A stretch of DNA of 64,000 nt. Origin: Haloarcula amylovorans. GTDB lineage: Archaea; Halobacteriota; Halobacteria; Halobacteriales; Haloarculaceae. Positions 1 through 64,000 of the stretch are shown piece after piece. The translations under genes were made by a program, and so were the position numbers. The stretch's first letter is position 1, and the number at the start of each line of letters is the position of its first letter. A model generated the notes under the pieces. The model made no database searches. It saw nothing but the letters and a program-made list of their open reading frames with translations, and was not told the DNA's origin. The stretch spans positions 49,726 through 113,725 of the forward strand of contig NZ_SRIF01000007.1 of the NCBI RefSeq assembly GCF_004681185.1, given 5' to 3'.

Positions 1-156
1 GTGGATTGCGGGTCCACCACTCGAAGTTGCTGAGTGGGACATTTACGACTGTTAGATTTCACCGGTCTAGAGACTCTAGCAACTGTATTCATTCTAGTGG
101 CTGTTGCTGTTGTTATTCTCTGTTTGTTCCTAGTTTACTAGTCTAGTAACTAGTAC

Positions 157-180
157 GGACACACCTAGTTCCGAGTTAGT
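157..180 (-). repeat. Origin recognition box-like repeat 1 (inverted copy)
   Basis: Read on the minus strand it begins actaactcgg and runs into aggtgtgtcc. It is the only copy found in this orientation and faces away from the copy at 221-243. Confidence 0.75.
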
Positions 181-220
181 ACAACCCTCTTAGCCAGTCA
201 CCCTGTCAACATTCCCCCAA

Positions 221-243
221 CTAACTCGGAATCAGGTGTGTGT
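221..243 (+). repeat. Origin recognition box-like repeat 2
   Basis: Core ctaactcgg followed by aatcaggtgtgtgt. It forms a divergent pair with the inverted copy at 157-180, 40 bp away. Confidence 0.75.
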
Positions 244-316
244 CTCTAGGCATTCGTCTCTAGGATTCGATATACAGAGGATGAGACTCAGTCTTCACTC
301 GTGACATCCTACTCTA

Positions 317-339
317 CTAACTCGGAATCTGGTGTGTGG
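317..339 (+). repeat. Origin recognition box-like repeat 3
   Basis: Core ctaactcgg followed by aatctggtgtgtgg. Confidence 0.75.
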
Positions 340-526
340 GTGCAAATCCCCTCGGGACCAGTCCGAGGTCTTCACCGCGACACCGAGAACTCGGTCTGAT
401 TCGTCGCACTGTGCTTACTCGTTCCACTCTACGGATATCCGAACCCTCTCAAAACTATCTCTCCCTAGTGATTGAGCTTGGTCAAACTCTATTCGGATTA
501 TTTCACTCTAACTCTCACTTTGAAAA

Positions 527-549
527 CTAACTCGGAATCGGGTGTGTCT
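527..549 (+). repeat. Origin recognition box-like repeat 4
   Basis: Core ctaactcgg followed by aatcgggtgtgtct. Confidence 0.75.
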
Positions 550-638
550 TTGTTTCGTCGACTGTGCCAGTGTCAATGGATTTCCAACAACTATTTGCAT
601 CAATGTGGGAATCGCTCTCAACTACCGTCCTGACACCT

Positions 639-661
639 CTAACTCGGAAATAGGTGGGTCT
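639..661 (+). repeat. Origin recognition box-like repeat 5 (variant tail)
   Basis: Core ctaactcgg followed by aaataggtgggtct. The tail departs from the consensus at a few positions. Confidence 0.65.
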
Positions 662-726
662 ACACTGGATTCAAAGTTATCCTCTCTTCCTTTCTCACGG
701 TCGAATTCACTGTGTAGAGACCATCT

Positions 727-749
727 CTAACTCGGAGTCAAGTCCCAAG
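727..749 (+). repeat. Origin recognition box-like repeat 6 (degenerate tail, abuts orc1)
   Basis: Core ctaactcgg followed by agtcaagtcccaag. The core is intact but the G/T tail is lost. It ends four bases before the first possible orc1 start, so binding here could also repress orc1 (inference). Confidence 0.5.
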
Positions 750-753
750 GCTT

Positions 754-2028
754 TTGATGTGGTTTGGTGAAACAACCCTCATGGACGGTAACGAGAGCGG
801 TGACCTGGAGGAGCCTGATGAACTCTTCCAGACCGTCGATGAAACCGGAGGGGACGATATTTTTGCGAATCGTGAACTTCTCAATATCGACCACGTCCCC
901 GACGAGAATCGAATCGTCGGCCGGGACAAACACATCACGGAACTCGCGAACGAGGTCGGCCCTGCGGTGACTGGCTCTCCCCCCAACTCTGTCATTCTGT
1001 ATGGAAAAACCGGCTCTGGGAAGTCACTCGTCGCAAACCACGTCATGGAACGTGCTCGGAATGAAGCTGACCGACGGGGAAAGCGGTTAGCGACGGTAAC
1101 AGTTGACTGTGCGCAGGCGAAGGGGGAAGCCGACACGATCCAGACGATCGCCGAATCGATCAACAAACCATCCTCTGGTGTGAAGGTACCGACACGAGGG
1201 ATTTCTACAAACGAGTATTATAACCGTCTCTGGAATATCCTCAACCAAGAGTACGACGCAGCACTCATCACACTTGACGAGGTGGATCGGCTCGGCGACG
1301 ATAACGTGTTGATGCTTCTTTCCAGGGCTCGCGAAGCCGGGAAAGTCGACGTCCCTATCGGCATCATTTCCATCTCGAACAAGGTGAATTTCCGCGAGCA
1401 GATGACTGAACGGGTCAAGAGTAGCCTCGGTCATAATGAAACCATCTTCGACCCGTACGATGGCGAGCAGCTCCGGGAAATCCTCGAAAACCGCAAGGAT
1501 GCATTCCACGACGGGGTCCTCAATCCCGGAGTCATCCCGAAAACGGCTGCGTTGGCAGCCCAACGGCACGGTGACGCTCGGAAAGCGATTCGTCTCCTCC
1601 GTCACGCAGGTGACTACGCCAAAAACAATAACATCGGTGAAGTAACAGAAGATCACCTTGAACTTGCCCAAGAACAAGCCGAAGTCGAACGGCTGAAAGA
1701 ACTAATCGCCGGGCTTCCACCACACAGTAAGTACATCCTTTACGCGCTCGCAAATCTCACTAACAACGCCGAAGACAATGTCTGGTTCCGGACGACTGTT
1801 ATTTACGATATCTACAAGAAGGTCTGTAACGTCGAAGGGACAGACACGCTCACGACTGATACAATTCGAGGGTTGCTCAGTGAGCTCGCATTCCTTGAGG
1901 TGACGGAATCGAACCAAGAACACGGTGGGATGGGCAAGGGGACCTACAAGGAGCATCGTCTCCTCTGGGAACCCAATGTCGTCTTCAAGATGGATCCTGA
2001 TCCAGCGCATGTCGACATTGACCAGTAG
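754..2028 (+). CDS. orc1: Orc1/Cdc6 family replication initiator
   Basis: Archaeal origin-binding AAA+ ATPase that recognises origin boxes and recruits the replicative helicase. The 424-residue frame shows Walker A GKTGSGKS at about residues 84-91, Walker B ITLDEVDR around 172-179, a sensor-1-like segment IGIISISN, and a C-terminal winged-helix half from about residue 330. Length and domain order are normal for the family. An alternative start is the ATG at 781, which removes nine residues (MMWFGETTL) and may be the true start because the acidic N-terminus typical of the family begins there. It lies directly downstream of the six origin repeats, the classical autonomous origin arrangement. 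A second, decayed orc1 copy lies at 53940-54570. Confidence 0.95.
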   Translation: MMWFGETTLMDGNESGDLEEPDELFQTVDETGGDDIFANRELLNIDHVPDENRIVGRDKHITELANEVGPAVTGSPPNSVILYGKTGSGKSLVANHVMERARNEADRRGKRLATVTVDCAQAKGEADTIQTIAESINKPSSGVKVPTRGISTNEYYNRLWNILNQEYDAALITLDEVDRLGDDNVLMLLSRAREAGKVDVPIGIISISNKVNFREQMTERVKSSLGHNETIFDPYDGEQLREILENRKDAFHDGVLNPGVIPKTAALAAQRHGDARKAIRLLRHAGDYAKNNNIGEVTEDHLELAQEQAEVERLKELIAGLPPHSKYILYALANLTNNAEDNVWFRTTVIYDIYKKVCNVEGTDTLTTDTIRGLLSELAFLEVTESNQEHGGMGKGTYKEHRLLWEPNVVFKMDPDPAHVDIDQ

Positions 2029-2197
2029 CTCACTATCGTCCACACCCCCGTTATCGAAGTGAAAACACCAGTGAGGATGTTTATCAACTTAAATCTCAGA
2101 CCGGTAGCTGGGCTACTCATCTGGACTGACAGGTTCCTTATATCTTGATTTGATTTTGTCGCCTTCCCGCCACTGCCAGTAGTAGTACCGGTTTTCG

Positions 2198-2983
2198 TTG
2201 ATACAGACCGATAGCGCATACCTCCGTCTTCAGGCGGGGCTATCTAAACCGCTCACCGTCTACCTGATTGGTGGTGGCGCGATGTCGCTGCGCGACCTCA
2301 AGGGGGCGACGAAAGATATCGACCTGGTTGTCCCGGATGGCGACGCGTACGGCCAGCTGTGGGCCGTTCTGATGGACCTCGGGTATGCGGAGGTCCAGTC
2401 GTTGGATCCAGATTATCGGGCGCTGGGCGCGACCAGCTGCGTCGAGAACGACGATGGGTGTCGCCTCGACATCTTCAACCAGCAGGTCGCGAACAAGCTC
2501 GTGCTCACCGACGGGATGCAAGAGCGCAGCGAGCCGTTCCTCAGCACGGATCGACTGACGGTCCGGCTGGTCAGCAACGAGGATATCTTCCTGTTCAAAC
2601 TAATCGCAGGCCGCGACGACGACATCGAGGACATGAATATGCTTGTGCAAGCCGGCCTCGATTACGACGTCGTCTGAGATGAACTCGAAACCCAGATCGA
2701 ACGCCTGGGTGACGATCAGTTCGCCACGTTCGCGAACGAGGCCCTGGTCGAACTCGAGGAGCGGTACGGGGTGACCACGCCGATCGAAGACCGCGTCCAG
2801 GAGCTCACGAATAGGTACTACCGGGGGCTCGAAGTTCTCCAGGCACTCGACGAGCCGATGACCGTCGACAAACTGGCCGCTGAACTGGAGCTGGATACCG
2901 ACGAGGTTCACGACCGGATCGCGTATCTCTCAACGTTCGACCGGGTCCGTCGAGATGGTGATACAATTCGTCCCGTGGAGTAG
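2198..2983 (+). pseudogene. Nucleotidyltransferase-like protein (DUF6036-type) broken by one in-frame TGA
   Basis: The first part (2198-2677) reads as a nucleotidyltransferase-fold protein with LIGGGAMSLRDLKGATKDID near its start, containing the GG and DxD features of the fold. It stops at TGA 2675-2677 after DYDVV. The same frame then continues without interruption to TAG at 2983 (ELETQIERLG ... DRVRRDGDTIRPVE), giving a C-terminal HTH-like segment. No base is lost, so a single substitution, probably CGA (Arg) to TGA, explains the break. The first usable codon is TTG and the N-terminus looks shortened, so the gene may also be truncated at the 5' end. Related proteins accompany mobile haloarchaeal DNA and some resemble MNT-type antitoxins (recalled, not searched). 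Function here is unknown and probably lost. Confidence 0.7.
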
Positions 2984-3103
2984 TACGGTTACGACTACGC
3001 ACCATTCCCCGACGCCGAGGGCGTCTGCCAGTTCATGATCGCACCGAAGCTGCCGACCTGACCGCGTTCTTGATCGAAAAGCTCCGGACAGAGTGGTGTG
3101 TCG

Positions 3104-3145
3104 CTAACCAACACTCCGGTGGCTATCTCGTCGGCTGTTGGTTAG
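3104..3145. terminator. Perfect 10-bp inverted repeat, possible terminator
   Basis: The arm ctaaccaaca (3104-3113) and its exact complement tgttggttag (3136-3145) are separated by 22 nt and followed by tcggttttt. It lies after the broken gene ending at 2983 and before the small gene at 3197. A terminator for the upstream unit is the simplest reading; an operator for the downstream gene is possible. Confidence 0.4.
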
Positions 3146-3196
3146 TCGGTTTTTCTGAACCCCTACTGGAGTGAGGGGGCGACCTCCCGTGACACG

Positions 3197-3460
3197 ATGA
3201 ACGAGACGATTCCAGATTACGAACGATTCGAGCGCCGCCAGCTAGCCACCGACCGCGACAGAGGAACGGATCCACTGTGTATCGACGAGTCGCTCGCACA
3301 CGATCTCGTCGAGGACCTCCGTGCCGAGGGAGTAGTCGACGCTATCCCAGCGGAGCAGCTGCTCGCTCATTTGCCGTCGAGAGGAGTCTTCGAGTCGAAT
3401 CAAGCGCTCGCGTACTTCCATATGGGGTTGGCAGTCGCAAGAGTACAGGACAAGGCGTAG
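3197..3460 (+). CDS. Small acidic hypothetical protein (87 aa)
   Basis: An 87-residue acidic frame beginning MNETIPDYERFERRQL, with no membrane segment or cysteine. A helix-rich middle (SLAHDLVEDLRAEGVVDAIP) could form a small helical domain. Codon use is haloarchaeal (G or C at the third position), which separates it from the AT-rich sequence that follows. Not recognised as a characterised family. Its position beside a nucleotidyltransferase-like gene and an origin hints at a plasmid maintenance or toxin-antitoxin context, but nothing in the sequence proves this. Confidence 0.5.
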   Translation: MNETIPDYERFERRQLATDRDRGTDPLCIDESLAHDLVEDLRAEGVVDAIPAEQLLAHLPSRGVFESNQALAYFHMGLAVARVQDKA

Positions 3461-3851
3461 ATTCAGATTGACGATTCCTGCAGCTTGAGAAATGAGTACA
3501 GACCCGTGCTGAACGATTAGTGAATGCATGTGGCCAATTCTGAATAGAGAAATAGCAGATACGAACACAAAAATTCACTATATGGATTTATAAGCCGACG
3601 AATGATAGCAGATACATTGACATTCCTCTAAAAGTGCATACAGATGGGGCAATTAGGTAATATATACTAATGCATTTTCAAAATTTGCAGCAATATCTGG
3701 CATTCAATCCTTACATTGGCTGCTATTCGGCTATTTCCCCTCGATATAGATCTATAACCTCTGAAATACAAAAGCTAGCAGAGATCGCACCTCGCTTAAG
3801 TGAAAAGCTGAAACCACAGATAAGACAGAGAATGATGATTGGCAGTATAAG
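3461..3851. other. AT-rich stretch without a recognisable gene
   Basis: About 390 bp of AT-rich sequence between the 87-aa gene and the MFS relic. Short open frames here have no haloarchaeal codon bias or protein-like composition. Nothing further could be identified. Confidence 0.5.
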
Positions 3852-4611
3852 ATGACTGTATTAGCTCTCTGTACGCTCGCCCTATTTTTCGGTATTTGCC
3901 GGCTTGCGCTTAGTTCAGTTGTTCCTGACCTCGCGACGGAGTTTCACACGTCCAATAAGTTGATCGGCGGGGCATTAACCGGGATGTGGGTAACATATGC
4001 CCTGACGCAATTCCCGAGCAGGATTCTCACCGATTTGGTGATAAATATCTTATTCTCATTTCGGTGGCGGGCACCGGTCTTCCGGCATTGCTTATCGTTG
4101 CTGCTCCAACGTTCGGTGTTTTTGTCTTAGGTGTCATCCTTTTACGAGCTGTCGCTGGACTTCACTATAGCGTCGCGACGGCGCTCATTACGCGGATATA
4201 CGGCGGGATTGGGACCGCTATTGGGATCCATAATTCTGGGGCACTGCTTGCTGGTCTCTTAGCTTCAGTCGTTGTCTCATGGATTGCGGTCAGTTCGGTT
4301 GGCGGCCCGCGGTGGCGCTTGGGACGCTCGTTGCGATTCCGACTGCAGGATTAGTTGCGGCCGGAATTCGTCGTCTGAATCCCGCCAACCTGATCAGCCG
4401 ATGCGCGACCAGGTCAACCGTGATGAGATCACAGAGATTCTCTCTCTTGTCCAGCGGTCGTTTTTACAGGCGTCATCGCAATCATCGTCGGATTCTCTTG
4501 ATAGTGACTCACATCATTTCTTCCCGCGTTCTTCTTGCAATACCACGGCTACTCGCAGACGCTCGCAGGAATCCTTGGCGTTCTCCACAAAAGATAATAG
4601 GATGGAAATAG
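3852..4611 (+). pseudogene. MFS transporter relic with several frameshifts
   Basis: Pieces of one major facilitator superfamily protein appear in all three forward frames in the correct order. At 3852 is a first helix pair (LALFFGICRLALSSVVPDL) with TGMWVTYALTQFPS. From about 4030 in another frame come DKYLILISVAG and YSVATALITRIYGGIGTAIG. From about 4290 in the third come GWRPAVALGTLVAIPTAGL and, after further damage, QYHGYSQTLAGILGVL near 4540-4590. The arrangement matches the N-terminal and central helices of a 12-helix permease; the C-terminal part is missing. At least three frameshifts make it nonfunctional. It ends just before gatB, so it may once have been the uptake gene replaced by the PTS (inference). 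Confidence 0.8.
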
Positions 4612-4623
4612 ATGAGATGAACG

Positions 4624-4917
4624 ATGCCGTACAAAGTACTAGCGGCCTGTGGTAGTGCATCCGCAACTTCCTCAGCTGCAAAGAGTAAACTCGAAGAGAA
4701 CATGACCGACTACGGGTTCAATAAGAACGAAATCAGCATTTCTACCGCGCGAATCGGAGAGCTGCCGAGTCAGATCGATAATGCTGACGCCGTCGTCATC
4801 ATGTCCGGTAATGCGCCTGACCTCGACAGCGACGTCCCCATCATAGACGGAGTGAACCTCATGACTGGATTCGGTGAAGATGAGGTATACGAAGAACTGG
4901 CCAACGAACTCAAATAG
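4624..4917 (+). CDS. gatB: PTS system galactitol-type EIIB component
   Basis: Cytoplasmic phosphocarrier of a phosphotransferase system; it accepts phosphate from EIIA on a cysteine and passes it to sugar bound in EIIC. The 97-residue protein has the EIIB P-loop near its start (VLAACGSASATSSAAKSKLE) with the phosphorylated Cys at position 9. Length fits the lactose/galactitol-type IIB family. The substrate class is taken from the GatC-type membrane component at 8719-10188, so galactitol itself is not proven; a polyol or acid sugar is possible. It is followed 12 bp downstream by an unknown co-directional gene, while GatA, HPr, EI and GatC are on the opposite strand. Confidence 0.88.
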   Translation: MPYKVLAACGSASATSSAAKSKLEENMTDYGFNKNEISISTARIGELPSQIDNADAVVIMSGNAPDLDSDVPIIDGVNLMTGFGEDEVYEELANELK

Positions 4918-4929
4918 ATCTCCAGTAGC

Positions 4930-5307
4930 ATGGGACGCAAAGTTCGTTGTCACGTCACTGTCGAAGATCCGTCCTCGTTTCTAGCCGAGGTGAGACAGTG
5001 TTTTACCGACAACGAGTACGAACTCGATAGAGCAGGTAGCGATTCCGTCCTAATCTTCACTGCGGGTAGTCCGGCTTGGACCGTCGTCGGTACTCACAGT
5101 TGGAAGAAAACCAGCCGAACCGTCATCGTTTCGACCAGCACTGACGACAAGACAATAGCCGGAAACGTTGAATTTCTCTATGACGTCTCTTGGCTCTCAA
5201 TCCACTACCGCCCGCAGGGAAAGGTGCTTACGGAGTTAGAGGAATTCCTCAGCTCGATGGGATACGGCGACCTCACGATTCACCATGAATACGAATCCGT
5301 AGTCTGA
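4930..5307 (+). CDS. Uncharacterised protein in PTS locus (125 aa)
   Basis: A 125-residue soluble protein starting MGRKVRCHVTVED, 12 bp after gatB and in the same direction, so probably co-transcribed. It has no transmembrane segment and no recognised motif; alternating hydrophobic stretches (RTVIVSTST, DVSWLSIHY) suggest a small alpha/beta fold. It converges on gatA, with 16 bp between their stop codons. Its place between the IIB and IIA genes suggests a role in PTS function or regulation, but I do not recognise the family. Confidence 0.7.
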   Translation: MGRKVRCHVTVEDPSSFLAEVRQCFTDNEYELDRAGSDSVLIFTAGSPAWTVVGTHSWKKTSRTVIVSTSTDDKTIAGNVEFLYDVSWLSIHYRPQGKVLTELEEFLSSMGYGDLTIHHEYESVV

Positions 5308-5323
5308 ACTCTGAGTGAGCGAA

Positions 5324-5767
5324 TCAGAGACAGGCATTTCTGATTTTAGCAACAATTTCGTCGCCGTTGCCGGCCTGAACCTCTTCGTAGAACGATTCCT
5401 CTTGGAAGAGAGGAACGAGGTTTGAGAGGAATTCCGAATAGCCATCAGTGTCTTTGACGACCAGTAGTAACACGAGTTCGGTGTCGACTGTTTCGTCGGG
5501 AGACTCCATACTGTTGAAGGCGACCGATGACTCTGGGAGGCCGACGATCAGCGCCTGCTCAGTGACTAAGTCTGCATCGGCATGTGGAATGGCGACACCG
5601 TAATCTAGCGGCGGGATGTAAATTCCAGTGGGGTATTCCACTTCCCGATCGAGGAGCGCTTCGCGATACGCATCCGTCACGTACTCGTTAGACTCTGCAA
5701 CAGAGACAAGCGATTCGAGGGCTTCAGTCGAAGAATCGGCACCAAAATGAACGATGTCTGTTTCCAT
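5324..5767 (-). CDS. gatA: PTS EIIA component (fructose/mannitol/galactitol family)
   Basis: Phosphotransferase IIA protein, taking phosphate from HPr on a histidine and giving it to EIIB. The 147-residue sequence contains the family active-site segment GVAIPHADADL, placing the phosphorylated His at residue 62, with the usual leading REALLDREVEYPTGI. Length is normal for a single-domain IIA of the PTS_EIIA_2 family. Only 3 bp separate it from ptsH upstream on the same strand, so the two are almost certainly one transcript. It works with GatB and GatC encoded nearby. Confidence 0.9.
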   Translation of the reverse strand: METDIVHFGADSSTEALESLVSVAESNEYVTDAYREALLDREVEYPTGIYIPPLDYGVAIPHADADLVTEQALIVGLPESSVAFNSMESPDETVDTELVLLLVVKDTDGYSEFLSNLVPLFQEESFYEEVQAGNGDEIVAKIRNACL

Positions 5768-5770
5768 TTT

Positions 5771-6043
5771 CTAGGCCTCCGATTCGAGTTCGAAGTCATC
5801 ACGAACGAGGGTTGCTAACCTCTCAACGGCTGCGTCTTCGTCGTCACCGTCTGCAGTAATGGTGATCTCATCACCCTCTTCAGCATTCAGTGAGAGAATC
5901 GCAACGCTGCTTTTTGCGTTAGCGGTTGCGCCATCAGCGTGGATCTCTATTGACGCGTCGTATTCCGATGCCGATTGGACGAACACAGACGCAGGTCGAG
6001 CATGCAATCCCTTTTCGTGCGTTAACGTGACAGTCTTTTCCAT
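5771..6043 (-). CDS. ptsH: Phosphocarrier protein HPr
   Basis: Small cytoplasmic phosphocarrier between enzyme I and EIIA. The 90-residue protein shows the HPr signature KGLHARPAS with the phospho-accepting His at residue 14, followed by the AKSSVAILSL segment that carries the regulatory-type serine region in bacterial homologues. Whether that serine is used here is unknown. It is the first gene of a ptsH-gatA pair and is divergent from the aldolase gene at 6166, with the shared promoter region at 6044-6165. Confidence 0.93.
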   Translation of the reverse strand: MEKTVTLTHEKGLHARPASVFVQSASEYDASIEIHADGATANAKSSVAILSLNAEEGDEITITADGDDEDAAVERLATLVRDDFELESEA

Positions 6044-6129
6044 GGGTAGTAACGTCGTTACCCAGTTTTGTATCCTCCATAATATACGTGTTGCAACTCG
6101 TACGCGGATCGTCGCATTGGAATCACGAA

Positions 6130-6137
6130 TTCTTATA
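6130..6137 (+). promoter_or_regulatory. Archaeal TATA-like box of the aldolase gene
   Basis: The sequence ttatata within ttcttatatagaatgg lies about 30 bp before the ATG at 6166. That spacing implies a leaderless or nearly leaderless transcript and argues against the upstream starts at 6088 and 6142, which would place the box inside or at the start of the coding frame. Confidence 0.5.
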
Positions 6138-6165
6138 TAGAATGGACAAGTACCTGAATGACGTT

Positions 6166-6822
6166 ATGGCGGAAGAGCTAGTCCTCGGTGAAGAGCGTGC
6201 TGCAGTTGCAAAGTTCGGCCGTGAAATGTTAGACAAGGGATTGACGGAAGGCGTTGGTGGCAATCTCAGTCAGCGAGGTGCGGATGGGAAAGTGGCAATC
6301 AGTCCATCCGGAATCCCCTATGGACGAATCGACGCAGAAGACGTCCCTATCGTCACAACGGACGCTGAACACGTCGAAGGTGAACTCGACCCGTCAAGTG
6401 AGACGCCGATGCACACAATGATCTACCGGGAACGCCCGGATGTCGGGGCGATAGTCCATACTCATTCGCCGTATGCGACGACGTTCGCTGCGCTGGGCGA
6501 GGAAATACCGGCCTCACACTACTTGGTGGAATTCGTTGGCACTGAGATTCCTGTTGCAAAGTTTGACCTGCCAGGATCTGAAGAGTTGGGGCAGCATGCT
6601 GTCGATGCGCTCGGCGATGAGTACAACGGATGTCTACTCCAAAACCACGGGGTCATCGCGGTCGGAGATACTGTCGAACACGCGCTCGAAACCGCGCAGA
6701 TGATAGAGTACACTGCGCGAATTCACTATCAGGCACGCAACATCGGCGATCCGATAGTTCTAGATGACGAAGAAATCGAGGCCCTCATCGAAGGCCTCGA
6801 TGAGTATCGAAACCTCAAGTAG
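6166..6822 (+). CDS. fucA: Class II aldolase (L-fuculose-phosphate aldolase family)
   Basis: Zinc-dependent aldolase of the AraD/FucA family, usually cleaving a sugar 1-phosphate into DHAP plus an aldehyde. From MAEELVLGEE the protein is 218 residues, normal for the family. Visible features are GVGGNLSQR (phosphate-binding loop), SPSGIPYG, the metal site IVHTHSPYATTFA and the third ligand in LLQNHGVIAVG. I prefer the start at 6166 because of the TATA box at 6130; the frame is open back to 6088. Sitting between HPr and EI genes, it probably processes a phosphosugar delivered by the PTS. Exact substrate (fuculose-, rhamnulose- or another ketose-1-phosphate) cannot be read from sequence. Confidence 0.85.
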   Translation: MAEELVLGEERAAVAKFGREMLDKGLTEGVGGNLSQRGADGKVAISPSGIPYGRIDAEDVPIVTTDAEHVEGELDPSSETPMHTMIYRERPDVGAIVHTHSPYATTFAALGEEIPASHYLVEFVGTEIPVAKFDLPGSEELGQHAVDALGDEYNGCLLQNHGVIAVGDTVEHALETAQMIEYTARIHYQARNIGDPIVLDDEEIEALIEGLDEYRNLK

Positions 6823-6855
6823 TCCGGCAGTAGTCCGTAGCCCTATTTTCCGTTT

Positions 6856-8577
6856 TCAGGACCACTCGTCGATTAGCGACGCCACTTCCGTAGAACTCGA
6901 CGCGGCGAGTGCGTCGTCTGCCAGCGACTCAGCAGCCTCGTCGTACAATCCGTCGACAACCGACTTCACTTCAGGAATCGTCACCGCACTCATGCTGAGT
7001 TCGTCGAGACCAAGACCGACAAGCAACGGCGCCATCTTGGGGTCGCCGGCCATCTCACCACACATTCCGACCCAACAATCGGTAGCGTGGGCCGCTTCGA
7101 TAACTTGCTTGATAGCGCGCAGAACGGCGGGTGAGAGCGGGTCATGTAGCGACTCCACGCGCTCCTCTTCGCGCGAGGCAGCGGCGATGTACTGCGTGAG
7201 GTCGTTAGTACCGATACTAAAGAACTCGACACGGTCGGCCAGTTCGGGAGCAAGAAAGACAGCTGCCGGTGTCTCGATCATTACGCCGAACTCAGGAATC
7301 GCGTAGTCTATACCCTCTGCATCGAGTGTTTCTGCAACAGACTCGACGACCGCCAAGACCTCGTCTAATTCCTCTACCGAAGCGACGAGAGGAAACATTA
7401 CTGCAAGGGCGTCTCCGTGTTCGGTCGCCGCGGCGCGTAGAAGCGCCCGTATTTGTGTCTTGAACAGCTCCGGGCGCGCGCCGGGAGCCAGTCGCACCCC
7501 ACGGAGACCGAGGAAGGGATTCGTTCCGGCTTCGACATCGAGATAGGGGACGGGTTTGTCGCCACCCACGTCGAGTGTCCGAACGAGGACTCGCTGCCCA
7601 TTGAACGTCGAAAGCGCTCGTTCGAAAGCTTCGAACTGTTCTTCCTCAGTGGGCGGAGCGTCACGTTCGAGGAAGAAAAACTCGGTACGGAACAGGCCGA
7701 TCCCATCAGCACCAAAGTCGGCCGCACTCTCGACGGCCTGCAGCGAGCCGACGTTCGCGGCGACTTCGACCTGGTGATTGCCGATAGTTGAGACGCGGTC
7801 ATCACGGACCTCTGCTGTTTCGTTTGCTTGTGCATTTTCGATAGCCTGTTCGTCCGGACTTCGAACGACTTCACCGTTGGTGCCGTCGACAAGTAGTGTC
7901 TCGTCATCAGCGATAGCGTCGAGACTATCGCCAGTGCCGACGACTGCCGGAATCCCCAGTGACCGAGCGACAATGGCGGCGTGTGACGTTCGACCGCCTT
8001 CAGCCGTGACGAAGCCTGCGACCTCATCGGGATCCAGCGCGACCGTTTCGCTCGGCGTGAGACGCTCTGCGATGATTACGACGCCGGGAGGGACATCACC
8101 GAGACCAGCATCTTCTTCATCAATCAGTTCTCGAAGGAGCCGATTTCGAACGTCACGTAGATCATCGGTTCGTTCGGCCATCCGGCCACCAGTCGCAGCG
8201 AGCTGTTCGATCGATTCCTCGAAGGCATCAGCGACCGCATGTTCAGCCAACGATCCCGACTTGATAGCGTCTCGTGTTGCGTCAACAATAGTCGGGTCGT
8301 CGAGAAACTGCTTGTGTGCTCCGAAGATATCCGCTTCTTCCTCACCGACCTGTTTGCGGGAGCGTTCGCGCTCAGCATCGAGCGCATCGTGGACTGCCTG
8401 CCGAGCGGTTTCGTATCGTTCGAGTTCTGCAGGAGGGTAGACTTCGTCTTCGTCGGCCTCTGGTGGAAGGGCTATACTGTCATCGTATCTCCACGCAGTA
8501 CCAACGCCTGTCACTGGGGTCGCACCGGTACCACTGATACAGTGGTCGGAATCAGCGGTAGTCATGGCTGAACCCAC
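6856..8577 (-). CDS. ptsI: Phosphoenolpyruvate-protein phosphotransferase (PTS enzyme I)
   Basis: General PTS enzyme that autophosphorylates from PEP and phosphorylates HPr. The 573-residue protein has the full-length architecture: an N-terminal HPr-binding helical domain, the active-site segment GGRTSHAAIVARSLGIPAV, and a C-terminal PEP-binding TIM barrel with RTEFFFLERD, a GLRGVRLAP loop and EFFSIGTNDLTQY. The closing CGEMAGDPKMAPLLVGLGL is typical of EI. The annotated start may be late or early by a few codons (ATG at 8577 or 8565). It is upstream of and on the opposite strand from the aldolase and shares orientation with gatC, 141 bp apart. Confidence 0.95.
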   Translation of the reverse strand: MGSAMTTADSDHCISGTGATPVTGVGTAWRYDDSIALPPEADEDEVYPPAELERYETARQAVHDALDAERERSRKQVGEEEADIFGAHKQFLDDPTIVDATRDAIKSGSLAEHAVADAFEESIEQLAATGGRMAERTDDLRDVRNRLLRELIDEEDAGLGDVPPGVVIIAERLTPSETVALDPDEVAGFVTAEGGRTSHAAIVARSLGIPAVVGTGDSLDAIADDETLLVDGTNGEVVRSPDEQAIENAQANETAEVRDDRVSTIGNHQVEVAANVGSLQAVESAADFGADGIGLFRTEFFFLERDAPPTEEEQFEAFERALSTFNGQRVLVRTLDVGGDKPVPYLDVEAGTNPFLGLRGVRLAPGARPELFKTQIRALLRAAATEHGDALAVMFPLVASVEELDEVLAVVESVAETLDAEGIDYAIPEFGVMIETPAAVFLAPELADRVEFFSIGTNDLTQYIAAASREEERVESLHDPLSPAVLRAIKQVIEAAHATDCWVGMCGEMAGDPKMAPLLVGLGLDELSMSAVTIPEVKSVVDGLYDEAAESLADDALAASSSTEVASLIDEWS

Positions 8578-8718
8578 CAGATGATACGGTTACACGACGG
8601 TGCCCGAAAAGAGGTGTCTCTGGTCATCTACGGATATCTCTATCGGAATCTCCAATAATAAAATGAGCGGATTCGGAGTCCTGTATACCTGAACAGCAAA
8701 CTCGGAATCTGCTATCCG

Positions 8719-10188
8719 TTAGTCGTCGCTCGGGGTAGCGGCGGAGTCTGGTGTTTCGACCGTGCCCGAGTCGGTTTGCGCAACTTCTTCCGGCATGTTT
8801 CGCGTCCAGAAGTAACAGGCGAGAGCGAGCGCCGCCGTACCGAGTCCGAAGGCGACCGTCCGAATACCGACGCTTCCAGGTAGTGCAAGGGGTGAGGACG
8901 CACCCAGAATCCACCAGTGACCACCTTTTGCGAGTGCAGTCACGAACTCCGCACTGGTGTCGACATCCGATAGACTACCGCTGATTCGTCCCATTTCGGT
9001 CATGTAGGGCGCCAAGTATGACGCTGCATACGTGATGATCGTAGTCAGAAGCGCACCGTTAATCACCGTTCTGACGATATTCCCGTTACTGATCGCAGCA
9101 GCCCACATACAGGCGAACACTGGGATGCCCACGAGGTCCCCAAGCGGCATAATTTGGACGCCAGGAAGGAATGCCAGCATCACAGCGTACGGGGCGATGA
9201 GGAGTCCAGAGACGACTGAAGGCGTGTCAGCAAGGCCGATCGGACCAGCATCAATCCCAATGTGGATCTCGTCTGCGTTGAACCAATCGCTGTTCTCGAA
9301 GTAGTCGGACGCTTGATCTGCGATTGGCTGGATACCTTCAATGAGGAGGCCAACCATACGCGGCAACAGCGTCAGCAGCGCTGCGACGAGCATGGCCGTG
9401 CGGAAGATAACCAGCGGCGGTTCCATCGAAACCACGCCGATGAACAGGCCAACCATGAAGCCGATCACAATTGGCTCACCGAATACACCAAAGCGGTCTT
9501 CCAGTGATTCGGGGTTTACTTCGACGGACCCGATGACCGGGACCCGCCGAAGAACCTTGTCGATAGCAAATGCAAACGGGGCCTGTGCGACACTCTCAGT
9601 ATGTGGAAGGCTTGTTCCCGGAACACCGAAATATTCCTGTCCGAGTTCGGCCGTCCAATCGGCAAGAAGTAGCGTGATGATTTCGGCGATGATTCCAGCT
9701 GCGATAGCTAATACCCAGCTCTCAGTGATGACGTAGACAATACCTGCGTTAAACGCCCAGTGCCAGAAGTTCCAGACGTCTGCATCGAATGTCCGCGTCA
9801 GCCCAGCAAAGAGCATAATTGCGTTGACGGCAAAGCCGATAGGAATCATCAGCACTGTTACACCCAATGCCCAGGTGAAACCGGAGATCGGAGCCCAGCC
9901 TACGTCAACACCCCGGAGGTTCAAGCCATATGCTTCAGAAAGTGCCTGAATCGTACTTCCGATCGGCCCGAGCGTGTAGCCAAGTACCGCGAAAATGCCG
10001 ATGAATCCGACACCGACGAGCAGTGCCAACTTGAACGACTTGCGGGCTTTGACTCCGAAGAGGAGGCCGAACGCGAAGATTATCAGCGGCATCAGGAGCA
10101 CTGGTCCCATCGCCGAGATCACTTCCTGTAACAACTGAGCAGCCCCGACTAAGCCACCCGACTGTAGCAGCATCAACTGGTCTATCAT
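8719..10188 (-). CDS. gatC: PTS system galactitol-type EIIC membrane component
   Basis: Integral membrane transport domain of the PTS. The 489-residue protein has about a dozen hydrophobic helices (for example VLLMPLIIFAFGLLFG and FIGIFAVLGYTLGP) and the GatC-family stretches PISGFTWALGVTVLMIP, WNFWHWAFNAGI and FEPI-like GEPIVIGFMVGLFIG. A hydrophilic acidic tail of about 30 residues follows the last helix. It belongs to the galactitol family rather than the fructose family found in some other haloarchaea. It is the first gene of a minus-strand block running through ptsI. A TATA-like stretch (acttaaagt, about 10222-10230) lies 30-40 bp upstream of the start. Confidence 0.92.
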   Translation of the reverse strand: MIDQLMLLQSGGLVGAAQLLQEVISAMGPVLLMPLIIFAFGLLFGVKARKSFKLALLVGVGFIGIFAVLGYTLGPIGSTIQALSEAYGLNLRGVDVGWAPISGFTWALGVTVLMIPIGFAVNAIMLFAGLTRTFDADVWNFWHWAFNAGIVYVITESWVLAIAAGIIAEIITLLLADWTAELGQEYFGVPGTSLPHTESVAQAPFAFAIDKVLRRVPVIGSVEVNPESLEDRFGVFGEPIVIGFMVGLFIGVVSMEPPLVIFRTAMLVAALLTLLPRMVGLLIEGIQPIADQASDYFENSDWFNADEIHIGIDAGPIGLADTPSVVSGLLIAPYAVMLAFLPGVQIMPLGDLVGIPVFACMWAAAISNGNIVRTVINGALLTTIITYAASYLAPYMTEMGRISGSLSDVDTSAEFVTALAKGGHWWILGASSPLALPGSVGIRTVAFGLGTAALALACYFWTRNMPEEVAQTDSGTVETPDSAATPSDD

Positions 10189-10217
10189 GATTATGCTTTC
10201 AGATTGAGGAACTGTGT

Positions 10218-10231
10218 GTTGATACTTAAAG
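10218..10231 (-). promoter_or_regulatory. TATA-like box upstream of gatC
   Basis: Read on the minus strand it is actttaagtatc, about 30-40 bp before the gatC start codon at 10188, the position expected for an archaeal TATA box. Confidence 0.4.
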
Positions 10232-10333
10232 TTTTCTCATGAAAGATTATTTCATCGAATTGGGTTAGAATATTCGAAGTGGTTCGTTGTACAAGCGACG
10301 GATATCCAGCTGTGAGAACACTTGCAACTCTCA

Positions 10334-11650
10334 TCAACGCAGTTCAGATTCGATATTTCCCTCGGAATTAAACGAAAGTTGAGTCAGTTCTCCAATCTCT
10401 ACATTGTCCCTCCCTCGAAGTTCGTCGGCCACTGGTTTCGAAACCTGCAATGTATCGGGTTCCATCGTATTCTGGATGCGAGCGATTCGGAGATTCTCTG
10501 GGTCAGGTGTGCCAGTCGTCGATGCCGCTAAGACAAACATCATTGCGTCAGATGGAATCAGAAACGGGATTTTCGCGCGGTTCGGTTCACCGCTCGTAGC
10601 GATGTTGACGTACATGTCCGTTAGCTCAATCGACTCAGCAACGTCCTCATGGGCGAAATCTGCGAGTCCGACCCCGAGTGCATTTCCGTGCGATGCGGGG
10701 GTTAGTGAGCGAACGTATACTCGTGTAATCGACGGTGAATCCGGTTCCGCTTGGTTATGAAAATTGACCCGGCCAATGACATTGGTATCGAGTCCGGTAC
10801 CGCTGATATCTTTGCCGAACTCGTCGACGATAAGAAGATCGAGGTCGTCGACCGGCAGCGTCGGGAACAGTTCTTCAGAACGCTCCAATAATTCCGGTTC
10901 GTGAGTAAGAATTTCGTCTGCTGGGACCCCTTCAATGACACCCGCTCGCTCGTTCGCGTTTTCTAGCAGGGCCAACCCGCCTACAATATTCGTCTCTTCA
11001 AGCAGGATTTCTGCTCGTTCGGGAATTACGTTTTCGAATCCACGGTCGAGGGCTGCGTTGTGCATCACCTCCGCACCGCGGTGTTTCCCTAATCCGACGA
11101 CTGCCATCTTACAAAGGCCACTCTCGACAGCGCCATTGTAGTCAGTATGTAATTTCACTCGATTTGCCAGCAGTACCGCGTCTGCATTGAGGGCGTCGAC
11201 AGCAGCGAAGACCGGTTTACCGCGCTCGTCTTCGCCGACGGTGTTAACGTCCATAGAAGACCGGATTTCACAGCCGACCGACGTTTCGGTGATACCCAGA
11301 GAGTTGAGCATCTCTACTTGCCCTTCAGCGGTAGCCCCACCATGGCTCCCCATTGCGGGGATGATATACGGCTTGAAGCCTCGATCCGATAGTTCAGTAA
11401 CCACCGCTTCAAGGAATGCCGGCATATCATGGATACCACGCGAGCCCGCAGTGATAGCAATCTCTGCCCCCATTGAGAGCGTATCGAGCGTGGAAATATC
11501 GTCTATCGCTTCCGTTGCTGCTGCCTCTAAGTTTCTGACTCGTGGGGGGTCTCGATGGCGCTTGACGTACGCGAACGGCGGAAAATCGTCTGGGCTGACG
11601 TCGTTGACCGCTCGTAAGGTATCTGATTGGGGAACCGACAACTCAACCAT
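10334..11650 (-). CDS. LarA-like (DUF2088) nickel-pincer racemase/epimerase family protein
   Basis: A 438-residue protein of the lactate racemase (LarA) superfamily, whose members racemise or epimerise 2-hydroxy acids with a nickel-pincer nucleotide. Family features are AITAGSRGIHDMPAFLEAVV, the IPAMGSHGGAT histidine loop, a VKLHTDYNGAVESG segment and KDISGTGLDTNVIG. I see no larB, larC or larE cofactor genes in the window, so the cofactor would have to come from elsewhere. The neighbouring acid-sugar kinase and dehydrogenase suggest it may epimerise a sugar acid rather than lactate. It starts divergently from the IclR regulator, 500 bp away, so shared control is likely. Confidence 0.8.
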   Translation of the reverse strand: MVELSVPQSDTLRAVNDVSPDDFPPFAYVKRHRDPPRVRNLEAAATEAIDDISTLDTLSMGAEIAITAGSRGIHDMPAFLEAVVTELSDRGFKPYIIPAMGSHGGATAEGQVEMLNSLGITETSVGCEIRSSMDVNTVGEDERGKPVFAAVDALNADAVLLANRVKLHTDYNGAVESGLCKMAVVGLGKHRGAEVMHNAALDRGFENVIPERAEILLEETNIVGGLALLENANERAGVIEGVPADEILTHEPELLERSEELFPTLPVDDLDLLIVDEFGKDISGTGLDTNVIGRVNFHNQAEPDSPSITRVYVRSLTPASHGNALGVGLADFAHEDVAESIELTDMYVNIATSGEPNRAKIPFLIPSDAMMFVLAASTTGTPDPENLRIARIQNTMEPDTLQVSKPVADELRGRDNVEIGELTQLSFNSEGNIESELR

Positions 11651-11813
11651 TACATTTACTGCATATTCCTAGTGGGTAATGAAAGTTAAGGAGATGACCT
11701 CCAACAGCAGTGGAACGACCGATGATCAGCAGGGTTGGTAGCGTAAACGTCTCTATCGTTCTTGGCGAATTGCATTCGGTACAACCACCTGATTTCGTCT
11801 GACGTCGATTTCT

Positions 11814-11830
11814 GTTTGATAATATCTAAT
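11814..11830 (+). repeat. 17-bp direct repeat, copy 1 (candidate IclR operator)
   Basis: gtttgataatatctaat, identical to 12033-12049. Separation is 219 bp from start to start. I did not see a third exact copy in the neighbouring intergenic regions. Confidence 0.55.
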
Positions 11831-12032
11831 GGCGAGGTTCCTTCACGCAGATAGACCTTCGTGATTCATTTGGAATGTTGCTTAAATGGACTGTGAATGC
11901 ATATTTCGACACTATTACGGTGAGTATAGGTCAAGAAGACCACCGATACATCCTAGCAAACTAGGACTCTCGTGAAACGGTAGGGAACAGCCAACCAGTC
12001 AAATAACAGATGTACTGATGTTACATACTTCC

Positions 12033-12049
12033 GTTTGATAATATCTAAT
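12033..12049 (+). repeat. 17-bp direct repeat, copy 2 (candidate IclR operator)
   Basis: gtttgataatatctaat, identical to 11814-11830. It lies 72 bp upstream of the iclR TATA-like box, a plausible place for an autoregulatory site. Confidence 0.55.
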
Positions 12050-12120
12050 ACTTTTCGTCAACACAACTGCCGATGCCACTGTTAGTAGAAGCAACACAGA
12101 CTCAACTAGGACAGCGTTAG

Positions 12121-12127
12121 TTATATT
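12121..12127 (+). promoter_or_regulatory. TATA-like box of iclR
   Basis: ttatatt lies 24-30 bp before the ATG at 12151, consistent with a leaderless transcript. Confidence 0.5.
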
Positions 12128-12150
12128 GTCATGAGTAGATTAGCCGAAAC

Positions 12151-12915
12151 ATGGCCAACGGACCCCCCAAACGTCGCATCAATGCCGCCGAAAATACGTT
12201 CGCTATTATCGATTATATCCGAGAACACGGCAATACGACTCTCCCCGAACTCGCTGCCGAGCTCGACTTGACAAAAAGCACGGTGCATACGTATTTGGCA
12301 ACGATGCTTGATCTGGGATATCTACGGCAAAACGATAATACGTACAGTCTTAGTCTGAAATTTCTCGATTTGGGAGAGGCAGTCCGTCGTGATACCGGGA
12401 TTATCACAATTGTGCGAGAGGGACTTCGGGACATCGTCGAGCAAACGGATGACATTGCGTGGTTCATCGTCGAAGAGGCTGGAGAGGCTGTGTTCGTAGA
12501 GAAGGCGCTCGGAGAGAACGCCGTCCAACCATACGGTAGTGTGGGGAAACGGACGACTCTTCACGACATCGCTGGGGGAAAGGCGATCCTCGCCCATCTA
12601 CCTGAAGATAGAGTCAGAGAGATACTCGATGAACAGGGGCTAACGAAACGAACCGAGAAAACGATCGACGACCGAGAAGACTTCTTTGATAATCTCCAGC
12701 AGATCCGAGAACAGGGATACGCAACGAACGACGGTGAAAACGTCGAGGGCTGGCGGGCCATTTCGAGCCCGATTCTGTACGAAGACGAAGTCGTTGGTGC
12801 AATTGCTACTTCCGGCCCAGCACATCGGCTCCGAGCTGAGCGATTCAACGAACAGATTCCGGAGATAGTCATGGCCACGGCGAATGAAATCCAATTGCAG
12901 ATGCTTTCTCGATAG
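12151..12915 (+). CDS. IclR family transcriptional regulator
   Basis: DNA-binding regulator with an N-terminal winged helix and a C-terminal GAF-like effector domain. In 254 residues the HTH reads TLPELAAELDLTKSTVHTYLATMLDLGYL (about residues 30-58). The IclR core shows TTLHDIAGGKAILAHLPEDRV and the closing GWRAISSPILYEDEVVGAIATSGP. Length is normal. It lies between the LarA-like gene (divergent) and the acid-sugar kinase (same direction), so it probably senses an intermediate of this pathway and controls the locus. The 17-bp direct repeats upstream are candidate binding sites. Confidence 0.92.
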   Translation: MANGPPKRRINAAENTFAIIDYIREHGNTTLPELAAELDLTKSTVHTYLATMLDLGYLRQNDNTYSLSLKFLDLGEAVRRDTGIITIVREGLRDIVEQTDDIAWFIVEEAGEAVFVEKALGENAVQPYGSVGKRTTLHDIAGGKAILAHLPEDRVREILDEQGLTKRTEKTIDDREDFFDNLQQIREQGYATNDGENVEGWRAISSPILYEDEVVGAIATSGPAHRLRAERFNEQIPEIVMATANEIQLQMLSR

Positions 12916-13140
12916 CTGGTAAGAGACGTTAGCGCGGCGATTGTGGGATAGTAAGTTGGCTCTGTCTGGGTTGGAGCAAGTTCCGGAGCAAATCTAGGTG
13001 ACTGCGAAAGACCTATTTCTCTCAGTGAAGTCCACCCAGTATGTCACTCAGTAGGATCCACACAGAGAATTTCACCCTGTGCCGTTCGTTCCGGGCTCTC
13101 GAGAAACTTCCAATCGTTTGTCGTATCGACGCTTTCCTGC

Positions 13141-13200
13141 CTTCTGGACGACTCGAACACCGGCACCACTTCCACGATGTTTCATCCGGTGTCCAGGAAG
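13141..13200. promoter_or_regulatory. Imperfect inverted repeat upstream of the kinase gene
   Basis: Outer arms cttctggac (13141-13149) and gtccaggaag (13191-13200) match with one bulged base. Inner arms acaccgg (13157-13163) and ccggtgt (13186-13192) are exact complements. The structure sits in the 350-bp gap between iclR and the kinase gene, 68 bp before the latter. It could be the iclR terminator or an operator. No other feature is visible in this gap. Confidence 0.35.
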
Positions 13201-13267
13201 GGTTACAGACTAGTCGTCATCTGGGTGTGATCCCAATTTCATCACTGATTCGGTGGTTCCAGAACTG

Positions 13268-14515
13268 ATGTACGAGGCGCTCGTAATCGCCGACGATATG
13301 ACAGGGGCAACGGATACTGGACAGCAGTTCGCTACCAGAGGCTACACTACGAAAGTTACAGCCCAATCACAGTCTAACGACACTATCTCGAATCTCGGAC
13401 AATCGACTGAGGTTCTCGTCGTAGATACGGATTCGCGAACAAGTGAGGAGAGCACGGCATACGATGCTGTCTCCAGTGTTATTGACTGTTGTCCGGCAGC
13501 GACCATCTATAAGAAAGTAGATTCGACGCTCCGTGGAAATGTCCTTCCAGAGATTGAGGCTGTTCTTGATCAGACGAGTTCGGACATCGTTGTCATTGCG
13601 CCAGCGTTTCCAGCCAACGACCGAGTCACAGTCGGCGGCTATCACCTCGTCGACGAGAGACCGATTACATCTGCTATGGACTATCAAGCCCGCGAGTCGC
13701 CACCCACAACGTCACACATTCCGACGCTTCTGAGGGAATCGGCTTACCCTGTTACACATATTCCAATCGAGATCATCGATGAGGGAGCCGACGCTACCGC
13801 GGCAGAGCTTGACGCTATTTCGACCGAATCGCCGACACTAGCTGTCTGTGATGCCCTCTCGGCAAGGCACCTCGATGTAATCGCTACTGCTGCTGAACGA
13901 GTGGGTACGGACAGCTACGTTGGAAGTGCTGGCCTGGCAGCACACGTCGAACTCTCCAACGCGCCGACAACACAGAATCGAGTACTCGGAGTCGTTGGGA
14001 GTACGAATGAGCGGACGCTCTCACAATTGTCGGCGCTCCCTGACGACTGGGTTACCTATCTCGATTTGAAACGGGCGCTTAGTGCACCGGAAGCAGCTGG
14101 ACGTGAGACCGGACAACATGCGGAACGGGCGATGCAATCGTCTAATATCGCTGTTATCGCGTCCATCGATCCAACTAACGATATCGACGCGTACCGACTA
14201 GGAAGCGAGCTTGGATACGACGAGATGGCTGTTCGGAGTCGAATCGGAACTGCACTGACGACAGCTGCCGAAGAATGTTGGCAGACGACATCCCCCACTG
14301 GGCTCTTTGCTACCGGTGGAACGGTCGCCAAACAAATACTGGACAGGCTTGATATCGATACTATTGAACTAACTGGTCAAGAGGTCGAGGCGGGGATTCC
14401 AGTCGCTCAATTCGACAATGCGGCACAAGAGACTGTCCGTCTTGTAACCAAAGCTGGCGGATTCGGTGACGCTGGGACGATACTGAATTGTTTGGACTCC
14501 CTCCGGCGCATTTAG
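13268..14515 (+). CDS. Four-carbon acid sugar kinase (DUF1537 family)
   Basis: ATP-dependent kinase of the DtnK/OtnK family, known to phosphorylate D-threonate or D-erythronate-type acids at C4. The 415-residue protein starts with the family motif ALVIADDMTGATDTG and carries YKKVDSTLRGNVLPEIEA, APAFPANDRVTVGGYHLV and the C-terminal nucleotide-binding LFATGGTVAKQIL. I place the start at ATG 13268 (MYEALVIADD); GTG at 13253 would add five residues without family support. It is followed by a PdxA2-type dehydrogenase, the canonical partner that oxidises and decarboxylates the 4-phosphate to DHAP. Substrate stereochemistry cannot be read from sequence. Confidence 0.88.
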   Translation: MYEALVIADDMTGATDTGQQFATRGYTTKVTAQSQSNDTISNLGQSTEVLVVDTDSRTSEESTAYDAVSSVIDCCPAATIYKKVDSTLRGNVLPEIEAVLDQTSSDIVVIAPAFPANDRVTVGGYHLVDERPITSAMDYQARESPPTTSHIPTLLRESAYPVTHIPIEIIDEGADATAAELDAISTESPTLAVCDALSARHLDVIATAAERVGTDSYVGSAGLAAHVELSNAPTTQNRVLGVVGSTNERTLSQLSALPDDWVTYLDLKRALSAPEAAGRETGQHAERAMQSSNIAVIASIDPTNDIDAYRLGSELGYDEMAVRSRIGTALTTAAEECWQTTSPTGLFATGGTVAKQILDRLDIDTIELTGQEVEAGIPVAQFDNAAQETVRLVTKAGGFGDAGTILNCLDSLRRI

Positions 14516-14580
14516 TGGCAACCCTAGGACGAGTTCTGACTACCGGAACAAATTTACGTACCCCTTGCAGATAATTTCGC

Positions 14581-15585
14581 ATGTTGACTGAAAAGCCGCT
14601 TGTAGCGGTGACAATGGGCGACCCTGCCGGAATTGGAAGCGAAGTAATCGTGAAAGGTTACACAGATGCTTGTCAGTTCGCACGACCGGTCGTCATCGGT
14701 GACGCGTCTGTCGTCGAGCGTGCAATAGACATCTGTAATAGCGATCTCACTGTCGAGGTAGTTGAGACTCTCGATAACCCGAGTGTATCCACCGATGCGA
14801 TTTCAGTCGTTGATCTAAGGCTCATAGACTCAGTAGAACATGGGGAACTCCGGGAGGAATACGGGACTGCGAGTCTGGCGTACGTCGAGCGCGCTATCGA
14901 GGCGGCACAGGCTGGAACCGTCGACGCCATCGCAACGGCACCGATAAATAAGCAGGCGACTCGGATGGCTGGCAGCGAGTACGCTGGCCACACCGGTATG
15001 CTCGCAGATTATACGGATACGGACTCTTATGCGATGATGCTAGTTGAAGACGCCCTCCGAGTCAGCCACGTGAGCACGCACGTCTCACTTCGAGAGGCGG
15101 TCGATCAGGCAACGACTGAGAACGTTCTCGATACTATTCGTGTTACCGACGAAGCACTCCGTCAGCTTGGTATCGACGAACCAACGATAGCAGTTGCCGG
15201 TCTGAACCCCCATGCCAGTGACGGCGGGCTACTTGGGTCCGAAGACGACGAAGAGATTCGGCCTGCTATCGAGCGAGCGACCGACGCAGGAATCGATGCA
15301 GTTGGGCCTGAATCTCCCGATGCGGTATTCAAAGCCGGTGCACAAGGTGCGCACGACTGTGTCGTCGCGATGTATCACGACCAGGGCCATATCCCAATCA
15401 AGATGCTTGGACTGACTTCCGAGAGTACTGTCAGTGGGGTGAACGTGACTATTGGGCTTCCCATTATCCGGACGAGCGTCGACCACGGTACCGCTTTCGA
15501 TATCGCTGGGCAGGGTATCGCGGCTGAATCCAGTCTCGTTGATGCTGTCGAGATGGCTGCAGAACTCGCCGAGAACGGAGAGTAG
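14581..15585 (+). CDS. pdxA2: PdxA2-type 4-phospho-threonate/erythronate dehydrogenase
   Basis: NAD-dependent metal-requiring oxidative decarboxylase of the PdxA family; next to a DUF1537 kinase it acts in acid-sugar catabolism, converting the 4-phosphate to DHAP and CO2. The 334-residue protein has AVTMGDPAGIGSEVIVK at its start, the substrate loop SEYAGHTGMLADYTDT, the metal histidines in HVSTHVSLREA, GLNPHASDGGLLGSED and YHDQGHIPIKM. It lies 65 bp after the kinase, same strand, probably co-transcribed. True PdxA (vitamin B6) is less likely because no other B6 gene is present. Confidence 0.9.
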   Translation: MLTEKPLVAVTMGDPAGIGSEVIVKGYTDACQFARPVVIGDASVVERAIDICNSDLTVEVVETLDNPSVSTDAISVVDLRLIDSVEHGELREEYGTASLAYVERAIEAAQAGTVDAIATAPINKQATRMAGSEYAGHTGMLADYTDTDSYAMMLVEDALRVSHVSTHVSLREAVDQATTENVLDTIRVTDEALRQLGIDEPTIAVAGLNPHASDGGLLGSEDDEEIRPAIERATDAGIDAVGPESPDAVFKAGAQGAHDCVVAMYHDQGHIPIKMLGLTSESTVSGVNVTIGLPIIRTSVDHGTAFDIAGQGIAAESSLVDAVEMAAELAENGE

Positions 15586-15593
15586 GCCGACGG

Positions 15594-16376
15594 TCAGATA
15601 ATCTGCCAGCCGCCGTCAACCATGATGATCTCGCCAGAGATGTACGCCGCATCGTCACTGGCAAGGAAAAGAGCCGTTCCAGCGACATCTTTTGGATATC
15701 CGGCACGGGAGAGGGGAATCGGCTTGATGAAGTCTTCATCCTGTGCGGCTTCTGGTGCCTCTTCAGACCAGTCCTCAATAAACTCCGTCGCTATCTGACC
15801 CGGACCGATACCGTTTACTCGAATATCGTGTTCCGCGAGTTCGAGTGCAGCACCTCGTGTAATCATCTTCACTGCGCCCTTCGTCGCATCATACTGTATC
15901 TGCTCTTTCTGCGCGTCCCAGGAACTGATAGACGCCGTGTTGATTATCGATCCCGAGACATCTCGGTCAACCATATCCTCTGCGGCGGCTTGACAGCCAA
16001 AGAAGACGCCACGGGCGTTAACACCGAATATCTTGTCGAACTCAGACTGAGTAACAGAGAACAGATCACCACCAACGAACAGCCCGGCATTGTTGACCAT
16101 TACATCTACACCGCCGTATTCCCGTGCTTCTTCGACCACCGCGACGAGGTCATCTGGATTTGAAACATCCGTTTCGACGTATTCTGCATCGCCACCGTCC
16201 TTGCGGATTCGTTCGTGAGTCGGCAACTCAGCGTCTTTCGGTTCGCTATCGATATCCGCGTTCAATACCGTTGCTCCTGCCTCGCCGAAACGCCGAGCAA
16301 TTTCCCGACCGATTCCCGACGTACCACCGGTAACGATAACAGTCTTACCATCGAAATCTGCAGTATAATCTGGCAT
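15594..16376 (-). CDS. Short-chain dehydrogenase/reductase
   Basis: Classical SDR oxidoreductase, NAD(P)-dependent. From MPDYTADFDGKT it has 260 residues with the cofactor motif TGGTSGIG, NNAG, the serine in INTASISSW, the catalytic YDATK (YxxxK) and a C-terminal SGEIIMVDGGWQ. An acidic residue after the second beta strand (NADIDSE) suggests NAD preference. I chose 16376 because the family start is there; the open frame extends to 16430 with a non-homologous leader. It converges on pdxA2 with 8 bp between stops. A sugar-alcohol or sugar-acid dehydrogenase role in this locus is inferred. Confidence 0.88.
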   Translation of the reverse strand: MPDYTADFDGKTVIVTGGTSGIGREIARRFGEAGATVLNADIDSEPKDAELPTHERIRKDGGDAEYVETDVSNPDDLVAVVEEAREYGGVDVMVNNAGLFVGGDLFSVTQSEFDKIFGVNARGVFFGCQAAAEDMVDRDVSGSIINTASISSWDAQKEQIQYDATKGAVKMITRGAALELAEHDIRVNGIGPGQIATEFIEDWSEEAPEAAQDEDFIKPIPLSRAGYPKDVAGTALFLASDDAAYISGEIIMVDGGWQII

Positions 16377-16493
16377 AGCCAATATCGGATTTTTACTCCA
16401 CGGTATTATAGTTCGTGTTTGTTCGGCCAATACAGTAAGTCATCGCTCTATAGGCTGAACGTGATGAGTGCTTGGAGATTGTCTCAACGAGGC

Positions 16494-17195
16494 TTATAAC
16501 ATGGCGAACGCACGAACGGAGCCCCCGCCAGTCCCCTGATAGTTGAGGGGAGTATAACAGAAGAACGCACGGCGGGAATCCTGTCCGTCGAGAACTGTGT
16601 CAAGATTCCGTAATTCCTCTATCGGGATAATATCATTTTCGAGGAGCGGGAGATGGGATTCGTCAGGTTGCACATCCGTTGCTGGACCATGTGCAGGGGC
16701 CTCGTCAACCCACCCACCGACACTCGCTGTGTCAATCCCTACAGCTTTGGGGGATTGTGACGCTAGATACTCTGCCGCCTCTCCAGTGAGAAACGGGAAC
16801 TCAAAGAGATACTCTGGTGTTCGTCCGTAGTGTTCATCCCATCCAGTGTGAAGCATAACAACGTCTCCAGATTGAATCTCGGACTCATACTGTTCAATTT
16901 CAGACTTCGTGATTCCGTTCTCTGGTTCCTTGGGCGCAAGATCAAGGACGACCCCTTCACCCATGAATTTCTCGATAGAAAAATCGTCGAGTGTTCTCCC
17001 TTCTGGAATAAAGTGTCGTGGTGCATCGACATGAGTGGCGGTATGTGAAGCCATTTCAATACGCTCCATGGTAAACCCATCCCGTGCGGCCCAGTCAGTC
17101 TGCTCGCACCGAACTGGCTCGAACGTTGGCCATGTCGGGATACTCTCGTCAATCGGATTACTCAAATCGACAATTTGGTCAGGTGACTCAAACAT
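16494..17195 (-). CDS. Cyclase family protein (KynB-like metal-dependent hydrolase)
   Basis: A 233-residue member of the cyclase family (PF04199), which includes arylformamidase and isatin hydrolase. The family starts with LSNPIDESIPTWP and has the metal motif SHTATHVDAPRHFIPEG, then VVMLHTGWDEHYG and VGIDTASVGG. Family members hydrolyse amides, lactones or cyclic compounds. In this neighbourhood a sugar-lactone or ester hydrolase is plausible, but the substrate is unknown. It is upstream of the SDR gene on the same strand, with 117 bp between them. Confidence 0.85.
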   Translation of the reverse strand: MFESPDQIVDLSNPIDESIPTWPTFEPVRCEQTDWAARDGFTMERIEMASHTATHVDAPRHFIPEGRTLDDFSIEKFMGEGVVLDLAPKEPENGITKSEIEQYESEIQSGDVVMLHTGWDEHYGRTPEYLFEFPFLTGEAAEYLASQSPKAVGIDTASVGGWVDEAPAHGPATDVQPDESHLPLLENDIIPIEELRNLDTVLDGQDSRRAFFCYTPLNYQGTGGGSVRAFAML

Positions 17196-17860
17196 CGCTC
17201 AGTGCTGGCGGTTCCAACTGCATAAATTTTTCTTGGTAGCATTGTTTGAGGCTGGTCAATTTCTAATCCTCTCCATCTGACGATTGATGGTCCTATTCGC
17301 ATATTTGAGAGATATGAGCAACCTTTCGAATAAAACCGCCTTATCTAAATCTATCAATAGATCCTATTGGGAAATATGTGGCCACAAGATATACTCTGGA
17401 CACAAAAATCTCGATATAGATTTACTATCCCTCCCAATACAACCCTTTTGCAGATAAATCTCTGTTGTAATATGCAATATCTTTTCAACAAACGGATATT
17501 AAATGTATATGGGGGGTAAAATCCCGGAAATAATGCTGTGATAGAAATGTATTGACTACTGAAGGACAACTTGTGTGCTTACATCCTTATCGGCGCCCCT
17601 TCTGCAGTGCGTCATCAAGATCCTTCCAGAGGCTCAACTGCTAGCTCATTCGCTGTCAAGAATCGTTTTTAATCGGAGCAAGTTTCACGTACTTCTACGT
17701 GGGCTGGGCGGCTGCAAGCGAGTAGCCTCACTGCAATTTCTCTCACAGAAGACGTGCCGTCTCAGTATGTTAATTAAACGAAATGTTTATATTCATGGCG
17801 ATTAATCACAACAGATTGGTGGGTGAGAGTGTCTCACGGGGTGTGTTAGGAGGATCGAAG
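17196..17860. other. 665-bp AT-rich gap without a supported gene
   Basis: AT-rich sequence following the cyclase gene. Short frames lack haloarchaeal codon bias. The composition shift marks the edge between the sugar locus and the broken genes beyond 17860. Confidence 0.5.
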
Positions 17861-18150
17861 ATGGACAGGGTCCTCGATATGTTCGCAAAGTGCCAGCGGC
17901 GCTTGATTCTGTTCGCCCTCCCAGAGGGAGCGACGAAACACGAGTCTGACTTCGTGTTTCGTGGTGCAGGCAGTCAGATGACCCGCACTCACTGATCCAT
18001 ACCCACCTCCCAAAGCTGGCTGAGGCGGGCTATATCGAGTGGCACCGAGAAACTGGCGAGGTCTCGAAGGGGCCCCGGTACGACGAGATCGAGCCACTTC
18101 TCGATTTGATCGAAAACCACGTAGACGAATTGCCTCCTAACTGGCCCTAA
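17861..18150 (+). pseudogene. Small HTH regulator (DUF7344-like), frameshifted
   Basis: Starts at ATG 17861 with a clear Shine-Dalgarno-like aggagg 8 nt upstream, unusual here. The first frame reads MDRVLDMFAKCQRRLILFAL and ends at TGA 17995. The conserved second half (LPKLAEAGYIEWHRETGEVS ... ENHVDELPPNWP, stop 18148-18150) is in another frame, so one base was lost or two gained near 17970. Joined, it would be about 95 residues, the size of small haloarchaeal winged-helix regulators. The target is unknown. A sequencing error could also explain the break. Confidence 0.65.
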
Positions 18151-18378
18151 CCTGTCTTCAAGAAGGATCGAGCAGCGATTGTTTCTTGCCCTACAGCGGG
18201 TTCTGATCCTTCCTCTAACAATGCGTCCAGCTAGTCTCTCGATTACTTGTAGTCAGCACTGAGCGTTCGCTGTTCAGTAGCACCGCAGTCTCTCACCGCT
18301 AATACGCGCAACAGCGTGGATTTTCTGCCCCCCAGGGAGTGCGGGGGCGCACCCGAGAGTGCGTCCCAATACAGACCA

Positions 18379-19335
18379 ATGGCGACGATGCAAACCGACC
18401 TTCCCGACGCAGCGACATCTAGCCAGCAAACCACGCACTCCTTCGACGATTCGGACACCCGAGCCGACGATATGCGCGACCAACTCGATACGTGGGTTGA
18501 AGACTTCGCCGAGCTGACTGACGAGGCCCAGGCCAGCGAACAGTTCCAGCAGTGGCTGGAGGTCCAGTCGATGTTCCACGATTACTCGGCCCGGAACACG
18601 CTGCTCATCCAGTTGCAGTGCCCCAACGCAACCAAGGTCGCTGGGTACAATACGTGGCAAGCAGAGTTCGACCGACACGTCCAGCAGGGCGAAGACGCCA
18701 TCTGGATTTGGGCACCCATCATCACCAACAAGTGCCCTGAGTGTGGCAACTCACCCTCGTATCACGCAAATACGGACTGTGAGTACGACAAGACCGACCC
18801 CGACGAGTGGTCACGCGGGCTAGTCGGCTTTCGGCCGACCAGCGTGTTCGATATCTCTCAGACCGAGGGGGAGCCGCTGCCCGACCTCGAAACCGAAGCC
18901 TATGGTGATGCAGATGGCCTCGTCGAAGACCTGTTGGCTGCAACCGACGCTATCGGTGTTGATGCGACTATCGTTGCTTCCGATGAGTGGAAGCATGGGT
19001 CGGCACGCGGGGTGTGTGAACGGCGGAGTCCGACGACGACGAACCCGGTCGTAGAGGTGATCGACCTCGAGAACAGAGCAGATCTTGCGAGCACGCTCAT
19101 TCACGAATTTGCCCATGCAGCCATGCACTTCGAGCGTGAACCCGGTGAGGAGAAATCCCGCTTGGAGGTCAAGGCAGAGGCGGTGGCCTACATCGTCAGA
19201 CCCACTAAAGAGAACAGTAATAAGCGACAGCTGGAGAAGCGACCGAAACCGGGGGTTGCTGAGTGCGGTGAGCAGTACCGCCCGAATACGGGTATGGAAA
19301 GTTCGGCGCTGATTAGAGGGCGAGTCATTCGCTGA
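18379..19335 (+). CDS. ArdC/ImmA-IrrE-like zinc metalloprotein with replaced C-terminus
   Basis: From MATMQTDLPD the protein has 318 residues. The N-terminal half resembles the ArdC antirestriction domain (FHDYSARNTLLIQLQCP, VAGYNTWQAEFDRHVQ), with a zinc-knuckle-like CPECGNSPSYHANTDC insert, then a metalloprotease helix TLIHEFAHAAMHFE (HExxH) and EVKAEAVAYIV with the third-ligand Glu. Similar proteins are common on haloarchaeal plasmids and viruses. After AVAYIV (about 19200) the usual continuation is missing, replaced by a basic, low-quality tail of about 45 residues, indicating recombination or loss of the 3' end. Activity is therefore uncertain. A start at 18316 is open but the extra sequence is not protein-like. 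Confidence 0.75.
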   Translation: MATMQTDLPDAATSSQQTTHSFDDSDTRADDMRDQLDTWVEDFAELTDEAQASEQFQQWLEVQSMFHDYSARNTLLIQLQCPNATKVAGYNTWQAEFDRHVQQGEDAIWIWAPIITNKCPECGNSPSYHANTDCEYDKTDPDEWSRGLVGFRPTSVFDISQTEGEPLPDLETEAYGDADGLVEDLLAATDAIGVDATIVASDEWKHGSARGVCERRSPTTTNPVVEVIDLENRADLASTLIHEFAHAAMHFEREPGEEKSRLEVKAEAVAYIVRPTKENSNKRQLEKRPKPGVAECGEQYRPNTGMESSALIRGRVIR

Positions 19336-20086
19336 GGTCGGTTTGATACTCATATTGGGGTTTGCTACTGATTGCTCTGGTTGGCTGGCGATACTACTGG
19401 TTACCCTGATTACCCCCACGAGCGGGCCGCGTCACACGCACCCAGTCACCGCGGAGGCGATCTCGTCTAAACCGGTGTCAGATTTATTTGAATTTTGATG
19501 TCGTAGCTATCGTGAAACCAACTCCAATCTCAGTGAGATTCACAAGTGGGTAGATAAAAAATGTATCGAGTGGTATTGGTTCAAGTCTATATTAGCTCTA
19601 CCCCCCTTTAGGGGGTAGAGCAAATACGGATATTCCCCGATGACCAGAAAGCCGTGGTTCGTAGACGCGACACTAGTTTCATTTAGATTACTCTCTTAGC
19701 AATCAGTCCGCTTTAGAATGTATTTTTATCCTATAATTCTCCCACACACCAAGCCGCTCTCACTACTAGTGAAGTCTAACTCAAGACGTGATTTTGTCTG
19801 CCTCTGATAGGCGAGAGGCTTATAATGAATAGCGACCAGCAGCAGGCAACCGTCGAATACTAATGAGACAGTCATTAACTGGCGGACTGGTCTCTACAAC
19901 ACATCCTGAGACGGGCCCGCCACTCCGCTGAACGGATGTCAGAAGCTGTGAGTGGATAAATTAGCGCATAATAGTACCCCAGTTACGAATAGTAGTGAAA
20001 TGAAGCGAGTAGCAGTCGCTGTAAGCGTCGCACGCGAAACTCTATTTCCCCGCTATCATACACAGCGACCATTTTATCGCAGAAAC
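19336..20086. other. 750-bp gap containing a palindrome, no gene seen
   Basis: No supported coding frame. Apart from the palindrome at 19596-19620 I see only AT-rich spacer. It lies between the truncated ArdC-like gene and the convergent TBP gene and is probably where the lost 3' part of the former was deleted (inference). Confidence 0.5.
19596..19620. repeat. Perfect 10-bp stem palindrome
   Basis: Arms ctctaccccc (19596-19605) and gggggtagag (19611-19620) with a 5-nt loop form a very stable hairpin. No T-run follows, so it is either an orientation-independent terminator or a protein binding site. Confidence 0.5.
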
Positions 20087-20647
20087 TCACTCCAGTAACC
20101 CGAGATCAGTGAGTCGATCTTCGATTACCGAGAGTGCGTCTTCGGCATCGGTCAACTGCTTGCCACCCGTAATGACGAGTTTCCCGCTGCCGAACAGCAG
20201 TGCCACGACATCCGGGTCATCGAGTCGATAGACAAGTCCCGGGAACTGTTCTGGTTCATACTCGATGTGCTCAAGGCCGAGTCCGATTGCAATCGCATTC
20301 AAATTTAGATTCGCGCCCAGATCAGCGCTCGAGACGATATTCTGGATATCGATCGCTGGTGAGTCGTCAACCTCGACGCCCAAGCTACGGAGTTCATCAA
20401 AGACCTCTCCGAGGGCAGTCTCAACATCGTCTACGCTTTTCGCCCCGGTACACACCACTTTTCCCGAGCGGAAAATTAGCGCCACGGCCTTGGGATCGTG
20501 CATCCGATAGACCAATCCGGGGAAATTTTCCGGATCGTAGTCACTTCCATCGAGATCCATGGCGAGTGATTCGAGAGCCAGTTCCTGACCAATGTCGCTC
20601 GACGCGACGACATTTTCTACCGCAATTGACGCTGCTGAGAGACTCAT
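20087..20647 (-). CDS. tbp: TATA-box binding protein (TBP) paralogue
   Basis: General archaeal transcription factor that binds the TATA box and recruits TFB and RNA polymerase. The 186-residue protein has the two TBP direct repeats: IAVENVVASSDIGQELALES with FPGLVYRMHDPKAVALIF and VVCTGAKS, then IDIQNIVSSADLGANLNLNA with FPGLVYRLDDPDVVALLF and LVITGGKQ. The start at 20647 (MSLSAASIAV) matches the family; the frame is open to 20857 but that leader is basic and unlike TBP. Many haloarchaea carry extra TBPs on plasmids, which can direct subsets of promoters. The histone-like and SMC-like genes are upstream on the same strand. Confidence 0.95.
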   Translation of the reverse strand: MSLSAASIAVENVVASSDIGQELALESLAMDLDGSDYDPENFPGLVYRMHDPKAVALIFRSGKVVCTGAKSVDDVETALGEVFDELRSLGVEVDDSPAIDIQNIVSSADLGANLNLNAIAIGLGLEHIEYEPEQFPGLVYRLDDPDVVALLFGSGKLVITGGKQLTDAEDALSVIEDRLTDLGLLE

Positions 20648-20723
20648 TGTAGTACCGTGCTCCCACACACCTCTTAAAACAGGGCCTGATCCAGCGCGGA
20701 CGAGACAAAATTTCGAGTGTGCC

Positions 20724-20888
20724 TTAGAGGTCGCGTGCCTGGACCGTCTTTCGGTCGTTAGCTTCAGCACGCTCGGCAGCGTCTTCGAGTAGTTCAGCGA
20801 CCTCCGCATCAAGTGTCTCATAGAAATCCGCCGAGACATTGTGCTCCGACAGTGCATCCTTCACCGCTGCTTTGACAATGAGAGACAT
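20724..20888 (-). CDS. Small histone-fold-like protein (54 aa)
   Basis: A 54-residue frame beginning MSLIVKAAVKDALSEHNVSA and ending ANDRKTVQARDL. The pattern ALSEHNVSADFYETLDAEVAELLEDAAERAEANDRKTV follows the second half of a histone fold (long helix, then RKTV and a short helix), as in small haloarchaeal histone-family/DUF1931-like proteins. It is too short for a full histone dimer partner by itself. A TATA-like box at 20911-20919 sits 23-31 bp upstream, implying a leaderless transcript. It lies between the SMC-like gene (55 bp) and tbp (76 bp), all on the same strand. DNA binding is inferred from the fold. Confidence 0.75.
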   Translation of the reverse strand: MSLIVKAAVKDALSEHNVSADFYETLDAEVAELLEDAAERAEANDRKTVQARDL

Positions 20889-20910
20889 TCCAGTAGGGTC
20901 TATTCGAGTC

Positions 20911-20919
20911 CCCTATATA
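20911..20919 (-). promoter_or_regulatory. TATA-like box of the histone-like gene
   Basis: On the minus strand, cttatatag, 23-31 bp before the start codon at 20888. It lies between the SMC-like stop (20944) and the small gene, so the latter can be transcribed independently. Confidence 0.5.
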
Positions 20920-20943
20920 AGAGTTTGAGCTGTGAGTTGCTGT

Positions 20944-22905
20944 TCAGATAGCAGTAACCCGATTCACGTTGTCGTCCAGCGCCTGCGCGTCTTCCGGGAG
21001 CAGGGCAACCACGAGATACTCGGCATAGTCCTCGAAGTACTCGACGAGTTGGGCGATCCGGGCCGAATCGATCGCTTCCAGTGAATCCAACAGCATGAAC
21101 GGGACCGTCTCGTAGAGGTCGTGAACGAGATAGCCAGCGAGCGCGAAGATGAGTCCTGTCACCTCGCGCTCACTCTCGCTGAGATGCGCAACCGTATCTT
21201 CGTAGGCCGCCCCGTTTTCCGTCGTTCGGACAATGTGGAGATCGAACGCCGTCTTATCGACTTTCCGGCGGCCCTCACGCACGGTCTGTTCGACACGTTC
21301 GATCCAGATCCGGTCGAGGTTCTCGTAGTCTAGAATCTCGAGCATCGCGTCCATGTGTTCGTTGAACTCATCGACGGCGTCGGCTTCGATCTGGTCGATC
21401 TTCGTCCGCTCGTCGGTCAGCTGTTCGAGTAACTCGTCGCGTTCCTCTCGGAGGTCGTCGGCTCGGTCGAGCATGTCTTCAATCTCTTCGATTTCCTCGG
21501 TGATTTCCTCTAGATCAGATTCTAGACTGTCGATCGCGAACTCCAGCTGGTTGGCTTCTTTGTGGAGCGACAGCACCTCTTCGAAGTCATCCGACTCGAG
21601 ATCGTCGACGTCGGCTTCGAGCGATTCGACGTCATCGGTCAGTTCTTCACGTTGGGATTTGAGCGAGTCGAGTTGCGCGTCGCGGCTCTCAATTTCATCC
21701 TCGATATCGGTGAGCTTACGCTCGATTTGCTCACGCTCGTTTTGCTGCTGTTTGGCTTCGCGCTGGGTGGCCTTCAGCTCTTCCAGCTCGGACTTGACAT
21801 CGTTGAGCTCCTGTACTAGATCTTGACGGCGCTCCTGAAGACGCTCAACAGTGTTCTCGATTTGCTCACGTTCGACCGTCGACCCACACGTCCAACAGGT
21901 AACCGAATCATCGTCATTACCAAGCAATTCGTCAGTCGGCGACCCAGATGACTCGGATTGCTCAGAATCGTCGAGCGTTTCGAGAACCTCGTAGTCCTCA
22001 TCTTCCAATCGCTCTTCGTTGTACTGGATAAGACTCTGAAGATCCGAGATCTGGGAGTTCAGTGTTTGCCGTTTCTCGCGGAGCTGTTCGATTTCGGTTT
22101 CAAGGTGCTGGTGATCGCCCATCGGCGTCTCGGGCAGGTCCTCGAGTTCGTCTTCAAGATCACTTCGCTCCTGTTTGAGTGAGGAGATGCTCTCGTTTTG
22201 TGTCTCGATCTGGCGACGCGTTGATTCGAGGTCTGAGCGTGTCGAGCGAAGGTCGTCAAGCTTCGCTTCTAACTCTTCCTGATCCTCCCGACTCGACTCG
22301 ATATCACGGTTACTTTCATCTAGCTCAGCTTCTTTTTCCTCGAGTTCGTCCTTCTTCTCCTGTATCTGTTCTTGTATCTGGTTTCTTCGTTGTTCCAGTT
22401 TCGGTATATCCGTTTTTCTGTCTTCGATAGTAGCTAGTTCGTCATTGATGTCGTCTTTTTCACCCTCTAATTCGCGTATTCTATTTTTAATGTCGTCGAT
22501 GTCCACGGGACGCATGATGATTTCGCGAAGGTCGTCACCTTGGGCAACAGACTGGCGTGCTTCGTTAGTCTCCAGCAGGAATGCGAAGAGATCGGCGACC
22601 TCGGGGTCGTCAAGGTAGCCGTCACCATCGAACGCGACTGCATCACCGGCACGAGTGAGTGTCCGTTCGTAGGTCTCGCCATGGATGTTCAATTGGATGC
22701 GTCCTTCATCGGCATCGCCTTTGAGTGTCGCCTGATTGCTTCCCATAGCCGCCATGATAGATTGGAGGAATGACGTCCGGTTGGTCGCGTTCTTACCGGT
22801 CAGGACAGTTACGCCGGGTGGAATCGAAACCTGGGTACTGTCGATACCGCCGATGTTCTGGACGGTGAATTCTGCTGTCTGTGAAACCTGTTCCGAGGTG
22901 GGCAT
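20944..22905 (-). CDS. Archaea-specific SMC-related coiled-coil ATPase
   Basis: Rad50/SMC-like protein of 653 residues. The N-terminal ATP-binding lobe has FTVQNIGGIDSTQVSIPPGV and a modified Walker A, LTGKNATNRTSFLQ (about 36-49). A first coiled coil runs about 140-300. A zinc-hook-like CWTC at 337-340 follows, then a second coiled coil about 345-520. The C-terminal lobe has HLSESEREVTGLIFALAGYL (signature region) and FMLLDSLEAID (Walker B-like). The lone CxxC suggests hook dimerisation as in Rad50. Haloarchaea have several such proteins (Sph family), some linked to cell shape or chromosome organisation. The grouping with TBP and a histone-like gene suggests a DNA-organisation role. Two relics of similar genes occur at 26960-27385 and 55866-56430. 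Confidence 0.9.
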   Translation of the reverse strand: MPTSEQVSQTAEFTVQNIGGIDSTQVSIPPGVTVLTGKNATNRTSFLQSIMAAMGSNQATLKGDADEGRIQLNIHGETYERTLTRAGDAVAFDGDGYLDDPEVADLFAFLLETNEARQSVAQGDDLREIIMRPVDIDDIKNRIRELEGEKDDINDELATIEDRKTDIPKLEQRRNQIQEQIQEKKDELEEKEAELDESNRDIESSREDQEELEAKLDDLRSTRSDLESTRRQIETQNESISSLKQERSDLEDELEDLPETPMGDHQHLETEIEQLREKRQTLNSQISDLQSLIQYNEERLEDEDYEVLETLDDSEQSESSGSPTDELLGNDDDSVTCWTCGSTVEREQIENTVERLQERRQDLVQELNDVKSELEELKATQREAKQQQNEREQIERKLTDIEDEIESRDAQLDSLKSQREELTDDVESLEADVDDLESDDFEEVLSLHKEANQLEFAIDSLESDLEEITEEIEEIEDMLDRADDLREERDELLEQLTDERTKIDQIEADAVDEFNEHMDAMLEILDYENLDRIWIERVEQTVREGRRKVDKTAFDLHIVRTTENGAAYEDTVAHLSESEREVTGLIFALAGYLVHDLYETVPFMLLDSLEAIDSARIAQLVEYFEDYAEYLVVALLPEDAQALDDNVNRVTAI

Positions 22906-23005
22906 ACATCACGGAATGAGTTCCATCTATTAAAATCCTATATCGGGAGCTGGAGTGTGGGTAGATAGAATCGCACCCACTAATCTCGTAGCCCGCTGAA
23001 GGGAC

Positions 23006-25297
23006 TCAGTCTCGAACGGATTCGAGGATGAGCCGTTGTTCAACGCGCTTGGCCTCGCGCTGGGCGTCGTGGACGGCGTCGACGTTGACGCTGATGGAGG
23101 TGATACCTGTATCGACCAGTTCCTGAATCATGCGGGGCTTCGAGGCCGCCTGTCCGCAGATACTTGTCGCGACGTCGTACTCCCGGCACGTCTCGATAAC
23201 GTCGTGGAGCAACCGCATCACCGCCGGGTGGAGTTCATCGTAGCGGTCGGCGACAGTCCCGTTGTTGCGGTCGACGGCGAGCGTGTACTGCGTAAGATCG
23301 TTCGTCCCGAAGGAGACGAAGTCCAATCCCGTCTCACACAGTTCTTCGATGCAGAGGGCGCTAGCCGGCGTCTCAACCATCACCCCCCAGTCGCGCTTTT
23401 CGGGGTTGATACCGGCTTCCCGCATCAACGATTTCGCCCGCTGAACGTCCTCAGCGTCGTTCACGAGCGGGAGTATCAATTCGAGGCTGTCGTAGCCCAT
23501 CTCGTAGAGTTTCTTGAACGCACGCAACTGGAGTGTGAACGTCTCCGGCTCGTTTAACGAGCGGCGGATACCGCGGTAGCCGAGCATCGGATTGTGTTCG
23601 CGAGGTTCGTCGTCGCCACCCTCCAGTTGACGGAACTCGTCGGTTGGTGCGTCGAGCGTGCGAATGCGCACCGGTCGGGGGTAGAACTCCTCGGCCACTG
23701 TTCGCATCGAGTCGGTCAGGGTGTTTATAAACGCTTCTTCGCTATGATCTTCGACGTACTGCTGTGGGGTCTTATTCGTCGAGAGCACCATGTGCTCCAT
23801 GCGGAGTAACCCCACGCCGTCGGCCCCGGTCGCTGCCGCCCGTTCCGCGGCCTCGGGGATGGAGACGTTGACTTTGATGTCAGTCGCTGTCATGGGCTTG
23901 CTACCCTGTCTCCCTGCTCGCGGCACCATTGACGAATCGCTGTCAGCGTCGCCGTTGTCGGTGGGCGTGCGGTGGCCGTCGGCGACGACACCGCGGTTGC
24001 CATCGATGGAGACGACCTGATCGTCGATAAGAGTCTGAGTCGCGGTCTCCGAGCCGATAACCGCGGGCACGCCTAACTCGCGTGAGACGATTGCGGCGTG
24101 GCTCGTCATCCCGCCTTCGTCGGTGACGAGCGCGCTCGCTCGCTTCATCGCCGGGACCATATCGGGCGTGGTCATCTCCGTGACGATGATGTCGCCCTGA
24201 TTGACCTTGTCGAGCTGGTCTAATGTCCCGACGATGCGAACCGACCCGGTTGCTGTCCCCGGACTTGCGCCGAGGCCGTCGACGAGGACGCTCCCATCGG
24301 GTGAGCTGTCATCGCTGTCGCCACCACTGTTCTGCGTGGCAGCCCCATTGGTCTGCTCGTCGATGGTCGTGATGGGTCGGGACTGCAGGAGAAAGACGCC
24401 GCCATCGTCGATAGCCCACTCGACGTCTTGCGGTTGGTCATAATGATTTTCGACGAGTTCACCCAGTCGATGGAGGCTGTCGAGTTCTTCATCGTCAAGA
24501 ACGCGCTCGGTTTGTTTCTCGTCGGGAACTGACTTCTCGACGGTCTCACCGGTTTCGTTGTCCTTGACGTGCATCGTCTTTTTGGTGGCGACAGTCACTG
24601 TCTCGACAGACTCCGCCTCTCGGTCGTAGGTATAGTTGTCGGGTGAGACAGCGCCTGAGACGACGGCTTCGCCCAGACCCCACGCGGCTTCGACGGTTAT
24701 CTCGGGCTCGCCGGTCGAGGGGTGGCTCGTGAACATCACGCCGGATTTCTCGGCATCAACCATGCGCTGGACGACGACGGCGATGTCGACGGCTTCGTGG
24801 TCGAAGCCCTGTTCGTCGCGGTAGTAGATCGCCCGCTGGGTGAACAGTGACGCCCAGCACCGTTTGACCTTTTCAAGGAGATCCGCGCGGGAGACGTTGA
24901 GGAACGTTTCTTGTTGCCCGGCAAAGGAGGCGTCGGGCAAGTCTTCCGCCGTGGCCGACGAACGCACTGCAACAAAGGGATTGTTCTGGAAGTCATCGTA
25001 GGCGTCGAGGATGTCAGATGCGACACTCTCGGGAAGGTCGGTGCCGAGGATGAGTTCCCGCGCTCGCTGTTCGGCAGTGGCAAGGGCTGTCGAATCTTCA
25101 CCGTCAACGTCAGTAGCTTCGAACAGTTCCATGGCGATGCCGGCTTCTTCGATGAACGTGCGGTAGGTGTCTGCAGTGACGACGAACGCCGAAGGGACGG
25201 GGAGGCCAGCGTCTCGGAGTTCGCCGAGGGAGGCTCCCTTTCCGCCAGCGGTATCGACATCGCTCGTGCTGATTGCGCTCAGCCAGGCTACGGGCAT
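23006..25297 (-). CDS. ppsA: Phosphoenolpyruvate synthase
   Basis: Converts pyruvate, ATP and water to PEP, AMP and phosphate. The 763-residue protein has an ATP-grasp N-terminal domain (GGKGASLGELRDAGLPVPSA), the phosphohistidine domain with DEGGMTSHAAIVSRELGVPA, and a C-terminal PEP/pyruvate barrel with RMEHMVLS, GYRGIRRSL and FVSFGTNDLTQY. Length is normal. A TATA-like element about 25 bp upstream suggests a leaderless transcript. PEP from this enzyme could fuel the local PTS, which spends one PEP per sugar imported; this link is inferred. Confidence 0.95.
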   Translation of the reverse strand: MPVAWLSAISTSDVDTAGGKGASLGELRDAGLPVPSAFVVTADTYRTFIEEAGIAMELFEATDVDGEDSTALATAEQRARELILGTDLPESVASDILDAYDDFQNNPFVAVRSSATAEDLPDASFAGQQETFLNVSRADLLEKVKRCWASLFTQRAIYYRDEQGFDHEAVDIAVVVQRMVDAEKSGVMFTSHPSTGEPEITVEAAWGLGEAVVSGAVSPDNYTYDREAESVETVTVATKKTMHVKDNETGETVEKSVPDEKQTERVLDDEELDSLHRLGELVENHYDQPQDVEWAIDDGGVFLLQSRPITTIDEQTNGAATQNSGGDSDDSSPDGSVLVDGLGASPGTATGSVRIVGTLDQLDKVNQGDIIVTEMTTPDMVPAMKRASALVTDEGGMTSHAAIVSRELGVPAVIGSETATQTLIDDQVVSIDGNRGVVADGHRTPTDNGDADSDSSMVPRAGRQGSKPMTATDIKVNVSIPEAAERAAATGADGVGLLRMEHMVLSTNKTPQQYVEDHSEEAFINTLTDSMRTVAEEFYPRPVRIRTLDAPTDEFRQLEGGDDEPREHNPMLGYRGIRRSLNEPETFTLQLRAFKKLYEMGYDSLELILPLVNDAEDVQRAKSLMREAGINPEKRDWGVMVETPASALCIEELCETGLDFVSFGTNDLTQYTLAVDRNNGTVADRYDELHPAVMRLLHDVIETCREYDVATSICGQAASKPRMIQELVDTGITSISVNVDAVHDAQREAKRVEQRLILESVRD

Positions 25298-25319
25298 GTA
25301 CGCGTCTGTTGTTCATACC

Positions 25320-25331
25320 GTCATATATAAT
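25320..25331 (-). promoter_or_regulatory. TATA-like box of ppsA
   Basis: On the minus strand, gattatatatga, 23-34 bp before the ATG at 25297. Confidence 0.55.
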
Positions 25332-25403
25332 CAGTGGGTCTATTATCGTGTCGCTTGGAGTTTCTATTGTTGATTTACTGTCTCGTCCTCACGTCGATGC
25401 CTG

Positions 25404-26690
25404 CTAGTCGAGCGTGTGTCGTCGGGCCTGCTGTCGAACGACGTACGACGCTGCGATGAGGCCGAGAGCTGCGAGAGAGTACTGGACCTCAGTCGAGCCG
25501 AGACCCAACATGGTCAAGCTGAGGGTGAGGAAGGCGACGACGGCGGGGACGCGGAACGAGGGCTTGACGCTGGTCGGATAAACCGGAGATCCAAGAACTA
25601 GAACAGGTTGATACCTGGAATCCGGTCCAGACAATGGAGAGACGAGCTGGTAGAAGGGGAGCGAAACGTCACGAGGACGCCGCTTGCGGCCATCACAAAC
25701 GCGACTCCGACCCACGAAACTCAGTCTAGTCGGTTGTCCGAGCAAACGTCGCCAGGAGCGTCTCGTTCTCCCTAAGAACAAAGAGGATACGCCGCGCTCA
25801 GCGAACTGACAGGCATCGTGGTGAAGATAGCCGTGACGGCGCCGATCACGAAGAGGTAGTTAAGTACGGGATACTGACCGTCTCGCGACGACGCCCAGCG
25901 GCATCCGAAGCACCAGCGCATCGTCGGTGAACGCCGTCGCTGGAACGACGCCGTGCAGCGCCGCGACGACCAGCATGTATAGCACCGTGGTGATACCGGG
26001 TGAGAGCAGTATCGCTTGCGGCGCAGTCCACGAGGGGCTCTCTATCTCTTCGACTGTCGCAGGAACGACCGTCCACGCTCCGTATTCACTCGTCGCTATC
26101 TGGACAGCGGCGAGAATCGACCCGGTGCTGCCCCTGAATAACAGGCGGTACCGGACGGGTCGGCACAGGCGGGACCGGCCGCGGTGAACACTACCAACAC
26201 GGCCAGTAGCACAGTCGAAAAGACGGAGTTCGTTTGGCTCATAATGTTAACGCTGAGGAAGTTGAATATCCCGGCAAGGACGATGGCCACAAAGGCGGAT
26301 AAGACTGTGTGGCCGGCCTAGCGGAATGAGCTGTAAGAGGGACTGAACGACAGCGAGCGCGGAGCCGGGTCGAATACGCAGCCGACGCCTTCAACGTGAC
26401 TAGCGAACAACCGAATGTGTTCTGCTAGTCCCAGTGCATCGAAGGGGGAAACGGCGGGCGCACCCGCCTTCAAGAACGCTAGCATGAACTCGGTGTGATA
26501 GAGCGCGATAGCGTCCATCAGCATGCTGGCGAGGAGTCACGTGAACACGGCAAATGGGCCAGTCAGCTGGCCCATCGATCCTGAGAAAACGAAGATTGCC
26601 GACCCGATCATCCCACCGATACGCAGCAGGATGCAGTCGAGAAGGCTGAGGTCACGCGCGAATCCGTAAGCCGATTGTGTTGTCACCGAC
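25404..26690 (-). pseudogene. APC-family amino acid permease relic
   Basis: Membrane-protein pieces of one permease occur in different minus-strand frames in the right order. Near 26640 is DLSLLDCILLRIGGMIGSAIF with GSMGQLTGPFAVF. Next come a stop and MDAIALYHTEFMLAFLKAG (about 26450-26520). Near 26100-26290 is FVAIVLAGIFNFLSVNIMSQTNS in several frames. At the end is VVAFLTLSLTMLGLGSTEVQ with stop near 25404. The opening resembles the first helices of APC transporters, where IGGMIGSAIF is the unwound substrate-binding helix. Multiple stops and frameshifts make it dead. It points away from ppsA's start, leaving a 106-bp promoter gap. Confidence 0.75.
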
Positions 26691-26959
26691 GGACAATCGA
26701 CTCCCCGCACGGATTGGGTGTTGCTCTACAGGCCGATGTTGCGGTTTCTCTGTGTACTAGTATATTGGAACAAATGGCCAAGACTCTCGTCGTTTAGCAG
26801 CCGTGCGGTTCTTGGAAACGAACCATCGAACTATCTGTAGGGCTCATCGTCCGAACGAGATCAGCCGTCGCAGCAGCGCGATTTGGATAATAGATGTACT
26901 TTTGTTATCAAACCGCGCCGTATTTTGGTTCTCACGAACGAGCGGTCCGAGAGTACTAG

Positions 26960-27385
26960 TTGTGACCCTACTTCAGGAACGGCTCACTTCAGAATCAAAG
27001 CTGTCGATTTCGAACTCTATCTGGTTGGTGGAGCGAGAGCACTTCCTCAAAGTTACCCAATTCGAGTGGTCGTCACCGCGGGCGACAGACTGGCATGCTT
27101 CGTTAGTCTCAAGCAGAAGTACGAAGGTCTGCGACTTCATAGCTGTCAAGATAATTGTCGCTATCGAAAGATATCGCACCACTTGCAGGGATGAGCGTCC
27201 GTTCGTGGGTCTCGCCATGGAGGTTCGATTGAACGCGCCTCTCGTCAGCGTCGCCTTTGAATGTCGTTTGATTGCTTCCCGTTGCAGCCGTGATTGATTA
27301 GAGAAAATATAACCGATTAGTAGCATTTCTGTTAGTCAGGACTGTCACACCGGGCGGAATCAAAACCCAAGTACTATCGGAATTG
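26960..27385 (-). pseudogene. Relic of a second SMC-related gene with internal deletion
   Basis: In the minus direction the relic reads STWVLIPPGVTVLTNRNATN, then a stop, TGSNQTTFKGDADERRVQSN, GETHERTL and, after a shift, LLLETNEACQSVARGDD. These match residues 22-125 of the intact protein at 20944-22905 piece by piece. It then jumps to a segment aligned with the second coiled coil of the intact protein (NQIEFEIDSFDSE against NQLEFAIDSLESD). Most of the first coil and the zinc hook are therefore deleted. The Walker A glycine-lysine is changed (GKNATNRT to NRNATNRL). Clearly nonfunctional. Confidence 0.8.
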
Positions 27386-27581
27386 TCACTTTCAGTTTCG
27401 AGGGTGTCGACGACGAGCGGGTGCGTTGTAAACTCGCAGAACCACCCGAGTAAAGCGGCGAGTCAAACAACGTGACATCTTCAACTGAGACGATATCTGG
27501 ATTCTTCTGTCCGTCTGCTACGAGACAAGCAACCCGAGTGGACCCGTTCACCTCGAGAACGTGCCATCGCAAGTAATCCAT
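27386..27581 (-). pseudogene. Fragment of a small gene upstream of the SMC-like relic
   Basis: Reads MDYLRWHVLEVNGSTRVACL and VSVEDVTLFDSPLY from ATG at 27581, then appears frameshifted (CEFTTHPLVVDTLETESD continues in another frame) and runs into the SMC-like relic. The composition is protein-like and acidic. I do not recognise the family. It might be a small partner gene once cotranscribed with the SMC-like gene; the intact copy at 22905 has no such neighbour. Confidence 0.4.
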
Positions 27582-27633
27582 AGCACTCAACTATTCCAAA
27601 ATATACCTGATTGATTCAACCCACGGATACCAC

Positions 27634-27798
27634 ATGGACGCTGTCTTAGAATCTTACCTCCGTATCGGGTTAGACACGTTCGACGCGGAGGACGCAATAT
27701 TTCTTCATGCACTCGCCTCGAAGGGAAATTCAGCAATTGATATCATTCACAAAGTCGACTACGTCACGCTTCATACTCTGATGTCGACACCCCGTTAG
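27634..27798 (+). CDS. Possible small protein (54 aa)
   Basis: A 54-codon frame MDAVLESYLRIGLDTFDAED ... HKVDYVTLHTLMSTPR with a TATA-like aatatac about 30 bp before the ATG. It is acidic and helix-rich but shows no known motif, and it lies in a region full of relics, so it may be the remaining start of a longer gene. Confidence 0.3.
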   Translation: MDAVLESYLRIGLDTFDAEDAIFLHALASKGNSAIDIIHKVDYVTLHTLMSTPR

Positions 27799-28068
27799 AG
27801 GAGACCAGCGCACGGAATTAATAGCGAGAAAACAGTAGACGACGTTCAGTAACAGGAGATGATTGAGAATATATGATAATTTAACATTAAGGTTTGCAAT
27901 ATAAGTGTTTGTCACGCTCGATTCGTTTGAAAAACCGCCCCTCGCTTCCGATGACCGTCGTGGTGACGTTCAAAACGACGGCGACCTGCGCGCAATTCAT
28001 GTATACTAGACTCTGCCGAGGTACGTTGCCGGTATCTTTATTCAGTTACGTACTCACCCGTTAATACG

Positions 28069-29022
28069 ATGCTCGCTGATGACTTTGGTCGAGCAGTCAC
28101 GGGTGTCCGCATATCCCTTACCGACCGATGCAATTTCGATTGTGTCTACTGTCACAACGAGGGACTGGGTGACACGCGCGGGCCAATGGAACCGGCGGCC
28201 GACGAGATGTCGGCTGATGATGTCGTCCGGTTTCTTGAAGTCGCGCGAGAGTTCGATGTGCAAGCAGTGAAATTCACCGGCGGCGAGCCGATGTTGCGGC
28301 AAGATTTAGCGGAGATCATCCATCGGATACCTGACGAGATGGAGGCGTCCTTGACCACGAACGGGACATTCCTTCCGGAACGCGCAGGGTCGCTCGTCGA
28401 CGCGGGACTCGAACGCGTGAACGTCTCGCAGGACGCCCTCAGTCCAGAGGCGTTCAAAGAGATCACGCAGAGCGGAGCGTATGACCGGGTAATGGAGGGT
28501 GTCGAGGCGGCACTTTCGGCAGGGCTCGCGCCGGTCAAACTCAACATGGTCGTGTTCGAACATACGGCGGGGTACGTCCCCGAGATGGTAGATCACGTCG
28601 CGGAAAACGACGGTTTGCAGCTACAGCTGATAGAGTATATGCCAGAACTCGTCGGCAACCCGGAGTGGGCAATCGACATCGAGCGTGTCCATGACTGGCT
28701 TCGTGAGCGAGCGGATTCAGTCACCACCCGAGAGATGCACTCGCGGCGCCGCTACCAAGTAGGCGATGGTCTCGTCGAGATTGTCGATCCCGTCGGCAAC
28801 GAGACGTTCTGCCAGAACTGCCACCGGATTCGCGTCACCCACGAAGGGTACGTCAAGGGGTGTCTCAACCGCAACGACGATCTCCGGTCGATGGGGGAGA
28901 TGAACAAACCGGAAATCCGCAAGACGGTCCGCGAAACGGTCAACAATCGCGTTCCCTACTACGGCGAGTACTTCGTCCAGAACGACGCAGGCGACTGGGT
29001 GATGAACGAAAAATACGTCTGA
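28069..29022 (+). CDS. moaA: GTP 3',8-cyclase MoaA (molybdenum cofactor biosynthesis)
   Basis: Radical-SAM enzyme for the first step of molybdopterin synthesis. The 317-residue protein has the N-terminal cluster motif CNFDCVYC (Cys 22, 26, 29) and [16 protein letters not shown]. The second cluster lies in [20 protein letters not shown] near the C-terminus. The usual C-terminal GG is replaced by NEKYV, as in several archaeal MoaA proteins (recalled). It is the only cofactor gene here and lies beside the molybdenum/tungsten formate dehydrogenase, so it may supply cofactor for it. Confidence 0.93.
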
Positions 29023-29112
29023 GGCTCGTCGTATCCGACAAGCGGGTGAGACACCAAGTGTGAAAGCGTAAAGCCGTAGTTTCCGGAAGAATCTCACGCA
29101 CTCGAAATTACA

Positions 29113-29120
29113 GAACCAAG
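29113..29120. repeat. Target site duplication, left copy
   Basis: gaaccaag, abutting the left inverted repeat; an identical copy abuts the right end at 30758-30765. Confidence 0.85.
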
Positions 29121-29136
29121 GGCCTTGTTTAGACGC
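29121..29136 (+). repeat. Left terminal inverted repeat
   Basis: ggccttgtttagacgc, exact inverse of 30742-30757. Confidence 0.85.
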
Positions 29137-29199
29137 TGTAGAGAATGACTTACTCCAGTGAACTAACTGACCTTTGAGTCAGACCCCAATAGTATGTTG

Positions 29200-29998
29200 T
29201 CTCGTCTCTCGTCCTTTCAGATTGACTCGTAACGTTGGCGAAACGCGCTGTCTCTGGCACCTTAACCAGCGGTCAATAAGGGTGACAGCGGCTACGCTGA
29301 CTGGGCAATTGTTGTGATCCACGGTCTCCGCGAATACCTTGACCTTCCATATAGACGGCTCCTCGATGTGCTTTACGAGATACACAGGATCATCAAATCT
29401 TTAACCGAGCAAGCTGCTGGACTTCACGACCGTGTGCTCACGGAAGCAGCAGCTCAAGATGGCGGTCTGGTGAACTTTCCTACGACTCTCCGCTGATCTT
29501 CACGATACCGGAGACGTGCAGGCTATCGATGCGACCGGCTTTGACCGCCATTCGGCCAGCCCTCACTACGCAAATCGACCAAATTATACCTTCAGTTGGG
29601 TCAAGACGACAGCATTGGTAGACCGCGAAACCAGTACCGTATTGTATATTCATTGTTCGATGAAGCAACCGCACGACACTCAAGTCAGGGGTAGATACTC
29701 ACGCGGAATCTCAGTCGATTACAGACCATTGACAAAGAGTATATGACTGGGACGGTCTGCGTGAAGAGCTTCGGTGGCCGACGTTCGGCCAGTGATTAAA
29801 CACCGGAGGTTCAATCCGCTCAATATGGCGCACAACGCTCGCTATGACGATGACACAATCACCGGGATCCAGGTTGAGGCCGTCTTCTTTGCGCTCAAGC
29901 AGCGGTACGGTGATACGCTCCGGGCTCGAATATGGTTCGGACAGTTCCGAGAACTCGTTCTGAAAGCGACGGTGAGAAATGTCGAGCTTGCTCTCTAA
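29200..29998 (+). pseudogene. IS5-family transposase, frameshifted
   Basis: DDE transposase pieces in order but in several frames: LVTLAKRAVSGT near 29227, GYADWAIVVIHGLREYLDLP from 29290, a shifted KQQLKMAVW, then DVQAIDATGFDRHSASPHYA at about 29515, SWVKTTALVDRETSTVLYIH, and finally RPVIKHRRFNPLNMAHNAR and VEAVFFALKQRYGDTLRAR with RELVLKATVRNVELAL before TAA. The D of QAIDATG and the E of VEAVFF are the likely catalytic residues. At least three frameshifts mean it can no longer move by itself, although its ends are intact and might be used in trans. Confidence 0.85.
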
Positions 29999-30228
29999 CG
30001 TCGGTCAGTACAGGGGATTTACATAGGCGGCGCAAACTCTCCTGTACAGAAATATGGCATTATCTACGCACAAGATAGAGATCGATGTGTAGTGCATTGA
30101 GATGAAGTTCTCCTCGTCACCAGAAATAATAACGCGTAGAAGGCATGTCTTGCTCTTCCGTATTGAAGCGGTGATTTAATTTCCAAATATAATAGATATA
30201 ATTTATAGAATATATTAATGCATATATT

Positions 30229-30654
30229 CTATTGAGTGATTAAGACTATACTGAGACCTGCGAACGCGATTCCAGTAAACTTTGTTATCGTAATATTGTC
30301 TCCGAGAACGACTATACCGATGATAGCCGCTACGACGAAGTACATGGCACCGAGAGTAGAGACCATTGTCGTGGACCCTTGGGAGAATCCGATGTACATC
30401 GAAATGAGGCCGATTCCAGCGAATAATCCAGCCGCGCCAGCAAGCATCCCTCCTCTCATAGTAACGGCGAGCGATGCATCTGACACGACGATAAATCCAA
30501 GTGAAAGAAGACCCGCTACGAGATACGAGATTGCGGCGGCAGTCCTCGGGTCAATGGACTCCGATGCAGCGTTGCCTATGATTATCCAAATCCCCCATGA
30601 CAGCATTGTAATTAAGCCGAAGAAAATCCCTGAATCTATTTCAGTAAATTCCAT
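30229..30654 (-). CDS. EamA/DMT-superfamily transporter inside the mobile element
   Basis: A 141-residue membrane protein with about five hydrophobic helices (GIFFGLITMLSWGIWIIIGN, AAAISYLVAGLLSLGFIVV, AGLFAGIGLISMYIGF, TLGAMYFVVAAIIGIVVLG, ITKFTGIAFAGLSIVLI), one EamA half-repeat. Single-repeat members of 130-145 residues act as dimers. The Trp-rich start SWGIWIIIG and the GDNITITKFTGI segment are typical. It is AT-richer than its surroundings and lies wholly inside the inverted repeats, so it moved with the element. Substrate is unknown. Confidence 0.8.
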   Translation of the reverse strand: MEFTEIDSGIFFGLITMLSWGIWIIIGNAASESIDPRTAAAISYLVAGLLSLGFIVVSDASLAVTMRGGMLAGAAGLFAGIGLISMYIGFSQGSTTMVSTLGAMYFVVAAIIGIVVLGDNITITKFTGIAFAGLSIVLITQ

Positions 30655-30741
30655 CAGTGGGACTTCGCGTCGCTATCTGGATAAAAAGTCATCCTCATTA
30701 TGACTGGTGTTTAAATACTCGCTGCTAAAGAATGTGGTTCC

Positions 30742-30757
30742 GCGTCTAAACAAGGCC
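30742..30757 (-). repeat. Right terminal inverted repeat
   Basis: gcgtctaaacaaggcc, exact inverse of 29121-29136. Confidence 0.85.
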
Positions 30758-30765
30758 GAACCAAG
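30758..30765. repeat. Target site duplication, right copy
   Basis: gaaccaag, identical to 29113-29120. Confidence 0.85.
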
Positions 30766-30891
30766 TACTCTATAAACGAGCTTTGCACTCGGTGAGAGAT
30801 CATCAAGCGAATTGGTCATCGCTGGGTGGCCGAGTCGGGTTTTATCACCCGAGCCGTTTCAGTATGACAAATTCGTGCTCGATTGTTGACG

Positions 30892-31268
30892 TTATTTGTC
30901 CCAATAGAGCGAGCGAGCGAGCTTCTGAAGGTGGAAGTTCTCTTCGTTGGTACAACGCGGTGCTCCTAGAAACGCCCATTTGTCCGGGCCCTGCTCGCTG
31001 ATAATTTTTTGAGATCTAGTAATAACACAGGTGAGGGCAGTCTCCCATGAGACAGGGACAAGGTCACCGTTGTGTCTGACAAGCGGCGACGTGAGTCTTT
31101 CGTCGGCGTCGAGGGAATCGAACGCTCGAAGTCTCTTTTCGCAGAGTCGGCTGTTTGGATTTGCGGAGCCTGCCACGCCACGCACCTGATCCCCATCGTG
31201 TTAGCCGACTCTGAGAAAGCACAGAACGGGCAAACTGTTCCGTCTGGCCCACCCTCCTCGTTACTCAT
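30892..31268 (-). pseudogene. Truncated molybdopterin oxidoreductase (formate dehydrogenase-like)
   Basis: Begins MSNEEGGPDGTVCPFCAF at 31268, overlapping the end of the DUF1641 gene by 4 bp. It then shifts frame to RLCEKRLRAFDSLDADERLT, SPLVRHNGDLVPVSWETALT and FLGAPRCTNEENFHLQKLAR, and ends near 30892. These are the N-terminal cluster-binding and cofactor-domain segments of a second molybdopterin enzyme. The remaining ~500 residues are gone, so it is inactive. The overlap shows it was once the last gene of the formate dehydrogenase operon. Confidence 0.8.
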
Positions 31269-31999
31269 CGTCGCCGTATTCGACTACCTAATGCCGTCAG
31301 AAGCTCAGTGATGAATCCGAGACCTGCACGAGCGTCCCGTGACCGAAGTTGACTGACCAGCCCCAGAATACCAACCGATTCGGATTCGCGCTGGGCTTCT
31401 CCGACTGCCGAGAGCACTGTGTTCAAACCCTCTGCAGTGTTGTCATCTATCTCTAGTGTTGAGAGAGTGGTCGTCAGCGCGACCAGTTCCTCAAGGTGGT
31501 TTTCACGCTGTAACTTGAGGACAATATCGAGGGCATCGACCATCTCTCCCCCCCCTTCCTCCAGTATTGTAGCCAAGTCTCTAATCTCTTCGGTGGAGAG
31601 TGACTCTGAGAAAGCGGTCGCTATCGTAACGAGATCGTCAAGGTCGCCAGTTCGTTGAAGGGTGACTACAGTCTCAAGTGCATCCGCGAGTTCGTTCGCA
31701 TTCGCTCCGATGTCAGTGGCGAGTTCGGCCATCTCTTGGGTCGAGATCCCGTCTGCTGCCTCGAGAAGGTTGGACGACGATGCCGTGAGATGCTCTATCT
31801 CGTCTTCGTTGGCCGTGGCGAGCATCAGTATCGCCGTCTCGAGCGCGTCTTCCAGTTCATCCGTTCGATCGACGGCCCCCGCGAGCGCCTCGTCGTGGCG
31901 CTCGACGACTTCACGGAGCGCTGCTTCACCCTCGTCAGTTTCCGGCGACCGTTCTCCGTTAGTGGCGTCGTTCGGATAGACGTCTGTGGGGTTGGCCAT
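31265..31999 (-). CDS. DUF1641 protein of the formate dehydrogenase operon
   Basis: A 244-residue acidic protein made of repeated amphipathic helices (DALETVVTLQRTGDLDDLVTI, DALDIVLKLQRENHLEELVA) typical of DUF1641. This family is often encoded beside formate dehydrogenase alpha subunits in bacteria and archaea. Its molecular role is not established; an accessory or assembly function is usually assumed. It starts 2 bp after the fdhF stop on the same strand and overlaps the relic behind it, so it is part of the operon. Confidence 0.85.
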   Translation of the reverse strand: MANPTDVYPNDATNGERSPETDEGEAALREVVERHDEALAGAVDRTDELEDALETAILMLATANEDEIEHLTASSSNLLEAADGISTQEMAELATDIGANANELADALETVVTLQRTGDLDDLVTIATAFSESLSTEEIRDLATILEEGGGEMVDALDIVLKLQRENHLEELVALTTTLSTLEIDDNTAEGLNTVLSAVGEAQRESESVGILGLVSQLRSRDARAGLGFITELLTALGSRIRRR

Positions 32000-32001
32000 C
32001 G

Positions 32002-34299
32002 TCAGTCGCCTCCTTCGAGCGCCTCGGAGCGTTCGGCTGCTTCACGAGTGTTGTTCTGTTCTCGCATAGCTGTGTCGTCTGCGGGAGTAAGCCGGACCGC
32101 GGAGACCTTGAACTCGGGAGTTGCCGCCGAAGAATCGAGGCGGGTTTCGTCGGTGAGTTGGTTGACAGCGCTCTCGGCGAAGTGAATCGGTGCGAAGAGC
32201 GTCTCCGGCCCAACGCGGTCGGTCACCTGTGCGGGAACGGTGATCTCGCCCCGCCTGGATTCGACGGTCACCATGTCGCCGCTCTCGATGCCGTACGCTT
32301 CGGCCGTCGCTGGATTGACCTCGACGAAGTCGCTCGGCGTGTACTCCATGATCCCCTCCTCGCGGTGAGTCATCGTCCCCGTGTGGTACTGATAGAGGAC
32401 ACGACCGGTCGTCAGCGTAAATGGATACTCCTCGTCGGGTGTCTCGGCGGGTTCGCTGTAGCCGACTGCCTGCAGATGAGCCTTCCCGTCGTCCGTGTTG
32501 AACTCGTCTTCGTACAACCGCTCCGTCCCCGGGTGATTCTCGTCCCAACAGGGCCACTGGAGACCGCCCTCTTTCTCGACTCGATCGTGAGTCACACCAC
32601 CATACAGCGGCGTCAGCGAATTCACTTCCTCCATGATCTCGGCCGTCGAGTCGTAGTCCCAGTCTCGTCCCATCCGGTTTGCGAGGTCTTGCAGAATCTG
32701 CCAGTCGGGACGGGAGTCGCCTTTCGGTTCCATCACCTGGTTGACCTTCTGCACAGTCCGATCGGTGTTCGTGAACGTCCCCGTCTTCTCGACGAACGAA
32801 CAGGCCGGGAGGACGACGTCGGCGTACTTCGCGGTCTCAGTGACGAAGAGGTCCTGCACCACGAGGAACTCCAAGTTCTCCAGCACCTCTTCGGCGTGAT
32901 TTACCCCCGGTTCGGAGAGGGCGGAGTTCTCGCCGATGATGTACATGCCACGGAGGTCACCCTTGTCGGCCTCGAGGAACATCTGTGTCGTGTAGTACCC
33001 GTACTCCGGCGAAATGTCGCAGTCCCACGCGTCTTCGAACTTCGCTCGGACTTCGTCGTCGGCGATGCCCTGGTACCCCGGGAAATTGTCGGGAAGCGGC
33101 CCCATGTCGCCACCGCCGCCCTGAACGTTGTTCTGGCCTCGGAACGGTGAGACACCCGCGCCGGGCTTGCCGAGGTTCCCGGTCACTGCTGCGAGGTTTG
33201 CCATCGCCATGACGTTCTCCGTTCCGTGGGAATGTTCAGTCAGTCCGAGAGTCCATCCGAACACGCAGGTGTCCGCTGCTGCGATCGTCTCGGCAGCCGA
33301 TGCGATTTCTTCGGGCGGGACGCCGGTTACTTCACGGACGCGCTTGGGCGTGAACTCTCGCACCGCCTCCGAGACCGCTTCGAAGCCAGTCGTTCGTTCT
33401 TCGACGAACGACTCGTCGTAGAGGTCGTTTTCGACGATGTAGCGAGTGATTCCGTTTATCCAGACCGCATCGTAGCCCGGGTTGACACGGCTATACTGTG
33501 TCGCGTACTCGGCAATCTGGACCTCACGGGGGTCGAAGACAAGCAGGTCCGCACCGTCGCGGACGTTCTGTTTGATGCGCGTCCCAATGACGGGATGCGC
33601 CTCAGTGGTGTTCGACCCGGTAATGAGATAACAGTCGGTCGATTCGATGTCGTCCATGTTCACCGAGGCAGCGCCGTAGCCATACGTCCGGGCGAGGCCG
33701 GCGACTGTCGAGGAGTGACAGAGGCGGTTGCAGTTGTCGATGCTGTTGGTACCCAGCACCTGGCGGGCGAACTTGCCCATCAGGTAATTGTCCTCGTTGG
33801 TCGCTTTCGAAGAGGCGATGACCGACAGCGACTCGCCTCCGTGTTCGTCCCTAATCTGGGTGAATCCCTCGGCGACGCGTCTGAGGGCTTCGTCCCACGT
33901 CGCGGTCCTGAACTCCCCGCTTTTGTCGCGGACGAGCGGTGACGTCAGTCGGTCGTCTGAGTTGACGAAGTCGTACCCGAACTTGCCTTTTACGCAGGTG
34001 GAGATACCGTTGACCGGCGCGTCCTCTTCGGCCGTCGGGCGCGCAGCGAGAATCTCCTCGCCGTCGGAGTAGAGATCGAACCGACAGCCGACTGCGCAGT
34101 AGCCACAGGTGGTGTCAGCAACGTTCAGCTCTTCGAGTCGCTTGTCGCCGACCGATTGGGCTATCTCGAACAGTTTTCCTTCCGGCAGTGTTTCTGCGGC
34201 GACGCCTTCAGCGAAGTGCTCGACGCTCTGGATCGCTTGATCTTTGGCCTGTTGCATATACCCCGCTACCCCATCCATTTCATCGTTGGTCATGGCCAA
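32002..34299 (-). CDS. fdhF: Formate dehydrogenase catalytic (alpha) subunit
   Basis: Molybdenum/tungsten bis-pterin oxidoreductase, formate to CO2. The 765-residue protein has the 4Fe-4S motif CGYCAVGC (Cys 65, 68, 72) with Cys102 in STCVKGKFG. The active-site cysteine is Cys194 in NCNRLCHSSTVAGL (no selenocysteine), followed by SVNMDDIESTDCYLITGSNT. The C-terminal cofactor domain shows LTTGRVLYQYHTGTMTHRE. A His follows the active Cys, as in formate dehydrogenases. It overlaps the upstream NuoG-like gene by 10 bp. In this window it would complete oxidation of formaldehyde-derived formate. Confidence 0.93.
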   Translation of the reverse strand: MAMTNDEMDGVAGYMQQAKDQAIQSVEHFAEGVAAETLPEGKLFEIAQSVGDKRLEELNVADTTCGYCAVGCRFDLYSDGEEILAARPTAEEDAPVNGISTCVKGKFGYDFVNSDDRLTSPLVRDKSGEFRTATWDEALRRVAEGFTQIRDEHGGESLSVIASSKATNEDNYLMGKFARQVLGTNSIDNCNRLCHSSTVAGLARTYGYGAASVNMDDIESTDCYLITGSNTTEAHPVIGTRIKQNVRDGADLLVFDPREVQIAEYATQYSRVNPGYDAVWINGITRYIVENDLYDESFVEERTTGFEAVSEAVREFTPKRVREVTGVPPEEIASAAETIAAADTCVFGWTLGLTEHSHGTENVMAMANLAAVTGNLGKPGAGVSPFRGQNNVQGGGGDMGPLPDNFPGYQGIADDEVRAKFEDAWDCDISPEYGYYTTQMFLEADKGDLRGMYIIGENSALSEPGVNHAEEVLENLEFLVVQDLFVTETAKYADVVLPACSFVEKTGTFTNTDRTVQKVNQVMEPKGDSRPDWQILQDLANRMGRDWDYDSTAEIMEEVNSLTPLYGGVTHDRVEKEGGLQWPCWDENHPGTERLYEDEFNTDDGKAHLQAVGYSEPAETPDEEYPFTLTTGRVLYQYHTGTMTHREEGIMEYTPSDFVEVNPATAEAYGIESGDMVTVESRRGEITVPAQVTDRVGPETLFAPIHFAESAVNQLTDETRLDSSAATPEFKVSAVRLTPADDTAMREQNNTREAAERSEALEGGD

Positions 34300-35240
34300 T
34301 CACCGCTATTCGAATCGTCCGTCCAGATGTCTGTCTCGGTTGTGACCTCATCGCCGCTCGTAGACGTATCGCTCTTGGGCTTTTCGTCGCGTTTCTTCGG
34401 TGTCATCGGACCGGTGGATGTTCCGGAGCTTTCGTGGGCCTTGCCGATACTGTTTTTCTGCGTAAACCCGGGTAGCGGAAGCGTTGTAGCGTCCTCGATG
34501 CCCTTCTCGACAAGTGAACCAGTCGGACAGACAGTTGCACAGTGGCCACAGGAGACACACGTCGAATCGTCCATGGTTTCGGCGTCACTCTGAAAACCGA
34601 TGCGCGTGTCTTTTCCGGATCCCTCCATCCGGAGAACACCCTCGACCTGCACATCGTTGCAGGCGTCGACACAACGGTTACAGAGGATGCATTTGTTACG
34701 ATCGATCTGGATAAACGATGAGGAATCGTCAAGCGGTTCGTATTCGTCTCGGTCGTCAAGAACACCGTAGCGTGGCTCTTCAACCTCCTGTTCGATTGCT
34801 GCGTCCTGCAGTTCACAACGACCGTTCTTCCCACAGGTGGTACATCGGAGGTTGTGGTCCGAGAGGACTAGGTCGAGATTCACGTCTCGCGCTTCCGAAG
34901 CGGCGTCCGCATCAGTTCGGACAGTCAGGCCGTCCTCCGGTGGGAAGCTACAGGCCGGCACGACGCCGTGGGCGTCCGTTTCGACCATACAGGTGCGACA
35001 CTCGCTGCGTGGACCGATCTCTTCTCGGCCGTAGTGACACAGCGCGGGGACAGATTCCTCAGTATTGACGGCCTCTATGGCATCGATAAGGGTCGATTCT
35101 GGTGGAATCGTCACCGCTGTCCCGTCGACGGTTACAGTGACAGATTCCTCGCTTCTGACCAGCGGGTCAGTCGCTGTCCCAGGGGCAATTTCTTCTGTCA
35201 ACGGCGGTGCATCCATCGTTGCTTGGTTTTCCGAACTCAT
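34290..35240 (-). CDS. NuoG/HoxU-like iron-sulfur subunit of formate dehydrogenase
   Basis: Electron-transfer subunit of 316 residues from MSSENQATMD. An N-terminal 2Fe-2S domain has Cys 68, 81, 84, 97. It is followed by a His/Cys cluster segment (SDHNLRCTTCGKNGRCELQ) and two 4Fe-4S motifs (CILCNRCVDAC and CVSCGHCATVCPTG). It resembles the N-terminus of NuoG and the gamma-type small subunit of NAD-dependent formate dehydrogenases. The frame is open to 35423, but that leader is arginine-rich and lies within the upstream gene. The NuoF-like stop is at 35242, immediately before its start. Confidence 0.9.
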   Translation of the reverse strand: MSSENQATMDAPPLTEEIAPGTATDPLVRSEESVTVTVDGTAVTIPPESTLIDAIEAVNTEESVPALCHYGREEIGPRSECRTCMVETDAHGVVPACSFPPEDGLTVRTDADAASEARDVNLDLVLSDHNLRCTTCGKNGRCELQDAAIEQEVEEPRYGVLDDRDEYEPLDDSSSFIQIDRNKCILCNRCVDACNDVQVEGVLRMEGSGKDTRIGFQSDAETMDDSTCVSCGHCATVCPTGSLVEKGIEDATTLPLPGFTQKNSIGKAHESSGTSTGPMTPKKRDEKPKSDTSTSGDEVTTETDIWTDDSNSGDWP

Positions 35241-35241
35241 G

Positions 35242-36732
35242 TTATGAGACCTCCATCGCTTCGACACAACTGCCGGCCGGGCACTGCCCGTCCGCGTGCG
35301 CCTGAAACTCCACCTCGAACGCTTCGATGGCCGTTCGGGCCGGACGGGCGGCCTGAACGCCGAACGAACAGATACTCGACGTCTCCATGACGCGAACCAG
35401 TTCCTCGATGCGGCCGGGGGCATATTCGCCGTCGTAGACGTCGCGGAGTAGTTCCGTCAACTGCGTCGTTCCCTCTCGACATGGCACACATCGACCGCAG
35501 TTCTCTTCAGACGCGAACCGAGCCAGCCGCCCGACAAATTCGACGATACATCGGTCCGCAGATAGAACTCGTATAGTACCGTCCGTCCCAAGTTCTGCCT
35601 CTGATAGCGAGTCAGGGTCGACGGCAACATCAAGATCTTGTGTGAGTCCACCGAACCGACCGCCGACGCAAGCTGCTTTGAACGATCCCTCTACCGCAAC
35701 GGCGGAGACCGCTTCAGATATTGTCCCCGACTCGGGAAGCTCAATTGTCGCTGGCGCGGCGACATCACCCATTAGTGTCAATACGCGGGTGGCTGGTAGC
35801 TCTTCTCGACGGAGCGCTACCGAGAGATTCGCCAGTGTTCGGGGCGTATGAACCAACGTCGGACGCCCATGGAGCCCCACATCTTCTAGATGTGGCGGTC
35901 GGAGTCGAGCCTCCAGTCGATGGTTCCCTTCGATCGACTCGATAGCCATCGTCGGTTCGGCCGCCCGGTAGTCCGCAGGACCTGTGACTACGTCCAGAGG
36001 GACCTCCAAGTTTGGATGATTGTCTACTGCTGTTTGAAGTGTCTCAACGGGTCGTTCATCGTCGGTCGACGCATACACGACAACTCGGTCGATATCGGCG
36101 GCACGGACGACGGCGGCCGCCCCGTCCAGTACCTCGAAGGGAGCGCTTGCTAGCAGCACCGTGTCCCCGTTGGTCCCATGTGCATTCACAACGAGCGTCG
36201 TCTCCTCGTCAGCACTGCGGACGGTTTGCCACGCGTCCGCTACAACATCGTTGTGACAGCTGTCTCCCCAGCCCCTGCCACGGAGCTGTCGCCCAACCTC
36301 CAACACTGCCGCGGGGTCTACGTCGAGAAAGCCACCGGCCAATTCGTGGTCCGACGGATTCGTCGGTCGTCGCCACCCGCAGCCGCTGAGTACGTTTCTC
36401 ACCCCCGCATCCAGTCCGGGTAACTCAGGAATTGGAAGCCGGGTCGTCTCGGGGTCGTGTTCGGCGACGGCGTCTGGAGTACCCTGTGTCTCGTCGTCAG
36501 TCTCGTCAATCTGTTCGGTAATTTCGTCAGCTCGTTCGGGCGAACACTGTGTATGGAACGCGGTTCGGCCGCTATGGGTCACCATGACGAGCGGTTCGAT
36601 CGCTTGTACACCTGTCGTTCCGACTTTCGTGACGACACTATCCGTAGCGGTATTCGCTCCTGAGAGGACCTGCTGGGGGTCCCTAGCAGCTACTCGTACG
36701 ACTGTCTCGTCATCAGTTATGATGTTCTTCAT
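35242..36732 (-). CDS. NuoF-like NADH/FMN-binding subunit of formate dehydrogenase
   Basis: 496-residue diaphorase subunit, related to the 51-kDa subunit of complex I and the beta subunit of NAD-dependent formate dehydrogenase. An N-terminal thioredoxin-like region (TTGVQAIEPLVMVTHSGRTA) is followed by the NADH/FMN-binding region, with EARLRPPHLEDVGLHGRPT, VHTPRTLANLS and GGRFGGLT. The C-terminal 4Fe-4S motif is CGRCVPCREGTTQ with SSICSFG. The FMN-binding glycine-rich loop is less standard than in complex I, so NAD use is probable but not certain. It is the first gene of the formate dehydrogenase operon. A relic of a second copy lies at 54747-55182. Confidence 0.88.
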   Translation of the reverse strand: MKNIITDDETVVRVAARDPQQVLSGANTATDSVVTKVGTTGVQAIEPLVMVTHSGRTAFHTQCSPERADEITEQIDETDDETQGTPDAVAEHDPETTRLPIPELPGLDAGVRNVLSGCGWRRPTNPSDHELAGGFLDVDPAAVLEVGRQLRGRGWGDSCHNDVVADAWQTVRSADEETTLVVNAHGTNGDTVLLASAPFEVLDGAAAVVRAADIDRVVVYASTDDERPVETLQTAVDNHPNLEVPLDVVTGPADYRAAEPTMAIESIEGNHRLEARLRPPHLEDVGLHGRPTLVHTPRTLANLSVALRREELPATRVLTLMGDVAAPATIELPESGTISEAVSAVAVEGSFKAACVGGRFGGLTQDLDVAVDPDSLSEAELGTDGTIRVLSADRCIVEFVGRLARFASEENCGRCVPCREGTTQLTELLRDVYDGEYAPGRIEELVRVMETSSICSFGVQAARPARTAIEAFEVEFQAHADGQCPAGSCVEAMEVS

Positions 36733-37203
36733 TTATTATAGTTTTAATTCTTTCGAACGATGCTGGAACGAGTACGGTAGCTAACTTCACTTAATGAGAA
36801 TCTGTCTCGTACTCTGTACGAGCACGGTATATCTATGTATGAAAACGTAATACAGCCGGCTTTGCAGGTTTCCATATCACTTGGTTTGAAAGCCGTTTCC
36901 AGCGCTTCCGAATGGATACCGTTGTTCAGCTGTGGCAGACGCTTGGAGACCTCCGTCCACATACACTGTAATCGCTTCGACAACTTTGTCTCTCACCCAC
37001 TCGTCACCAACCAATTCGTGATAGAAATAGTTAGTTATCCTATCAAAGGTTGAATCCATAGTGAGGCACATATAGCAACCATTGATGATTCAATATTGAG
37101 TCTTTATGAGTAATATGACACCTGTTTATGTATCCAAGGTCCGACTGCTCGCGAATTTTGGGTCACAAACAAATGCTCTACGGTGTGATATTGACGAAAT
37201 TTG
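36733..37203. other. 470-bp spacer, one doubtful 60-codon frame
   Basis: Holds the promoter region of the formate dehydrogenase operon. A minus-strand frame 36877-37059 (MDSTFDRITNYFYHELVGDE) has protein-like composition but no known relative, so I do not call it a gene. Confidence 0.45.
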
Positions 37204-37860
37204 CTATTCTAGTTCGTCCTCGATTAGCGCTGCAGAGATCAGGTTTGTTATCCCGCGCCGAATTCGGCCACTCATCGCTGTCGAAGACAGGTCAAGTTCA
37301 TCGGCGATACCACCTAACGACATCTCCCGGGGTTCACTAAAGTACCCATTTTCGTACGCTACCCGCAGTGCTTGTTCCTGCTCCTCTGTCAGCCCATATG
37401 ACGGCCCGGTATCACTCTGCTGGTTATCGTATATCTCTATTATATCAATACTGAAACCTTCGTCCTTTGCATGCTCCCAGATAGTATTGAGAGCCTGTCT
37501 GCCGGGTAGTTGCAACTGGACGAGCCAGCCTCTATCTTTCGATTCCGCCTGCGTCATGAACCCATTGACTTCGGTCATCACACGACTTATAAGCTTAGTA
37601 TCCTCATCATATTCAATGTAATAAATCCCAGTCCCATCGGCTGTGGATACGGGTTCAAAGTTGTTGACTGTCGGATCTCTCTCGAACATCGCTTCAAGGT
37701 CCTGGAAGTCATCATACTCTATCAGGAACGGAAAGATCTCGGAACTCGGGTCTGTATTGACCTGCGTTATCACCTTTATCTTCACGTCATCGAGTTGCCT
37801 CATCGTCGGCACGAAGGCGAGTCGCTCGTGTTCTATGTAGGCTTTTACTGATATTGGCAT
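37204..37860 (-). CDS. Bacterio-opsin-activator-type HTH regulator
   Basis: Haloarchaeal regulator with a C-terminal HTH_10 domain. From MPISVKAYIEHERLAFVPTM it has 218 residues. The N-terminal 150 form the usual ligand-binding-like region (TGIYYIEYDEDTKLISRVMT). The HTH reads LTEEQEQALRVAYENGYFSE then MSLGGIADELDLSSTAMSGR and IRRGITNLISAAL. The start at 37860 fits the family; a frame start at 37890 adds ten unlikely residues. It stands alone between the formate dehydrogenase operon and the folate relics and could control either. Confidence 0.88.
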   Translation of the reverse strand: MPISVKAYIEHERLAFVPTMRQLDDVKIKVITQVNTDPSSEIFPFLIEYDDFQDLEAMFERDPTVNNFEPVSTADGTGIYYIEYDEDTKLISRVMTEVNGFMTQAESKDRGWLVQLQLPGRQALNTIWEHAKDEGFSIDIIEIYDNQQSDTGPSYGLTEEQEQALRVAYENGYFSEPREMSLGGIADELDLSSTAMSGRIRRGITNLISAALIEDELE

Positions 37861-38027
37861 AGTTGCGTAGTTAGTTTGCCGTCCCGCCATTGGGCTAGTC
37901 GTTGCCGCGTTCTCTTCCCAATTCGTATGCTGTTCATAGCTGTATATCTTTGTAGAGTTATATGAGTGTGTTCCTGTACACCGCTATTCTGGGTCTCTTT
38001 GAATCTTGACGACGATAACCGCTGTCT

Positions 38028-39480
38028 CTAGCGGGTTCTTTCCAGTATAGCTATAAACAATATTGATAAGAGTGGCGACAGATTATGCAGTAATCTATGA
38101 CTGATGATACCGGACGGAACTGCAAACTCGACAGTACCTATCCGACGGTCTCCGACGTCTGAGCTGGCGATGACGTGATTCGCTGACTGTGGCCGGTTGC
38201 CTTCGCTATCCCAAAGTCTCCCAACATCAATGATATCTGCGTCGGTAGCGATCATTGCACGCGCCCGCTGAATTGCGTCATCAACGTCCGTGTATTCTCT
38301 CCTGTTGTGGAAGCTGTCAGGAGTAACATTGAGAATGTCCATGAGTGCCGTGTCGTCGTCCCATGGACACCTGTTGTGGTTGTCCGTAGAGCTCGATTCC
38401 CATAGCTGGTCCGCAAGATCTGACAGCCCGAAACCGTCACCGTGTATTTCGCTACCAAGGGTTTTAATTTCTATTTTTACCCAAGTAATATAACTTGAGC
38501 CCGACTTTCAGGCGTATCTACGTTCGATGTCACTCAATGTGTGGTAGTCGATGTGCTCTGTCCCAGCGGTGAAATCGTTCCCAATGTCGTCACTGCCAAA
38601 CCATGTCCGGGCAGCAGTCTATGCGTCCGTCTGCTTCGGTATCAAGAGTCGCGTCCAGCGGTCCCAGGCCTCAGCGACAACGTACAGCGAGCCGGTTATC
38701 AGTACGCAATCATTCTCACCCGTGTTTGCTAGAACCCGCTCGGTCGCTTCCAGCACGGAATCCGCGCGGGCGATGGATTCCACGTGACCACGGAACTTTT
38801 TTTGAGTGGTCCAATACGTTCGGCGCGGTCAATGTCGGGCTGGCAGAGATATACCGTGTCAGCGGTCGGCAATTCTCTGGCCATCTGCTGATGATCTTTC
38901 TCTTCCATCGTTCCGAACACGAGAGGAAGGTTATCGAACTCGTGTCGGTTGACGAGCGTCGAGAGTTTCGCGCAGGCATCAGGTTTTGTGATACGTCCCG
39001 TATATTCAACGGACTGGTCGACATGACCTCGAATCGTCCCGGCCAGTGGGAGTGCTGGGCCCTTTCTCGATTACCTGCTCATCAACAGTTGCGATTAGTC
39101 GTGCAAGCGTAGTCGCGACACCGGCGTTTGTGGCCTGATTCTGACCCAACAGCGGGATATTCGTCTCGACTGACCAGTCGGAGCCAGTAATCGAAACCAA
39201 ACTCTCGACCATGGACTCGATCCCAGTTTCGACGGCCGTGGACGCGCACATATTTGAGCGGATGGTCAACGAGACATTCTGGGAGTCCAAAGACGCCACT
39301 TGAACAGAAACAGACACTGACCTCGTTCGTGAATGGGAGAGCATCATCTTTATTGTCTCTCTTATCCGCCTGGTTCTGTAGAAAGAGAATGTGATGTCCA
39401 CTACGCTGGCGGGCGATTACCTACGCAACGTCAGAAGTGAAGCCAGGAAATACTCGTTGGCACTCTACGGACTTAGCAAG
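38028..39480 (-). pseudogene. folC-folP fusion relic (dihydrofolate synthase / dihydropteroate synthase)
   Basis: In the minus direction the first part (about 39480-38600) carries FolC segments in changing frames: VSITGSDWSVETNIPLLGQN, ATNAGVATTLARLIATVDEQ, and near 38900 PLVFGTMEEKDHQQMARELP, TADTVYLCQPDIDRAE. The second part (about 38470-38090) is FolP-like: MDILNVTPDSF and DVDDAIQRARAMIATDADII, then DVG followed by unrelated sequence where the pterin-binding part should continue. Haloarchaea commonly encode these activities as one FolC-FolP protein, and the order here matches. Many frameshifts and the lost P-loop show it is dead. Confidence 0.8.
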
Positions 39481-39605
39481 ACACTTGTCGACGAATCCGG
39501 CCGGCAATGATACGTCGTGGCTACTCAGACTATCGGTCATAATCCTGTAAAGAATGTCGCCACGTGGGGGTGGCAAATCTCTTCACGAAGTTATAGCCAA
39601 CAGTA

Positions 39606-40583
39606 TCAGTCGTCGGCACTGGCAACTTCGTCCGCGACGCTATCGACGATTTCGTCGTAGTTGTCGACCGGGCCATTGGGGTTCTGGCGGTCGATTGCCT
39701 CAGGAGCACCGAGCTGGGCGTCAGTGTCCTCAGGGTTCCGGAGCTTCGTCCGACCGCGGTGGACGGTGATCTCGTCGTTGAGGTGGAGTTTGATCGCCTC
39801 GATGAGAGCTTCCGCTTCCAGCGGTTGGCCGAGTTGCTGGAGTTCCTCTTCGGTGGCGTCGTCGGGGACATTGAATGCCCGCTGCGAGACGATGGGCCCC
39901 TGGTCGAGATCGGTCGTCACGTAGTGGGCGGTGACACCAGCGATGCGGACGCCCTCTTCAATGGCCTGCATGTACGCGGAAGCTCCGGGGAACGACGGCA
40001 GCAGACTTGGGTGAACGTTGATGATCCTGTTGTCGTACCGGAAGACAACTTCCGGCGAAAGGATGCGGATGTACCGCGCCAGTGCGATGAGATCAATATC
40101 GTACTCGGCCAGCAGGTCGAGTAGCGCGTCCTCGTCGGGCACTCCGGACTCGTCGCCGATGTCGTGGAATGGGATTCCATACTCGGTCGCGAGTGGCTTG
40201 AGGTCACTGTGGTTACCGATAACCACATCGATATCGGCGCCGAGGTCGCCGTCGTCCCACTTTTCGAGGAGTGCTTCAAGACAGTGGCTCTCCTTCGTAA
40301 CGAGGACGGCGAGGGATTGCCGCTCACTGACCGATGGGAACCGAACCCGCACGTCAACGCCGAACTCGTCACCGAGTTCATCGAGGTCCTTGCGGAGTTT
40401 GGCCTCAGTGGTGACCATCTCTGAGGTATCGACGTGCATGGTCATCCGGAAGGTTCCCTCCCGGACGGCTTGGTCGAGATCTTCGATGTTGATGCTCCGC
40501 TCGAAGAGGAACGAAGTGATTTCAGCGACGATTCCAGTGTCGTCCTCACCAACAACAGTAATCTCCGTAAGTCCGTCTGTCAT
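39606..40583 (-). CDS. purU: Formyltetrahydrofolate deformylase PurU
   Basis: Hydrolyses 10-formyl-THF to formate and THF. The 325-residue protein has an N-terminal ACT domain (EITVVGEDDTGIVAEITSFL) and a formyltransferase-fold domain with VVIGNHSDLKPLATEYGIPF, ARYIRILSPEVVFRYDNRI, INVHPSLLPSFPGASAY and the catalytic Asn/His/Asp region ending TDLDQGPIVSQR. A roughly 50-residue acidic tail follows the usual family end. In betaine and glycine users PurU returns excess formyl groups to formate, which the operon at 31265-36732 could oxidise. It stands alone among folate-synthesis relics. Confidence 0.93.
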   Translation of the reverse strand: MTDGLTEITVVGEDDTGIVAEITSFLFERSINIEDLDQAVREGTFRMTMHVDTSEMVTTEAKLRKDLDELGDEFGVDVRVRFPSVSERQSLAVLVTKESHCLEALLEKWDDGDLGADIDVVIGNHSDLKPLATEYGIPFHDIGDESGVPDEDALLDLLAEYDIDLIALARYIRILSPEVVFRYDNRIINVHPSLLPSFPGASAYMQAIEEGVRIAGVTAHYVTTDLDQGPIVSQRAFNVPDDATEEELQQLGQPLEAEALIEAIKLHLNDEITVHRGRTKLRNPEDTDAQLGAPEAIDRQNPNGPVDNYDEIVDSVADEVASADD

Positions 40584-40810
40584 ACTATCAGCCCCAGTTT
40601 AGTGTCAGTTGTTGTCATCCGCATCATACTATTTGCTGTCGGTATATCGCAAAAGAATTCATGTGTATATGCGGCGGCCTTTAATTAGGGTCTTTGCTTA
40701 CTCGACACTGAACCCAACGACTACTCTTGGATTAACCGCCACACTAGTCGCAATAACCGAGTAAGAACATAGAATGTCGAGGTTATCTCGGTTCGCTAGT
40801 GGCTACGGCT

Positions 40811-41272
40811 CTACCTGATCTTCTCGCGGAACTGCTCGCGACATTCGTTGGGAAAGGCGGTCATATACTCGCTGGTTGTCGTCGACGTCTCAACACCTTG
40901 CATGGCCCCACACTTATGCAGGGCTGTGATTTCGACCGCGATGCCGCTCGCGTTGAGTTTTGAAACCAAGCCGTCGGCGATATTTTGCATCAGTTCCTCT
41001 TGTGTTGTCAGCCAGCGGCGCTGTCAGAGAACGTATCGGACCAGTTGGGAGAGGTCGACCATCTGGTCGGCCGAGAGAGACGCCACGTGGGCTCGATTAT
41101 GGAAAGGCAGCATATAGTGTTCACAGAGGCTGTATACGGGGATCCCGGTCTTGATTATTAAACTGCCGCTCTCGGCGGGGAACGTACACATCGTTGGCTT
41201 CTCTTTCTCACGTCGCCCTGCAGTTAGTGTTTCGAGCATTGAAGGGGCACGTCGGTGCCACGTGTCACGCAC
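40811..41272 (-). pseudogene. GTP cyclohydrolase I (folE) relic with one in-frame TGA
   Basis: One frame runs from MRDTWHRRAPSML (41272) to TAG at 40811, interrupted only by TGA at 41024-41026. Before it are GIPVYSLCEHYMLPFHNRAH with the zinc Cys-Glu-His and LSQLVRYVL. After it are QRRWLTTQEELMQNIADGL, SGIAVEITALHKCGAMQGVE (second zinc Cys) and STTTSEYMTAF. The stop falls where the family usually has a Trp, so TGG to TGA is likely. The N-terminal 30-40 residues of the family are also missing. Zinc and catalytic residues are largely kept, so inactivation is recent or incomplete. Confidence 0.8.
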
Positions 41273-41289
41273 GCCGCCCGAATTCGAGG

Positions 41290-41750
41290 GTCACTGGTGC
41301 AACCACATCACCAGCAACGGTCAACAGCCGCGTCCCTGGGTCCGCTATGTTCGGATCGGACGCGTACAGGTTCGAGAGACTCCAATGGACCTGTCCGAAG
41401 GTCCTCGGGATGTAGACGACCGTCGGACAGCCGTACGCCCTTATGTCTACAGCACGGGTGGCTAGAGATGAGATTCGATCCGGTCTGCCCCCATCGCTTC
41501 AAGCGCTACTAACGGCGCGCCCGCATCGTGAGCTGTCGACGCGAAGACATGATGGGACGGTATGAGCGGGTCGACCCACCCGCAGGGACCAATCACTGCT
41601 CTCCGTCCGACTGCAAGCGGGTCGTTCGAGGGTATCGGCAGCGACGGGATACCGGCGTCGGCAAGAACAATGTGCGCACCCACTATTGGGAGCGCTCCCG
41701 ATTCTAACGCAGTAGAACTTTCGCATGGACGGCGTCTCTGTCTCACCCCG
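41290..41750 (-). pseudogene. Unidentified gene remnant
   Basis: Protein-like minus-strand stretches, GALPIVGAHIVLADAGIPSL with AVIGPCGWVDPLIPSHHVFA and APLVALEAMGADRIE (41470-41750), then in another frame AYGCPTVVYIPRTFGQVHWS and LLTVAGDVVAPVTLEFG (41290-41440). They may come from one protein. I could not recognise it; its place between folE and glyA relics hints at a one-carbon gene. Confidence 0.4.
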
Positions 41751-41816
41751 AATGGCCGGTGACTTGTTGATGGTACCGGCGGCGTTCATTATCTGGTCAG
41801 ACAGAGAACTGCGGGG

Positions 41817-42011
41817 ATGGAGATGATAGTCACGAACGGAATCCGTGTTGACACTCCCGTACTCACGACAAAAGGCTTCAAAGAAGAAGAGATGGAAACC
41901 GTCGATGAATTCATCGTCGAGATACTCGAAAAACCTGAGAGCGATACCGTTCAGGGCCGTGTCGCCACTACGGTAGCGGCCCTCTGGGGGGAGTTCTCGA
42001 TTTACGAGTAA
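41817..42011 (+). pseudogene. C-terminal fragment of a second serine hydroxymethyltransferase
   Basis: The 64-residue frame reads VTNGIRVDTPVLTTKGFKEE, EMETVDEFIVEIL and ends VAALWGEFSIYE before a stop. This is the conserved SHMT ending; the intact protein at 57751-58998 has IRAGTPGLTTRGFDEDACRE and ends DEYTLYD. The rest of the gene is missing, so it is a remnant of a glyA paralogue. Confidence 0.75.
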
Positions 42012-42528
42012 AGCGACAGCGAACGAGTTCATACGAAACTTATCCATTCACAACAGCATACTCTTTCTCACACTGCCGGCTTTAACTTCGTGAAATTTCG
42101 ACACTCCGAGAAGATAACATTCTTCAGGGGCTTACAGCAGGATATATAACCTATCCGTCATCGTTCACACGATCTGTCGGCTTTCAGTGATTCGATGGAC
42201 GATATCAACCGTCTGCATCGGGTGAGCGGCGTCTAAATAGTGTGCCAACGCATTCGCCACGAGTTCGCGGAACTGGGGCTTCACGGCGCGGCATTCGGAT
42301 AGTTCGTCTGTGACATCGCTCTACTCAAAAGGTCCGAATTTCATTGTCCTGCACTGGTCCCAATGATTTCTCGCTCCGTAGTGGGTAGTCCCTTGCGAGT
42401 AGCTATAATAAACACCACAAACTACTCTTTTGCCACGATAAGGAAAGCGAGCCGATAACATTCAGTCAGCCATACTACAACGGTTGACCACCACAACAAG
42501 TCAGTGAACGATCCGATTGGAACTACCG
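42012..42528. other. 517-bp spacer with a short unidentified remnant
   Basis: A minus-strand stretch around 42175-42320 reads ELSECRAVKPQFRELVANAL and HPMQTVDIVHRITESRQIV before TGA. It is protein-like but preceded by a stop and not recognised. Otherwise nothing is seen. Confidence 0.35.
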
Positions 42529-44121
42529 CTAGTCGTCGGTCTGTGATGAGGCGTCAGAGGCGTTCTTTGACCTGTATCCGTCCGCAAATACGGGATCTAT
42601 CTTGCGACATGAGAGAAATAGTCCGACAATAGCGACGAGTGTGATCACTGCGAACGGGACGCCAGTGATTATCGAGGCCGCCTGAAGGGCGTCGACACCG
42701 CCAACGACCATCAATAGTGACGCGAGGGCACCGACGAGCGCACCCCAGATGACGCGGTTGATCGTCGAGGGACTCAGTTCCCCACCGGTTGTGAGCATTC
42801 CAAGTGCCATCGTTGAGGAGTCAGCCGAGGTGACGAAGAAAGTTAGTATCAGCAAGAGGAACATCGCGTTCAACACGTTTCCGAACGGCAGCGCACCGAA
42901 TAACGGATATCCCGACCCGGCGACGCCAAACTCCGAGATAACACCGAGGATATCGGCTTGGCCGGTGCTCTGCAATTTGATGGCGGTAGCGCCGAGGGAA
43001 CCGAACCACGGAATCGTCACTGCAGTTGACGCCAGAACGCCGGTTCCGACGACCTCTCTGATCGTCCGCCCGCGGGAGACGCGAGCAATGAACAGGCCAA
43101 CGAACGGCGTCCAAGAGAACCACCAGGCCCAGTAAAAGATGGTCCAGCTGCCGACCCAACTGGAATCGCTTCCAGTGTTCATATAAAGGCTCATCTCGAC
43201 AAAATGGTTCACGTACGCGCCAAAAGCCTCGGCTGTCGCGGTCATGATGTATACCGTTGGGCCGAGGATAAATGTCAAAGCTATAAATACGAAGAAAAGG
43301 GCCATGTTGAACTGCGAGATACGGCGAATACCTTTTTTAATGCCGAGGGCAACCGACAGGGTGAACGCGATTGTCAGTCCAGTGATTATCGCTACTGTGC
43401 CCGCATCACCGACGGTGATACCGGTCGTGTACTCAATTCCGGTCAGGAACTGGTCCCCGACGAAACCGAGCGTGGTCGCGATGCCACCCAGTGTGGCGAA
43501 TACGGCGAGGATATCGACGAGTTTCGCCCAGATGCTATCAAGGTTATTGATACCGAGAAACGGAACTAAGACCGTCGAGACACGCATTGGCGCATCCCGT
43601 CGATACGTGTAGAACGCAATCGGGAGCGCCATGATAGCGTACGCAGCCCATGCCGAGATGCCCCAGTGGAAAAAGCTATACTGAATCGCACCAACGGCCG
43701 CTGCTGTTGTCTGGGATTCGGCACCGATAAACGGTGGGACCGTATCGTAGTGGAAGATCGCCTCTGCCGGGCCCCAGAAGACGATACCGGCAGCGATGCC
43801 AGCCGAGTATAACATCGCGAAGTACGACAGGAAGCTGTACTCCGGCTCTTCGTCTTCGTCGCCCAGCTTGATGTTCCCCCAGGGACCAAAGATAAGAAAC
43901 AACGCCACGGCCACAATAGCGAACATCGCGATTAGATAGAGCCAGCCTAAGTTCTGCCACAAAAGCGTGTTGATATTCGAGACCGCAGACCCTGCTGTCT
44001 TCGGTAGCGTGATGAATAGCGTGACAGTGGCTAGCGCGGCAAGGAATCCAGCAACGAACACTGGAGTGTCTAGCTCGGTGACGAACCGATTCCAGATACC
44101 CGCTGATTCCGATTCCTTCAT
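42529..44121 (-). CDS. BCCT family betaine/carnitine/choline transporter
   Basis: Secondary transporter for quaternary ammonium compounds, normally Na+ or H+ coupled. The 530-residue protein has about 12 helices and the BCCT signature region: FYWAWWFSWTPFVGLFIARV followed by SRGRTIREVV. The Trp-rich segment forms the substrate aromatic box. The acidic tail (KNASDASSQTDD) is short, so osmosensory C-terminal regulation as in BetP is not evident. In a locus with a betaine-demethylating Rieske oxygenase and a dimethylglycine-dehydrogenase-like enzyme, uptake of glycine betaine for catabolism rather than only osmoprotection is likely (inference). Confidence 0.92.
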   Translation of the reverse strand: MKESESAGIWNRFVTELDTPVFVAGFLAALATVTLFITLPKTAGSAVSNINTLLWQNLGWLYLIAMFAIVAVALFLIFGPWGNIKLGDEDEEPEYSFLSYFAMLYSAGIAAGIVFWGPAEAIFHYDTVPPFIGAESQTTAAAVGAIQYSFFHWGISAWAAYAIMALPIAFYTYRRDAPMRVSTVLVPFLGINNLDSIWAKLVDILAVFATLGGIATTLGFVGDQFLTGIEYTTGITVGDAGTVAIITGLTIAFTLSVALGIKKGIRRISQFNMALFFVFIALTFILGPTVYIMTATAEAFGAYVNHFVEMSLYMNTGSDSSWVGSWTIFYWAWWFSWTPFVGLFIARVSRGRTIREVVGTGVLASTAVTIPWFGSLGATAIKLQSTGQADILGVISEFGVAGSGYPLFGALPFGNVLNAMFLLLILTFFVTSADSSTMALGMLTTGGELSPSTINRVIWGALVGALASLLMVVGGVDALQAASIITGVPFAVITLVAIVGLFLSCRKIDPVFADGYRSKNASDASSQTDD

Positions 44122-44408
44122 CTTTTCTTACCTCGGTCGGCCTGCATTCGTGAGCGCTCGTTCAATTTGGTTGGCCGCTTGTCGATGGGACTCCGTCGGG
44201 TCACTCCACTCCTCATTGGCTTGGTAACCTGTACCATATCGGTCATCAACGCTTCGGGTGGCCTGCTTTCAACTGTTAGCATGATTATATCACACATGCT
44301 CCGTTCCGTCTCTCACTAATAAAGGTTTGGTAGCGTTTGCACATAGTACCAGCCCAGTGATAAGAACTGCCTTCGCGCATGTTCAGAAAATGGTTTATCA
44401 AACTATTC

Positions 44409-44794
44409 CTAAGTGGCGTCCTCTTGATTGATTTCTTCGACGTTGTAGCACCCAAACGCGCCACGTGTATAGGGGACCGTATAGTCACCGTGAACAAGTT
44501 CTTCGCTATTGAGAAGCACATCGATTGTCTCGATAGATGGACTCACTCTGGTTCGTGGTGCCGCTAGTTCCCTGCAACGTTTGATCGGATCGACGCCGAA
44601 GTAGCCCCAGCCGAACTGCCCCCGTTGTCTCCAGATAAAACCCGCCTCCGTCGGTTTCGCGTGCGCAAGGATATCGCGTTGAACGTGTTTGCGACGGTGA
44701 CGCGAACCGCTACTGGATTCGGATATTGGATGAAGCATCCTCAGCAGTATTGACGAACGATTCTTTGTCTGTAACGACCGTTATCTCGCTCATG
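44409..44794 (-). pseudogene. Aminodeoxychorismate/anthranilate synthase component I relic (pabB-like)
   Basis: From MSEITVVTDKESFVNTAED at 44794 the frame breaks quickly. Later pieces are GGFYLETTG, GQFGWGYFGVDPIKR, SIETIDVLLNSEELVHGDYT and VPYTRGAFG, ending at a stop at 44409. These are N-terminal segments of the TrpE/PabB family (the tetrapeptide-like loop and GWGYFG). Only the first quarter remains, with frameshifts. Near folC-folP and folE relics a pABA-synthesis (pabB) origin is favoured, but trpE cannot be excluded. Confidence 0.65.
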
Positions 44795-45095
44795 GTGCGT
44801 AAGCGCCTCCACGACTTCCGGTCCCCGACAGTGTATCGGAGAAGGAACTAAGAAAATAAAAAAAGGTTGTGCGTATGATGGATTACATTATCGGGTAAGT
44901 GAGAGCGGAATTTCCAGATACCACTAAAACAAGATACTTCTCATCTAGAAACACTGTAGCTCCCGATTACGGCATGGCATGATCGACTAAGTGACTGATA
45001 ACGATATGAGGTCACCTTATCCCATCGTACTTAAACACCCCCAATATTACACATTTATACTTACAACCTCCAGGCCGAGTTTGGAATACAGTACC

Positions 45096-46259
45096 ATGGG
45101 AGTCAATGGCCCAATGGAAAGATTATCGGGAATTATCGCCCGGTGCGAATCAGACGGTAGAAGTATACGTCGAGTTGAGGCGGAACCGTTCGACCGAGAG
45201 ACATGGGATGAGTTGCAGATCACCATCGATGTCTCCGTATCACTCTGTACGACGGAGGGGACGAGCGACAATATATCGCCACGGACTGTGTCGATACAGG
45301 ACGACGGTGGGTTACAGGTCTCGGTTGCTCCGTCGGTCTTGCCGGAGATGTCCCAATATCTCCCCGAGGACGTCTCTGCAAACCGGGAGAGCGCACGAAT
45401 CGGCGAGGACGGGTCCGTTCTGATGACCTACACGCTCACGATGGGCGCGGGGTCGGAAACCTTGGCGACCTCAACTGCGGATATTCAGCAGTCTGAGTCA
45501 CAATCTATCCAAGAGACCAGCTCAGACCCTGACACGGCCGACTCGGCGGACTGTGAGAGTTCCGCGACTAACGATGCAGAAACAGACACACAGAGCCACA
45601 ACCACCGGGCTGCTGCATTGGCACACGAGGAAGAAACGTGCAGCCGAAAAGAAATCCAGCGCAAACTCAAGGCCGCGCGTAGCGAGGATCTTCCGCCCTA
45701 CGAGGACACCGAATACCTCCAGTGCCTTTACGAATCGTTCGACACGTTCGCGAAAATGGGTGAGGAACTAAAGATGGATGTCGCATCAGAGACGGTTCGT
45801 CGATACATGATTGACGCGGGTGTCCATGAGCCCTCAACCTACAATACTGAAACCGACGTGGAAGACCAATCAGCCGACGAAGAAGAGACGAATTCTGACG
45901 GGTCATCTGGGGCGGACTTCGACCCGACAGATGACGACACCGAGTCGGACTCAACGAGGGACGGGACCGTCGAGGCGGAAGACCCGATTGATACCGTCTC
46001 GAATAAACAGATCGTCGCAGACGGTATCGGTCTTCCTGACGATCTAACAATCGAAGAACTGGCTGACGCGATACAGTCGTCGATGACACTTTACGATGTC
46101 CAGCGGCAATTGGATCTCAGTCGAGATCGGGCGCAGGAACTGCTGAAACAGTTGAATCTGATCGATTTTGTTATGCAACGGGTCGCTGACAATCCGGAGA
46201 AGCAGGTCTCTCGCGAGAAGATAGCCGAGCGGATCCGTAGCAGCACTACCGGCAGCTGA
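45096..46259 (+). CDS. Acidic multi-HTH regulator-like protein
   Basis: From MGVNGPMERLSGIIARCESD it has 387 residues. A beta-rich N-terminal domain of about 110 residues (QITIDVSVSLCTTEGT, VSIQDDGGLQVSVAP) is followed by an acidic linker. An HTH-like central part follows (LPPYEDTEYLQCLYESFDTF, KMDVASETVRRYMIDAGVHE), then a second acidic linker and a C-terminal HTH-like segment (SMTLYDVQRQLDLSRDRAQE, REKIAERIRSS). I chose 45096 because the decayed paralogue at 59130-60246 starts at the matching position; the open frame reaches 44991. The family name is unknown to me. It sits immediately before the Rieske gene and its paralogue near glyA, so control of the betaine/C1 genes is plausible. Confidence 0.75.
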   Translation: MGVNGPMERLSGIIARCESDGRSIRRVEAEPFDRETWDELQITIDVSVSLCTTEGTSDNISPRTVSIQDDGGLQVSVAPSVLPEMSQYLPEDVSANRESARIGEDGSVLMTYTLTMGAGSETLATSTADIQQSESQSIQETSSDPDTADSADCESSATNDAETDTQSHNHRAAALAHEEETCSRKEIQRKLKAARSEDLPPYEDTEYLQCLYESFDTFAKMGEELKMDVASETVRRYMIDAGVHEPSTYNTETDVEDQSADEEETNSDGSSGADFDPTDDDTESDSTRDGTVEAEDPIDTVSNKQIVADGIGLPDDLTIEELADAIQSSMTLYDVQRQLDLSRDRAQELLKQLNLIDFVMQRVADNPEKQVSREKIAERIRSSTTGS

Positions 46260-46489
46260 TAATCTCTCTACTCACAGACCTTCGGCCACTGACTCTCCGT
46301 CAGATAGCAACACTGGCCTCTTGTATCCAATTTTCCGAACAGTAGTGAACAGGACTCGTAGAAACAAGTCACTAGTCGTTATTCTGTCGCATTTATATCG
46401 GTAGCCTCCCCGATATTCTGGCTAGTTTATATTGATGTTTATTATCACGGGTGAACCGTTTTCTATAATCGATGTAATGATGAGAGTGT

Positions 46490-47626
46490 ATGACACAGTG
46501 GGACGACTCCCAAGCGAAGGCGGTTAGCTCGGATATCACGGACAAATCGAACGCCCTCCCAGCCCGGTACTTCACCGATCCAGAGGTCTTTGAGATGGAG
46601 AAAGAGAAGATATTCGGCCAGTACTGGGTCTACGCCGGACACGCCAATTGCATCAAAGAGGCAGGGCAGTTCTTTACCCGGACGATCGGTAACCGACAGC
46701 TGATTATCGTCCGCGGACACGACGACGACGAGATCAAAGCGTTCGACAACGTCTGTGCCCACCGGGGCTCGAAGATGGTAGATGATACCCCGATGACTGA
46801 CCCTGGCAGCGCGCGTCGTATCAAGTGCCCGTACCACCTCTGGACGTACGACCTCGAAGGCGAACTCCAGAGCACGCCGAAGTCCTTCGAGGAAGCCGGC
46901 CTGAATCCAGACCTTGAGGACAACGAGGTTCAGGAGTTCGATTGCGAGAAGAACGCTCTGAACGACGTTCACGTCGATACTATCGGGCCGCTCATCTTTG
47001 TTAACCTGTCCGACGATCCGATGCCGCTGGCCGAGCAGGCTGGGGTAATGAAAGAGCGGTTGGATGATCTACCACTGGGAGAGTATGAGCATGCCAGCCG
47101 CATAGTCTCGGAAGTCGAATGCAACTGGAAAGTGTTCAGTAGCAACTACTCTGAATGTGACCACTGTCAGGCCAACCATCAGGACTGGATTAAAGGTATT
47201 TCGCTCAACGAGTCCGAGCTAGAAGTTAACGACTATCACTGGGTTCTTCACTACACCCACGCTCAGGACGTCGAGGACGAGATGCGGATTCACGACGAAC
47301 ACGAAGCCCAGTTCCACTACTTCTGGCCAAACTTTACGGTCAACATGTACGGTACTGCCGACGGCTACGGTACCTACATCATTGATCCAATCGATACCAA
47401 TCGGTTCCAACTCATTGCGGACTACTACTTCAAGGACTCGGACCTCTCAGAGGAAGAACGGGAGTTCATTCGGACGAGTAGACAGCTACAGGAAGAGGAC
47501 TTTGAACTAGTCGAACGACAGTGGGACGGACTCAAGACTGGCGCGCTCTCACAGGCACAACTCGGCCCCAATGAGCACACTGTCCACAAGTTACACCAGC
47601 TAGCACAGGAAGCTTACAACTCGTAA
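46490..47626 (+). CDS. Rieske non-heme iron oxygenase (glycine betaine demethylase GbcA type)
   Basis: Aromatic-ring-hydroxylating-type oxygenase; relatives GbcA, stachydrine demethylase and choline monooxygenase act on quaternary amines. The 378-residue protein has the Rieske cluster CAH (Cys89, His91) and CPYH (Cys113, His116), and the mononuclear iron region NYSECDHCQANHQD. GbcA removes a methyl group from glycine betaine as formaldehyde, giving dimethylglycine. The ferredoxin reductase partner (GbcB type) is not in the window. The next gene is a formaldehyde dehydrogenase, which supports a demethylase role. Choline or another betaine as substrate cannot be excluded. Confidence 0.85.
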   Translation: MTQWDDSQAKAVSSDITDKSNALPARYFTDPEVFEMEKEKIFGQYWVYAGHANCIKEAGQFFTRTIGNRQLIIVRGHDDDEIKAFDNVCAHRGSKMVDDTPMTDPGSARRIKCPYHLWTYDLEGELQSTPKSFEEAGLNPDLEDNEVQEFDCEKNALNDVHVDTIGPLIFVNLSDDPMPLAEQAGVMKERLDDLPLGEYEHASRIVSEVECNWKVFSSNYSECDHCQANHQDWIKGISLNESELEVNDYHWVLHYTHAQDVEDEMRIHDEHEAQFHYFWPNFTVNMYGTADGYGTYIIDPIDTNRFQLIADYYFKDSDLSEEEREFIRTSRQLQEEDFELVERQWDGLKTGALSQAQLGPNEHTVHKLHQLAQEAYNS

Positions 47627-47900
47627 TCAGACGGACTCCTCAGCTCCCCAGCTTTTGTCCCACAAACCGGTCGTACCCCCCTTTTCCGGTTTCGCACCGA
47701 GTTTTTTTGGATCGTCTCCCTCCACATGAACCTACCTGACGTTGAGATAAACATAGCCATTGAATCCAGTTCAATATGCAGTATTGTGTATGGAATTTCC
47801 CCTTCTTTCGATTCTCTCGATACATATCCTAAGTGATAGAATACAGTTGAGCAACAATTATATATGCCATCCAAGAGGACTTCAACTGGAGTCATTGAAC

Positions 47901-49064
47901 ATGTCAATGGATGCTGTCGTCTACAGAGGCGAACGAGAAGTAGCAGTAGAAGAAGTGGACGAACCGGGGATAGAACACCCCAACGATGTCGTGATAGATA
48001 TTACGACGACGTGTATCTGCGGATCCGACCTTCACATGTACGAAGGCCGGACAGCCGCAGAGCCGGGGATCGTCTTCGGGCACGAGAACATGGGTATCGT
48101 CACGGAAGTCGGAGATGCCGTCTCGGACCTGGAGGAAGGCGACCGCGTCGTCGCGCCGTTCAACGTCGCCTGCGGGTTCTGTGAGAACTGCGAGGACGGC
48201 TACACCGGATTCTGTACGAATGTCAATCCGGGCTTCGCCGGCGGTGCGTACGGCTACGTCGCGATGGGGCCCTATAAAGGCGGACAGGCAGAGCAACTCC
48301 GCATCCCCTATGCTGATTTCAACGCGTTGAAACTACCGGAGGGCGACGAACACGAGGACTCGTTCGCGTTGCTCGCGGACATCTTCCCGACCGGCTGGCA
48401 CGGCACGGAGCTCGCTAATCTCCAGTCCGGCGAATCAGTCGCCATCTACGGTGCCGGTCCGGTTGGTTTGATGGCCGCCTATAGCGCCAAACTCAAGGGT
48501 GCCGCGGAGATCTACGTCGTTGATCGTGTTCCGAGTCGCCTCGAATTGGCTGAGGAGCACTGTGACGCCACCGCGATTAACTTCGAGGAAGGTGATCCGG
48601 TCGAGCAGATTAAGGATATCCACGGTGGTGGCGTCGACAAGGGTGTCGACGCTGTTGGTTATCAGGCTATCGACCCGGGCAAGGAGGGCGACGGAGCCTA
48701 TGATCCCGCGCGTGAGAACCCCGCTGTCGTCATCAATAACCTCATTCGAACGGTCCGACCAACGGGTGAACTCGGTATTCCGGGCCTCTACGTTCCGGAA
48801 GATCCCGGAGCACCCGACGATATGGCTGCAGAGGGACGTCTCGGTATCGACTTCGGTCTCCTCTTCGAGAAAGGACAGGCGCTCGGCACGGGCCAGTGTA
48901 ATGTCAAGGAGTACAACCGTGAACTTCGCAACATGATTATCGAAGGCCGCGCAGACCCGAGCTGGGTCGTCTCGCACCGCGTCGATCTGGAGCAGGCCCC
49001 CGAGATGTATGAGAAATTTGACGAGCGCGAAGAGGGCGTCACTAAGGTCCTGCTAGAACCCTGA
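47901..49064 (+). CDS. fdhA: Zinc-dependent glutathione-independent formaldehyde dehydrogenase
   Basis: Medium-chain zinc alcohol dehydrogenase, NAD-linked, formaldehyde to formate. From MSMDAVVYRGEREVAV the protein has 387 residues with catalytic-zinc residues in CICGSDLHMYEGR and GHENMG. The family stretch is PFNVACGFCENCEDGYTGFC (structural zinc Cys), then NVNPGFAGGAYGYV, GGQAEQLRIPYADFN and the cofactor motif GAGPVG. These match the Pseudomonas formaldehyde dehydrogenase subgroup rather than ordinary alcohol dehydrogenases. A frame open to 47760 is ignored. It would detoxify formaldehyde made by the Rieske enzyme, passing formate to the formate dehydrogenase operon. Confidence 0.9.
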   Translation: MSMDAVVYRGEREVAVEEVDEPGIEHPNDVVIDITTTCICGSDLHMYEGRTAAEPGIVFGHENMGIVTEVGDAVSDLEEGDRVVAPFNVACGFCENCEDGYTGFCTNVNPGFAGGAYGYVAMGPYKGGQAEQLRIPYADFNALKLPEGDEHEDSFALLADIFPTGWHGTELANLQSGESVAIYGAGPVGLMAAYSAKLKGAAEIYVVDRVPSRLELAEEHCDATAINFEEGDPVEQIKDIHGGGVDKGVDAVGYQAIDPGKEGDGAYDPARENPAVVINNLIRTVRPTGELGIPGLYVPEDPGAPDDMAAEGRLGIDFGLLFEKGQALGTGQCNVKEYNRELRNMIIEGRADPSWVVSHRVDLEQAPEMYEKFDEREEGVTKVLLEP

Positions 49065-49133
49065 CCACCGTATGATCTGACTACCTCCTGTTTTTGCGAT
49101 ACAGCTTTGTGGATCGGCTTATTACACACAAGT

Positions 49134-49286
49134 ATGTGTCAATACTGTAGTTTCAAGTTTCACGACGGCTGGACGCAATTGTTAGACTACGACGACGTCT
49201 ATCAGACGACCAGTAGCAACGGGACGGAATCGACTTACGGGTTCCACGAGACCTACGATGAACTCCGAGAAAAGACTCAGATATGA
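49134..49286 (+). CDS. Small CxxC protein (50 aa)
   Basis: Frame MCQYCSFKFHDGWTQLLDYD ending YDELREKTQI before TGA at 49284. The CxxC near the start suggests half of a zinc-binding site. It lies 69 bp after the formaldehyde dehydrogenase and converges on cobW with 10 bp between stops. Composition is haloarchaeal. The function is unknown and the call is tentative because of its length. Confidence 0.4.
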   Translation: MCQYCSFKFHDGWTQLLDYDDVYQTTSSNGTESTYGFHETYDELREKTQI

Positions 49287-49296
49287 GTTGACGTGA

Positions 49297-50418
49297 CTAA
49301 GCTGAGCCCCGGGGGAACGGGTCATCGTACTCGGCAGGTTGTCCGTCCGATGCCGCCAAACACTCGTCAAGTTCTGCGGTCAGAACGTCCACATCGAAGT
49401 CTCGGCCGATAAATACGAGTCGTGTCGCTGGGCTCTCATCCCCCCACTCACCGATTGGCCCCGCCTGGATCGACGGACCGGCCTGGCTCATTCCGATAAC
49501 CGTCTCCGGCCGACTGGCTACCCAAGCGAAGCCTTTCGCGCGTATGATTTCGCCGTTCCAGTCGTCAAGCCACGCATCGAACTGCTCGGGATGGAAGGGG
49601 CGCTCGCGTCGATAGACGAAGGACTCAACTCCGTGTGCCTCGGCCGCCGAGCGCGCCTCATCATGTTCATGTCCGTGCTCCGTACCGCTCTCTGATTCGG
49701 AGTCTCTAGTCAGGGCTTGTTTCCAGCCTTGCTGTCGTTGTGCCTCGTCGAAATCAAAGAGCTGAGTGTCGAGAACGGTATCGGGGTCGACGTTGCTATA
49801 TGTCGTTCTGTAAATCGATGCCCGGGGCTGCAGTTCGCGCACTGCGGCTTCTATAGCGGCCAGCGCATCATCGGGAACCATGTCGCATTTATTCAGTAAT
49901 AATACCTCACAGAATTCGATCTGATCGACTAACACCTCTGTCAGCGGCCGCTCAGGGTTGGGCGCAGCATCTGGAAGCGACTCTTCGGAGTCGAACGCTT
50001 TCCAGAACCCATATGCGTCGATGACTGAGACCGTCGTATCAAGTCGGAACGTGTCTGGAAGGTTGTCGTCTTCTGTCCCCGACGTGAGCGCCTTGGCGAT
50101 GGGAATCGGTTCGCTGATACCCGATGCCTCAACGACGAGATAATCGAACGAGCGCTCCTTTGCCAGACGCGTCGCTTGGGTAACGAGGTCGTCTTGGAGC
50201 TGACAGCAGATACACCCGTTCGAGAGGTCGACGACGGCCTCGTCCGCTTTGTCGGCGACCAACTCGGCATCGACGTTGATTTCACCCATGTCGTTGACGA
50301 TGACGGCGATTCGTCTGTCTCCAGGTTTTTCCAGCAATCGGTTGACAAGCGTCGTCTTACCTGCACCTAACGGTCCGCTGAGAATGGTAATGGGAATCTC
50401 AGATGTCGATGTATCCAT
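49297..50418 (-). CDS. CobW-family GTPase (metal chaperone)
   Basis: G3E GTPase that delivers metals, often zinc, to client enzymes. From MDTSTSEIPITILSGPLGAG the protein has 373 residues with the P-loop GPLGAGKT, metal motif NGCICCQLQ, VEASGISEP, NKCDM (G4) and a histidine-rich linker EHGHEHDEARSAAEAHG. Alternative ATGs at 50445 and 50484 lengthen the N-terminus without family support. It is convergent with the zinc-dependent formaldehyde dehydrogenase, which could be a client. CobW genes near folE paralogues in bacteria respond to zinc shortage, and a folE relic lies 8 kb away; the link here is speculative. Confidence 0.88.
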   Translation of the reverse strand: MDTSTSEIPITILSGPLGAGKTTLVNRLLEKPGDRRIAVIVNDMGEINVDAELVADKADEAVVDLSNGCICCQLQDDLVTQATRLAKERSFDYLVVEASGISEPIPIAKALTSGTEDDNLPDTFRLDTTVSVIDAYGFWKAFDSEESLPDAAPNPERPLTEVLVDQIEFCEVLLLNKCDMVPDDALAAIEAAVRELQPRASIYRTTYSNVDPDTVLDTQLFDFDEAQRQQGWKQALTRDSESESGTEHGHEHDEARSAAEAHGVESFVYRRERPFHPEQFDAWLDDWNGEIIRAKGFAWVASRPETVIGMSQAGPSIQAGPIGEWGDESPATRLVFIGRDFDVDVLTAELDECLAASDGQPAEYDDPFPRGSA

Positions 50419-50574
50419 ACCGTATGGCAACTCGTGACGAATCATAATGAAACCCTCGGCGACTAGTATGGAGTACTGCAACATCGTTAGAAATCCAAGC
50501 CATAAAGAAATATAAGACAGAATCTGGTAGTGTTTAGGTTGGCTCTCGTGCGTAAGAGATCAGCGGATCTCTTG

Positions 50575-50945
50575 GTTTGGTCGATACAGACTATATGACG
50601 TCCATTTCCGGCCGCTTTTTTAGCTCCTCATGGAACGTTTCTTGCTCATCAGCATCAGATTCAGCGGCTGTATGGTGAGGTTTTGATAGCACAATCCCGC
50701 TTCTTTGAGCAACCGCCGACAGATCGGTATTGAGTACTCGACATTGCACGTCTCGTCAAGAGACTGCTGGACGAGCGCCGTCATCCATGCCGACGCCCCA
50801 AAGACAACTTTCTCGGGAGATTCGTGGACTATTTCTTCGAATATTTTTGACGGATCCCTGAGAGTTTCTCATTTTCATAGATCCGTGAGTATCAGTATCT
50901 GCTGTTCGGTGAACTCGTCCCTAAATAAAGACTGCAGTCAAGCGA
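50575..50945 (-). pseudogene. IS630-family transposase fragment
   Basis: Minus-strand pieces RDEFTEQQILIL (about 50920), KVVFGASAWMTALVQQSLDE, TCNVEYSIPICRRLLKEAGL and CYQNLTIQPLN match the HTH part of IS630-type transposases (a variant winged helix with L(L/M)KEAGLSYQ). Stops and the missing catalytic domain show it is a scar. No ends were found. Confidence 0.65.
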
Positions 50946-52106
50946 ACGTTTGCAGAGCTGTAACTACACCATAGCTGCAGGGTCCTGACAGGCAGAGAGA
51001 TAGAAGCCACGCTAGCGCCGTGTTGCGCATCTTTAGGAGGGTTACCGGTGCGGTCCAGCCATATACCCACTCCCGATAATTGCACTGACAATTATCTCGT
51101 TGAATGAGATAGGAACCCAAGGAAGATCTCTGTCTAGGCGATAATGAAGGGACAAGGGCTGCGATGGAGCGCTTCGGACCCAGTGCAGAGTAATCTTGCG
51201 AGAGCGTCTTTATCATCCGCGGCGTGCCTGTCCATGATCCAGTTAATAGCCCGACTCCGCCAAGCGCCAGTACACAGCCATCAGAATTGTCCACCCGTTC
51301 AGCAGCGATAGTAGCGAACCCACGGCAATCCCGACCTGGATCGCATGGGCTGAGAACGCTACGAGACAGCCGAGGAAACGACCTCGGTGTCTACCGCTGA
51401 TATTGCGTGCGTCCGCCTGATAGTGAATCCGCTAACGCCAGCGATGAGGAACTAAACAGTCCCCTGGCTGGAAGAAGAAAGTGCACTCTGAGGGCTAATC
51501 AATAACTGTAGCACCATCGCGAGAGAGCGGCTTTCACCAGGCGGACCGAACATTTTGAACTGCATGGTGACAATGATCAAAACTGTTATGATCCCGAGTG
51601 CACTGACTACGATATCAGTCGAGATCCGGTGGGCGGTCAGTGCCCTGCAGTAACGTAAGTAGTGCTGCCGCCGACGAAAGGAATCAAGAGCCAGAGAGTG
51701 ACGATTTGCTGGTAAATCTTCCCATGCCGGCACGCCGCCAAGGGCCAGTCCGACACTGGTCACTGCCCCGGTGACAGTGAATGGACGCGATGGGATAGCC
51801 GGTAAAGATTACTACTGCGACGAGTAGTGTAGCGGTGAATAGGCCGATAAACCGCGAGCGGCGACAGAGTGACACCAGTGATCAGGCCGCTACCGACAGT
51901 TTCGTAGACACGGGTTCTCTGCAAGACGGCGCCGGCGAATCCTAGCAAGCCAACGCAAACCCCTCACGCATCACCGAGATCGCGTTTGCGCCAACTGCTG
52001 GCGCAAATGGCGTCAATCCACTTGATTCGGCCCCAATCGTCCACGCCATGAACAGACTCCCAAACACTGCAAAGAGTAGCGTCGCTACTGCTGTCAGCGC
52101 TAACAT
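50946..52106 (-). pseudogene. PiT-type inorganic phosphate permease relic
   Basis: Minus-strand start MLALTAVATLLFAVFGSLFM at 52106, then SSGLTPFAPAVGANAISVMR (the PiT GANAI signature), a stop, LGFAGAVLQRTRVYETVGSG, FTGYPIASI, TSVGLALGGVPAW, TMQFKMFGPPGESRSLAMV and, near the end, YSALGPKRSIAALVPSL and NTALAWLLSL. The pieces occupy all three frames in the right order along the full gene length. The conserved GANA segment marks the Pho4/PiT family. Nonfunctional. Confidence 0.8.
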
Positions 52107-53611
52107 GTAGTCAAACAACGACTGGCATTCAAAAATCGGTTCGCCTTTATTTCCGGTTTAAAAGCGAATATATGCCAGACAGTTTCTCGATCACCCGTGA
52201 TTCGAATATACACTCTCTTGATGTTTTGTGGATGAATTTTATAGGATGTTTCGGAGGAACGTCTGCATATCAATGAGTAATCAGACATCCCACGATGGAG
52301 AGAGCCTACGATGAAGAACATAGTTATCGATATACAGCCAGTAGGAGGGTTTCGGGCCAAAAATCGATTCCAGAAGATTCTGGGTAACAGCTTCAGTGCC
52401 GCCCGAACAAAGTACTTGCCAGTTCAAAACATAACCCTATAGCTAGATGTCATTTCGAAGGAGGTGAGGTCGAAAGGCAATAGCGGTCCCGACCGGTATA
52501 CTGAGTGGAATTAGATTACCGAGTTAACTATCAGATAGAGGTGGTTCCAGATATATTCACATTCTACTGTGCAATCGTCATACTTGCCAGCTACAACGCC
52601 GGTCAATTGAGTGGGTCCCCCTCATAGGAATAGAAGGTCAGGTGCGCGTCGAACCAGCGACTTCCAAGACCAGTCCATCGGGTCAAGCCCGAGTCTTCCA
52701 GATACAAACCACGTCATCATAGTCCTACTGACAATAGAGCGAATATACCACGTAGCCGACCAGCAGTTCTGGGTTGAGGTCAAGTAGACCTCCGTTTTAC
52801 GGCTGGTATCAAATGATGCATCAGTAATCGGTGCAGCAGCTCACAGCGACATCAGCGTCGCCACGCGCCCAAGTGCGCATTGAGAGGGGGTGATTAGACG
52901 GTGGCTCATCTGTAGGAATTAACTACGCGAAATTTGCAGTTACCAAACAGAGTCGCTTTATTCACGGATGATAGCAGTCAGATACGTGGTGAACACGGGC
53001 GAAACTATGCAGCTGGGCTGTCACAGCTTTGTGAGGGTGAGACACTAGAGTCCACAGTACTTGCTACCATCTGCGATTAGACACCGAGCGCTTTCCAAGA
53101 GATATAACGTATCTCCACTCATGAAATAACACGAGTACATGCATTATCTCCATTTGTTTGACTTACCGGGAGACGGAACGGGTGCAGAAATGAGCTTGCA
53201 CAACTGTAGTGACGCTCTCATCGAACTGCTTGAGGAACTCAGGGAGGGCACGAGTACGTCCTTGTCGGCGGCTACGCTGTATCAGCATTTAACGCGCGCT
53301 TCTCAACCATCAGGAGAGTGGTGGAACTACCGGCTCTACCACGAACGACTTCGCTGGAGTGATGTATCGCACATTACATCAATAAATTCTCAAACCGGCA
53401 TGGGATTTACAAATCCTCGTATTGGTCCAAAGCTAGGTGGATGAGAGTGTCCACGCGGATCATTCAGCGTCGTGCTCGAGAATACTGACTACCCTGGCTC
53501 GTCACGACTTGAGCGGTCGGCTCGACTACCATACCCGGAACCACATCGAAAAGTGGTACCAAACCGTCACCGTGCCACTCAACAAAGGTTGTCACGAGGA
53601 GTGCTGCCTCA
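52107..53611. other. 1.5-kb degenerate stretch without a supported gene
   Basis: No coherent coding frame with haloarchaeal bias. A plus-strand frame at 53139-53444 (MHYLHLFDLPGDGTGAEMS) is unrecognised. Around 53510-53600 the segment HTRNHIEKWYQTVTVPLN resembles part of an IS6-type transposase, at low confidence. The stretch appears to be accumulated decay. Confidence 0.45.
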
Positions 53612-53938
53612 CTACCGTGCGTTGAGAGGGTCACTGGCGGCCGTAGTTGGTTGTTGAGCGGTCTTGGACGTATCTGGCGGTGTGCGCTCGTCGACGTTAA
53701 GAAACACACGCGAACTAATCTCAGCATCGAAGCCGACGACGGTAAGCTGATCCGTCGTCGCGAACCCTGGTGGCTTGATATCGAACGCGACCGTGTCGAG
53801 GGCTGTCATCGGTACTCCCTCTCCAGGTTTCGCTAGAGTGTTTCCGTCAAGGACGCTATCCAGCGCAGCTTCAATCTCCTCGAGTCGCTCTTCATGCTCG
53901 TCGAGACGTGCCTCCTGTTCGAGATCGACGCTGGACAC
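53612..53938 (-). CDS. Acidic hypothetical protein (108 aa)
   Basis: Starts MSSVDLEQEARLDEHEERLE with an N-terminal coiled-coil-like helix (EARLDEHEERLEEIEAALDS), then a region TALDTVAFDIKPPGFATTDQ and FDAEISSRVFLNVDERTPPD. Composition and codon use are haloarchaeal. It is divergent from the decayed orc1 at 53940 and starts at its very edge, so it may be a remnant of the second origin's neighbourhood. Not recognised. Confidence 0.45.
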   Translation of the reverse strand: MSSVDLEQEARLDEHEERLEEIEAALDSVLDGNTLAKPGEGVPMTALDTVAFDIKPPGFATTDQLTVVGFDAEISSRVFLNVDERTPPDTSKTAQQPTTAASDPLNAR

Positions 53939-53939
53939 G

Positions 53940-54570
53940 CTGCAAGGAGGGGATCCTCTACGCTACGGAAAGAACGGTGTCAGAAAAACGGCCGCGACCC
54001 GGTATCCGCTCCAAACGTTGGGACGAGGCGCCGCAGACGTCGAAGATCCGAGTTACACACTGTCGAAATCAACTACGACGGACTCAACTCAAGCTATCAG
54101 GCCGTAGTTGCGCTCGTCAGCAAACTTCGGGGCCCGGCGAATTAGATCTCGAACACCGGTTATCCACAGGCGTCGGTCTACCTGTTCTACGAACTGAATC
54201 AGGTCGGCGGAACCGATCTGATAGTTCTCGACGAGATCGGCTACATTCAGACAATTCGCTTTTATAAATGAACTCGCGCGCAGGTTCGAACGGTGACGTA
54301 ACCGACACCAAACTGGGCATCATTGGTATCTTGAACGACCGCAACTTCCGAAACCAGCTCTCCTTGGAGATCCGTTATAGTCTCTGGGAAAAGGAGGTGT
54401 CCTTCTCCGCATACGACGCTAGCGAACTGAACCTTGTCCTTTATCAGTACAAACAGGTTGTGTTTCAGGACGGTATACTCGGCGGCGGCATAACGTCTCC
54501 ACGCTGGGCGGACGACCGCAAGGAACGGGGTGACGCCTGCATTTCCGGTTACTCTCCAGACCCACTGTTT
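53940..54570 (+). pseudogene. Second Orc1/Cdc6 relic
   Basis: Plus-strand pieces in shifting frames: LRYGKNGVRKTAATRYPLQT (Walker A with GKNGVRKT instead of GKTGxGKT), ELHTVEINYDGLNSSYQAVV, ALVSKLRGP, VGGTDLIVLDEIGYIQ (Walker B), then SRAGSNGDVTDTKLGIIGIL and NDRNFRNQLSLEIRYSLWEK, FSAYDASELNLVLYQYKQVV, FQDGILGGG. This is the AAA+ part of an origin-binding protein distinct from the intact orc1 at 754-2028. The C-terminal winged helix is missing. It is inactive. Confidence 0.8.
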
Positions 54571-54746
54571 ATATACTTCCCCTGGGCCCATATTTATACC
54601 TCAATTCATACAAAATATAAAATTTATCTAAGTATGAACTTCGAATCGGTCTCCGTCCAGGAAATACGGACGACTACTCCCGGTGGGCAGCCATCTTCCT
54701 AACACTTTATGAAATCTATTTTTCATATCTATAGAGATAGTATTAA

Positions 54747-55182
54747 ATGATATATTTTACCACGGTCGACGATATCGTCATACGCGTTTTCGGGGCAGGC
54801 AGCGACTAGCACGTCGAAGAATTGGCCGTCGATACCGCTGTCATGGTCACAGCGGTCTGTTCAACGGGACTCTCGGCGGTCAAGCCACTCGTAACCGTCA
54901 CTCGTTACGGGGAGACCGCGTACTACGTCGCGTGCGACGCTGAAGGGACCAAGCGACTCATCTCGGCCGTCGATGAGTCCGGCAAGGTGACCGCGGCGAC
55001 CCCAACGCCGTCGTCGATCACGATCCGGACACGACCCGGCTTCCCCTTCCGTCGGGGCTTTTGCTGGCTACCGGTGTCGGGAAGTTCTCGCTCGCTGCAG
55101 CTGGCTACGGCCCGCCAACCCCGACGACTACGAGGCAGCGACCGAAGACATTGACGCTGACGCGGACGTCGGTAACTGACCT
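54747..55182 (+). pseudogene. N-terminal relic of a second NuoF-like subunit
   Basis: Starts at ATG 54747 (MIYFTTVDDIVIRVFGAGSD), hits a stop, continues CSTGLSAVKPLVTVTRYGET and GTKRLISAVDESGK, then frameshifts to LLATGVGKFSLAAAGYG and EAATEDIDADADVGN. These parallel the first 150 residues of the intact NuoF-like protein at 35242-36732 (TTGVQAIEPLVMVTHSGRTA). The FMN and NADH domains are missing. Confidence 0.7.
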
Positions 55183-55251
55183 CACCACCTGTTCCGGGGC
55201 GACTGCCACGAACACATCGTTAATGAACGACGACGTCGTAGTGATAACACG

Positions 55252-55866
55252 ATGTCAGCGGAGTCGGGCACGACGTGTAAGGTCGACCGAGTTGCCAAGA
55301 AACGAGGGCTCACCGAGCTGGACGACGAGTTGCGCAAGCGCTGGGCTGACGGCGACAGTCTCCGTGACCTCGAACGGTACTGCAACGAGTCGATACTCCG
55401 GTCGGCCATGCACGCGGCGGGGATGAACACGTTAGATGGCGAAGCCGCCAACCTCTACCGACTCTTCACCGACGACGACGTCGGCCCTAGCAAGCGAATC
55501 GACGCGAAGTTCCGACTCCAGCGCAATGGGCTGGACCCCGAGACGCTGGCCGGCGACTTCGTGAGCTACCAGACCGTCCGCACCCACCTCAACGACTGTC
55601 TCGACGTGACGACGGCGCGCGACAGCACGCTATCGGTCGATAGCGCCCGGACCACCGTCCTCAAACTTGTCTCTCGCACCGAGTCCGTGACAAACCAGAC
55701 CATCACTCGGCTCGCCGGACAGGGCTCGCTCACGATTCCGTCCCCCTCGGTCACGCTGAGTCTGCGAGTCGCCTGTTCGGAGTGTGGCGACGAGTACACC
55801 TTCACCGGACTGCTGGAACGTGGTGGGTGTTCCTGTCAGAACGACGCGGATGGAGTGGATCCCTAA
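55252..55866 (+). CDS. rdfA: RdfA-like rod-determining factor family protein
   Basis: A 204-residue protein resembling RdfA, a haloarchaeal protein needed for rod-shaped cells in Haloferax volcanii (recalled). Family features are CKVDRVAKKRGLTELDDELR at the start, GDSLRDLERYCNESILRSAM, DFVSYQTVRTHLNDCLDV in the middle, and a C-terminal zinc-ribbon-like VACSECGDEYTFTGLL with CSC. The whole length is intact. In Haloferax, as I recall, rdfA lies beside an SMC-like sph gene; here an sph relic follows directly, on the opposite strand with stops overlapping. Whether the protein still works without that neighbour is unknown. Confidence 0.8.
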   Translation: MSAESGTTCKVDRVAKKRGLTELDDELRKRWADGDSLRDLERYCNESILRSAMHAAGMNTLDGEAANLYRLFTDDDVGPSKRIDAKFRLQRNGLDPETLAGDFVSYQTVRTHLNDCLDVTTARDSTLSVDSARTTVLKLVSRTESVTNQTITRLAGQGSLTIPSPSVTLSLRVACSECGDEYTFTGLLERGGCSCQNDADGVDP

Positions 55867-56430
55867 GAGTCCGCGACGAACGACTGGGTCGAGATCGTGT
55901 CGGACCCTAGGGTGTCGAGAACCTGCTGCATCGTCTCGTTGAACGTGCTCACGATGCCCTGTTCGAGTTCGTCGATGCGGTCACGTGAGCGCGGAGTTCC
56001 GTGGCAACGGACTCCTGCTCCGCTTCGACGTCGTCTCGTTCGGCCAGGACGGCCTCGATGCCAGCTATCTCCGACCCGACGCTCTCTACCTCGCTGGCAA
56101 GTTGGCCCCGCTCGTACTTCAAGTCGCTCACCTCGTCGTAGTAAGCTGCTAACTGGTCGTCGTTGTCCGAGGCGACCTTGACCTCTCGCTGGAGTTCCTC
56201 GATTTCCGTTTCGAGTGCCCGTCGGTCCGCTTCCAGTTCTTCGAGTGTGTTCCGTCATGCCCGCAGACCTGGGAGTCGACCCTCCATACAACCAGTTCTG
56301 CGAGGAGGTCGTCGAGCGACTGCTTCTCGTCGCTCAGGCGGCGAATCTCCGCCTCGATTTCCTCGGTGTCCCGGTGGCATCAAGTAAGTATGACGGCATG
56401 TCGGTCGAATCGTTGCTGTCTATGGACTAG
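55866..56430 (-). pseudogene. Relic of an SMC-like (Sph-type) coiled-coil gene next to rdfA
   Basis: Minus-strand coiled-coil pieces in different frames: LEADRRALETEIEELQREVK near 56200, VSDLKYERGQLASEVESVGS, EIAGIEAVLAERDDVEAEQE, then RIDELEQGIVSTFNETMQQV, LDTLGSDTISTQSFVADS and a stop. The FNETMQQVLDTL segment aligns with FNEHMDAMLEIL near the end of the second coil of the intact protein at 20944-22905. Both ATPase lobes are missing. Its pairing with rdfA matches the gene order recalled from Haloferax. Confidence 0.65.
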
Positions 56431-56645
56431 AGTATCAACACCGACACACTGGACGGTCTGTTCGAAACAGGGTCTTGGATAGCATCTGAAACAAATTTTC
56501 TAAAGTATCTATTAGAATATTATCTGTCGTGTCCCACTTCCGAGTTCGACATCTGTACGTCGCAGTATCTCCCGGACTGACATGCGCCTTCGAAGTCTAC
56601 GGATGTAACACGTTTTGTGCCCGGCCGACGTCGTAGTGGGACGAG

Positions 56646-57140
56646 ATGCGAATCACACTTGTCGCCGCCGTCGCCGCCAACGGCGTCATCGGGTCCGACG
56701 GCGACGTCCCTTGGTACTATCCGGCCGACCTAGAACACTTCAAGCAAACGACTATCGGCCATCCAGTGATTATGGGCCGCCGGACGTTCGAAATCGTGTC
56801 TAGGCAATTGGGATCACCGCTTCCGGAGCGTCAAAACGTCGTCCTCACGCACCATCCAGCGAGTCTACCGGACGACGTCGTTGCCGTGGAATCGACGGCA
56901 GACGCAATCAATGCGGCCGAGGAAGACGACATATCGACCGCCTACGTCGTCGGCGGTGGCACTATCTACGAACAGTTCCTCCCATGGGCAGACGCACTCG
57001 TTCTGACTGAACTGGACCGAGCAGTCAACGGCGACACGACGTTTCCGACAGTCCAGTGGGACAAGTGGTCCGAGATCGGACGTGAAACCTACGAGGCGTT
57101 CGATATCGTTTGGTACGAGCGTCAAAAGGAGTCTTCGTAA
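56646..57140 (+). CDS. folA: Dihydrofolate reductase
   Basis: NADPH-dependent reduction of dihydrofolate to THF. The 164-residue protein has [20 protein letters not shown] at the start, W and Y in [30 protein letters not shown] and [20 protein letters not shown], and length is normal. The acidic residue after the first strand is present in the DVPW region. It is the only intact folate-supply gene in the window and sits between the rdfA relic region and glyA, so it fits a THF-using C1 locus rather than de novo folate synthesis. Confidence 0.95.
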
Positions 57141-57299
57141 GAGCAACCTTCGAAGGTATCAATCCGGCATCTGACCGACTATTTCCACCAGTGTATAAAA
57201 TTCAGAGGAGACCAGCGTCATTTTTTATGATTATCTCCAATCTTTGTCCACACGTATATCCGGGAACGACAGCCATCCCGACCACCCTAGCCTAGTGTA

Positions 57300-57440
57300 G
57301 ACCAATCGAGTCGTACGGCGCCACGGAACTTACGGGAGACGGGCGACCCAACATCGAGATGTTGGTCTTTACGCGCGTGCAGAAGTCACCGTTCTTCCAC
57401 AAGTCGTTCAACGAGGAGGACGCTTGGCGGTGCACTGTCT
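57300..57440 (+). pseudogene. Possible N-terminal fragment of a GcvT-family protein
   Basis: Reads SYGATELTGDGRPNIEMLVF then TRVQKSPFFHKSFNEEDAWR and CTVYK, after which it fuses to unrelated sequence. The KSPFFHKS and W..TVYN-like pattern resembles N-termini of GcvT-type aminomethyl- or demethylating transferases. Too short for certainty. Confidence 0.35.
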
Positions 57441-57677
57441 ACAAGCGACAGGGACACCAGCGGCGTCGAGATGGTCGGCCGTTTCGACGACGGTGGGCAC
57501 GGCATCAAACGCTACGGTGTCTGCCGGTTCCTCTTCACCGAGCAAGATGGCGTGGAGAATCGTCGCCTCGACGTTCATCGCCGCGTCGGGGAGCGTCGCC
57601 AGGTATCTGGCCTGTTGCAGTGCCCGTTGCTCGTTCTTGTCGACTGGAATGAGTGTCCTATATATCCCACTCGACAA
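57415..57677 (-). pseudogene. Truncated universal stress protein (UspA family)
   Basis: Starts IYRTLIPVDKNEQRALQQAR, YLATLPDAAMNVEATILHAI and VVETADHLDAAGVPVACRQ, then ends in CTAKRPPR at the GcvT-like fragment. These are the first two strands and helices of a UspA domain; the nucleotide-binding second half (GxxG...S) is missing. Codons are intact, so truncation is by rearrangement. Confidence 0.65.
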
Positions 57678-57750
57678 TCACCGCCGACAACAAATATAGT
57701 CTACCCTATAAATAGTGGCAGCGGCTCCTTAGCCGCCCCATCATCGCCGC

Positions 57751-58998
57751 TCAGTCGTAGAGCGTGTACTCGTCGGTCAGTCCGTCGACGCGGGCGCTGA
57801 CCTCGGCAATCAGATCGTCGTCGTCGGGCGCGTCGGCGACATCGTAGATTAGGTCGGCTACCTCGCGGCAGGCGTCCTCGTCGAAGCCGCGGGTCGTGAG
57901 GCCAGGCGTGCCAGCGCGGATACCCGAGGGGTTGAACGCCGAGCGCGTCTCGCCGGGCACGGTGTTCGCGTTCAGGACGATGCCGGCCGTTTCGAGAGCT
58001 TCCTCGACTTCTTTACCAGTCGTATCCGGATGCGAGGGTCGCAGGTCGATGAGAACGAGATGGTTGTCTGTGCCGCCTGAAACAAGTTCGAGGCCGTGTT
58101 CCTGCAGGCGGTCGCCGAGCGCTTTCGCGTTGGCGATGGTCTGTTCGGCGTATTCTTCGAACTCGGGATCGAGCGCCTCGCCAAAACCGACCGCTTTGCC
58201 GGCGACGTTGTGCATGAGCGGGCCGCCCTGCGAACCAGGGAAGACGGCTGAGTCGACGTCGTCGGCGTACTCCTCGTCACACATGATGATGCCACCGCGA
58301 CCAGAACGGATGGTCTTGTGCGTCGAGCCGGTGACGAAGTCGGCGACGCCGACGGGCGACTCGTGGACGCCCGCGGCGACGAGTCCGGTGATGTGAGCGA
58401 TGTCGGCGAGGTGGTAGGCGTCTACGGCGTCGGCCGTCTCCTGAATCCGCTCGAAATCAACCTCTCGGGGGTACGCCGAGTAGCCCGAGACGATGACGTC
58501 AGGTTCGAACTCCTCGGCGTGGTCGGCGAGGCCCTCGTAGTCGATGTAGCCCGTCTCCTCGTCGACCTCGTACTGCTCAACCTCGTAGACCTGTCCGGCG
58601 AAGTTCACGGGGTGGCCGTGCGAAAGGTGGCCGCCGTGAGTCAAGTCCAGGGAGAGGATCTTGTCGCCCGGTTCGAGGGCGGCAAGATAGACGCCCATGT
58701 TTGCCTGTGAGCCGGAGTGTGGCTGGACATTAACGTGGTCGGCACCCCACAGTTCCTTCGCGCGCTCGATGGCCAGTTCTTCGACCTCGTCAGCGTACTC
58801 ACAGCCACCGTAGTACCGCTCGCCGGGATATCCTTCGGCGTAGTTGTTGGTCAACTCGGAGCTCTGGGCCTCCATGACTGCTTCGGAGACGTGGTTCTCG
58901 CTCGCGATCATCGCTAGCGTGTTATTCTGTCGCTCCCGCTCGCCTTCGAGCGCGTCTGCGACGGCTGGGTCTGCCTCTCGGACATTTTCGTACGTCAT
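57751..58998 (-). CDS. glyA: Serine hydroxymethyltransferase
   Basis: PLP enzyme interconverting serine plus THF and glycine plus 5,10-methylene-THF. From MTYENVREADPAVADALEGE it has 415 residues with ENHVSEAVMEAQSSELTNNY, YAEGYPGERYYGG, VNVQPHSGSQANMGVYLA, and the PLP lysine in VTGSTHKTIRSGRGGIIM. Length is normal. The open frame reaches 59043, but the family start and the gap favour 58998. In a betaine-degrading locus it can combine the glycine and methylene-THF products into serine. A C-terminal relic of another copy is at 41817-42011. Confidence 0.95.
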   Translation of the reverse strand: MTYENVREADPAVADALEGERERQNNTLAMIASENHVSEAVMEAQSSELTNNYAEGYPGERYYGGCEYADEVEELAIERAKELWGADHVNVQPHSGSQANMGVYLAALEPGDKILSLDLTHGGHLSHGHPVNFAGQVYEVEQYEVDEETGYIDYEGLADHAEEFEPDVIVSGYSAYPREVDFERIQETADAVDAYHLADIAHITGLVAAGVHESPVGVADFVTGSTHKTIRSGRGGIIMCDEEYADDVDSAVFPGSQGGPLMHNVAGKAVGFGEALDPEFEEYAEQTIANAKALGDRLQEHGLELVSGGTDNHLVLIDLRPSHPDTTGKEVEEALETAGIVLNANTVPGETRSAFNPSGIRAGTPGLTTRGFDEDACREVADLIYDVADAPDDDDLIAEVSARVDGLTDEYTLYD

Positions 58999-59129
58999 AG
59001 CCGAACGATAGAGCCATAGCGACAATAAACTGACTCTCGACACAACGTGTCTGGTGAGTTACGAGACGCGCTACGCCTCGTCGGCAAGGGTGTGTGGACG
59101 GTAAGTGAGAATACAGCATGTCGACCAGG

Positions 59130-60246
59130 CTACTTTTTGAGGCGCTCGTACCTCCACGACATGGTATCTGGGGTCTGGTTAAACGTGTAGATGTGGACCC
59201 CGCTGATATTGTACTGGCCATCGTCAACGTAGGGCGCCTTCTTCTCCCTCGCCTCGGCGAGCGTCTCGTCGTCGATGAAGTCGTGGACCTCCGGGTAGCC
59301 GGTGACAGTTCCTGCGTCTGCTGGCGTCGGAGGTCGAGGTGTCGCTGGACCTCGTAGATGGTCGCTGAATCGACGACGGTGTCGGCGACGTCCTCTAACT
59401 GGACGTTCTCGGGGAGGCCGTCGGTGACGAGTTGCTCGTTGGGAATCGTCTCCACTGGGTCGTCGGTAGTAGTCGCCGTCGTAGCAGGGTCGACGTCTGT
59501 CATCACGTTCGAGTCGTTAGCGTCTTTTTCTGTCACCTCGGTGGACGTCGACGTATCGTAGGTGGTCGGGTCGTGGACGCTCGTCTCTATCATATAGCGC
59601 CGGACCGTCTCGGAAAATATGTCCATCCGATTCGTTTGCTCATCTCGATAAAGTTTGCGCAGGTCTCGTAGAGACGCTGGAGGTCCGCTGTGTCCTCGTA
59701 CGGCGGAACCTCGTCATCACGGACCTCCGCGAGTTCGTCCGAGACCGACTCGTCTCGGCATCCGCAGACGACGGGGTCGTTCAACGGATTCCTCCTCTGT
59801 CTCAGCCGACTCGGTGCCGATGGGTCCGAGGTCCGTGAGTCGGGAGCGACGTCTACGTCCGCACCAGTCTCAGACGTCGTCTCGCCATCGGACGGGTCGA
59901 TAGTCAATTCCACTTCTAGAACGATACTGCCGTCCTCGACACGTATGGCCTCTTCGCTCGTCGAAATAGAGGCCGCGGCGGTCGACGGGAGCGAAGCGAA
60001 GGCGGAGGTCGAGAACTCGACCAGTAGCCCGCCATTGTCGGTCAGGGTGGCCGTCTCCGGGGTGAGCTCGCCATGGACGCCGTCACCGGATACTGCACAC
60101 AGCGACACCGGAATTTCCATCGACACCTACAGTGACCCGCTATCGCCGTCGATTGTCATCGCTTCGACCTGTCGGACGGCCCTACCACGCGACTCGCACT
60201 GTTCGACTATATCGGCGAGGACGTCGAACGAAGTTTGTAGACCCAT
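59130..60246 (-). pseudogene. Decayed paralogue of the acidic multi-HTH regulator
   Basis: Minus-strand start MGLQTSFDVLADIVEQCESR at 60246 parallels the intact protein at 45096. Then VSMEIPVSLCAVSGDGVHGE, TATLTDNGGLLVEFSTSAFA, VEDGSIVLEVELTI, and after a shift DDEVPPYEDTADLQRLYETC, ETVRRYMIETSVHDPTTYDT, NEQLVTDGLPENVQLEDVAD, SATIYEVQRHLDLRRQQTQE. At least two frameshifts (around 59630 and 59300) and a different end. The final stretch (59130-59310), DFIDDETLAEAREKKAPYVD with GVHIYTFNQTPDTMSWR, may be its own C-terminus or a piece of another gene such as a methylene-THF reductase; I cannot decide. Confidence 0.75.
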
Positions 60247-60389
60247 GTTATTGGTTATCGATGTCACTTTGTGAAGTATAACGATGTGTAAGTGGTAACT
60301 AATTTACATATATATATATATACCTCGAATACGGCCTTGGCTATCTTACACCTGTGGGCAAGGCTGGTCCGGCGCCGACTGGAACACAG

Positions 60390-61343
60390 TCACACCAGCG
60401 TCGCGACACCGGCGATTCGCTCGCCCGCGACGACCACGGCCTCGCGGGCCAGCGAGTAGGCGACGCCACCGTCGTCGGTGGTGACCGTCTGGAGTCGTTC
60501 AAACGTCGAGGGGGAGTAAACAGTTCCCAGTGTCTCGCCGGGACTGAGGTGGTCTCCGACCGAGAGGTCCGGCTGAAGTTCGAACAGGCCGGAATCTTCG
60601 GCTCTGATGGTAGCTCCGTCGTTCCGGAGTCGCGTCTGGTTTGGCGGCCGGGCCGGATCGTCCGGAAGGATACCGAGTTCACGGAGGACATTCTCGACGC
60701 CAGCCACGCCGGTGTCAATGGCCGAGTGCGTGACGGTTCTGCTGTTGGCTAGTTCGACGGTAATCGCCGGGATATCCGCGCGTGCGGCGGCTGTCCGGAA
60801 CGTCCCGCTAAACTCGTCGTCCGCAGGCGTTTCGTCGTCGACGATTAGATACTCCGTCTCGAACGCCTCCGCGAGCGTCTCGGCCTCGGGTTCGCCCTCC
60901 CGATAGCGGACATGTTCGAGCATATCCGCAGTGCCCGTGTGAAGGTCGATAGCGGCGTCGGCGTCACCTACGAGGTCCCACAATCGGGCGACCAGTCGCT
61001 CCTGCAGACTCCCGCCGTCGTCACCTGGCCAGACGCGATTCAGGTTCGGGTTCATCACGTCGTACTCCGCGGGGGTCATGTACGACCGGTGGTCGAACGC
61101 TAGCGGGTTCACTACCGGGACGACGACGACGGTGCCCGCGATGTCGGCGTCCACCAATCGCTCGTGGAGACGCCGTAGTGCCGCCGGGCCATTGAGTTCG
61201 ATGCCATGCTGGGCACCTTGTACATAGATGGCCGGGCCGGGGCCACCGACGTACCGGTGGACGGTCACCGACACGTCGCTTCCCGAGGGGAGGCGATCGA
61301 GACGACGGTCGCTCGTAGTATGCGTGACAGACTCGTACTCCAT
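60390..61343 (-). CDS. Succinylglutamate desuccinylase/aspartoacylase family (M14) deacylase
   Basis: Zinc carboxypeptidase-fold amidohydrolase. From MEYESVTHTTSDRRLDRLPS it has 317 residues. Zinc ligands are visible in VQGAQHGIELNGPAAL (His and Glu) and the later AAIDLHTGTADM (His); the catalytic region is ITVELANSRTV. The C-terminal half carries VGDHLSPGETLGTVYSPST. Members deacylate N-acyl amino acids; the DoeB-type enzymes act in ectoine degradation. Neither the substrate nor a partner gene is evident here. It is divergent from the creatininase-family gene, sharing a 78-bp promoter region. Confidence 0.85.
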   Translation of the reverse strand: MEYESVTHTTSDRRLDRLPSGSDVSVTVHRYVGGPGPAIYVQGAQHGIELNGPAALRRLHERLVDADIAGTVVVVPVVNPLAFDHRSYMTPAEYDVMNPNLNRVWPGDDGGSLQERLVARLWDLVGDADAAIDLHTGTADMLEHVRYREGEPEAETLAEAFETEYLIVDDETPADDEFSGTFRTAAARADIPAITVELANSRTVTHSAIDTGVAGVENVLRELGILPDDPARPPNQTRLRNDGATIRAEDSGLFELQPDLSVGDHLSPGETLGTVYSPSTFERLQTVTTDDGGVAYSLAREAVVVAGERIAGVATLV

Positions 61344-61421
61344 ACGTCGCCACTGCGGCGCGAGTGGAAAAAAATACCGGGAGTAGGAGCCTTTATTCGA
61401 GTCCGAACAGAGGGTGCGCGT
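61344..61421. promoter_or_regulatory. Divergent promoter region between deacylase and creatininase-family genes
   Basis: 78 bp separates the two start codons. A TATA-like ctttattcg (about 61391-61399) lies about 25-30 bp before the ATG at 61422. Confidence 0.4.
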
Positions 61422-62156
61422 ATGCACATCACAACAGAGACGTGGACAGACCTCAACGATGTCGAGACGAATCTGGCCCTCCTCCCGGTCGGGAGTACGG
61501 AGCAACACGGGCCGCACGCGCCACTGGGGACGGACACTCTCAACGCGGAGGAGGTAGCCGAACGCGCCGCCGAGGAGTACGACGGTGAGGTGGTCGTCGC
61601 ACCCGCGGTTCCGGTCGGCGTCGCTGAAGAACACCGCGCCTTCACGGGGACACTCTGGACCTCCGAGTCGACGTTCCGGGCCTACCTCAGGGACGTTGTG
61701 GAGAGTTTGGCCCACCATGGATGGGACCACGTGGTCCTAGTCAACGGTCATGGCGGCAACATCGCGGCGCTTCGGGAGGTTGCGGGTCGGATTTCGAGAC
61801 ACGACGAGGCATACGCGGTACCTTTCACGTGGTTCGACGAGGTGGGTGAACACAGTTCCGACATGGGCCACGGCGGCCCGCTCGAGACATCACTCCTCCA
61901 GTACGCGAACCCCGAGACAGTACACGAAGACCGACTAGAGACTGCCGCCGAAGAGGGGAGCGAGCGCTGGGGCAACTGGCAGGGTCGCGTCAACCTCGCG
62001 TTCGACTCCGCCGAGTTCACCGAAAACGGAGTGGTCGGCAACCCCCTTGAGGGGAGCGCCAAACTGGGTGAGAATCTGCTGACTGCGGCTGCGGACGCCC
62101 TCACGGACCTGCTCGACGCCGTCGAAGAGCGTAAGCCGGGTCCACGGGACGACTAG
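61422..62156 (+). CDS. Creatininase family amidohydrolase
   Basis: Metal-dependent hydrolase of the creatininase/MftE/FAPy-deformylase superfamily. From MHITTETWTDLNDVETNLAL it has 244 residues. Metal and catalytic residues are in LLPVGSTEQHGPHAPLGTDT, VPVGVAEEHRAFTGT, LVNGHGGNIAALREV and DMGHGGPLETSLL. True creatininase feeds creatine to sarcosine, an intermediate also handled by dimethylglycine/sarcosine dehydrogenases, and the next-but-one gene is such an enzyme, so a creatinine-to-sarcosine role is attractive; no creatinase is visible. Other family members act on unrelated substrates, so this stays open. Confidence 0.8.
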   Translation: MHITTETWTDLNDVETNLALLPVGSTEQHGPHAPLGTDTLNAEEVAERAAEEYDGEVVVAPAVPVGVAEEHRAFTGTLWTSESTFRAYLRDVVESLAHHGWDHVVLVNGHGGNIAALREVAGRISRHDEAYAVPFTWFDEVGEHSSDMGHGGPLETSLLQYANPETVHEDRLETAAEEGSERWGNWQGRVNLAFDSAEFTENGVVGNPLEGSAKLGENLLTAAADALTDLLDAVEERKPGPRDD

Positions 62157-62163
62157 CGGTTCG

Positions 62164-62583
62164 TCACTTTGTGAGTTCGTTCCACCGTTCGACGCCTGCC
62201 TCTGCTACTTCCCGGTCCTGTGAGACGGCGCCACCGGAGACGCCGATGGTGCCGACAATATCGCCGTCGCGTTCGAGCGGGTACCCCCCGCCGAAGATGA
62301 CAATTCGTCCCTCATCCGTGGTCTGAAGCCCGTACAGCGAGTTCCCGGGTTCAGACGGTTCGGCCAGTTCGTGGGTCGGCGTCTCCAGTGCCGCGGACGT
62401 GTACGCCTTGTTCCGGGAGATGCTCACCGACGCGAGCCACGCACCGTCCATCCGGTGCTGAGCGACGAGGTTGCCCTCGCTGTTGGCCACGGTGATGACC
62501 ATCGGATTCTCTATCTCTTCGGCCTTTGACTCTGCAGCTGCTATCAGTTCTGTCGCTGTCTCCAGCGCGATGGAGTCGACCAT
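62164..62583 (-). CDS. GlcG/HbpS family protein (DUF336)
   Basis: A 139-residue protein from MVDSIALETATELIAAAESK with the family features VITVANSEGNLVAQHRMDGA, SISRNKAYTSAAL, GRIVIFGGGYPLERDGDIVG and IGVSGGAVSQDREVAEAGVE. GlcG/HbpS proteins bind haem or corrinoids and are often beside glycolate, propanediol or sarcosine-type oxidation genes; their function is poorly known. It converges on the creatininase-family gene with 7 bp between stops and is divergent from the flavoprotein gene at 62868. Confidence 0.85.
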   Translation of the reverse strand: MVDSIALETATELIAAAESKAEEIENPMVITVANSEGNLVAQHRMDGAWLASVSISRNKAYTSAALETPTHELAEPSEPGNSLYGLQTTDEGRIVIFGGGYPLERDGDIVGTIGVSGGAVSQDREVAEAGVERWNELTK

Positions 62584-62867
62584 GCAGGTGAGAAGGCACA
62601 CGAGAGGGGCAAAAGGATTGTCATCACTTGCGAACGGCACCTACGCGGAAAGGCAACCATTCGAGACGCTCTGGCGCTTAATCCGCCGTATACACTGATG
62701 GGTGTGGGGCATCAGTCGAGGACGTCAAACCGTCCCTCCACAATGTTTCACAACACTATCACTATGAAGTCAAGAACCTATACCAGATAGTGAAGTGACT
62801 ATTTGAAAACCATCAGGGGAAAGGGGATAACTATATTTGACCGCCAGAGTCACTTTCGAACCAGCAT

Positions 62868-64000
62868 ATGGAGACGAAAGACAGCCTGCCGTCCGAGGCT
62901 GGCACCGTCATCGTCGGTGCCGGCATCGTCGGCTGTAATCTGGCGTATCAGCTAACGGAACTTGGTCGCGACGACGTCGTCGTTGTCGACCAAGGCCCAA
63001 TGCCGACTACGGGTGGATCCTCGACGCACGCGCCGGGGATTATGTTCCAAACGGCCGAGTCGAAGGTACTCAGTCAGTTCGCGGACTACAGCCGTCAGTT
63101 GTACTCCGAACTCGAGGGTGCCGACGGTGAACAGGCGTACAAAGAGGTCGGCGGCATCGAAGTCGCCCGGAGTGAGGAGCGAATGGACTTTCTCCAGCGC
63201 CGCGTCGAACACGCCGAAGCGTGGGGCATCAAGGACCCACAACTTCTCTCTCCCCAGGAAATCACGGACCACCTCCCACTGGTGAACGAAGACGAAATTC
63301 TAGGTGGCTACTATTCGCCGACGGACGGACAAGTGTCCGGCGTGGTGGCCTGTGACGCGCTGGCCCGGGAAGCGATGGACAACGGCGCGACGTTCGTCCC
63401 CCACACGCGCACCGAAGGCGTGGTGACCGAGGGAACCTCCATCGAGGGCGTCGTCACGGAACACGGCACCATCAGCTGTGACGAAATGGCCATCGCGACG
63501 AACATCTGGGCCCGGCAACTCGGCGAGAGACTCGGCGTCCACCTGCCGGTGACGCCCGTCGAACACCAGTACACGGTGACGGAGTCACTTAACGAACTTG
63601 CGGAGAGCGCCGTTGACATCACGGACCATCCGCTGTTCGAGAACTATGAGAACGTCTCCGGTGAGAAGGCCAAGCGCTTACTCGTCGGCCCGGACCGTCC
63701 GATTCTCCGGGATCAAGATAACGCGATGTACTACCGGACTCACGGAGACGCCTACGGTATCGGCTCGTACAACCACGAGTCAATCGTCCCCGACCCACAG
63801 GAACTCGGCAGCAACGACCCAGACGGCGAGCAGGGGTCTGTCCACGAGTTCACGGATTACCACATGAACACCGCGACGCACCCGGACCGGCTGGACAAGG
63901 CGCCGCGACAAGCCAGCAACGAACTCCTTCCGTCGACGAACGACAAGAACCTCGAACACAAGTACAACGGGATGTTCGCGGAGTCGCCAAACGGCCTCCC
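62868..64000 (+). CDS. FAD-dependent dimethylglycine/sarcosine dehydrogenase-like enzyme (5' part)
   Basis: Runs off the window end; 377 codons are visible. METKDSLPSEAGTVIVGAGI starts the FAD-binding Rossmann motif (GAGIVG), and GGSSTHAPGIMFQTAESKVL has the His that, in dimethylglycine and sarcosine dehydrogenases, lies in the covalent FAD attachment segment. The middle part has EVGGIEVARSEERMDFLQRR and VEHQYTVTE, both typical of the DAO-domain half of these enzymes, whose C-terminal half is a GcvT-like THF-binding domain. I predict that domain beyond 64000. It would take methyl groups from dimethylglycine or sarcosine to THF. A TATA-like ctatattt at 62831-62838 lies about 30 bp upstream. 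Confidence 0.85.
   Translation, partial: METKDSLPSEAGTVIVGAGIVGCNLAYQLTELGRDDVVVVDQGPMPTTGGSSTHAPGIMFQTAESKVLSQFADYSRQLYSELEGADGEQAYKEVGGIEVARSEERMDFLQRRVEHAEAWGIKDPQLLSPQEITDHLPLVNEDEILGGYYSPTDGQVSGVVACDALAREAMDNGATFVPHTRTEGVVTEGTSIEGVVTEHGTISCDEMAIATNIWARQLGERLGVHLPVTPVEHQYTVTESLNELAESAVDITDHPLFENYENVSGEKAKRLLVGPDRPILRDQDNAMYYRTHGDAYGIGSYNHESIVPDPQELGSNDPDGEQGSVHEFTDYHMNTATHPDRLDKAPRQASNELLPSTNDKNLEHKYNGMFAESPNGL

Follow-up and report, generated by a model that had tools for sequence, protein, structure and literature searches.

Does the short stretch of the Haloarcula amylovorans genome in which a broken transposase gene and an open transporter gene lie between perfect inverted repeats represent a single mobile element, and if so, how did it come to hold a gene unrelated to transposition? 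We studied this locus within a window of 64,000 nucleotides (the whole stretch of DNA analysed here). The features of the element and of its surroundings are listed in Table 1.

Table 1. Features of the element and its neighbourhood, in window coordinates
Feature	Position	Strand	Basis or remark
MoaA-like radical SAM gene (left neighbour)	28069-29022		
Left target-site duplication, gaaccaag	29113..29120	.	directly adjoins left inverted repeat
Left terminal inverted repeat GGCCTTGTTTAGACGC	29121..29136	+	repeat search, 16 bp
Decayed IS5/ISH1-type transposase gene	29194..29998	+	ORFs, profile match, clade comparison
Left cargo-slot border: transposase stop and conserved TAACGTCGGTCAGTACAGG	29996..30014	+	homology between different-cargo elements stops near here
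Passenger gene, intact EamA/DMT transporter, 141 aa, one EamA repeat	30229..30654	-	ORF and Pfam
Candidate archaeal TATA box TTTTTATC	30680..30687	-	sequence reading only
Right subterminal region	30700..30741	.	
Right terminal inverted repeat GCGTCTAAACAAGGCC	30742..30757	-	repeat search, 16 bp
Right target-site duplication, gaaccaag	30758..30765	.	sequence
97-aa fragment of molybdopterin oxidoreductase (right neighbour)	30892-31185		
Long formate-dehydrogenase-like gene (further right)	32002-34299		

The element measures 1637 bp from one terminal inverted repeat (TIR) to the other. The sequence and a repeat search both confirm this size, the perfect 16-bp repeats and the two gaaccaag copies described in the initial annotation, and the two arms are 100% complementary. 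By our own estimate (4^-24 x 2.2e6 pairs), about 1e-8 occurrences of an exact 16-bp inverted repeat that directly adjoins an 8-bp direct repeat are expected by chance in ~2 kb. The element is the sole near-full copy in the host genome. The formate-dehydrogenase-like gene to its right is a full-length relative of the oxidoreductase fragment beside the element.

Open reading frames, the NF033579 profile and Pfam bear out the annotation of a dead IS5-type transposase with an intact EamA gene on the other strand. Specifically, the transposase gene contains a frameshift near position 29390 and in-frame stops at 29402, 29471, 29744 and 29762; its remnants match NF033579 (transpos_IS5_2) in three pieces, and its DNA is up to 86% identical to that of relatives in the clade described below. 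The passenger protein matches PF00892 (EamA; E 9e-16) over residues 8-140, and the candidate TATA box, ~29 bp upstream of the EamA start, is consistent with a leaderless transcript. In the right subterminal region, the outermost ~10 bp next to the TIR (GTGGTTCC) resemble the right end of the clade (TGTTGCTCC), and the remainder is common to the window and to eamA relics in Natrialbaceae.

Transporter IS (tIS), which are insertion sequences with a passenger gene, form a recognised class (PMC3129680, PMC9330008), and among haloarchaea, Halorubrum lacusprofundi has been mentioned as having a passenger gene on a transposon (PMC10544981). Like a tIS, the element combines a transposase gene and ends of its own with a passenger gene that is unrelated to transposition, here the EamA (PF00892) gene inside the ends. 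The transposase gene, functional in a tIS, is open in sister elements and broken in the window copy, and the latter is thus a decayed member of the class. Elements of the ISH1 subgroup of the IS5 family are 900-1150 bp long and make 8-bp duplications (PMC6352166). The window element shares with them an IS5-type DDE transposase (NF033579, PF01609) and the 8-bp duplication, and PF01609 matches the intact transposase protein of a sister (E 6e-19). In contrast, its 1637 bp lie outside the length range of the subgroup because of the cargo slot, whereas compact sisters are 934 bp long. Sisters are annotated as ISHtu1 and ISNma1. The ends of the window element are equal to those of intact IS5-type relatives, among them sisters annotated as IS5; the outcome named as refuting the initial annotation, repeats unlike any IS5-type ends, did not occur.

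Surveys of haloarchaeal genomes, in line with a check put forward in the initial annotation, found many relatives, either compact or with varied cargo. The left 16-mer (GGCCTTGTTTAGACGC, with 0-2 mismatches) terminates dozens of IS5-type elements. In a first search, which covered 98 relatives, four elements had 77-78% DNA identity to the transposase half of the window element, and all four were longer than usual, with other genes downstream of the transposase. Sampling was widened to 391 genomes of the class at the protein level and 392 genomes of the order at the DNA level, with a one-genome-per-species scan and a plasmid search in addition, and the transposase, both ends and the duplication were located by script for each copy. 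The relatives fall into a compact set of 934-bp elements, with exactly 40 bp from the transposase stop to the right end, and a cargo set of 1213-2651 bp, with 319 to 1396 bp over the same interval; the largest cargo elements (up to 2651 bp) include nested insertions. We observed an IS6-like transposase gene nested in the cargo slot of one element (L220, genome G281) and an apparent 136-bp inverted-repeat element nested in that of another (L092, Haloglomus irregulare). In a tree of transposase DNA, one branch with support 100 splits 22 cargo elements from 44 compact elements, the latter having been selected for their +40 right end.

An unfiltered count covered 95 distinct copies outside the clade list. 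The right end lies at +35 to +45 in 75 of these, 15 are without a detectable right end, and the other five comprise a clade copy (L194), two fragments and two distant copies with the closest matching end 1.4-3.3 kb off. None of these five is an intact element from outside the clade that has its own cargo slot. Conversely, no complete cargo-less element was found within the clade among the copies sampled: clade copies without a normal right end are mostly truncated (about 10 truncated copies were left out of cargo scoring), and two are deletion derivatives whose end lies inside the transposase region. Six members without a clean duplication (L091, L218, L221, L222, L235 and L202) may be products of recombination or decay. 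Viral contigs yielded no relative of the transposase. Cargo carriage is universal among the complete clade members sampled, and the cargo is highly diverse.

DNA comparison divides the contents of the slot into 13 unrelated groups, which were identified by Pfam or sequence features. Besides the EamA transporter of the window element, they include a chlorite dismutase family protein (Cld; 3 genomes, annotated so in one plasmid), a HAD-Nudix fusion (5 copies in the set, with further copies in a separate search), a creatininase (2 copies), Tat-signal lipoprotein-like proteins of two different kinds and another Tat-type protein. The other types are membrane proteins of 133 aa (4 copies) and 161 aa, a 54-aa membrane peptide (2 copies), a 225-aa protein of unknown type, a zinc-ribbon protein of 70 aa and a decayed fragment. 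Cargo genes occur in both orientations, most often on the strand that does not encode the transposase, and at least 12 changes of cargo type are needed on the transposase tree. In contrast to the tIS of PMC3129680 and PMC9330008, a whole clade carries cargo here, and its single slot accommodates at least 13 genes that are unrelated to one another. The initial annotation was right about the object but treated a single element; the carriage of cargo across a clade and the variety of that cargo lay beyond it. It was also right that the object is unusual, having noted that passenger genes in archaeal IS5 elements are seldom reported. In the literature searched (few subscription journals, and ISfinder outside it), no description of a cargo-bearing archaeal IS5 clade was found.

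Most of the compared cargo genes are maintained by purifying selection, as indicated by dN/dS values of 0.1-0.4 for most cargo pairs overall. The window eamA has values of 0.15-0.43 against IS-linked copies and 0.09-0.15 against unlinked copies. Most HAD-Nudix, chlorite dismutase and creatininase pairs give ~0.1-0.2, a few very close HAD-Nudix pairs having higher, noisy values. The 133-aa cargo (0.5-0.7) is under weak constraint, as expected for a drifting passenger. There was no PADLOC match to defence genes among four cargo proteins. Separately, an identical cargo element (L090 and L091) occurs on plasmids of 316,071 and 316,107 bp (CP040680.1 and CP046867.1) of Halostella pelagica and Salinibaculum litoreum, which belong to different families in our genome set. 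Both records give salted brown alga as the source, and the identity may reflect either transfer of a near-identical plasmid or a mixed culture.

In all 22 clade elements the slot occupies the same position, following the transposase stop and preceding the right end. In pairs with different cargo, homology continues for a median of 12 nt beyond the transposase stop and reaches a median of 31 bp inward from the right end; several near pairs have 77-83 bp there, and two pairs have a longer stretch. In pairs with the same cargo, homology runs across most or all of the tested length. Since the borders are shared and the interior differs, cargo has been replaced inside conserved borders. This pattern could stem from a specific exchange or simply from constraints imposed by the requirements of transposition. 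A serious contender, to which we give slightly less than an even chance, is that cargo arises when transposition repeatedly uses an alternative right end, supplied by the right end of another copy, and so encloses a neighbouring gene, with trimming afterwards rather than exchange in a fixed slot. This would fit the observation that the slot borders are the sole parts common to members with different cargo, as well as the right modules of ~75-80 bp conserved in near pairs; the near-constant left border (median 12 nt after the stop) in unrelated swaps is not predicted by such a model alone.

The initial annotation suggested that, with perfect ends, the element could still be moved by a related transposase. 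With its transposase gene broken, the window copy makes no transposase of its own. Movement in trans is plausible to the extent that cargo elements with an intact transposase and the same ends occur in other genera and that the host genome (G000) contains three short MITE-like elements with the same TIRs, at C8:3176-3315 (140 bp), C23:317051-317190 (140 bp) and C29:207039-207279 (241 bp), labelled L237, L238 and L243. One of these has a perfect and one a near-perfect duplication, and their presence indicates that such ends were used in trans in this host in the past. On the other hand, the nearest IS5 transposase in the host genome is 50% identical and has other flanking inverted repeats (TGGTGAATCGC), and no matching transposase was found in that genome at present. 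MITEs and mobile insertion cassettes likewise have ends that can be moved in trans, but the window element keeps most of its transposase gene, and the gene is intact in several sisters. It is possible, if rather unlikely, that the window copy itself transposed in trans after its transposase had died. The perfect ends next to a broken gene are in keeping with this, as are the short elements, which necessarily moved in trans, two of them with a duplication (one imperfect); the lack of a matching transposase in the host now speaks against it, and decay after a normal insertion accounts for the data equally well. We infer that a transposase of the clade acted on the window copy.

EamA-type genes are widespread in the class, with matches in 231 of 292 genomes. 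The best matches of the window eamA are 74-89% identical and lie in other families, and eamA genes of its own genus are only ~47% identical to it. An orthologue of the own-genus type occurs in most same-genus genomes searched and was not found in the window's genome, where the next best listed eamA match (C32:125796-126158; 38%) is pseudogene-like, with three stops. Four copies in Natrialbaceae (on plasmids of Haloterrigena turkmenica and H. salifodinae and in genomes G241 and G154) align with the window across eamA and ~100 bp upstream. In H. turkmenica and G154 the alignment extends to the final base of the right repeat; in the remaining two copies, which have a right repeat shortened by 3 bases, it stops inside that repeat. 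All four lack both a transposase and a left end, and they share one conserved locus, adjoining genes for an SRPBCC protein and a GTP-binding protein. The eamA copies with an IS right end (window and the four Natrialbaceae) form a monophyletic group (support 100/95) that is nested within a set of 31 eamA genes lacking an IS end. Most simply, eamA would have been captured once and spread by transposition, and in Natrialbaceae it would have been kept after loss of the transposase. The HAD-Nudix cargo provides a parallel, as IS-borne copies are 94-100% identical and the nearest genes without IS ends 67-80%. Alternatively, the Natrialbaceae loci may be the original donor, with the right end already present, rather than relics of an IS; ~26 bp at their outer edge agree with the consensus right end of the IS, and G154 contains part of the region that lies between transposase and eamA in the window, both of which favour relics.

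A single slot that holds many unrelated single genes recalls integron gene cassettes, but here the whole element moves. No integrase, tyrosine recombinase or attC-type site was seen on reading the elements. Integron-like core sites were sought by eye at the slot borders, and the motif was inconsistent across members. A reading that we consider improbable is that this IS5 clade serves as a dedicated platform for gene capture. On that reading, the slot, bounded by the conserved stretch just past the transposase stop and by the right module of ~75 bp, would be exchanged through a specific process, either recombination between ends or transposase activity at an alternative right end, and the small IS would be an integron-like courier that redistributes single genes among haloarchaeal families.

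Copies of a given cargo unit occupy several sites, and their 8-bp duplications differ: GATCTCGT, TTTCCGAC and AACTGTAG for HAD-Nudix, GATGTCAA and CATAATAG for chlorite dismutase, and CCTTTGTC and TGTGGAAC for the 133-aa protein. Thus, the cargo moves with the ends. The window element, too, is enclosed as a whole by its duplication. Duplications match at 8 of 8 positions in 14 distinct cargo elements, including that of the window (a 15th copy, L147, lies outside the clade and is excluded). It is therefore very improbable that the window holds an accidental composite of a compact IS beside eamA with a solitary right end beyond, never moved as a unit: solo and deleted ends do occur, and the Natrialbaceae relics have a right end without a transposase, but the duplication around the outer ends largely refutes this, as do the other cargo units recurring at different sites and the identical layout throughout the clade.

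The target preference of the cargo elements is limited to a weak T/A bias around the duplication. The insertion sites of compact sisters have a palindromic preference, roughly CTGAATA-N8/9-TATTCAG, of which the cargo clade has a weak trace; one member, L175, fits it perfectly. When the joined flanks of the window copy were compared with 60 relatives, no contiguous match was found, so that neither a site in which the transporter preceded the insertion, which would have contradicted the initial annotation, nor the empty gaaccaag site that it had proposed to look for was recovered. In a genome of the same genus (G001) the right flank is shared from ~8 bp beyond the duplication and the left flank is unshared.

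We conclude with high confidence that the window element is an ISH1-like transporter IS of the IS5 family, from a clade that swaps its cargo, and that its eamA was captured once and moved as a unit before the transposase decayed. A single host-type gene, here eamA, is carried between the transposase gene and the right end of a cut-and-paste IS. The transposase, acting originally in cis or later in trans, would recognise both 16-bp ends and move everything between them, each insertion creating an 8-bp target duplication. All the sampled complete members of the clade carry cargo in the slot, and this cargo has been replaced many times. The eamA version would have been captured once, from a presumed donor lineage, outside the window's genus; the eamA element would then have entered the window's genome as a unit, its transposase decaying since and eamA staying open.

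Haloarchaea exchange genes freely, and the carriers are poorly known. The small elements of this clade seem to ferry genes from one salt-loving archaeon to another, and the cargo seems to outlast its vehicle, as eamA lies at a fixed locus in several Natrialbaceae from which the transposase is gone. A simple IS lineage whose members always bear a single gene, not always the same one, would provide a concrete, testable vehicle for the transfer of single genes between families. It would also offer a natural series on how an IS becomes a transposon.
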